Below are positions 1 through 30,147 of a stretch of DNA of 30,147 bases, one piece after another. The notes under the pieces were generated by a model. It saw only the letters and a program-made list of their open reading frames with translations. It was not told the DNA's origin and did no database searches. Position 1 is the stretch's first letter. Each line of letters opens with the position of its first letter. Source of the DNA: a virus; IMG/VR virus record IMGVR_UViG_3300032086_000348, positions 1 through 30,147 of that record; one strand, 5' to 3'. A program made the position numbers and the translations under genes.

Positions 1-837
1 ATTGACGATATTTATGGACAGCTTTCAGAGCTATCCGAAGGTCGTGAATTTAATTTAAGTGATGAAGATCTGGACTTCACGCTGGCTCGTATCAAGGACT
101 CGCTTCTAGCTTGGGCTAGGCCATCAGAAAGAAACTCAGAGTTTTCTCTGCGTATGTCTAATGTTGGTCGCCCTGCTCGACAGCTTTGGTACGAACAGAA
201 CCGTGAGTCTGAGCCGTCAGTACCTTCACCATCCCTACAAATAAAATTTCTTTATGGTCATCTCCTAGAAGAGATCGTCCTCATGCTTGTCAGAGCTTCA
301 GGTCATGAGGTCACTGACGAACAGAAAGAGGTTACGGTTAAGGGTGTGAAGGGACACATTGATTGTAAGATTGATGGGGAAGTGGTTGATATCAAGACCG
401 CATCTAAGTTCTCGTTCAATAAGTTCCGCGAGGGACGGCTACGAGAAGATGATCCTTTCGGATATATGTCACAGCTTGCAGGCTACGAGGAGGCTGAGAA
501 GTCTTCTGAGGGCGGCTTTCTTGTAATCAATAAAGAGAGTGGCGAGTTGTGTTTATATCGCCCAGAGGAGCTTGACAAGCCTAGTATTAACACTCAGATA
601 CAGGATGTGAAGAAGGCGCTGAAGCTGGCTACCCCACCTCCACGCTGTTATGAATCTGTACCAGAGGGGAAGAAAGGCAACATGAGACTGCACCGTAATT
701 GTACGTATTGTCCGTACAAGTTTGAGTGCTACAAAGACGCAAACAACGGTCAGGGTATTCGGACATTCCAATATGCGAATGGGCCAACGTATCTTACTCA
801 TGTTGAAGTTGCACCAAGAGTCGAGGAGATTGTGTGA
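1..837 (+). CDS. PD-(D/E)XK exonuclease, Cas4/RecB-like (5' end outside window)
   Basis: The frame is open from base 1, and the conserved 'SNVGRPARQLWYE' block lies about 50 residues in, so the true start is upstream and the ATG at 154 is internal. Numbered from that ATG, the nuclease core is visible as GHID (D70) followed by E76-V-V-D79-I-K81, the acidic and lysine residues of the PD-(D/E)XK fold. The C-terminus carries C165, C183, C186 and C192, arranged like the cysteine cluster that holds an iron-sulfur cluster in Cas4/AddB-type nucleases. The family degrades DNA ends in recombination and replication. In T7-like phages an exonuclease and endonuclease I break down host DNA and process concatemers, and the endonuclease I gene 400 nt downstream supports that role here. 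It could also be a recombination nuclease paired with an unseen annealing protein. The class is confident; the exact role is inferred. Confidence 0.85.
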   Translation: MDDIYGQLSELSEGREFNLSDEDLDFTLARIKDSLLAWARPSERNSEFSLRMSNVGRPARQLWYEQNRESEPSVPSPSLQIKFLYGHLLEEIVLMLVRASGHEVTDEQKEVTVKGVKGHIDCKIDGEVVDIKTASKFSFNKFREGRLREDDPFGYMSQLAGYEEAEKSSEGGFLVINKESGELCLYRPEELDKPSINTQIQDVKKALKLATPPPRCYESVPEGKKGNMRLHRNCTYCPYKFECYKDANNGQGIRTFQYANGPTYLTHVEVAPRVEEIV

Positions 838-1103
838 ACCGGAAGATAATGAAAAAGATTAACAGACAGGTTAAGGTTATTTCTGTCGAGTGGTTGCACA
901 GCATCATGCCTGAAGGAGAAGCAGATAAAATAAATCTGAAAAACTTTAGGCAGTATCTAAACCAAACATCTCACTACTTCAAAGATAAGCAGTTCTTTAA
1001 CTCTGCTTTTACAGAAAGGTGGACAAGGAATAAGCTGAAAGATTTTTATAACAAAAATCCATATAGGCCTATTGACAGCTATACTATCGCTGACTTACAA
1101 TGA
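834..1103 (+). CDS. hypothetical protein, 89 aa
   Basis: The frame begins with GTG overlapping the exonuclease stop (GTGA). It has a good ribosome-binding site, GAGGAG at 823-828, five bases upstream. An in-frame ATG at 849 is an alternative without an obvious binding site. The product is basic, with several aromatic residues in its second half (SHYF, ERWTRN, FYNKNPY). I see no catalytic motif, membrane segment or cysteine cluster, and I do not recognise the family. Its position between two nucleases in a tightly overlapping operon suggests a role in DNA metabolism or takeover, but this is only context. Confidence 0.65.
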   Translation: MNRKIMKKINRQVKVISVEWLHSIMPEGEADKINLKNFRQYLNQTSHYFKDKQFFNSAFTERWTRNKLKDFYNKNPYRPIDSYTIADLQ

Positions 1104-1240
1104 AACCTTTAAGCTTAGAGGCGCTAATATTTTATTGCGCCAAGCAACTAGCAGAAGAAGAGACTATAGACGATGACTTGTTGTTTGAGTTATATGTTAT
1201 ACTGAAAATTCACTTTGAAGGAATACCTACAGTACATTGA
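1100..1240 (+). CDS. hypothetical small acidic protein, 46 aa
   Basis: An ATG at 1100 overlaps the previous stop as ATGA, and the frame runs 46 codons to a TGA at 1238-1240. That TGA overlaps the TTG start of endonuclease I as TTGA, so this ORF exactly bridges the two flanking genes with the same kind of overlap found elsewhere in the operon. This is the main argument that it is real. The product begins MKPLSLEALIFYCAKQL, then has an acidic stretch (AEEETIDDDLLFEL) and a hydrophobic, helix-prone end. No family is recognised. It may be a small regulator or partner protein; nothing more can be said. Confidence 0.5.
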   Translation: MKPLSLEALIFYCAKQLAEEETIDDDLLFELYVILKIHFEGIPTVH

Positions 1241-1716
1241 AACCTAGAATAAAAAAGGGGTACAGGAAGGCCCGTGTCAAAAGGCCTACCGACAAAGCGC
1301 CTGTAAGGGGGTACGATTCTAATTGGGAGTATGAGCTTCATTCAGGCATACTCAACGATTGGAGTTTGCACTCTGAAAAGACTGCATATGTTGTTGAACA
1401 TACCTACCATCCAGACTTCATTCGCGAGATAGACGGAAAGAAAATCTATCTAGAGGCGAAGGGCCGCTTCTGGGATCACAACGAATACAACAAATATGTT
1501 TGGATAGCTAAAGCTCTTCCAAAAGACATTGAGTTGGTGTTCTTGTTTGCTGATCCTAATGCCCCCATGCCCCAAGCAAAGCGTAGGAAGGATGGCACAA
1601 AGCGCAATCACGCTGAGTGGGCCTCTTCAAAAGGGTTCCGTTGGTTTTCTGAAGATAGTATTCCAGCCTCTTGGATAGACGCTTCAAAGAGGGAGAGCCT
1701 AAGCGATGATGAATGA
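1237..1716 (+). CDS. T7-type endonuclease I (Holliday junction resolvase)
   Basis: The 159-residue product matches phage T7 endonuclease I (149 aa) in size and motif order. The four active-site residues of the T7 enzyme (Glu20, Asp55, Glu65, Lys67) correspond to E31 in SNWEYEL, D60 in YHPDF, and E73 and K75 in YLEAKG. The C-terminal IPASW also resembles T7's IPAEW. The family is a dimeric, metal-dependent nuclease that resolves branched DNA and, in T7, helps degrade the host chromosome and trim replication intermediates. The chosen start is a TTG overlapping the preceding stop (TTGA). A GAAGGA at 1217-1222 is somewhat far upstream, so translational coupling is likely. It works in the cytoplasm alongside the upstream exonuclease. 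Confidence 0.93.
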   Translation: MKPRIKKGYRKARVKRPTDKAPVRGYDSNWEYELHSGILNDWSLHSEKTAYVVEHTYHPDFIREIDGKKIYLEAKGRFWDHNEYNKYVWIAKALPKDIELVFLFADPNAPMPQAKRRKDGTKRNHAEWASSKGFRWFSEDSIPASWIDASKRESLSDDE

Positions 1717-1864
1717 CCGCAAACGTGAACGGTTGGAAAAGTTTAGCCGACACAAAAGAAAAAAGTACGAAGACCGTGACGATGAAAAGTACAAGCCAAT
1801 CAAGAAGCGAAACAAATATAAGCTAAACATAAATGACTTAAATGATATTGAAGAGTTGGAATGA
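1706..1864 (+). CDS. small, highly charged hypothetical protein, 52 aa
   Basis: The frame starts with tandem ATG codons at 1706 and 1709, inside the end of the endonuclease I gene, and is preceded by a purine-rich binding site (GAGGGAGAG, 1689-1697). It ends at a TGA that overlaps the next ATG (ATGA at 1861). The first two thirds are dominated by Lys and Arg (HKRKKYEDRDDEKYKP, then KKRNKYK), and the last dozen residues turn acidic (NDLNDIEELE). This layout could suit nucleic-acid binding with an acidic tail, but no family is recognised. Precise overlap with both neighbours and a good binding site support it as a gene. Confidence 0.6.
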   Translation: MMNDRKRERLEKFSRHKRKKYEDRDDEKYKPIKKRNKYKLNINDLNDIEELE

Positions 1865-2040
1865 AGTCACCCTGCACAAAGGTTTGTAAAATAGAAAACG
1901 GAGTGTGCATTGGATGTGGAAGAAATCTAAACGAAATCAGTAACTGGTCTAAATACACAACCGAAGAAAGGAGTAAGATCATTGGACGCCTATCAACAAT
2001 ACATTCACAAAAGCCGATACGCTCGCTACCTTCCAAGTGA
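1861..2040 (+). CDS. DUF1289-type four-cysteine protein, 59 aa
   Basis: The ATG overlaps the stop of the 52-residue gene (ATGA). The product begins MKSPCTKVCKI, then VCIGCGRNLNEISNW and KYTTEER. The order C5, C9, C16, C19, followed by GRxLxEIxxW and an ER-rich helix, is the signature of the bacterial DUF1289 family, whose members are short and whose function is not established. The cysteine spacing suggests zinc or another metal. The frame continues 59 nt into the ribonucleotide reductase gene before stopping, and that out-of-frame tail does not look conserved. The reductase's ribosome-binding site (AAGGAG, 1968-1973) is encoded within this gene's EERSK segment. Family assignment is confident; function is unknown. 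Confidence 0.8.
   Translation: MKSPCTKVCKIENGVCIGCGRNLNEISNWSKYTTEERSKIIGRLSTIHSQKPIRSLPSK
1968..1973 (+). promoter_or_regulatory. Shine-Dalgarno AAGGAG for the ribonucleotide reductase TTG start
   Basis: AAGGAG lies eight bases before the TTG at 1982 and within the DUF1289-type gene. It is the reason for accepting the rare start codon and the 59-nt gene overlap. Confidence 0.75.
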
Positions 2041-3841
2041 AGAGCGCAGAGAAACATGGAAAGAAACAGTAACCCGCTACATCAAATACTGGGGAGATAA
2101 ACTTAATGATGATGAGCGTGTAGAATTATTTAAAGCTATACATGATCTAGAAGTCATGCCATCTATGAGGGCTTTGATGACCGCTGGTGAGGCGCTAGAT
2201 CGTGATAACATGGCAGGATTTAATTGTAGCTACATTGCCATTGATAGCCCCCGTTGCTTTGATGAGATGATGTACGTACTTATGTGCGGGACAGGCGTTG
2301 GGTATAGCGTCGAAGATCAATATGTTTCAAAACTTCCAGAGATTGCAGAGGACTTTCATGCCACAGATACAGTCATACACGTACCGGATTCAAAAATTGG
2401 ATGGGCGAAATCGTATCGGGAGTTGGTATCGTTGTTATATAGTGGTCAAATACCAGAATGGGATACATCTAGAGTTCGACCTGCGGGTGCCTCGCTCAAG
2501 ACTTTTGGAGGTAGAGCAAGCGGCCCAGAACCGCTTATCGACCTCTTCAAATTTACAGTTAGATTATTTAAGAGCGCGGCTGGACGAAGACTTACGTCCC
2601 TTGAATGCCACGATCTTTGCTGTAAAATCGCTCAAATCGTCGTTGTCGGAGGAGTCAGACGATCAGCCTTAATTAGTTTGTCAGATCTTTCTGACGATGC
2701 ACTACGCCAAGCAAAGCACGGAGCTTGGTATAACACTGAGTCACAACGAGGACTCGCAAACAACAGTGCCTGCTATAACAGCAAGCCATCTTTTGAACAA
2801 TTTCTAGACGAGTGGAGGAGTCTTTATGAATCAAAAAGCGGAGAACGCGGAATCTTCAGTAGAGCCGCAAGCCAAAAACAAGCTGAAAGAAACGGTAGGC
2901 GCGATAGCGACAGAGATTTCGGAACAAATCCATGCAGTGAGATCATCCTTAGAAAGTCACAAGTATGCAACCTTTCAGAAGTTGTCGTCAGACCGGAAGA
3001 TACGGCTGAATCTCTCAGGAGAAAAGTACGAATTGCGACTATCTTGGGAACTCTCCAAGCCACCCTCACGGACTTCAGATACCTAAGAGGAATCTGGAAA
3101 GCTAACACCGAAGAAGAGTCTTTGTTGGGTGTGAGCCTTACGGGTATTCTTGATAACCCTCTGATGACTCTTGAGAACGATGACCTTGATTTACTCCTTG
3201 AAGGCCTGCGTGATGTTGCTATTGAAACCAACAAAGAGTGGGCAGAGAAACTAGGTATCCCTCAGAGCGCGGCTATCACTTGCGTTAAACCTAGCGGTAC
3301 GGTTTCCCAAATGGTAGATTCTGCGTCAGGCATCCACGGACGCTATGCCCCTTTCTATATTCGACGGGTTAGGGCAGATATGCGTGATCCATTATGTGCT
3401 GTCTTAGAAGACGCTGGAGTGCCTTGTGAGATGGATAACTTCTCACCCACTACCAAGGTATTCTCCTTCCCTAAGAAGGCTCCAGAGGCCGCTGTGTTTG
3501 CTTCTGAGCAGTCTGGTATGGAACAGCTAGAGTTATGGGCCAAGTACCAAGAGCATTGGTGTGAGCATAAGCCCAGCATCACTGTCTACTACCGCGACTC
3601 AGAGTTTCTTGAGATTGGTAATTGGGTGTACAATAACTTTGATACCATCTCAGGCATATCTTTTCTACCTTATGATGAACACAGCTATGCCCAAGCACCA
3701 TATGAACAGATCACAGAGGATGAATACGCTGAAATGGTCAAGGACTTTCCAACAGAATTTGATTGGAATCTCAACGAAGCGGATGACTTCACTGAAGGAG
3801 CGCAAACACTAGCTTGTGTTGGCGGTGCTTGCGAACTCTGA
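1982..3841 (+). CDS. nrdJ: adenosylcobalamin-dependent (class II) ribonucleotide reductase, monomeric type
   Basis: The 619-residue product carries the residues that define the monomeric B12-dependent reductase known from Lactobacillus leichmannii (739 aa). N316-P-C318-S-E320 holds the thiyl-radical cysteine and its partners. C82 (FNCSY) and C329 (VCNLSEV) form the substrate-reducing pair. The C-terminus ends C612-VGGA-C617-EL, the CX4C shuttle pair. Spacings 318 to 329 and 612 to 617 equal those of the Lactobacillus enzyme. It converts ribonucleoside triphosphates to deoxy forms for phage DNA synthesis and needs host adenosylcobalamin. The start is TTG at 1982, with AAGGAG eight bases upstream, inside the preceding gene. 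It is about 120 residues shorter than the Lactobacillus enzyme, and part of the difference lies between C82 and C318. No broken motif is seen. Confidence 0.93.
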   Translation: MDAYQQYIHKSRYARYLPSEERRETWKETVTRYIKYWGDKLNDDERVELFKAIHDLEVMPSMRALMTAGEALDRDNMAGFNCSYIAIDSPRCFDEMMYVLMCGTGVGYSVEDQYVSKLPEIAEDFHATDTVIHVPDSKIGWAKSYRELVSLLYSGQIPEWDTSRVRPAGASLKTFGGRASGPEPLIDLFKFTVRLFKSAAGRRLTSLECHDLCCKIAQIVVVGGVRRSALISLSDLSDDALRQAKHGAWYNTESQRGLANNSACYNSKPSFEQFLDEWRSLYESKSGERGIFSRAASQKQAERNGRRDSDRDFGTNPCSEIILRKSQVCNLSEVVVRPEDTAESLRRKVRIATILGTLQATLTDFRYLRGIWKANTEEESLLGVSLTGILDNPLMTLENDDLDLLLEGLRDVAIETNKEWAEKLGIPQSAAITCVKPSGTVSQMVDSASGIHGRYAPFYIRRVRADMRDPLCAVLEDAGVPCEMDNFSPTTKVFSFPKKAPEAAVFASEQSGMEQLELWAKYQEHWCEHKPSITVYYRDSEFLEIGNWVYNNFDTISGISFLPYDEHSYAQAPYEQITEDEYAEMVKDFPTEFDWNLNEADDFTEGAQTLACVGGACEL

Positions 3842-4068
3842 TGGTTCCAAGGGACGCAACAATAATAGGGTTTCGGGTGTTGATAGACTCAGACGGCTTG
3901 TTAGTTACTGAGCAGACTGAACTGCCAGATGAACATATAGCCAAGGTCTTTCGGGAGGAAGAATCTCAAGTATTAATTCGTGCGGCTATCAGAGCCTTTA
4001 AAGAAATTACTGGAGATGTACATTCTAAACTGGAGACAGAGATAGACGCTATCAACAGGGTTTGCTAA
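3841..4068 (+). CDS. hypothetical protein, 75 aa
   Basis: The ATG at 3841 shares its A with the reductase stop (TGATG), so it is probably translated by coupling. A longer frame from 3814 would start inside the conserved reductase tail and is less likely. The product has a predicted strand-rich first half (ATIIGFRVLIDSDGLLVTEQ) and a helical second half ending ETEIDAINRVC. No motif or family is recognised. It is the last gene of the plus-strand operon, and its 3' end overlaps the last codons of the opposing minus-strand gene by 17 nt. Confidence 0.6.
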   Translation: MVPRDATIIGFRVLIDSDGLLVTEQTELPDEHIAKVFREEESQVLIRAAIRAFKEITGDVHSKLETEIDAINRVC

Positions 4069-4354
4069 CATCCATTGCGGATGAGATAAGCCCACCTGTA
4101 TCAGCCCTGTGGCGAGCAGTTTCCTTTGCAATCTTTTTAGGTTGCTTTGAAAATTGCTTGCCTTTTTTTGTGTCTTCTCTTTTCTTTGCAGACGTTGCGG
4201 CATACTCTGCGGAGGACAAAGATTCTCTAGCACTCTTAGGAAGATAGCGTTCACCCGTAGCCTTTGGGCCTTGTGTAGAAGGCTTACCAGACTTGGTTCC
4301 CCAATCTTCTTTTGTCCAATCCTTTAGGGATTGCTGAGACTTTTTAAGTGCCAT
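4052..4354 (-). CDS. lysine-rich small protein, DUF5872-like
   Basis: The 100-residue product starts MALKKSQQSLKDWTKEDW and continues through GTKSGKPSTQGPKATGERYL, then SSAEYAATSAKKRED and GKQFSKQPKKIAKETARHR. This pattern belongs to a short basic family common in marine phages and other environmental sequences, which I recall as DUF5872. Its function is not known to me. A strong binding site (AGAGGAA) lies just upstream of the ATG. The C-terminus, ADTGGLISSAMDVSKPC, carries a degenerate version of the 'GG-[IV]-S' tag found in the neighbouring small proteins. It is the last gene of the minus-strand operon and overlaps the plus-strand operon tail to tail. A nucleic-acid-binding role is plausible from composition only. 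Confidence 0.8.
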   Translation of the reverse strand: MALKKSQQSLKDWTKEDWGTKSGKPSTQGPKATGERYLPKSARESLSSAEYAATSAKKREDTKKGKQFSKQPKKIAKETARHRADTGGLISSAMDVSKPC

Positions 4355-4392
4355 ACAAATTCCTCTTATATAATTTTATGTAGAACTTGGCT

Positions 4393-4602
4393 TTATGTGT
4401 AGCCGCCTCCCGCGTCTTTGTACTGCTTGGCAAGAAATTGGGCTTTACGTGCAGACCACTGCCCCGGCTTACCGCCTTTGCTACCCGCTTTAATTTTGTT
4501 AAACAGACGCTTACGCATCTCTGGCTTAGTGTAGTTTCCTGCCTCATTAACTTTACTTCCTTCATTATACATTTGTCGCTCTAGATCAAAGATACTTTTC
4601 AT
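4393..4602 (-). CDS. small basic phage protein with GNYTKP...GGKPGQWSARKAQ motif
   Basis: From the ATG at 4602 the product is 69 residues. It contains AGNYTKPEMRKRLF, then SKGGKPGQWSARKAQFLAKQ and a GGGYT end, a short conserved block I recognise as recurring in marine phage genomes, without known function. The ATG has GGAG (4608-4611) five bases upstream, whereas a GTG at 4608 would overlap that site, so the ATG is preferred. The N-terminal KSIFDLE resembles the KSVFDME tag that ends the three preceding genes, and EGSKVN looks like a worn copy of the GGKV part of the tag. An overlapping frame (4344-4565) is a shadow. Confidence 0.78.
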   Translation of the reverse strand: MKSIFDLERQMYNEGSKVNEAGNYTKPEMRKRLFNKIKAGSKGGKPGQWSARKAQFLAKQYKDAGGGYT

Positions 4603-4604
4603 AT

Positions 4605-4985
4605 TCACTCCATATCAAAGACAGACTTGTAAGAGACTTTACCGCCTCTACTATAAGCAACATTACGCTTCATCTTTCGGGCTTCTGATCTACGCTGTTG
4701 TTCACTGCCTACACCGTATGCAAAACCAGCCCCAAAGTCTGGACGGTTTTTATTATTCTTTTTACTCTTTTCTGCTCCTGACTCAAGCGCCCCCTCTACA
4801 GCATCTTTTATGGCTCCTTCAGTATTACGAACAGTTTCACCAACCTTCCCCGGCATATTAGCGCCGATGCTTTGCCCTGTTGTTATATGAGAAACAAAGT
4901 TACCAACAGTATACGGGTTAGGGGTTACAACAGCACTAATCCCTGCAATAGCTGTTTCTAAATCTAAAATGTTTTTGTTAGCCAT
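4605..4985 (-). CDS. tandem paralog 3 of small tagged protein family, 126 aa
   Basis: The product begins MANKNILDLETAI, has a small-residue segment around TPNPYTVGNFVSHITTGQSI, a charged middle (GAEKSKKNNKNRP), and ends YSRGGKVSYKSVFDME. It shares its layout with the two genes immediately upstream: a short amphipathic start with a K-[ND]-I core, a proline-bearing small-residue block with a TGK/TGQ, then a charged linker and the R/KGG-x-[VI]-SYKS-[VI]-x-DME tail. No enzyme motif, signal peptide or clear membrane segment is seen. The ATG overlaps the previous stop (TAATG), with GGAG eight bases upstream. Function is unknown. Position after the giant virion protein suggests a minor virion or late accessory role (inference). 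Confidence 0.75.
   Translation of the reverse strand: MANKNILDLETAIAGISAVVTPNPYTVGNFVSHITTGQSIGANMPGKVGETVRNTEGAIKDAVEGALESGAEKSKKNNKNRPDFGAGFAYGVGSEQQRRSEARKMKRNVAYSRGGKVSYKSVFDME
4608..4611 (-). promoter_or_regulatory. Shine-Dalgarno GGAG inside the upstream gene's Asp-Met-Glu codons
   Basis: The last codons of the preceding gene (GAT ATG GAG TGA) supply GGAG five bases before the ATG at 4602. This site decides in favour of that ATG over the GTG at 4608. Confidence 0.7.
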
Positions 4986-5296
4986 TATCCTTTCTCCATA
5001 TCAAAGACAGACTTGTAAGAGACTCTACCGCCTTTAGCCACGGTCTTACGCTGGCGCATTTCTTGCTTTGCCATAGCCTGCTCCATCTCATTCATGGCTC
5101 TTACAGTAGGTGTAATTGTAACTTCGGGTGGAGTATCTTTATCTCGTCCCATCTCGTGCTGTAGTATATCCATACCATGACCAGCCAAGCCTTTACCTGT
5201 AGCTACTTGCAAACCTAAATCGACAACTCCTAAAGGTGTAGGGTTTCGTGCTACTCCAATAGCCTTTCCAAGATTCATAATATTTTTAAGTGCCAT
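4985..5296 (-). CDS. tandem paralog 2 of small tagged protein family, 103 aa
   Basis: The product begins MALKNIMNLGKAIGVA, continues with NPTPLGVVDLGLQVATGKGL, then a charged, methionine-rich helix (AMNEMEQAMAKQEMRQRK), and ends VAKGGRVSYKSVFDMEKG. The block PTPxG followed by ATGK aligns by eye with PTPAG and FTGK of the gene upstream, and the ten-residue SYKSVFDME tail is identical to that of the gene downstream. These genes therefore look like duplicates that diverged in the middle. The start overlaps the previous stop (TAATG). No catalytic motif or transmembrane segment is clear, and no function can be assigned. Confidence 0.75.
   Translation of the reverse strand: MALKNIMNLGKAIGVARNPTPLGVVDLGLQVATGKGLAGHGMDILQHEMGRDKDTPPEVTITPTVRAMNEMEQAMAKQEMRQRKTVAKGGRVSYKSVFDMEKG
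4994..4997 (-). promoter_or_regulatory. Shine-Dalgarno GGAG inside the DME-K-G tail codons
   Basis: The tail codons GAT ATG GAG AAA GGA TAA of the preceding gene place GGAG exactly eight bases before the next ATG (4985). Confidence 0.7.
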
Positions 5297-5628
5297 TATC
5301 CGTTCTCCATGTCTGTAATAGACTTATAAGAAATTAAACCACCCTTAGCATTCCTTCCGCGCATAATCTTTTTTTGCTGTGGATCACGGAAGAAACCGCC
5401 TTCTGAAATAACATCGCCCTTTTTATTGGGGCCAACATTACCTGTGCCTGTAGCTGGCCCTTTAATAGTTCCTGCAAGATGCTCTGGAATTGTTTTACCC
5501 GTAAAAGCTTTTGAGGCTAGGTTGGCTCCCGTATAAGCTATCCCTGCTGGAGTAGGCTTTATAGCTGTAGTAACCACACCAGCAATGGGGTTATTAGCTA
5601 AATCTTTTATATCTTTAAAGGATGGCAT
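5296..5628 (-). CDS. tandem paralog 1 of small tagged protein family, 110 aa
   Basis: The product begins MPSFKDIKDLANNPIAGVV, continues with KPTPAGIAYTGANLASKAF and TGKTIPEHLAG, then a glycine-rich linker (GPATGTGNVGPNKKG), a basic patch (QQKKIMRGR), and the tail NAKGGLISYKSITDMENG. It is the first of three adjacent genes with the same architecture and tail. Internal small-residue segments could associate with membranes weakly but fall short of a clear transmembrane helix. A reasonable purine-rich sequence (GGGAG in the upstream gene's last codons) precedes the ATG. Function is unknown. Late-operon position suggests a virion-associated or host-takeover protein. Confidence 0.72.
   Translation of the reverse strand: MPSFKDIKDLANNPIAGVVTTAIKPTPAGIAYTGANLASKAFTGKTIPEHLAGTIKGPATGTGNVGPNKKGDVISEGGFFRDPQQKKIMRGRNAKGGLISYKSITDMENG
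5305..5308 (-). promoter_or_regulatory. Shine-Dalgarno GGAG inside the DME-N-G tail codons
   Basis: The codons GAC ATG GAG AAC GGA TAA place GGAG exactly eight bases before the ATG at 5296, the same geometry as at the next junction. Confidence 0.7.
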
Positions 5629-5629
5629 T

Positions 5630-5896
5630 CTAATCTCCCGGTGGAAAACCTAACATTTTTTCATTTGAAATTATCCAAGACTTTGGTATTGCAATTTCTG
5701 CATCGCCTTGAACAGCTACCCCATCTTCAACAAGAAAGTGTGGGCATATAATTATTGTATCTTTATCTTCGTAAACAATGATTCCGCATGAGACTGCCAA
5801 GGCTGAAGTAATCTTCTTTAGTTCTTCTATGTCCCTCCAACCTACGTTAGAACCTCCAGAGGCATCACGCCATACGATCTTATGTATCGTTACCAC
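5630..5896 (-). CDS. conserved hypothetical small phage protein, 88 aa
   Basis: The product reads MVTIHKIVWRDASGGSNVGW, followed by RDIEELK, SCGIIVYEDKDTIIICPHFL and QGDAEIAIPKSWI. The alternation of short strands suggests a small beta-rich fold. The segments WRDASGGSNVGWRD and QGDAEIAIPKSWI resemble a small conserved protein I have met in marine phage genomes, always without a function. The start is a GTG that overlaps the last codons and stop of the giant upstream gene by seven bases, so it is probably coupled. No membrane segment or catalytic motif is visible, although a conserved His and two Cys residues lie near ICPHF. Confidence 0.7.
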   Translation of the reverse strand: MVTIHKIVWRDASGGSNVGWRDIEELKKITSALAVSCGIIVYEDKDTIIICPHFLVEDGVAVQGDAEIAIPKSWIISNEKMLGFPPGD

Positions 5897-8800
5897 TTGA
5901 CCTTATCAGCCCAATAAGCCGCAGACATCTTTCCGCGCTTGATGTTCTTTCTGTGACGGGCTTTGAAGCTCTTGCGCTTGGCCTTCATACGTGCAGATTC
6001 ACCAGCCTTTGGCTTGCCAGCAGTCTTAGCGCCCTGCTCACCAAAACGAATTATCTTTTCTTTACCGCCTTCGCAGGCTTTGACAACATGAGACTTCTTA
6101 GGGTGGTTAGGTGTGCGTCGAGGCTTGTTGCAGGCCATCTTCTTCTTGTCAATCTTACCACCCTTAGCAACCGCATAGCGTCTTGTAACACCACCTTTAG
6201 AATATGCAAAGTCTTTACGTTCTCCACGCACCGCGTTCTTAACAAGCACTAGTGGGCCAACCTGAATAGCTTCATCACCAGCTATAATAGGGTCGCCAGT
6301 AACTCTATCAAAGAAATATGAATGCCTGTCTGGGTTATAACCTACTTGAGTCCAATCAGGATCGTGGAGCGCCTGTTGAGCCAATACATAGTTCTCTTCA
6401 TCAGACCTATTAATAAGATTACCATCAATCCTAGCAAATGGAGACTTAGCTCCACCTTTCATAACCTTTTCAGCTTTTGCCTGCTCGCCTTTTGTCGGCA
6501 TTAAATCTACGTTCTTTATAGCCGCTGTAGCTCTGTGCGAGGCTTTACCTTTGACATGAACAGTTGGAACCCACGTATCGTGATTCGTATAGGCCGGTAT
6601 GTCTAACCTTAAGCCTACCTTCTGTCCATCAGGAATCTCTAGGTTAATCTTTTCTTTCTTATTTTTATCTAGTGCATTGAACATCTCATCATAAGTTGCT
6701 GGTTCAGGAACTTCTGCATACGGGCTGAGCGTTGCATCAGGCACAGGCATTCTTTCAAAGCCTTCCTTAACATTCTTTTCAGTTATTGGTTCAGCACCGG
6801 CCTTAGACAGTACCCTAGACAGTTGCTTAACAAGCGCACCAGCCGCAAAGCCTGAACGATCTTCTTCGTCTATGAAAGCCCCACCAGCCTGCTGGTCGTA
6901 GGGCCGTCCCGTCATCCTGTCTATGCGCTCATCAGGCTCTACAGGGACTTGAGGGACGTTGTAGACTTCGCCGCCTTTACCATAAGCAGATCTCAAAGGA
7001 GGTCTTGGACGCTCCTCAACCTTTGTAAGCGGTGTCTGCTCATAAGCGTTTTGAATGCTGTAGAGGTTTTGTATATATGCGAAATATTCATCTTGCTCGT
7101 TAAGGCCTGTCTTTTTTACAAGGTCTATATAATTATTTTTTACGTAGTCTGTAAAGTAAGGGCGATTTCTGAACAAGGCTATCCGCTGATCGGCCCCAAT
7201 GCCAGCCCTTTTTAATTCATATTCAGTCGCTATGTCGCCAATCAACAGTCTAGATCTACGCACTGTGTCATACAAATCTTGTTGGGCCTTGTAATCACCA
7301 GACAGCCTTCTTTCAAAAGATTGCAATACTTCTTCTGCATCTTTATTAAAGCTTGGCGTAGCTGAAGACTGATTGCCCCTTCTACCTAGATAATTTCTGG
7401 CGGCATAATAAACAGTCTCGTCATCGTTTCTTGGGGTTATTCTAAATCCAGCAAGCGCGAGCGTTTCTAAATAAGGATCTCTTCTGGGCCTGTCAAAAGC
7501 GGCTTTCTTCTCATCAGAAAAAATATTTCTTATGCCTGTCGTTGTTCCCGGCTCAAAGGTCTTTAATAGCTCTATTGCTACATTACCAAAAAACTCGCCT
7601 AGGGGCATTTCAGGTTCTGTTAATACAGTGCCGTCTGAAGCTCTAACTGTTTCATCTGCTACCCTACCTTTAACAGCCCTACTTATATCAACAATAGCTT
7701 CCGTTAGTATGGACTGTTCAGCATAAGGAGCGCCTAAAGATATTAAAGCTTGCTCTGCGGCACTAGAAAGGACTTCATCTAGTTCTTTACCTTGCCGTTC
7801 TCCAGAAATTATTTCGCCATATATTCTTTGGATAGGTTCTTTTATAGTATTGTAAGAATCAATAAAGCGCGTGTCTATTGTCGCAGGCTTACCATCAACC
7901 ATCGCATGGATTCTGGTGGCTTTAGACCAAGGCGTTTCGCTATTGGCTTGTGCCGCTTCTGCTTCAGCCTCATCAAAACCCATGAGATATTCACTTGCCG
8001 TTGACGCGCCCTCAAATCCTACTGTCGGGAGAAGCGTAAAGCCCGTCAGTCTTTTTGCACCTCTTGCCGCTATTACACGATTACCAGAATTTATTTCTTC
8101 AGCGGCCTGCTTAACAATATTTATACTTGTCCTGATAATTTCTGATGGGAAGGCTGGGAAGTTTCCTACAAACAAATATCGCAGATTTTTAACAAAGGGA
8201 GGAACCAAGTCATAGTTTGGGAAAGTATTTCTAATAATTTGAGCCGCCCTCATTTCTAAAACTTCTTCGCTTTCATCAGGAAAAGCCTTCTTCAAAGTTT
8301 TAAGTTCATACTCAAAGGCATTCATTTTGTAGAAATCGTCTGTTCCCATATAGACGGCTTCAGCACCTTCATCTATTTTCTTGAGATTCTTAATTGGCAA
8401 CCGATCTATAAACCCCTTTGGGTCTATATTGAAATCTCTTAAAGCTCTTCTATATTCATTTACCTTTACACTGGTGTTGATTACGCCCAATCGGGTGTAT
8501 CTCTGATAGGAGTCAGTTAAGGACTTATCGTCAAAAAACCAGCCCTGCTGATTAGCAATAGCTTTCAAAGAATTTGAACCGCTATGGAAAGGATAAATCA
8601 TCCCGTTCGCCAATCCAAACTGTGCTCCACCAAAAATGTTACGCATATGAGTACCTATACTGCGTACAGTTTTAGATTTTTGAGTTTCACCCTTTAAGCG
8701 AGAAAAAATACGTAAAGCTGTAGCAACCATACCATCACTACCAGCAAGAAAATCATCTTGCAACCCTTCTAAAGCCGCCTTAACTTGTGGTGTAGTGTAC

Positions 8801-10806
8801 ATCCCATCTAAAGGACTACCGGGAATATCTAACTTAGCATTATATTTTATAGACCTACCAGTTCTTTCGCTTGTTCTGGTTACTGGCCCACCACTTATAA
8901 CATTCCCCGTCTTTGGATCAATAACTTCTTTTTCAAAAAGATATTTACCAAGGGCCGCGCTCTTTAAATTCTCATTAAACCTGTTGTTTTCTACAAGCCT
9001 TGCCATCTTCGTGACGGTTAAGATTACATCTTCAGATGGATTTTCAACCTCACCAAAAAACTCCTTGGCTGTTTTTGAAAGGTCTTGTCTTTCTAAAAGT
9101 ATTTTTCTATTTTCAGCAGTCGTATTTCTAAAGAATTTTAAAACATCGCCTCTAGATCCTTTTACACCGTCTAGAATTGAATCGACTATGCCTTGTGCCT
9201 CTTCGCCCATCCTCTTTATTTCATCAGGAGTTATAGGCCCAGCCTCCATAGCTGTCTTCATCTTCATGTTCTGAATCTGCTGAACAAATCTTTTGACAAC
9301 AGCATCATCAGGAGTATAACCAGCATCCTCAAACATCCTGTACGATTGTCTCAAATACTGACCAACATTATCTTCAATTGTCTTTTTAACATTACTGTCT
9401 GGGATATTAGAATTAACAATCCTAGAAGATAGCGAATCAATTAATTCTCTAGCCTCTAAAACATTTTCAGCTACTTCAACAGGCAGTCCCATCTTATTAG
9501 CTTTAAACTGTAGTGTGGCTTTTGGATCAAAATCATATGCAGTTGTCAGAGCCTGACGAACTTTATCTGTTACTTCGCCCTTCTCTTCAAGACTATTCAA
9601 TGAGCGTTGCAAACGCATAGCTATGTTTTCAGATTCTTGAATAATTTGTCTAGTCGCGTACTCTTTATCCCTGTGCATATTAAATGCTAATGGAGTAAAG
9701 TATCCTCTCGACGTAAACAAACTACCTAAAAATCTGTTTATAAAGCTAGACTGTTGCATCTCAACTTGAGCCAAGCCTTCAGGAGTTTCTGAAAACTTCA
9801 TAGTATCTGTAGGCTCTATTCTAGAAATTTGTATTTCTTCTCTAGCTTCTTTGAGCATCTTGAGTGCTTGTTCTGCTTGTTCTTCGGGACTTAATTTTTG
9901 TCCTTTCAATACGCCAAAGACTTCAAGCATTCTAGCGCCTAAAGCCCCACCGCCTTTACCAGCCAGCTTTATGCCTTCTAAACCTAAATCAAAAGCGCCA
10001 GATAAAAACATTGCTTCTAGACTAAGCTTTATTCTTTTATCCAAAGCATCATCATCTTCTTTGATTTGAAAAAACTCAACAAAGTCTTTTGTGTTCTGCT
10101 TTAATTGAATAACGCCTTCTTCGTCAAGATCAGAAACAATTCCAGCAATAGTCTCAGAAGGATCGTCAGAATACAAAGCGTTCTCAGTAATTACAGACGC
10201 CATACCGCCAGCCATAAGAGTTTGAGCAAGTTGAGGCAACTTACTTACGCTCTCGACAAAGGGCTTTGCAGTTTTATATGCACCCGCACCAACCACAAAG
10301 TAGGGTAGAATCATAGACGCTCCACCAGCAAGAGTAGAGTATTCTTTGTACTCGCCTGTTTCTGGTTCGATGATGTCTTCTTTTTCTACATCAGCGCCGT
10401 ATGCTTGCATACCTTTAGAAAGATTATCAACTAATAGGTTTTTAAACTTAGTTACTGTTTCTTCAGGTATTAACTCACCTTCAGGCCCTTTGACGCCTAT
10501 CATCTCTCCTACAGCACCTAGTGGATTTTGCCACGCGGCATTGAGAACATCTTGGCCTAGCTCTACTGGACCCATAGCTGTTCGCGCAAGGGTTTGAGTA
10601 AGGTCAGCCGCAAGGTTTTCTTCTGGAGGCTCAGAAGGCTCTTGTACAGGCTCTGGTGCTTCTTCAGGTTCTTTTTTAAAGGCTTCTAAAAGACCCTGCT
10701 CTTTAGCCCTTGCCTTAATTTCATCATCAGACAGGGTGCCGTCATGCACAACATAAACTATGCGACCATCACCAAGTGTAACTTTTGTTCTGTATCTTTC
10801 AGTCAT
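5890..10806 (-). CDS. giant internal virion / polyvalent-type protein, 1638 aa
   Basis: The product begins MTERYRTKVTLGDGRIVYVV, a short strand-rich module followed by a Pro/Glu-rich linker (residues about 45-65). Residues roughly 65-1270 are mainly helical and include hydrophobic stretches near 155-180 and 190-205. NTFPNYDLVPPFVKNLR resembles segments of large polyvalent phage proteins. From about 1274 the style changes: KGGEVYNVPQVPVEPDERI, a domain containing GYNPDRHSYFFDRVTGDP (about 1482-1525), and a lysine-rich end module (about 1547-1638: KKSHVVKACEGGKEKIIRFG to SAAYWADKVKW). I recall parts of this tail as freestanding small phage proteins. Size and position downstream of the other internal proteins suggest an ejected virion protein analogous to T7 gp16. 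I see no transglycosylase motif. The start ATG sits next to the upstream gene's stop. Confidence 0.75.
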   Translation of the reverse strand: MTERYRTKVTLGDGRIVYVVHDGTLSDDEIKARAKEQGLLEAFKKEPEEAPEPVQEPSEPPEENLAADLTQTLARTAMGPVELGQDVLNAAWQNPLGAVGEMIGVKGPEGELIPEETVTKFKNLLVDNLSKGMQAYGADVEKEDIIEPETGEYKEYSTLAGGASMILPYFVVGAGAYKTAKPFVESVSKLPQLAQTLMAGGMASVITENALYSDDPSETIAGIVSDLDEEGVIQLKQNTKDFVEFFQIKEDDDALDKRIKLSLEAMFLSGAFDLGLEGIKLAGKGGGALGARMLEVFGVLKGQKLSPEEQAEQALKMLKEAREEIQISRIEPTDTMKFSETPEGLAQVEMQQSSFINRFLGSLFTSRGYFTPLAFNMHRDKEYATRQIIQESENIAMRLQRSLNSLEEKGEVTDKVRQALTTAYDFDPKATLQFKANKMGLPVEVAENVLEARELIDSLSSRIVNSNIPDSNVKKTIEDNVGQYLRQSYRMFEDAGYTPDDAVVKRFVQQIQNMKMKTAMEAGPITPDEIKRMGEEAQGIVDSILDGVKGSRGDVLKFFRNTTAENRKILLERQDLSKTAKEFFGEVENPSEDVILTVTKMARLVENNRFNENLKSAALGKYLFEKEVIDPKTGNVISGGPVTRTSERTGRSIKYNAKLDIPGSPLDGMYTTPQVKAALEGLQDDFLAGSDGMVATALRIFSRLKGETQKSKTVRSIGTHMRNIFGGAQFGLANGMIYPFHSGSNSLKAIANQQGWFFDDKSLTDSYQRYTRLGVINTSVKVNEYRRALRDFNIDPKGFIDRLPIKNLKKIDEGAEAVYMGTDDFYKMNAFEYELKTLKKAFPDESEEVLEMRAAQIIRNTFPNYDLVPPFVKNLRYLFVGNFPAFPSEIIRTSINIVKQAAEEINSGNRVIAARGAKRLTGFTLLPTVGFEGASTASEYLMGFDEAEAEAAQANSETPWSKATRIHAMVDGKPATIDTRFIDSYNTIKEPIQRIYGEIISGERQGKELDEVLSSAAEQALISLGAPYAEQSILTEAIVDISRAVKGRVADETVRASDGTVLTEPEMPLGEFFGNVAIELLKTFEPGTTTGIRNIFSDEKKAAFDRPRRDPYLETLALAGFRITPRNDDETVYYAARNYLGRRGNQSSATPSFNKDAEEVLQSFERRLSGDYKAQQDLYDTVRRSRLLIGDIATEYELKRAGIGADQRIALFRNRPYFTDYVKNNYIDLVKKTGLNEQDEYFAYIQNLYSIQNAYEQTPLTKVEERPRPPLRSAYGKGGEVYNVPQVPVEPDERIDRMTGRPYDQQAGGAFIDEEDRSGFAAGALVKQLSRVLSKAGAEPITEKNVKEGFERMPVPDATLSPYAEVPEPATYDEMFNALDKNKKEKINLEIPDGQKVGLRLDIPAYTNHDTWVPTVHVKGKASHRATAAIKNVDLMPTKGEQAKAEKVMKGGAKSPFARIDGNLINRSDEENYVLAQQALHDPDWTQVGYNPDRHSYFFDRVTGDPIIAGDEAIQVGPLVLVKNAVRGERKDFAYSKGGVTRRYAVAKGGKIDKKKMACNKPRRTPNHPKKSHVVKACEGGKEKIIRFGEQGAKTAGKPKAGESARMKAKRKSFKARHRKNIKRGKMSAAYWADKVKW

Positions 10807-12192
10807 TTAATATGGCTCAGTACCAATAATCTCAGGTTCAATTGTTAGGCCTGAAATTAGACCACCCAATATAGATGTTCCCTTTTTAATGTAATCTTCT
10901 ATATCTTCTTCAGTACCGTCTCTTATAGTAGCCGCATAATCTTTCAAAAAATTCTGCATAAATATGTTAGTAACCACATTAATTGACTGCGCTATACTCT
11001 CTTGATAAGCATCTTCTTTTCTATAATTGCTAGTATCTTGGGCATATTTAGTATATAGCGCCATGAATCTAGCGAACTGCTGGGGTGAGCGCGGCTTTAA
11101 TCCCGTAACACCCGGAACAACAGTAGCTTCTTCTCCCTCACCACCGGAAAGGGTTTCGGGTGAGGCAAGCTCTGCTAAAAACCTTTTACGCGCCCCTTCA
11201 GAAAAATAGTTTTGCACTACATAGGCCATGCCCTCAACAGTCTGAACTTCCCTAGTACCTATATGCTCGTCGTTATCGCTATCAAAAGGCTCTTTATTAG
11301 TTATTCGTTTATTACCCCGTGCATCTGTCTCTATTTCAAGCACGTAAGTGAGGTCTTGATCGCCTACACGAGCAGTTATAATTTTAGGCTCACTGAATGC
11401 TCCTGTTGGTAGCTCTTTTATTTTTTGGCTTATCTTTTCAGCCGCCGCTTCGTTATCAGCATAATTTGAAGACAGTACAAGATCTCTGGTTCTTCCGTAA
11501 GTCTTCATCAGGGTGTTGAGTCGCTTGGCCTGCTCTGCCTCTGAAAGATCAATAGTTCCAGAAGGCCCTTCAACTTGAGGAGTGCTATATTCTTTTAGTG
11601 CCGCGAGTTGACGTAGCTCCATATCTTCATTAGACATACCATCTACCATGCCACGCATAAAGGATGTAATGCCTTCTTGGATATTAGAAGGCCTCAAGCG
11701 TTTTTGAATTAAGTCAAGGCGATTAGTGTAGCTTCCACTTTCAGGCGCTTGTTGAGCAATAGTCCTCATTTCTGATATCAAGCCCATCTTTTTCTTAGCT
11801 ACTGTAGCCGCCATTTCATTAACAAGCGCATCAAAGTGACTTGTACCTAACTGTGCGCTAGGGTTTTGTTGTTGAATCTGTTGCTGGGCTATTGGCTTTG
11901 CTAGACCTAGCTCATATTGATATTGAGACATACCTGAATCCGCTACTCGCTTGTCATAATCCAATAAAAAAGCAAGGCTATTATCGGCTCCCCTAGCAAC
12001 TTGCCTAGCTGACTGAACATCTTCACGTTGCATAAAGTTCATAGTCTTTTCTTGCAAAAAAGTATTAGCAAGTTTTTTTAAGATCTGAACGCCTGTCCCA
12101 AGATAAGCCGCCCTTTCTTCATCCTTACGTCTACGCCTATTTCTATCACGCTGTTGTTGAAGTAGGGATTGTCCAAACTCTTCAATAGACAT
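10807..12192 (-). CDS. putative internal virion / ejection protein, 461 aa
   Basis: The product starts MSIEEFGQSLLQQQRDRNRR with a strongly basic helix (RNRRRRKDEERAA). Long helical segments rich in Gln and Ala follow (AKPIAQQQIQQQNPSAQL, MAATVAKKKMG), then a more mixed central part (residues about 270-330, strand-like: KIITARVGDQDLTYVLEIET), and an acidic C-terminus (EEDIEDYIKK). No catalytic motif or signal peptide is seen. It lies between a 190-residue acidic protein and the 1638-residue protein with no spacing, the region where T7-like phages place ejection proteins. That role is inferred from gene order and helical composition, not from a recognised domain. Confidence 0.65.
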   Translation of the reverse strand: MSIEEFGQSLLQQQRDRNRRRRKDEERAAYLGTGVQILKKLANTFLQEKTMNFMQREDVQSARQVARGADNSLAFLLDYDKRVADSGMSQYQYELGLAKPIAQQQIQQQNPSAQLGTSHFDALVNEMAATVAKKKMGLISEMRTIAQQAPESGSYTNRLDLIQKRLRPSNIQEGITSFMRGMVDGMSNEDMELRQLAALKEYSTPQVEGPSGTIDLSEAEQAKRLNTLMKTYGRTRDLVLSSNYADNEAAAEKISQKIKELPTGAFSEPKIITARVGDQDLTYVLEIETDARGNKRITNKEPFDSDNDEHIGTREVQTVEGMAYVVQNYFSEGARKRFLAELASPETLSGGEGEEATVVPGVTGLKPRSPQQFARFMALYTKYAQDTSNYRKEDAYQESIAQSINVVTNIFMQNFLKDYAATIRDGTEEDIEDYIKKGTSILGGLISGLTIEPEIIGTEPY

Positions 12193-12764
12193 TACTGTTG
12201 TACCTCTTCTTCTGGATTCTGTAACAAACTAGTAGGCTCTACATCCATCTCTTCTGCGGTAGGTAGCTCTTCTAATTTAGCTTTGTCTTCTTCAGTTACA
12301 AACGGCAAGGGAATATCAGAAGCCGATATTTTTCGTAACGCATCTACTTTCTCTTTACTTAATTTAGTTCCAAAGAAGATTTCGTCTTGTAGTTCTTCCT
12401 CATCTTCGCCTCTAAAAATAACAGGCTCAACTCCTGCTCTTTCTGCAAGCGCCATAATCATATAGGCTGTAGGCTCTGCAAGAAGCATCATTAAATCTAC
12501 GGTCCATTTGCCTGCCGTAAAGCCTTTAAACAACAGAACTTGAGCAACATCCATGACAGGCATATCATCAATTAATACCTGAATTAATCGCTCGTAATTT
12601 TCTTCGTCTATAAGCTGTGAAAAGATCCATTCAGAAGCCTCATGAATCGTCACATACTCTGGAGGCTGTTCATAAGGCGCTGGACTATCAGGATCAGAAG
12701 TAAGACTCTGCCCCGGAATAGCTCGACCACCATTTATTATCGTATCGTAGTATTGTTCATTCAT
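12192..12764 (-). CDS. acidic hypothetical virion-module protein, 190 aa
   Basis: The product is acidic, with a helical core (YVTIHEASEWIFSQLIDEEN, then VAQVLLFKGFTAGKW, VDLMMLLAEPTAYMIMALAE) flanked by a proline-rich start and a glutamate-rich end (EELPTAEEMDVEPTS, NPEEEVQQ). The core is hydrophobic but broken by charges, more like a buried helical bundle than a membrane protein. AEPTAYMIMALAERAGVEP resembles a conserved block in marine phage structural modules, again of unknown function. The stop shares bases with the start of the downstream gene, and the ATG overlaps the upstream stop. It is likely a minor virion protein or a chaperone for the neighbouring internal proteins. Confidence 0.65.
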   Translation of the reverse strand: MNEQYYDTIINGGRAIPGQSLTSDPDSPAPYEQPPEYVTIHEASEWIFSQLIDEENYERLIQVLIDDMPVMDVAQVLLFKGFTAGKWTVDLMMLLAEPTAYMIMALAERAGVEPVIFRGEDEEELQDEIFFGTKLSKEKVDALRKISASDIPLPFVTEEDKAKLEELPTAEEMDVEPTSLLQNPEEEVQQ

Positions 12765-14020
12765 TATGAATAACCCTGCTGTCTCATAAAGTCAAAGTAG
12801 GAGTATAGGCTTGAAAGATCTCCGAAAGGCTTAGACTGAAGATCAGCACTGTAGGCCCTGTAGTATTCTTGTGCCTGTCCTGTATTAAACATATCTCCAA
12901 TGCCGGTTGTAGACCCCATATCAATTGCTGGTACTGCAATAGCGTACTGGTTATATTGATATTCAGGAACATCTTCTAGGCCTATAGCCTGCATGACCTT
13001 AGTTGTGCCTGCTTGCACTATTCGTGCTGGGGCTTGTGCTATTTCTTCTTTAGTAAGCCTGACGCCTTTTTCATAAAGGCCTTTTCCTAGAGCCATGCCC
13101 TTTTCAGCAACTGTCTCTGGGGCCACGTAAACAGGCTCTCCTGTGGTTATAGGCGCGGTTGTCCTTCCGCTCGCTACAGCCGCTGGAGGTGGCCCACTCA
13201 TATAAGTTACGCCATCTATTGTCCCTACGGGGCCAAAAGGATCAGCGGTTTTACGTACAATAGCTCCTGTAGCGTCTGTAGTATACGATCCAGCCTGCAC
13301 ACTTTCCAGAACTGTAGGAGGTCTAGAAGTAACGCCACCTGTCGGGGGTGCCATATCACGAGGAGTAAGCAGGCTTTGCCCCTCCATCGTAGGTGCGGGG
13401 ATTTCTGGGCTTGTCATAGCGCCTTCAATTTGTCCCTGCAAGCCCTCTTGAACCTGTGCTGTTTGTCCTGCCGCTAACTGTGCGGCTTGGGCAGGATCAA
13501 CAGTAGGTACAAAAATATTTTTACCGGCGGCTACTGTATCTGTCATGGCCTGCTGAGTAGCCTCCCAGACACTGCTCCAGTTAGAATCGCCTACATTAAT
13601 ATTCATTTTTGCAAGCCCTTTACCAATAAAGCTATCTGGAGTAACTCCCAAGCTATTTGCAAAAGCCCCTACAGTTTCTCCAACAACTTTAGTAACACCT
13701 TCTGATACAGTACTAAAGAAGTTACCGACACGCCCAGCAACTTTTACAGCCCCTTGGATAAAACTAGAAGCCGCTTGACCTATAGCTCCACCGCCCTGTA
13801 ACATTCCTGCAAGCCCACCAACAACTCCGGGGCTTGTGCCAACCAACATTCCCGATAGGATTTGCCCGACCCCCGGCAGGACTAGAGCAAGACCAATTTG
13901 ACCAATGATGCCAATCTTACCCATAAATTTTCCAACAGACTTAAAGACACTTTTAACGGCTTTGCCAATTTTTTTAAAGACCTTTTTTATGCCTTTGAAT
14001 ATTTTTTTAAAAAATCCCAT
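12764..14020 (-). CDS. putative membrane-active internal virion protein, 418 aa
   Basis: The N-terminus is remarkable: MGFFKKIFKGIKKVFKKIGK continues with a lysine every three or four residues and hydrophobic residues between (to about 36), forming a cationic amphipathic helix. A hydrophobic glycine-rich segment follows (IIGQIGLALVLPGVGQILSG, about 38-58). Further small-residue hydrophobic stretches occur to about 130, after which the chain becomes Pro/Thr/Gly-rich and low in complexity. This resembles proteins that insert into or permeabilise membranes, and it would fit a T7 gp14-like ejection protein that makes the first channel. There is no homology I can name, so the role rests on sequence character and on its position between the long coiled-coil protein and other internal proteins. 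The start has a purine-rich site in the preceding codons. Confidence 0.65.
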   Translation of the reverse strand: MGFFKKIFKGIKKVFKKIGKAVKSVFKSVGKFMGKIGIIGQIGLALVLPGVGQILSGMLVGTSPGVVGGLAGMLQGGGAIGQAASSFIQGAVKVAGRVGNFFSTVSEGVTKVVGETVGAFANSLGVTPDSFIGKGLAKMNINVGDSNWSSVWEATQQAMTDTVAAGKNIFVPTVDPAQAAQLAAGQTAQVQEGLQGQIEGAMTSPEIPAPTMEGQSLLTPRDMAPPTGGVTSRPPTVLESVQAGSYTTDATGAIVRKTADPFGPVGTIDGVTYMSGPPPAAVASGRTTAPITTGEPVYVAPETVAEKGMALGKGLYEKGVRLTKEEIAQAPARIVQAGTTKVMQAIGLEDVPEYQYNQYAIAVPAIDMGSTTGIGDMFNTGQAQEYYRAYSADLQSKPFGDLSSLYSYFDFMRQQGYS

Positions 14021-14022
14021 AA

Positions 14023-17000
14023 TTAAGGGCCTCCTCCATCTGGGAAAAACTGATTAATCAAATCGGTTAGCGTGTTTACAGTTGTATTACTGCTATTTCC
14101 AACTGCCGCCTCATTACCAAGAGCTACTGCTAACAATTGAGTCTTTCTAGTTTCTGAATTTTCGTATGCCTGATTTATGTAATTAGCCTCATCTCTAGCC
14201 GCCAGCCAAGCATTTTGTTGCTGTTGCATAGACATAGCAAAAGCATTCTGAACATTTTGTTGATTTGCCGCGTTTTGTGCGGCTGTCTCAGCCAGAGAAA
14301 CCTGACGCCTCCAAGCAATATCTGCTTGAGCAATAGCATTAGCATTAGCCGCATTGAACTGTTCGCGTCTAAAGTCTTGGTCAGAATTAAACTGATCGGC
14401 TTGTAAAGTCATTTGAGCCTGTGCAATTCTTTCAGAGCTATCAGCACGTAGTTGTGCGGCACTAACAGTAGCATTAGCACTTATTTGAGTGCTTGCTATT
14501 TGAGCATCTGCACCAATCTGAGTAGTTGTTATACGTGTGTCTGCATCTAATTGAGCAATGTTCTGTCTATTTGTTGCATCAGCATTAAATTGCGACATAG
14601 CATTTGCTTGAGAAGCATTAAACTGATTTATCTGAGCCGCTAAACTTTCATTAAACTGATTAACTTGATTTTCGCTTTGAGCATTGAACTGCTTTGCGGC
14701 ATTGTCCATAGACTGATTAGACAATAAAGTTTGTTGCATCATCTGAGCATTAAGTACTGCTGACTGCTGACGATTGTTTAGGTTTGCCATGTCCATCTGC
14801 AAAAAGGCTTGGGCATTCTGGGCGGCAAGCTTTGTTCTATTATCAGCATTAGAAAGATCTAAAGCCGCCATTGCTGTAGCATTTTGCATAACTGCTTGTT
14901 GACGATTATCCAAGTCCTTCATGGTCATAGTTTGCATAAACTTACTATTGGCAAGTTGAACTTGTTGGTTGGCATCAAATTGTTTTATGTCCATATTGGC
15001 ATCAATCTGAGCATTAAACATAGCGGCTTCTTGTTGATTTGAAAGGTTTGTAATCTCCATTTGCTGTGCAAGTTGAGCATTAACCTGTGCCGCCTGCATA
15101 CGCTGTTGATACACTGCTAACTGTTGTGTATTCTGAGCAGACATATTTTGAGCATCTGCTTCATTTCTAGCCTGTAAGTTTGCAAGCTCAATTTTTTCAG
15201 CCGTAGACAAACGAGCAAGTTCTGCATTCTGCCTCAACTGAGCATTTTGAGAAAGAACATTAACTGTAGTCATTAGCTCCTGAAGCCTAAAGCGATTGGC
15301 TTCTGTAAAGTTTGCGGCATCAGTAGCGGCACGTTCAGCAAGATTTGCAAGTTCCATTTGCTGTTCATTTGCTAAATTAGCCATATCCATTTGTTGTGCA
15401 AGCTGAACATTAGTCTTCTTAAAATCTACAAGAGTATTTAGATTTGTTAGCCTTGTTTGATTTTCAGCCGTCATTGTATCTCTTGCGGCGGCATTCTGTT
15501 CAGTAAGATTTGAAAGCTCTAGCTGAAGCTCTGAAGATAGGTTTGCTTTTTCCATATCTTGTTGTAGTTCAGCTTGTCGCATTGTACGATTCACTTGAGC
15601 ATTGTATTGAGCAAGACGCGCCTGCTGGTCAACGCTTAAGTTTTGTGCGCCTGCTTCGTTTAGTACTTGCAAGTTAGCAAGATCTAACTTAGTAGCAGAA
15701 TCTAAATTAGCTATAGCAACCTGTTGCCGTTGTGCAGACTCTTGAGATGCTCTTTGTTGAGCATTTTGAAGATTCTGCATCCTTGTCTGCTGTTGTAGCT
15801 GTGCGGTTGTTAATGTAGCTTGTTGTTCAAACTCACTCTGACGTACATTAATTTCTTGCGCCATTGCCGCTGTCTGAGAGGCCGCTGTTTGACGATTAGC
15901 AAGGTTTGCCATACGTTGTTGCATGACTTGTGAAGCCTGCTGTACGTTTGCCTGTTGCTCATTTGAAAGATTTTGTGATGCTCGTTGTTGAAGGGCTTGA
16001 GCATTGCTTTGAGCAATTGGTAAGGCGCTTTGAATAATAGCATTAAACAAAGCATCCCTTCCTACTGTAGAAGCAGAAAGACCTCTTTGAGCCATTTGAG
16101 CGTTTATAGCATCTACGGCTGGTTTAGCCCATGCTGGAACCTCTCCATCTTCCATACCAGCAAGCAAGCCTTCCATCTGTGTAGAAACTAAAGCTTCTTT
16201 TGGAAGAGCCGCTACAGCCGCTTTGACAGAAACAGGTTCAGTATCTAATTGAGCCTCTACGGTTTGAGGATCATCAAGAATTGCGGCAGTTACTTCAGGA
16301 GGAAGATTACCTACAACAGCATTCATATCAGCCGCCGCCGCCTTCCTTGCTTCGCCTGTGACCGCCTGTCTAGATGCCGCCGCTAAAGTAGGAATACCTC
16401 CAATCTGTGAGGCATCCCCCTTTGGGGCTTCTCCTAGAATAGCTTCGCGACCTTCAAGATCAATTGAAGGCGCATTACCTAATTGTTGTGCTATTCCTCT
16501 TTTGGCTTCTCCAACCTGTGCAGTTCTTTGTGCGGCTAAAGCAAACTCTGGGATATCATCAAGGTTTACACCCTCACCAGTAACAATTTCCATCAAGTCT
16601 TTTTTAGTTCTTTCTGAAATTTGCTGTGCAATACGTGTGGCTACCGCAGGACTTTGAGCCTCAATAACTGAAAAACGCTCATCGCTTGTAATACCGTCAG
16701 CATATTCTTTTGCTTCTGGACGCTGTGCGGCAGTAGCCCTAGCCGCCTCTTCTTGCGCTTGATCTCTTTCAACCGCTACAGCCCTTTCAGTTAAACCCTG
16801 TTCTTCAAACTGAGCAAGGGCTTCATCACTAAGCTCGCCCTGCTCTGCTTCAACAGTTGGTACATCTCCCTCATCAATAAGCGTTGCATCATACGTAGAA
16901 GCTTCTATAGCATTAGGAGCATCTGCTGTTGTAAGCGTAGCTTGAGCAACACCTGAAGATGATGTTGCTGGTGTTGCTGATGTGCTTGGGGTTGCTGAAA

Positions 17001-18510
17001 TTGGAGGCCCTGCCTGAACGCCTGTTGCCGGTCCAGTTGTCGCTGGTCCAGTTGTTGTCCCGCCTGATGAAACTGAAGATCCCGACGAAATAGTTGGCGC
17101 TTGTACATCATAAGTAGTGTCAAGAGTAACAGGATCAGCACCAGCAGGCGTTTTAGTCACACGATCAGAAATGTCTTCTGCAACATCACTGACACCATAT
17201 TGTGGGCCAGTGGTGCCTGCGGTACTAGTTTGATCAGAAGGTGTTTTAATTACTCTATCAGAAATGTCTTCTGCAACATCACTGACGCCATATCTTGGGC
17301 CACCTGTTTGTCCCGTTACTACATTTAATAAATTAGAAGCCGTTGTTTCAGCGTTTGAGGCTGTTTCTTGCCCTTTATTTGTTTGTCCCGTTACTACATC
17401 TAATAAATTAGAAGTCTTTGTTTCAGGAGTTTCTATTACTTCTGGTCTTGGTCCAGCAGTTCTAGGACCGCCTGTTCGTGGACCGCCTGTTCGTGGACCG
17501 CCCCTTAAGTTAGGCTTGTTTCTTGTATTCGCTTCTCGCCCTGCTTCAGCTAAAACATCAGGATTACCACGCCTGAATGTTTCTAGCACTTCAGGACTCA
17601 TTGGCCTAGGGCCTCCTGTCATTGGCCCAAAAGGTCTAGGGGGTGCGCTCTTTGGTGGCGCATCTTTTATATTGGCTGTTTGACCGCTCTGTAGTTTTTT
17701 TAGCATTTCAGGACTCATTGGCCTAGGAGTTGTTGTAGATCGTCTACCACCGCGTCGAGCCGCATAACGAATACCACCACGCCTAGCACCACCGCGCCCT
17801 TCTTCGTCCTCGTCTTCGTCCTCTTTTTTACTTAGATCAGGCGCTGTTACTTTACGAATATTTTCTTCTTTCATTTCTGTAACAGGAGTAGCATATACTT
17901 TAGGATCATTCACGTTGGTTTTTTCAGGTGTATATACATGGGCTTCGGGCAAGTCTTCTACTGTAACAGGATCAGGATATTCAAAACTATCCCACACAGA
18001 AGAGCCGGGAGCTTTAGGACGAGTAGGATCTTTAGAGGGTACATAAGGCGTACCATCATCTGTCGTGCCGCCACCAAGTGTTATACCCGTATTATTGCCC
18101 CCAAAAGAAACACCAAAAATATTTCCATAACCAAGCCCCATCGAACCAAGGCCCCCACCAATCACAGCTTCAAAATCTTCTTTGCTTCCTTGATATCCTG
18201 CTGAAACTGCATTTTCATAGATTGTATCTATATCAATGGTTGGGGTTTCTTGAGTAGTTTCAGAAGTATTATTACTTCCTGAAGTTGACTGACCACTACC
18301 AAAAGACTGTTGAAATTCTGCAAAAGTCCCATCAAATGAACCATTACCTTTTGCCAGTTCGTACATAGCTTTTAAAGTAAATTCTGGTACATCACTATGG
18401 CTAGGACTATGTGGCACATACCGACCCACTTTATTTATAGAGTGTGAGCCTTCATGGTATTTCCGTCTTCTATGTCTAGCGACTTTTTTTGCTTTTTGCT
18501 TTTTAGCCAT
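14023..18510 (-). CDS. giant hendecad-repeat coiled-coil virion protein, 1495 aa
   Basis: The N-terminus is strongly basic (MAKKQKAKKVARHRRRKY). A low-complexity region follows, containing RGGARRGGIRYAARRGGRR (about 239-257) and several short duplications: PRPMSPE (262-268, 301-307), GGPRT in tandem (337-351), SNLL[DN]VVTGQT (367, 392) and YGVSDVAEDISDRV (407, 438). Residues about 560-900 are helical and Ala/Glu/Gln-rich. Residues about 901-1450 are an uninterrupted series of roughly fifty 11-residue repeats, rich in Asn, Gln and Ala. A 45-residue tail ends LTDLINQFFPDGGGP. No enzyme motif is seen. The ATG has GAGGA upstream in the 11-nt gap after the endolysin gene. It is probably an internal or ejected virion protein (inference); a long tail or fibre component is the alternative. 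Confidence 0.75.
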   Translation of the reverse strand: MAKKQKAKKVARHRRRKYHEGSHSINKVGRYVPHSPSHSDVPEFTLKAMYELAKGNGSFDGTFAEFQQSFGSGQSTSGSNNTSETTQETPTIDIDTIYENAVSAGYQGSKEDFEAVIGGGLGSMGLGYGNIFGVSFGGNNTGITLGGGTTDDGTPYVPSKDPTRPKAPGSSVWDSFEYPDPVTVEDLPEAHVYTPEKTNVNDPKVYATPVTEMKEENIRKVTAPDLSKKEDEDEDEEGRGGARRGGIRYAARRGGRRSTTTPRPMSPEMLKKLQSGQTANIKDAPPKSAPPRPFGPMTGGPRPMSPEVLETFRRGNPDVLAEAGREANTRNKPNLRGGPRTGGPRTGGPRTAGPRPEVIETPETKTSNLLDVVTGQTNKGQETASNAETTASNLLNVVTGQTGGPRYGVSDVAEDISDRVIKTPSDQTSTAGTTGPQYGVSDVAEDISDRVTKTPAGADPVTLDTTYDVQAPTISSGSSVSSGGTTTGPATTGPATGVQAGPPISATPSTSATPATSSSGVAQATLTTADAPNAIEASTYDATLIDEGDVPTVEAEQGELSDEALAQFEEQGLTERAVAVERDQAQEEAARATAAQRPEAKEYADGITSDERFSVIEAQSPAVATRIAQQISERTKKDLMEIVTGEGVNLDDIPEFALAAQRTAQVGEAKRGIAQQLGNAPSIDLEGREAILGEAPKGDASQIGGIPTLAAASRQAVTGEARKAAAADMNAVVGNLPPEVTAAILDDPQTVEAQLDTEPVSVKAAVAALPKEALVSTQMEGLLAGMEDGEVPAWAKPAVDAINAQMAQRGLSASTVGRDALFNAIIQSALPIAQSNAQALQQRASQNLSNEQQANVQQASQVMQQRMANLANRQTAASQTAAMAQEINVRQSEFEQQATLTTAQLQQQTRMQNLQNAQQRASQESAQRQQVAIANLDSATKLDLANLQVLNEAGAQNLSVDQQARLAQYNAQVNRTMRQAELQQDMEKANLSSELQLELSNLTEQNAAARDTMTAENQTRLTNLNTLVDFKKTNVQLAQQMDMANLANEQQMELANLAERAATDAANFTEANRFRLQELMTTVNVLSQNAQLRQNAELARLSTAEKIELANLQARNEADAQNMSAQNTQQLAVYQQRMQAAQVNAQLAQQMEITNLSNQQEAAMFNAQIDANMDIKQFDANQQVQLANSKFMQTMTMKDLDNRQQAVMQNATAMAALDLSNADNRTKLAAQNAQAFLQMDMANLNNRQQSAVLNAQMMQQTLLSNQSMDNAAKQFNAQSENQVNQFNESLAAQINQFNASQANAMSQFNADATNRQNIAQLDADTRITTTQIGADAQIASTQISANATVSAAQLRADSSERIAQAQMTLQADQFNSDQDFRREQFNAANANAIAQADIAWRRQVSLAETAAQNAANQQNVQNAFAMSMQQQQNAWLAARDEANYINQAYENSETRKTQLLAVALGNEAAVGNSSNTTVNTLTDLINQFFPDGGGP
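14161..15810 (-). repeat. about 50 consecutive 11-residue (hendecad) repeats
   Basis: Translating this stretch gives an 11-residue register that I can follow without insertion or deletion through about fifty units (residues 901-1450 of the 1495-residue protein). Examples are ANLSSELQLEL, ANLNNRQQSAV, FNASQANAMSQ and TQISANATVSA. By hand count position 2 is Asn in 31 units and Gln in 9. Positions 3, 7 and 11 are often hydrophobic, giving the 3-4-4 spacing of hendecad coiled coils. Confidence 0.85.
15052..15711 (-). repeat. four 55-residue super-repeats (5 hendecads each)
   Basis: Within the hendecad region, residues 934-1153 form four units of exactly 55 residues. They start ANLDSATKL, ANLSSELQL, ANLANEQQM and ARLSTAEKI, each followed by [LS]xNL at position 11-14 and ending near Q-[LN]-xxQ-[QD]-M or its equivalent. 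Further downstream the visible super-period shortens to 22 and then 11 residues. Confidence 0.75.
17149..17415 (-). repeat. paired short coding repeats in the N-terminal region of the 1495-aa protein
   Basis: The segment encoding YGVSDVAEDISDRV occurs twice, 93 nt apart (26 identical bases at 17168-17193 and 17261-17286). The segment encoding SNLL[DN]VVTGQT occurs twice (about 17305-17339 and 17380-17414). A 15-nt tandem repeat encoding GGPRT lies just beyond, at about 17461-17502. All keep the reading frame. Confidence 0.8.
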
Positions 18511-18521
18511 TTATCTATTCC

Positions 18522-18881
18522 TCAGTACGACCAGATTGCAGGAGATGGAAAAGCTTCTTCTGCCATATCTAAGTGTATAAATCGTCCTTTTCCTTTTTGA
18601 TTAACACCTATTCTTTTTATACCATGCTTCATGGCAACTTCAAGAACCTTTAAAGCTTTATCTCCGCTTACTGCTATATCAACTGCACAGCCTGTTGTAT
18701 GTGCGCCTACGCGACTTTTAGAAGCCTCTATAGGGTGGTCAACACATCTGTAACCAGAGCTAATAACAAAAGGAAAATTACATTCTTCTCTAATGTTATT
18801 TAAAACCTTTAAAAATTCATCATCAAACTTATAAGTACCGCAGTGTTGACAACTCAACTCTTCTTTTGTAAAGTAACTCAT
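18522..18881 (-). CDS. endolysin: M15-type zinc peptidase, 119 aa
   Basis: The zinc-peptidase M15 signature is present: the G60-A-H61-T-T-G-C-A-V-D68 block gives two zinc ligands (H61, D68), and FIHLD gives H103 with D105 close by. Family members cut peptide cross-links in peptidoglycan (VanY / L-alanyl-D-glutamate peptidase types), and small single-domain versions serve as phage endolysins. There is no signal peptide, so it would need the holin encoded immediately upstream to reach the wall. C11 and C14 near the start (SCQHCG) are typical of many phage members of this family. The ATG follows the holin stop by one base. Catalytic class is confident; the exact bond cut is not deducible. Confidence 0.9.
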   Translation of the reverse strand: MSYFTKEELSCQHCGTYKFDDEFLKVLNNIREECNFPFVISSGYRCVDHPIEASKSRVGAHTTGCAVDIAVSGDKALKVLEVAMKHGIKRIGVNQKGKGRFIHLDMAEEAFPSPAIWSY

Positions 18882-18882
18882 T

Positions 18883-19278
18883 CTAGTCTCTAGCGACTTT
18901 CTTCGTTTTCTCTACAGTTCTCATAGCTCCTAAGCCCAACATACCCAAAAGTACTGGCATCATTTCAGAGATATCAAGATTTGGCATGACAACATCTATA
19001 CCAGCCAAAGCACAACCAAAGTTCCCAATAGGCACAGCAATAAAATTAAACCCCATACCGGCAACACAAATCCAACCTGTCGCTGGACGCCATCCACTAA
19101 CAAAGATGCTAGTGTGTTTAGCTTCTTCACGATTAATTGATATTTGTTCTTTAGCCAATTCATGGGCGTGTCTTGTAGCCATTGTAGAAATTTCATGGGC
19201 CAACCTCGCTTTTTCATCCGCATCAGGAATGAACTTGTCTAAAAGGCCCGTAATCGGGCCTACTAGCATTTCTAACAT
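18883..19278 (-). CDS. holin, GTA-type three-transmembrane family
   Basis: The 131-residue product contains INREEAKHTSIFVSGWRPAT, followed by GWICVAGMGFNFIAVPIGNF, the conserved core of the three-segment holin family first described from gene transfer agents (GTA_holin_3TM). Hydrophobic segments lie at about 67-83, 84-98 and 106-120. The N-terminus is amphipathic and the C-terminus basic (TVEKTKKVARD). Holins form lesions in the inner membrane that time lysis and release the endolysin, here the next gene. The family is common in alphaproteobacterial phages and prophages, which weakly supports such a host. The ATG lies five bases after the preceding gene's stop. Confidence 0.85.
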   Translation of the reverse strand: MLEMLVGPITGLLDKFIPDADEKARLAHEISTMATRHAHELAKEQISINREEAKHTSIFVSGWRPATGWICVAGMGFNFIAVPIGNFGCALAGIDVVMPNLDISEMMPVLLGMLGLGAMRTVEKTKKVARD

Positions 19279-19283
19279 TTTAC

Positions 19284-19658
19284 TTAGCCTTCCCAGCCAG
19301 CATCGTTTTCGTCGTAAACACCGTCACCATTGGTGTCGCAACCGCGTTGCCAGTACTGCATACCAAAGGTGTAGCCTTCGTGCCACGGCTCATATGCCAA
19401 GCACCATTCGTGCGACCCAACCTCTAAACCATCTGTAGGCTGTGCAACATAGTCACGTTTACTCCACGGTGCTTGAGCCGTAAAATAAATGTTTTTGTTG
19501 TTATATATTTTACGCTTAAACAAAGTACTAGCTTCGCTGGCAATATAAATCTCTTGACCAGCCTCTAGAGTATATGTAGAACCATCATCATAGTTGATAA
19601 CAGTTTCTGCATACGCAGAGCCTACAAAGAAAGCTAAAAACATAAGAAAGTATTTCAT
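19284..19658 (-). CDS. secreted protein with EF-hand-like loop, 124 aa
   Basis: Residues 1-17 (MKYFLMFLAFFVGSAYA) form a clear signal peptide with an AYA|E cleavage site and no lipobox. The mature part starts ETVINYDDGSTYTL, is rich in aromatic residues (HEWCLAY, WHEGYTF, QYWQR), has two cysteines (C86, C107) that could form a disulfide, and ends with D108-T-N110-G-D112-G-V-Y-D116-E-N-D119, the spacing of a calcium-binding EF-hand loop. I have seen similar short secreted proteins beside lysis genes in marine phages but know no function. A strong AGGAG sits eight bases upstream and overlaps the previous stop (TAGGAG). The likely location is the periplasm or cell surface late in infection. A spanin-like or wall-directed role is possible but unproven. 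Confidence 0.75.
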   Translation of the reverse strand: MKYFLMFLAFFVGSAYAETVINYDDGSTYTLEAGQEIYIASEASTLFKRKIYNNKNIYFTAQAPWSKRDYVAQPTDGLEVGSHEWCLAYEPWHEGYTFGMQYWQRGCDTNGDGVYDENDAGWEG

Positions 19659-19669
19659 AAAAGTTTCTC

Positions 19670-19945
19670 CTATCTAAACATATAAACAACCACAGAGGCT
19701 GTTGCTGTAATGATAACCCAAAACAACCTCTCAATACTAGTAGTTGTTTTAGAATTTAAAATGACATTGTTACTCAAAGTTCTTAAATCATCTTCTTGAT
19801 CGTCCAATCTTTTTTCGTGTCTATCAAGTCTTTTAAATACAGACAACATACGCTCTTCAATACGTGCTAAATCAGAGACTGTATCAGATAACTTATCCAA
19901 CTTTTCTTCTATACGCTCTAAGCGTTGATCGTTTACAACAGCCAT
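19670..19945 (-). CDS. coiled-coil protein with C-terminal membrane anchor (XhlA-like layout), 91 aa
   Basis: From the ATG at 19945, residues about 7-60 form a charged coiled coil (RLERIEEKLDKLSDTVSDL, HEKRLDDQEDDLRTL), and residues about 73-90 (RLFWVIITATASVVVYMF) form one transmembrane segment ending with a single Arg. This is the layout of hemolysin XhlA-type phage proteins, which sit on the inner membrane and are often encoded beside holins. An in-frame ATG at 19951 would lie directly against the GGAGG, whereas 19945 is six bases from it, so the shorter form is chosen. The GGAGG is provided by the last Gly-Gly codons of the upstream gene. It may be a lysis accessory or antiholin; this is inferred from layout and neighbours. 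Confidence 0.72.
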   Translation of the reverse strand: MAVVNDQRLERIEEKLDKLSDTVSDLARIEERMLSVFKRLDRHEKRLDDQEDDLRTLSNNVILNSKTTTSIERLFWVIITATASVVVYMFR

Positions 19946-19947
19946 TG

Positions 19948-20421
19948 TCATCCTCCAAAACTCTGTATAAAGCTAACGGTTGTCCATACAACCCCACCGG
20001 CTACCATTAGTCCTATAACAATGGCTGATACATCTAGCATTCTTCTTTGCCTGCGTCTTTGCTTGTAAATTATACGTTCTCTTTTAGCTCGTATGTCTCG
20101 ACGCATTTGCATCATTTCTTTATAAGTGTCTTTACCATAAGCCCAAGTAATTAATTCTCTTACTTGCTTTTCTTGTTCTTCTATTTTCTTTTTAGCAATA
20201 ACAGCATTAAGTGCTTGTTCCTCTACAGAGTTACCGTCAAACATCTTTTTAAATAACGGTGGGTTCTCTGCCTCTTTTTCAGCTTCTTTTATGTCAGACA
20301 CCAGCCCATACCAGTGTCCTAGCTTTTGAGCTACGTGTTCAATCTCTGCGCCTTTACTAACAAGGACTTGAATACCCTTGAACGTAGAGGACGCTATAGC
20401 TACTAAAGATACGGGGTCCAC
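19948..20421 (-). CDS. conserved phage protein with basic helix and C-terminal membrane segment, 157 aa
   Basis: The first half contains KLGHWYGLVSDIKEAEKEAE, followed by NPPLFKKMFDGNSVEEQALN, a block I recognise as recurring in marine phage genomes beside lysis genes, without assigned function. A long charged helix follows, becoming very basic (MRRDIRAKRERIIYKQRRRQ). Residues about 131-152 (VSAIVIGLMVAGGVVWTTVS) are a transmembrane segment, and the chain ends SFGG. The basic stretch just before the membrane segment predicts that the long N-terminal part stays in the cytoplasm. The start is GTG (four bases after the previous stop), with no strong binding site. It could work with the next coiled-coil membrane protein in lysis timing; this is context only. 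Confidence 0.72.
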   Translation of the reverse strand: MDPVSLVAIASSTFKGIQVLVSKGAEIEHVAQKLGHWYGLVSDIKEAEKEAENPPLFKKMFDGNSVEEQALNAVIAKKKIEEQEKQVRELITWAYGKDTYKEMMQMRRDIRAKRERIIYKQRRRQRRMLDVSAIVIGLMVAGGVVWTTVSFIQSFGG

Positions 20422-20424
20422 AGA

Positions 20425-20853
20425 TTACTCTGGCTTTGTAGGCCATGTGATAGTTCCGGGGAATCCTTCTTGCTGTGGTACATCTCGTAAAGCCTGCCTG
20501 TAGGTCGCCATATCTGCTGACATGGTTACATCAGACAACCCGTAGTGGTCTGTAGCCTTTAACAAACGATCTCTATGTGCGCGATTATTGGCGCTTGCTT
20601 CGTCTTCTGAAAGGTCTTGAACTTGCCACTGTTGTGTCCACACTCCATCAACATTTTGAACGCTTTGTGTAACTCGTTGACTTTTGTAGTCTATTGTTGG
20701 TGATGTAGTTTCCGTAACACGATGCACTCCGTAACTAGCTAAAGTAGCGTCAGGAATTGTTTGAGGGAAACTTGTTTGTGGATTTTCACGGCGTAGCTCT
20801 CCAATGTTGTATGGAAATTTAGCTACCGCACCGTTTGTGATTTTAACAAACAT
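20425..20853 (-). CDS. tail-fibre assembly / tail assembly chaperone-like protein, 142 aa
   Basis: The C-terminal part reads NNRAHRDRLLKATDHYGLSD, then YRQALRDVPQQEGFPGTITW and PTKPE. The pattern 'RDxLLxxTDxxxLSD ... YRQALRDxPxQxGFPxxIxWPxxP' is the widespread module found in phage tail-fibre assembly and tail-associated proteins. The N-terminal 60 residues (FVKITNGAVAKFPYNIGELR) resemble the small beta module that often precedes it. It follows a fibre gene directly, as such proteins usually do, and may help fold or attach that fibre. It could instead be a structural component, since the same module occurs in both. No membrane segment is present. Confidence 0.7.
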   Translation of the reverse strand: MFVKITNGAVAKFPYNIGELRRENPQTSFPQTIPDATLASYGVHRVTETTSPTIDYKSQRVTQSVQNVDGVWTQQWQVQDLSEDEASANNRAHRDRLLKATDHYGLSDVTMSADMATYRQALRDVPQQEGFPGTITWPTKPE

Positions 20854-20869
20854 AAATTATTCCTTTTAG

Positions 20870-22470
20870 TTAAAGATCAAAAGACCAAATAGCGGCAGTG
20901 CCGTTGTCAATAACATACATTTTTTTGCCGTTTGATTTAAAAAATACACCTTCAGGCACAAGAGTATAATCAGTAAGACTAAAATTTTGATTGTAAGAAG
21001 CGGTAGAAACATCCCATGCAGTGCTTAAATCATATTCAAAAACAGCATCATTTGTATAACCAGTAACATACATTTTTAATCCATCATCTCTAAAATAAAG
21101 GCCGCTTGGATTTGTTGCTTGGCTATTGACACTAAAATTTTGATTGTAAGAAGCAGTGGAAACATCCCATGCAGTGCTTAAATTGTATTCGTTTACATCA
21201 TCTCCGCTTCTACCAAGAACATACATTTTAGTGCCGTCTGACTTAAAAGAAATGGTCATTGGATTAGTTTCTTGAGTTGAAACAGAGAAAACTGTTGTAT
21301 GAGAAGCAGTGCTAATATTCCACGCAGTGCTTAAAGAGTATTCGTTTACCTCATCACCATTAAGGCCAACAATAAACATTTTTGTACCATCGGACTTAAA
21401 GAAAAGACCGGAAGGCTGGAGTTCTTGGGCTGAAATACTAAAACTTCTGGTGTAAGAAGCAGTAGTAAGATTCCATGCTGTACTCAAACCGTATTGAAGA
21501 ACAACATCACCAGTTGCATCCGTAACGTACAATTCAGTTCCATCTGGTTTAAAAAACAAATCAGTAGGGTTTACAGTTTGTGATGCAACGCTAAAATAAT
21601 TGGTTGTTGGCGCGGTAAAACTTGCTGTAGAAACATCCCATGCCGTACTTAAAGTAAATTTTGTAAATCCCCAATTTGATCCTCCAATAAACATTTCTGT
21701 ACCGTCAGACTTAAAATCAAGCCCTGTTGGGTTATTTTCTGCCTCCAATCCACTAAGATCCTTGTACTGAGAAAAAGAAGCTGTACTAATATTGTATGCC
21801 GTAGTTAAATCAAATTCATACACACGGGGGCCATAAGTACTATCAACAATAAACATTGATGTACCATCATCTTCAAATCGTAGACCCTTAAAGGAGTTTA
21901 TTGCTGGATTAACTACGCTTGTTGATCCTATATCAAGCAGTCTAGTATACGATGCAGTGCTAATATCCCATGCAGTGCTTAAACTCCATTGAGTAAGCCA
22001 ATCTAACGACCCACCATTAACAATGTAGACTTCAGTTCCGTCCGGTTTAAAAAAAAGTCCTCGTTCTGGGCTATGATTTACACCCGATACAGTAGTTAAA
22101 TTACCAAGATCTCTAGTATAAGAAGCAGTAGAAACATCCCATGCAGTGCTTAGTGTATATTGATAAAGTTTGTTATTTTGTAGGCCCGTAACATACATTT
22201 CAGTTCCGTCTGATTTAAAAAAAAGCGCCTGTGGATTATTGTCTTGTGTTGTAACCTGAAAGCCTTGATTGTATGTTGCTGTAGACAAATCATATGCTGT
22301 TGATAAATCGTATTCACGCACACTGTCAGGATTGGTATTGGTAATAAAATATATTTTAGTTCCATCAGGCTTCAAAAATATATTTTGATTTGAACCTTGT
22401 GGTTGCGTAAATTTAAAGTTTATTGGACTACCATTAAAAACAGCCGTAGAAATATCCCAAGCTATACCAC
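20870..22470 (-). repeat. ten tandem protein repeats of about 50-57 residues
   Basis: Each unit contains a DGT-x-[ML]-[YF] core and an LSTAW-[DN]-[VI]-STAS linker. The units are clear at protein level and also visible as recurring DNA such as 'gtagaaacatcccatgcagt' (minus-strand coding). Unit lengths vary through insertions between the linker and the DGT strand. Confidence 0.8.
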
Positions 22471-22522
22471 CACCAGCGTTACCAGCGGAGGCTTGAATTG
22501 CTTTTAAAGCTAACCTACTCAT
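20870..22522 (-). CDS. propeller-like repeat tail protein (10 repeats), about 550 aa
   Basis: The preferred start is the ATG at 22522, overlapping the previous stop (ATGA) and giving MSRLALKAIQASAGNAGGG. A TTG 33 bases earlier keeps the frame open but lies inside the conserved end of the upstream gene. The rest is ten repeats of about 50-57 residues. The consensus is F-[FKS]-[SP]-DGT-[KE]-MYV, then a hydrophobic turn, a YxLSTAW strand, and D-[VI]-STASY. This four-strand pattern resembles blades of beta-propellers such as YVTN/NHL types. The first unit starts AWDISTAVF and the last ends IWSFDL, so the ends could complete one blade ('velcro' closure). Position in a fibre cluster suggests a tail-tip or receptor-contact protein. 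The fold is inferred from repeats. Confidence 0.78.
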   Translation of the reverse strand: MSRLALKAIQASAGNAGGGIAWDISTAVFNGSPINFKFTQPQGSNQNIFLKPDGTKIYFITNTNPDSVREYDLSTAYDLSTATYNQGFQVTTQDNNPQALFFKSDGTEMYVTGLQNNKLYQYTLSTAWDVSTASYTRDLGNLTTVSGVNHSPERGLFFKPDGTEVYIVNGGSLDWLTQWSLSTAWDISTASYTRLLDIGSTSVVNPAINSFKGLRFEDDGTSMFIVDSTYGPRVYEFDLTTAYNISTASFSQYKDLSGLEAENNPTGLDFKSDGTEMFIGGSNWGFTKFTLSTAWDVSTASFTAPTTNYFSVASQTVNPTDLFFKPDGTELYVTDATGDVVLQYGLSTAWNLTTASYTRSFSISAQELQPSGLFFKSDGTKMFIVGLNGDEVNEYSLSTAWNISTASHTTVFSVSTQETNPMTISFKSDGTKMYVLGRSGDDVNEYNLSTAWDVSTASYNQNFSVNSQATNPSGLYFRDDGLKMYVTGYTNDAVFEYDLSTAWDVSTASYNQNFSLTDYTLVPEGVFFKSNGKKMYVIDNGTAAIWSFDL

Positions 22523-23004
22523 CCTAAAGCTTGCCCCGCTGTAAACCCGTACCAAGTTGTGCCGCCGTCATGGGTGATAAACACAAAGTAATCAACCGCT
22601 GATGCCGTAGCTGTCAACGTAGGCGCTGTAGCACTAGGCCAATCTACTGATGCAGGCCAAGTTACTGTATACCCAGAAGCACTAGCATCCTGCACAAGTT
22701 TCAACGTAAACGCAGATACCTTGCCGCTAGACGCTGGGTTGCTAAACGTAAACGTAGTATTCTCAGTCAGTGTATGACTAAAGTTTGTACCATCACGGAG
22801 GTTTACAGTCGTAGCATTACTACTAGATGTAACTGCTGTGTACTCTTCTGAAACGCCGTTATCAAACGTCACCACACCATTAGCATCTGCTGTTAAACTC
22901 TTAGATGCTTCGCTAGTTCCTAAAGTAGTTATATCTAAATAATTAAGTTCTGTAGCTGTGGAAGTTACGCCACCTAAGTCTGCAATTGTTCTAGCATTGC
23001 TCAT
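22519..23004 (-). CDS. short tail-fibre-like protein, 161 aa
   Basis: The product begins MSNARTIADLGGVTSTATEL with NYLDI, reusing the 'TSTAxELNxLDG' motif seen several times in the 674-residue fibre encoded upstream. The rest is strand-rich and Thr/Ser-rich (EEYTAVTSSSNATTVNLRDG, TENTTFTFSNPASSGKVSAF) and ends with DYFVFITHDGGTTWYGFTAG, a recurrent ending of phage fibre proteins. A good GGAG lies nine bases before the ATG. It is probably a trimeric fibre or tip protein that attaches to or extends another fibre. The trimeric state is general knowledge of such proteins, not seen here. Confidence 0.7.
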   Translation of the reverse strand: MSNARTIADLGGVTSTATELNYLDITTLGTSEASKSLTADANGVVTFDNGVSEEYTAVTSSSNATTVNLRDGTNFSHTLTENTTFTFSNPASSGKVSAFTLKLVQDASASGYTVTWPASVDWPSATAPTLTATASAVDYFVFITHDGGTTWYGFTAGQALG

Positions 23005-23027
23005 GTTCTATTACTCCAAATATACGA

Positions 23028-24002
23028 TTAAAATGTAATGGTGCCAGAGCCTGTAAATTTATAAATATTATAACTACCATCGGTGCTTGTAGTTGGTGAG
23101 CCTGTTGTAGCTGTTGCTGTTTCTAAAGTTCTTATAATTACAACTCCTGAACCTCCTGCTCCTCCAACGAAGCTTGTGTGCGACTCTGCGCCACCTCCAC
23201 CGCCTCCTAAATTAGCAGTTCCATTTACACCGTTTGAGCTATTACCGCCAGCACCACCTCCACCAGAGCCTCCAGCGGCCCCGCCGGTTTGGTAAGCACC
23301 GCCTCCGCCACCACCACCGTATGTAACACTAGAGCCTGTTATAGAATTAGCAGTACCGTTTCCTCCTGCTCCAGCCGCTGAAGAAGTGCCATCTTGTCCT
23401 GCGGCCCCAGCACCTCCACCGCCTCCAGAGCCATAATTTGGTGCAGAATTATTTCCATCACCGCCATCATTGCCTTCAGATGGACTGTATCCCCCTGCGT
23501 TTCCACTACCCGCAATGTTTCCTAGTCTTGCGCCACCACCTCCTGATCCGCCGTCTCTTCCGTATCCAGTACCAGTGCCGGTGCTGTTGGTAACGCTAAC
23601 TGAATAGTTTCCTCCTCCACCTCCGCCAGATGACGTTACTGTAGTAATTCCTGTTCCAGATATAGACGAATCACTACCAGTTGAACCTGCTTGTCCTGTA
23701 GCTGTCTGACTTGCTCCAGCACCTACAGTAATTGTGTAAACATTTCCTGATGTTAAGCTAAAACTAGAAGCAGTTCTGTAGCCGCCTGCACCACCACCAG
23801 CCCCATGATAAGTACCACCACCTCCGCCGCCACCGCCAGCAAGAACTAAATATTCAATATCAACACTAACAGCAACTCCGGGCCATTTTTGTTTTCCTAC
23901 AAATGTATTAGCTTCTTGAACGCTCCAAACACCACTTGCCGCGCTACTTGTTGGCGTTACTTTAGTTGAAGAAATAATATTGCCTTGATGACGGCTAGAC
24001 AT
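23028..24002 (-). CDS. glycine-rich tail adhesin-like protein A, 324 aa
   Basis: The N-terminus includes SGVWSVQEANTFVGKQKWPG, then the strand DIEYLVLAGGGGGGGG, followed by about 230 residues dominated by glycine runs. Short hydrophobic strands interrupt the runs (GGYRTASSFSLTSGNVYTIT, NAGGYSPSEGNDGG, SSVTYGGGGGGG), and the protein ends GGSGVVIIRT and DGSYNIYKFTGSGTITF. This is the layout of glycine-rich fibre proteins. In T-even phages the gp38 adhesin presents glycine-rich loops to receptors on packed polyglycine helices, and a comparable receptor role is a reasonable guess. It is clearly paralogous to the 310-residue protein encoded just upstream. The ATG overlaps the previous gene's last codons by eight bases. 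Confidence 0.75.
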   Translation of the reverse strand: MSSRHQGNIISSTKVTPTSSAASGVWSVQEANTFVGKQKWPGVAVSVDIEYLVLAGGGGGGGGTYHGAGGGAGGYRTASSFSLTSGNVYTITVGAGASQTATGQAGSTGSDSSISGTGITTVTSSGGGGGGNYSVSVTNSTGTGTGYGRDGGSGGGGARLGNIAGSGNAGGYSPSEGNDGGDGNNSAPNYGSGGGGGAGAAGQDGTSSAAGAGGNGTANSITGSSVTYGGGGGGGAYQTGGAAGGSGGGGAGGNSSNGVNGTANLGGGGGGAESHTSFVGGAGGSGVVIIRTLETATATTGSPTTSTDGSYNIYKFTGSGTITF

Positions 24003-24357
24003 CTACTTGATCCCAGCTAGTGGTTGATTCATTCCACTCATACATATTACCATCATCAGGTCTTGTAGTAGGGGCTTCCCATTGACACGTTGTTTCATTT
24101 AAAACCCAGCTTGCGTATGGCTTAGGCGGTATAAAAGCATCACGACCACTATCGTATGTAAACCCAATGCCTGCAAAATTCTTTCGTATATTGTTGTTGT
24201 AGCTAGTCTGTTTCCATGTGCCACCAAACAATGTGTTACAAAAAGATATTCCAAGAGACTCTTGTTCAACACCATCACCATCAAGAAGTTCTGGATTAGC
24301 TACAACAATGACTCTTAAAACTTCATTATTTTCATTTAATTCTGCAAAATGTGCCAT
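23995..24357 (-). CDS. conserved tail-associated small protein (MAHFAELNENN family), 120 aa
   Basis: The product starts MAHFAELNENNEVLRVIVVA and contains GISFCNTLFGGTWKQTSYNN, then RKNFAGIGFTYDSGRDAFI and PPKPYASWVLNETTCQWEAP. I recognise this as a short protein found repeatedly in marine phages, especially cyanophages, near tail-fibre genes, with no proven function. It is strand-rich and aromatic-rich, has two cysteines, and lacks a signal peptide or membrane segment. It sits exactly between the two glycine-rich paralogs, overlapping both neighbours (TAATG upstream, eight bases downstream), which hints that it works with those adhesins as a cap, chaperone or tip. Confidence 0.78.
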   Translation of the reverse strand: MAHFAELNENNEVLRVIVVANPELLDGDGVEQESLGISFCNTLFGGTWKQTSYNNNIRKNFAGIGFTYDSGRDAFIPPKPYASWVLNETTCQWEAPTTRPDDGNMYEWNESTTSWDQVDV

Positions 24358-25289
24358 TAGAACGTAATACTCCCTGAACCCGTAAATGTATAAATAGTGT
24401 AACTGCCGTCTGCGGTTACGGTTGGCGAACCTGTTGTAGCTGTAGCTGTATTTAGCGTTCTGATAATTACAACGCCTGAACCGCCTGTTCCGCCAGTTGT
24501 GTTGCTTGGGTAGCTTCCGCCACCACCGCCACCGCCAGTGTTAGCCGTGCCTGTTCCAGCGGCAGAAGAACCATCGCTTCCAGCACCACCGCCTCCAGAA
24601 CCGCCTGTTCCCGGCGTTGAGGTTCCTGCATCAGGCCAACAACCACCGCCTCCACCACCCGCCCGTGTCACGGATGAGCCAGTTATTGAAGATGCTGAAC
24701 CATCACCACCATTGCCACCGTTCGTGCCATTAACTGCATTGCCTCCAGCGCTACCGGCTCCACCGCCACTACCGCCCGGACCGTTCTTAGTTACGCCTAA
24801 GCCTCCGTCATTTCCTTCTGAGGGTGTGTAGCCGCCAGCGTTACCAGAACCCACTGTAGCGGCACCATCAGACGCTCCACCTCCAGAGCCTCCGTCACCG
24901 CCATCCTCTTCTGTGCCGCCACTGTATGAACCACCGCCACCACCGCCGCTAGAAGACACAGAATTAAACGAGCTATCGGAGCCGTTTGAGCCTCTAGTGC
25001 TTGTGTTTACTCCGCCTGCACCGCCTGCCCCTACTGTAACAGTGTAAGTAACGCCTGATGTAAGCGTTTGGTTAGTAAACTCACGATAACCACCAGCCCC
25101 TGCTCCAGCGGCAATTTGAGTGCCGCCTCCGCCCCCGCCTGCAATAATTAGGTAATCTGCAATTGGCACACCTCCGGGCCACCCAGTTTTATTTTGAACG
25201 TGGGTAGCTAAAGCCCAAATACCACTAAAAACCTTTGAGGCTTCTTCTAAACCGTTAAAGCCAATAAAGCCGCCTTTATCTTTAGCCAC
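24357..25289 (-). CDS. glycine-rich tail adhesin-like protein B, 310 aa
   Basis: The architecture matches the other glycine-rich protein: an N-terminal SGIWALATHVQNKTGWPGG block, the strand IADYLIIAGGGGGG, a long glycine-rich body with GGYREFTNQTLTSGVTYTVT, NAGGYTPSEGNDGG and SITGSSVTRAGGGGGG, and the end GGSGVVIIRT then DGSYTIYTFTGSGSITF. The ends and the NAGGY[ST]PSEGNDGG landmark are nearly identical to the paralog, while the glycine-rich middles differ in composition. The start is GTG with AGGAG six bases upstream. It is probably a receptor-contacting or fibre-tip component; the role is inferred from composition and location. Confidence 0.75.
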   Translation of the reverse strand: MAKDKGGFIGFNGLEEASKVFSGIWALATHVQNKTGWPGGVPIADYLIIAGGGGGGTQIAAGAGAGGYREFTNQTLTSGVTYTVTVGAGGAGGVNTSTRGSNGSDSSFNSVSSSGGGGGGSYSGGTEEDGGDGGSGGGASDGAATVGSGNAGGYTPSEGNDGGLGVTKNGPGGSGGGAGSAGGNAVNGTNGGNGGDGSASSITGSSVTRAGGGGGGCWPDAGTSTPGTGGSGGGGAGSDGSSAAGTGTANTGGGGGGGSYPSNTTGGTGGSGVVIIRTLNTATATTGSPTVTADGSYTIYTFTGSGSITF

Positions 25290-25301
25290 GACTAGCTCCT
25301 A

Positions 25302-25676
25302 TTAGCTAATTTCTTCGTAACTTACGATAACTTCTAGGTCGTTTGCGGTTCCTGCCGTAACAGAAATAGACCTATCTTCTTCAAGATAAATTGCTGTATT
25401 TTTATCAACTACAACTAAAGAAGCATCAGCCGGTACTGAAACAGTAGAAACTAATGAATATGCTGTTCCTCCTGCTGACGCCGCAGTATGATAATCAACA
25501 GTTACATCGCAATTGTTTGTGCCATCTACATTTGCAACTTGAATCATATTAATCTTAAAAACTTTACCACTAGATGCCGCATTACTTACAAGAGAAGTTG
25601 CGCTAGTAGTAGATAACGCAAGATAAGCTGTCTTGCCTGTAATAGTGGATACATTTACAATGTTTGGTGCCGCCAT
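25302..25676 (-). CDS. small beta-rich tail-associated protein, 124 aa
   Basis: The product begins MAAPNIVNVSTITGKTAYLA, is rich in Ser, Thr, Val and Ala, and alternates strands and turns (KVFKINMIQVANVDGTNNCD, VTVDYHTAASAGG, DASLVVVDKNTAIYLEEDRS). Short proteins of this appearance are common just downstream of fibre genes in marine phages and are likely virion components, but I know no function. A strong AGGAG lies seven bases before the ATG, overlapping the fibre gene's stop as TAGGAG. No membrane segment, catalytic motif or cysteine pair is visible. Confidence 0.7.
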   Translation of the reverse strand: MAAPNIVNVSTITGKTAYLALSTTSATSLVSNAASSGKVFKINMIQVANVDGTNNCDVTVDYHTAASAGGTAYSLVSTVSVPADASLVVVDKNTAIYLEEDRSISVTAGTANDLEVIVSYEEIS

Positions 25677-25686
25677 GTTTTAGCTC

Positions 25687-27711
25687 CTATCCGAATACAA
25701 TAGCCATCGCAATGGCTTTACCAGTTCCAGCCTTAGTATCTAGCTGTGTTTGAATGTTAGAGGTTACGCCATCAACATAATTAATTTCTGCTGTAGTAGC
25801 TGTAACGCCGTCGAGAATATTTAGTTCTGCCGCTGTTGAAGTAATTCCAAGATTTGTAAGTGCTGTAGAAGCACTGCTAAGATCTGAAAGATTATTACTA
25901 GCAATTAAAGCATTAGCTACTGCAAAAGTTTCGTAAGCTAGTATTTCAACGCTGTCACCTACTGTAGCTCCTGTAGTTAGAACAACAGAAGTTCCGTTAG
26001 TAGCAGTAAAGTCTGTACCACTAACAAGCTTTACACCATTTAAATATACGTCTACATAACCAGCCGTATAGGTGGCAGAAAATGTTGTTTGAGATGCAGT
26101 AGCTGTTGCAGATGTTCTTGTGTATGCAAACTGAGCGCCCAACGAACTCCACGCAGAACCGTTGTAACCTTCAAAGCCGCTTGTCGTTGTGTTATAACGA
26201 ATCATGCCTTGAGCCGCTGTAGGACGCTGTGCTGTTGTACCTACGGGCAGTGTAAGGGCGTCTGTGCTACTAATCGTCACAGTGCCTGTAAAGGTCGGAC
26301 TAGCTTTTAAATTGTCCCAAGAAGCGTTAGTGCCGTCTGTGGTTAAGTAGTATCCGCTGTTACCTGTTTGACTTGGAAGGGAATCAACATCTCCAAAAGA
26401 TATTGTACCTGATCCATTTGTAATTAAAGCTTGTCCTGAAGTTCCATCAGAAGTAGGAAGCGTAAAGGCTGTAACAAAGCTTTGAAGATTTGCATCATAC
26501 GCAAGAACATCAGAGCTTATTGTTAAGCCAAGACTAGCCCTTGCAGTAGCTCCTGACTCAGCAACCCACGTAGTACCATTACCAACTATAAAATTACCGT
26601 CAGTGTTTGAAAGAGCGGCAATAGCAGTAAGATCTGCATCAAGTGATTGTTTAGCATCTAACTGCGTTTGAATATTTGAAGTAACGCCGTCTGTATAATT
26701 TAATTCTGCTGTTGTGGCTGTTACACCGTCAAGGATATTAAGTTCTGCTGGAGTAGATGTAATAGATACTCCACCTACTTGTAGAGTAGTCGCATTAACT
26801 TCACCGGCAGAACCATATATAACGGCTTTACTATTTACAATCGTTCCTGCACTAGAACCATCTACTAGGTTTAGTTCAGACGCTGTAGATGTAACGCCAT
26901 CCATAATATTAAGTTCAGCGGCTGTAGCAGTAATTGCTGTACCGTTGAAGTTAATAGCATCTAGATAGGCTGTGCCATCAATATAAATATCACGCCACTC
27001 TTTTGTAGAGCTTCCAAGATCATAAGTGTCATCAGTATCTGGAGTAATGTTTGATGCAACATCTGCCGTAAGTGTAATACTATCTGTGTCGGCATCACCA
27101 AACGTAAGGTTACCAGAGATCGTAGCATTACCAGTGACTGTAAGATTACCACCAACACTTAAGTCGTTTGTGGTTGTAACATTACCCGTCAGTGTTGAAG
27201 TGCCTGTTACAGCCAACGTAGAGCTTAGTGTAGCCGCTCCAGTGACAGCAAGGGTACTAGATAGGGTTGTAGCGCCTGTTACGCCAAGAGTTGTGCCTAT
27301 TGTTGCGGCTTCATCAACCGTAAGAGTATCAATGGTTGCTGTACCATCAATGTAAAGATCTTTAAACTCTAGTGAGCTACTTCCAAGATCAATGTCATTA
27401 TCTGTTACAGGAACAATAGCGCCATCTTGAATACGAATCTGTTCTACTGCGGCACTAGAGACTTCTACATAAAATCCCCAACGATTGTTAGTACTATCAA
27501 CTTCAATCTTATTTAAAAAATCTAGATCACCAATCTTTGGGATATTACCGCCTTGCCCTGCGGTGCCATCATGCCTATGGCCTGTTGTTGTTGCACTGGT
27601 GCTAGAATACGCAAAAGCATTTACTAGCTGATTATATTCGTCATTAAACAGTGCGGCAGTAATTGTATCGCCATCAGCAAATGTACTTTGTCGTGTATAA
27701 GTTTGAGCCAT
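25687..27711 (-). CDS. tail fibre protein, 674 aa
   Basis: The N-terminus (MAQTYTRQSTFADGDTITAA, LFNDEYNQLVNAF) is a conserved virion-attachment module of marine phage fibres. The shaft contains repeats of VTGAATLSSTLA (about 140-178), typical of intertwined trimeric beta structures, paired 'DNDIDLGSSSLEFKDLYIDG'-type units (also DTYDLGSSTKEWRDIYIDG), and three copies of the AELNI-[ML]-DGVT block (about 255-285, 317-354, 622-657). Near 520-560 the RPTAAQGMIRYNTTTSGFEG and WSSLG segments mark another common fibre module. The chain ends GKAIAMAIVFG. Fibres of this kind carry out host recognition. The ATG has AGGAG six bases upstream, encoded in the preceding gene's final Arg-Arg codons. Confidence 0.85.
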   Translation of the reverse strand: MAQTYTRQSTFADGDTITAALFNDEYNQLVNAFAYSSTSATTTGHRHDGTAGQGGNIPKIGDLDFLNKIEVDSTNNRWGFYVEVSSAAVEQIRIQDGAIVPVTDNDIDLGSSSLEFKDLYIDGTATIDTLTVDEAATIGTTLGVTGATTLSSTLAVTGAATLSSTLAVTGTSTLTGNVTTTNDLSVGGNLTVTGNATISGNLTFGDADTDSITLTADVASNITPDTDDTYDLGSSTKEWRDIYIDGTAYLDAINFNGTAITATAAELNIMDGVTSTASELNLVDGSSAGTIVNSKAVIYGSAGEVNATTLQVGGVSITSTPAELNILDGVTATTAELNYTDGVTSNIQTQLDAKQSLDADLTAIAALSNTDGNFIVGNGTTWVAESGATARASLGLTISSDVLAYDANLQSFVTAFTLPTSDGTSGQALITNGSGTISFGDVDSLPSQTGNSGYYLTTDGTNASWDNLKASPTFTGTVTISSTDALTLPVGTTAQRPTAAQGMIRYNTTTSGFEGYNGSAWSSLGAQFAYTRTSATATASQTTFSATYTAGYVDVYLNGVKLVSGTDFTATNGTSVVLTTGATVGDSVEILAYETFAVANALIASNNLSDLSSASTALTNLGITSTAAELNILDGVTATTAEINYVDGVTSNIQTQLDTKAGTGKAIAMAIVFG

Positions 27712-27713
27712 TA

Positions 27714-29321
27714 TTATCTCCTACCTGATGGCATATAGTCTATATAAAAACCATTAACTGCATACGGAAAATTCTTATCTTCTGTTTTAAGTCGTAGACT
27801 AACTGTAGTTCCACTACCCTGCACAATTGTTCTTACCATTGGATCGTTTGTACCTCCAAAGGTTGCAGTGCCAAACAAAGCTTCTCCAAAAATTGCGGGT
27901 AATGGTATACCAGTAATTTCTATATCTGGGGGTTGTAAAAGATCGCTAGATTTATAATCATATCGAAGTCTTAGTGTAGGGGTTATTTCCCCTTCAGGAG
28001 AAAAAGAAGTTCTAACATATTTTAAAGTTTTTCTAGTTCCAATATCTCCAAAATCTAAATCGGCTGTTTCATAAATAGCTGTGATGTTTTGTTCAGCACC
28101 TCCACTTAAAAAAGAAGTGCCTGTATCATGATTATAAATATATCCGTCTTTATCGCCGTGATAAACTTTTTCAAGACCGTTATAATCAATTGTAGAACTA
28201 AGTCCAAAAGCCTGAATGCCTTGCGTTTCAGACCATTCAAAACCTTGGCCTGTAAAGGTTCCAATAATTCCTAAAGCATTTGCAATGGTTTCATTAGGCC
28301 CTGAATAAAAAAGACGATACTGAGATTTTTCGCGTATGACACAACTATCAATAACATAATCTGTTATATTTTGGTTTACTTCTCTAATAACACTTTGTAT
28401 TTGTCTAGAAATAGAGCTTAACTCTGTATCACCAATCCTTGCTGTACCCGCAACAGTACGAATACCATCAGGCGCAAGAAAAACTAGATCACCTCCAATT
28501 TCTTGAATACTATATCCACTAAGACAACCTACGTTTTCAGCAATAGGATCTATACGAACAGCTTGTGAGTCATTAATATTTATAAGTTTATGAATACTAT
28601 TTCTTGTAAAAACAATTAAATCTGTTCTAAAACCTTTAATCCCTTGTATTTGATCTGAAATTGATATAGCACCAGCACCAGCACCAGTAAAATTAGAGGG
28701 GTCGTTATATACACTATAATAAACTGTGTTTAAGTTATTAGCTACGCCTGCCACCACTAAATGATGGTCATGAACTGTAATATATTTAACTGAGTTTGTG
28801 CCAGCAACAGCTATTTCTCCTGCAAAAAAAGTACGAGTATTTAAATCTCCAGTACCTTCCATTCTAAAAGAATATAATTTATTAGCGCCATCTGCTATAA
28901 TTACTTCCCCATAGTTATAGGCAGGCCCTTCAAAAAGAGCAAATTGGCACTGGTCTTGGCCTGTGCGCGTTAAAGTTGATCGACCTGTAAAAGTTGTATA
29001 GTTATCTCCACTACCAGCCACAGAACTACGATTTATCTGTAGCCAAGTAGCTCCATCATTACTAAAGAAAATATCTGTGCCTGAACAAATAATAACGCCA
29101 TCAGCATATGCAAAGGTTCCTAAAACTCTGTTCGTAGTATTAGGTCTTACGGCTGATGCACCACCAAAAGGTGTAAAGCCATTAATCCGTCGATAGCCAC
29201 CATCTGGATCTACTTCAAAGTTAGAAAGTCGTACAGCAAAGCCGGGATTGCCTAACAACTCCAAAGAGTTTAGGTTAGTGTTTAATCCTCCTTTTGCCGC
29301 AAAACCATAAGCCTGAGACAT
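27714..29321 (-). CDS. tail hub / nozzle-like protein, 535 aa
   Basis: The product starts MSQAYGFAAKGGLNTNLNSL, followed by ELLGNPGFAVRLSNFEVDPD and GGYRRINGFTPFGG. The pattern 'GGL-x-N ... L-x-PGxAxxLxNFxxxxxGGYRRxxGF' opens the family of podovirus tail nozzle or DNA-stabilisation proteins (functionally like P22 gp10 or T7 tail tubular protein B). The remainder is a series of strand-rich units (VLGTFAYADGVIICSGTDIF, DHHLVVAGVANNLNTVYYSV) consistent with a propeller. It would form the channel below the adaptor ring. The start overlaps the adaptor gene's stop. The match is from memory of sequence style, so the general role is more certain than the family name. Confidence 0.75.
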   Translation of the reverse strand: MSQAYGFAAKGGLNTNLNSLELLGNPGFAVRLSNFEVDPDGGYRRINGFTPFGGASAVRPNTTNRVLGTFAYADGVIICSGTDIFFSNDGATWLQINRSSVAGSGDNYTTFTGRSTLTRTGQDQCQFALFEGPAYNYGEVIIADGANKLYSFRMEGTGDLNTRTFFAGEIAVAGTNSVKYITVHDHHLVVAGVANNLNTVYYSVYNDPSNFTGAGAGAISISDQIQGIKGFRTDLIVFTRNSIHKLININDSQAVRIDPIAENVGCLSGYSIQEIGGDLVFLAPDGIRTVAGTARIGDTELSSISRQIQSVIREVNQNITDYVIDSCVIREKSQYRLFYSGPNETIANALGIIGTFTGQGFEWSETQGIQAFGLSSTIDYNGLEKVYHGDKDGYIYNHDTGTSFLSGGAEQNITAIYETADLDFGDIGTRKTLKYVRTSFSPEGEITPTLRLRYDYKSSDLLQPPDIEITGIPLPAIFGEALFGTATFGGTNDPMVRTIVQGSGTTVSLRLKTEDKNFPYAVNGFYIDYMPSGRR

Positions 29322-30091
29322 TAAACAAGCCTCATTCGGTCATCTTTAATGTACTTAGGTACTGGAAACATTAAAGCATTTTTCATAAGCCGTAAGCCTC
29401 TGCGATATTCTTCTAAAGCTAATGCGGCTGGCTGAATGTTTTCTTTAAACTGATGCACGTAGTATCTAGCTCGTGCAAGCAACACAGTTTTATAAACATC
29501 TGGAAAAACAATTGTATCGCCATATGCTGATAATTCGGTAGCTTGATTAAACGCAAAGAAATGAATACGATATACTTTGTCAGGTATTGGACTCAATCCA
29601 AAGTTACGTCCATCACTACTACGAAAGACTCTGCGAGGCTCGCCGCCATTAGCATCTCCAGCATCGTCTTGATTTTCTTTAGCACGATGATAGTCTTTCC
29701 ATTCTTCTAAGGTTATAAATTTTAAGTTCTGACTTACGTAAGGGGCTGTTTCGCCTGATACACCCACTGTAGTCATGTAAAAGTCATCCCAATCTACATA
29801 GCCATAGTCATCTACCAAAGATGAACTAGCGGCTTTAAGTTCGTACCAACGCTGATTAGCGACAGTCTCTACAGTTACATTACCGTATAGCGGATCTGTA
29901 GAACCACTTTCGCCTACAGCAAGAAAAGGCCACTGAGGTTCTTCAAGAACAATATCAAGGTATGCGCGATTGACACAATCTTTGGCGTGTGCTTGAATAC
30001 CTACAGCAGATGCAAAATTACTAGAGGTCAATACAACCTCATTCATTTCTCGCAGTAGTTCGTTAGTAAGATCTAGGTATGTAGTCGCCAT
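29321..30091 (-). CDS. head-tail adaptor-like protein, 256 aa
   Basis: The product begins MATTYLDLTNELLREMNEVV and contains AKDCVNRAYLDIVLEEPQWP, then a strand-rich middle with WYELKAAS, FITLEEWKDYHRAKEN and FGLSPIPDKVYRIHFFAF, and a helical end (DVYKTVLLARARYYVHQFKE, AALALEEYRRGLRLM). The helical start followed by 'A-x-DxVNxAxxxIxxxxxxWPF' and the final helices match the adaptor ring proteins of marine podoviruses (in the style of the SU10 adaptor; analogous to T7 gp11). It would sit between portal and nozzle, and the nozzle-like gene immediately follows, as expected. The ATG shares bases with the previous stop (TAATG). Confidence 0.78.
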   Translation of the reverse strand: MATTYLDLTNELLREMNEVVLTSSNFASAVGIQAHAKDCVNRAYLDIVLEEPQWPFLAVGESGSTDPLYGNVTVETVANQRWYELKAASSSLVDDYGYVDWDDFYMTTVGVSGETAPYVSQNLKFITLEEWKDYHRAKENQDDAGDANGGEPRRVFRSSDGRNFGLSPIPDKVYRIHFFAFNQATELSAYGDTIVFPDVYKTVLLARARYYVHQFKENIQPAALALEEYRRGLRLMKNALMFPVPKYIKDDRMRLV

Positions 30092-30147
30092 TATTTTTTA
30101 TGAACCTTTTGTATTTCAAAGTTGGCTTTTTTAGAAGCGCCTTTGTG
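30091..30147 (-). CDS. C-terminal end of an upstream gene (continues beyond window)
   Basis: Reading leftward from the window edge, an open frame gives HKGASKKANFEIQKVHKK and a TAA that overlaps the adaptor ATG (TAATG). The overlap matches the style of every other junction in this operon, so this is very likely the end of the preceding structural gene. Only 18 residues are visible, and they are basic. The protein cannot be identified. Portal, capsid or a small head protein would be typical at this position. Confidence 0.6.
   Translation of the reverse strand, partial: HKGASKKANFEIQKVHKK

Follow-up and report, generated by a model that had tools for sequence, protein, structure and literature searches.

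The closest described counterpart of the locus presented here is found in Pam3, where the gene of the fibre gp24 is followed after a gap of 11 nt by that of its chaperone gp25 (PDB 7YPX; PMC9608196). That paper compares gp24 with gp38 of S16, an adhesin with a polyglycine-rich domain and glycine-rich receptor-binding fingers that sits on gp37 of the long tail fibre. Chaperone-dependent fibres are also known from marine phages. According to PMC7289586, the V22 fibre gp26 is followed by gp27, which is needed for a working fibre and absent from the final complex, and relatives of gp27 carry DUF4376; a second case is A5 (PMC10579305). Mycobacteriophages are among the known carriers of glycine-rich brush or polyglycine domains (PMC13243795).

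Here we describe a locus in the window, the 30,147 nt of viral DNA of IMG/VR record IMGVR_UViG_3300032086_000348, in which a small protein starting with MAHFAELNE (MAH) is encoded between two glycine-rich proteins, A and B. A and B would be receptor-binding adhesins of a tailed phage and MAH the helper for their folding, a reading to which we give a probability of about 0.6 on the basis of gene linkage and predicted folds. The order A then MAH is the same as that of gp24 and gp25 in Pam3, and V22 has a comparable fibre-helper pair. In difference to S16 gp38, A and B are not located downstream of a gene like that of gp37.

Gene arrangement and the two glycine-rich proteins

A check of the ORFs of the window placed A, MAH and B on the minus strand at the positions given in Table 1. 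In the order of expression the first gene encodes the tail adaptor; it is followed by genes for proteins of 535, 674 (fibre-like) and 124 aa, and then by those of A, MAH and B. The original prediction had placed MAH exactly between the 324- and the 310-residue protein; this is borne out, and its ends even overlap both neighbours (1 nt with A, 8 nt with B), which makes translational coupling across the three genes likely. The SU10_adaptor match of the tail adaptor gene suggests a short-tailed phage.

Table 1. Features of the A-MAH-B locus and its surroundings (positions in the window)
Feature	Position	Strand	Evidence
A, glycine-rich protein of 310 aa resembling adhesins, starts with GTG, Gly_rich_2	24357..25289	-	Pfam PF21722 E 5.1e-21, model, structural matches
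Tether of A (residues 1-42), contains SGIW...WP and presumably serves for docking	25164..25289	-	low model confidence to about residue 40
Core of A (residues 43-268), predicted to fold as a TNF-like sandwich bearing glycine-rich fingers	24486..25163	-	model and structural matches
A centre motif NAGGYTPSEGNDGG, residues 150-163; breakpoint interval covers its start	24801..24842	-	
A tail, residues 269-310, last strand and closing hairpin ...TTGSPT...FTGSGSITF	24360..24485	-	pLDDT 97-98 at the end, motif census
MAH, 120 aa, PHROG 7759 (function unassigned), predicted to be an adhesin chaperone	23995..24357	-	phrog_7759 E 4.6e-48, linkage, model
MAH N-terminal domain, residues 1-78	24124..24357	-	match to 7ypx_a 3-57 and to 63-aa PHROG 14370
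C-terminal part of MAH (residues 79-120), small, of beta structure and rich in tryptophan	23998..24123	-	secondary structure of the model
B, 324-aa glycine-rich adhesin-like protein, Gly_rich_2	23028..24002	-	Pfam PF21722 E 1.5e-16, 48% identity to A
Beta-propeller-like repeat protein, neighbouring candidate adhesin, replaced in L003	20870..22555	-	propeller-type Pfam/NCBIfam matches
142-aa Phage_tail_APC protein, likely second fibre chaperone	20425..20853	-	Pfam PF16778 E 8.6e-20
Tail adaptor	29321-30091	-	SU10_adaptor E 1.5e-11

A and B align end to end with 157 of 329 positions identical (BLASTP, E 4e-25), and their genes share 108 of the last 139 nt (78%, E 3e-28). They are the only two A-like places in the window's own record. 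Both score above the curated cut-off of PF21722 (24.3 bits), with 76.1 bits for A and 61.6 bits for B, while Pam3 gp24 stays just below it with 23.8 bits. The profile of PHROG 863, which we take to be the family of the T4/S16-type gp38 proteins, gives E 9.1e-18 with Pam3 gp24 and only E 0.0097 with B, and no match of A was obtained at E 0.01. A tblastn search with A against named phages gave no match, for which low-complexity masking is perhaps to blame.

The sequence pieces SG[VI]W, centre and end are shared by both proteins as described originally, except that SG[VI]W starts at about residue 22 and not at residue 1. When ORFs were scanned for SG[VI]W...WP, it was found in 48 of 253 glycine-rich ORFs and in 15 of 1473 others, compared to 2 and 20 after shuffling. 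Outside the glycine-rich proteins the motif thus occurs at chance level, and only the matches near residue 20 look real. The tethers that carry it are 22-24% identical between A and B and 75% (A) or 69% (B) within the orthologues. As they diverge between A and B yet are kept within each line, separate docking sites for the two proteins are suggested.

The AlphaFold monomer model of A, obtained from an alignment of 51 sequences, has a pLDDT of 90.3 and a pTM of 0.85. Its best match in the PDB is chain 9d93_Qb of mycobacteriophage Bxb1 (Z 14.6, rmsd 3.3, 178 residues, 32% identity), by the title of the entry 9D93 a tail tip protein of a long-tailed phage. The Pam3 fibre gp24 follows with chain 7ypx_A (Z 14.0, rmsd 2.8, 172 residues, 27% identity) and with a second match at Z 13.6. 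This predicted resemblance of A to tail-fibre and tail-tip proteins agrees with the original assignment as an adhesin. Polyglycine II helices had been raised in the original prediction; for the motifs of gp24 equivalent to those of A, dihedral angles close to beta-sheet were reported (PMC9608196). Unlike gp24, which has a long N-terminal helical docking domain, the model of A shows only short helical turns with low confidence in the first 40 residues and no N-terminal alpha-helical docking domain, and the closing hairpin of A is at the C-terminus. Searching PDB sequences with the A2 profile returned the Pam3 chains at E 0.12-0.13 only, ranked behind an unrelated glycine-rich protein.

The extracellular TNF-like/glycine-rich region of the animal receptors ALK and LTK resembles A in its overall arrangement. 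With Z 5.0-5.4 over 112-125 residues and 15-20% identity, these matches are far below those of the phage proteins. The unrelated glucosaminidase 6jow_A reaches Z 5.1 against A, and Z values at the level of ALK/LTK are therefore weak.

Linkage and predicted function of MAH

Virus loci were collected by MAH, using the best 80 among the matches listed with near-identical loci kept; three of them had too little upstream sequence. In 67 of the remaining 77, a glycine-rich ORF is located at most 200 nt upstream of MAH (32 overlapping, 28 at 0-20 nt and 7 further away). A glycine-rich ORF was likewise found upstream at 22 of 29 MAH places in bacterial and archaeal assemblies, which are mostly metagenome bins and may hold phage contigs (5 of 34 MAH ORFs were dropped, their upstream sequence being too short). 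Named phages have it directly upstream at 17 of 24 places, in a set of 23 loci from 41 matching records, the others of which resembled near copies or partial records. Pooled representatives at 90% identity gave 114/134, a value biased upward by the inclusion of A-seeded loci. As background, the same measure classes 218 of 1464 ORFs of at least 100 aa as glycine-rich; the loci from which these come are already enriched in such ORFs.

By these measures the upstream glycine-rich neighbour is absent at 10/77, 7/29 and 7/24 MAH places, the last seven being L119, L123, L127, L131, L133, L136 and L137. The nearest-ORF rule undercounts the linkage in cases of a wrong frame: at L133 and L094:4126 glycine-rich ORFs 39 and 19 nt upstream were missed. 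In the cyanophages L127, L131, L136 and L137 the glycine-rich ORF is found about 2.8 kb upstream, and MAH stands behind a ferrochelatase-like or unnamed gene. Such loci would fit a MAH that travels with the adhesin genes for another reason, e.g., as an enzyme or late-gene regulator making no contact with the adhesin, as would the result that MAH matches no Pfam enzyme or fibre family. However, MAH directly behind the adhesin gene, in most cases overlapping it or at most 20 nt away, is a recurrent arrangement in phages of unrelated types. The two proteins also covary: within loci with several pairs the comparison had a positive sign in 17 of 23 cases (p 0.035 by sign test and 0.0011 by Wilcoxon test; cases from one locus are not independent). 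A bystander role of MAH is for these reasons quite improbable.

The covariation was also seen over 112 pairs of MAH and upstream adhesin, whose distances correlate with r 0.42 for the adhesin tail, 0.38 for the first loops and 0.33 and 0.23 for the rest, shared ancestry included. The tail covaries with the N-domain of MAH at r 0.41 and with its C-part at r 0.21, barely above the null maximum of 0.20.

MAH itself is well conserved, with 84% aa identity and a dN/dS of 0.127 among six relatives, and its AlphaFold model (82 sequences) reaches a pLDDT of 94.8. Among 115 chains aligned to this model, 7ypx_a is the sole one with a Z of at least 2 (Z 4.7, where the tool advises caution under 8; 55 residues aligned at rmsd 2.9, between residues 1-78 of the model and 3-57 of the chain). 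In Foldseek alone the match has rank 3, E 2.0 and a probability of 0.33. We take 7ypx_a to be the chaperone gp25, since its 162 residues equal the length of gp25 and it belongs to the same PDB entry as the fibre. The match is weak alone; in combination with the linkage we find it persuasive. Two adjoining proteins of the window match both partners of one solved complex, weakly in the case of MAH, which supports the reading of MAH as a chaperone.

On the sequence level no similarity between MAH and gp25 was detected (hhalign probability 0.1%; 210 of 1603 scored shuffles were equal or better). A scan of viral contigs found no relatives of gp25 and tblastn returned Pam3 alone; thus a gp25 profile could not be built. 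No sequence homology was found between MAH and the PF16778 protein of the window either. Two BFVD matches, named tail assembly chaperone (rank 32, E 0.12) and DUF4376 (rank 46, E 0.52), were rejected as too weak. In Pfam, the MAH members do not match the DUF4376 of the V22 gp27 relatives.

In the model the C-terminal part of MAH, which contains the invariant tryptophans W84, W108 and W115, consists of beta structure in place of the C-terminal helical trimerisation domain of gp25. As this domain is missing, we do not assign MAH to the Tfa family and only propose that it may work like a Tfa member. PHROG 14370 also matches 78 of 82 MAH members and covers the N-domain of the window's MAH, so that this domain seems to occur alone too.

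The original prediction called MAH a conserved small tail protein. Context and fold point instead to a chaperone, which would be absent from virions, and MAH is probably not a part of the tail. As a structural virion protein it could cap the tip of the adhesin or link one adhesin to another. Its conservation and the tight linkage to the adhesin genes would suit such a part, and PMC10579305 discusses transient or lasting caps for the fibre chaperones of Alteromonas phages. However, the single structural match of MAH is a chaperone chain, and a single MAH behind five tandem glycine-rich ORFs (L047) is ill-suited to a one-to-one part. The window has one MAH for two adhesins and L047 one for five, and L079, L089 and L112 each contain three adhesin-MAH pairs. 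A helper fits these numbers better than a fixed component does, and we consider a structural role unlikely. From linkage and predicted folds, MAH probably represents a new family of adhesin chaperones.

In our reading, A and B would each consist of a short docking tether, a TNF-like beta-sandwich with glycine-rich fingers and a closing hairpin at the C-terminus, and by analogy to gp24 both may form trimers. The N-domain of MAH probably binds to the sandwich side of the nascent adhesin and would keep its glycine fingers aligned during trimer assembly. After folding of the adhesin MAH would be released. One MAH would serve both A and B, and the tips of the fingers would bind the receptor.

Hairpin position, loop evolution and recombination

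To locate the hairpin, an HMM was made from C-terminal tails, covering their final 38 residues. With it the hairpin was detected in 166 of 218 glycine-rich ORFs (not deduplicated), C-terminally in 140, ahead of the core in 25, at neither place in one and at both in none. A hairpin that is either C- or N-terminal and never both suggests a circular permutation, in which it would occupy the same place in space. The two positions might alternatively hold different hairpins of similar sequence. Under the HMM from C-terminal tails the N-terminal copies score lower (about 10-34 bits), so that a weak second copy could be missed, and the forms cannot be told apart by where the Pfam match starts (4-15 in C-forms and Pam3, 1-3 in two N-forms). 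On the other hand, a single HMM detects both positions, the hairpin of A is confidently folded within the model, and the N-forms CRP-143 gp39 and phiPsal1 stop at most 2 residues past the Pfam match, whereas A, B and HTVC025P gp43 extend 33-35 residues beyond it, and the hairpin lies in this extension. Different hairpins are therefore somewhat doubtful and we prefer the circular permutation. Among 209 end-complete ORFs 45 gave no hairpin match, and some of these resemble one or the other form by eye.

The original prediction of variable loops on conserved frames was confirmed by the substitution rates. For non-glycine core positions the dN/dS is 0.346 in A (six orthologues) and 0.371 in B (five orthologues; in B no strand class was separated and the loop class includes the strands). 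The frame classes range from 0.054 to 0.242, with 0.074/0.144 for the tails of A and B, 0.126/0.242 for the tethers, 0.160 for the strands of A and 0.083/0.054 for the core glycines, which were defined on the sequence of the window and lean towards conservation. The loops thus evolve 1.5-7 times faster than the frames. All values are below 1, as expected from purifying selection, and there is no sign of positive selection at this resolution.

The gene of A appears mosaic relative to L005 and L006. Its nt 1-450 are nearer to L005 (0.882) than to L006 (0.793), nt 451-933 nearer to L006 (0.853) than to L005 (0.725), and MAH (0.937 against 0.771) and the core of B (0.915 against 0.686) are nearer to L005 again. 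The breakpoint is best placed at nt 441-459 (codons 147-153, window 24831-24849), at the start of the centre motif named in the original prediction, with a gain of 27.2 that none of 500 shuffles reached (maximum 7.4). The comparison of the core and tail of A with the rest gave a Fisher p of 2.7e-38, inflated by linked sites.

For A and B themselves, recombination between the copies had been proposed as a check. Current gene conversion was rejected, as A and B of the same genome are no more alike than A and B of different genomes (nt identity 0.517/0.517 in the middle, 0.730/0.727 in the tail), and the duplication is old. The only signal is an older one in the C-terminal tail. The B tail of the window is A-like (0.80 nt identity, 0.40-0.63 elsewhere), and that of L006 is not (0.61). 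At fourfold sites, A agrees with the B of the window, L005 and L038 at 0.463 (tail) and 0.310 (core), and with the B of L006 and L009 at 0.284 (pairs are not independent). An older exchange of the tail is possible.

With about even confidence we propose that PHROG 7759 comprises undescribed intermolecular chaperones for circularly permuted TNF-like/glycine-rich adhesins. The pair would be a mobile recognition cassette in phages of SAR11, cyanobacteria, Roseobacter-type bacteria, Methylophilales and Pontimonas, and the centre and tail frames would be joints for the exchange of finger sets. The kind of system is already known; what seems new in the literature searched is MAH as a chaperone family, together with its linkage and the permuted arrangement. 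Nothing was found on the MAH family or a permuted glycine-rich domain in open-licence literature, which is no proof of absence. In two pelagiphage papers (PMC9599517, PMC7029224) the word glycine does not occur, and what they say on chaperones concerns curli.

In many aquatic phages the receptor-binding genes are unannotated, and a small conserved marker behind the adhesin would locate them at scale. The pair of adhesin and helper recurs in many aquatic viruses; if the reading of MAH is true, it could thus help to find host-recognition genes in viruses that are otherwise unannotated. Finger exchange at the centre motif, together with the permuted fold, would show how an adhesin changes while it stays compatible with one helper. 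The prediction is testable in cultured carriers, for example HTVC025P gp43-gp44 (Pelagibacter HTCC1062) and CRP-143 gp39-gp40; Greip is a further cultured carrier.

The neighbouring beta-propeller gene

One near-identical phage, L003, shares 99.5% identity with the window along 7.7 kb, and its A, MAH and B are identical on the aa level (100%). The identity drops inside the 161-aa gene, and the propeller protein of L003 has 55% identity over 253 aligned residues before the contig ends. In this one phage pair the candidate adhesin that switches is the propeller and not A or B. The original prediction had offered rapid host-range change as a role of the two adhesins; unchanged A, MAH and B beside a replaced propeller count against it, as far as one pair of phages goes. 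In L005, L006, L009 and L038, B is directly followed by a relative of window 19948-20421, and the 161-aa gene, the propeller and the PF16778 chaperone are therefore an extra block in the window.

Genes beside A, MAH and B

The window and L003, a related viral contig, were compared, and in this one contig pair, 99.5% identical over 7.7 kb, the beta-propeller protein is swapped for another (20870-22555 in the window, L003:10735-11660), the two sharing 55% identity. In contrast, the paralogous glycine-rich adhesin-like proteins A and B, and MAH, the predicted adhesin chaperone between them, are the same in both. The propeller gene belongs to a block downstream of B that is absent between B and the next gene in four related loci (L005, L006, L009 and L038); this block is perhaps a second adhesin-plus-chaperone cassette.

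In the B gene of another relative an in-frame stop was found (L007:7241-7786), and this gene may be broken or the stop may be a sequencing error.

In cyanophages and some pelagiphages (L127, L128, L129, L131, L132, L135, L137) MAH is adjoined by 2OG-Fe(II) oxygenase genes, and in some of these loci also by ferrochelatase genes.

Shared terminal segments

The N-terminal SG[VI]W...WP segment was also detected at the start of four proteins that are not glycine-rich (table), and may be a docking segment common to different proteins. Gp59 of Pelagibacter phage Greip (L115:2-421) is annotated as a DNA stabilization protein, yet the C-terminal piece encoded upstream of MAH is rich in glycine and has the tail motif, the closing hairpin of A-like proteins, at its end.

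Other window genes

For the ORF at 27714-29321 the top PHROG match carries the label amidase (lysis) (E 7.5e-85). However, because the gene adjoins the tail adaptor, its position suggests a tail structural protein, and the amidase label may be wrong. Three consecutive small ORFs share the ending GG-x-[VI]-SYKS-[VI]-x-DME.

Positions of features in the window and in other viral loci
Feature	Position	Strand	Remark
161-aa gene, propeller and PF16778 chaperone	20425-23004		present in window
Small ORF 1	4605-4985	minus	shared C-terminal motif
Small ORF 2	4985-5296	minus	shared C-terminal motif
Small ORF 3	5296-5628	minus	shared C-terminal motif
DUF7483 protein	L022:422-2440		SG[VI]W...WP start
Protein equal in length and motif to that of L022	L032:5644-7662		SG[VI]W...WP start
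Further protein	L109:2879-3727		SG[VI]W...WP start
ConA-like lectin (record annotation)	L119:6287-10384		SG[VI]W...WP start
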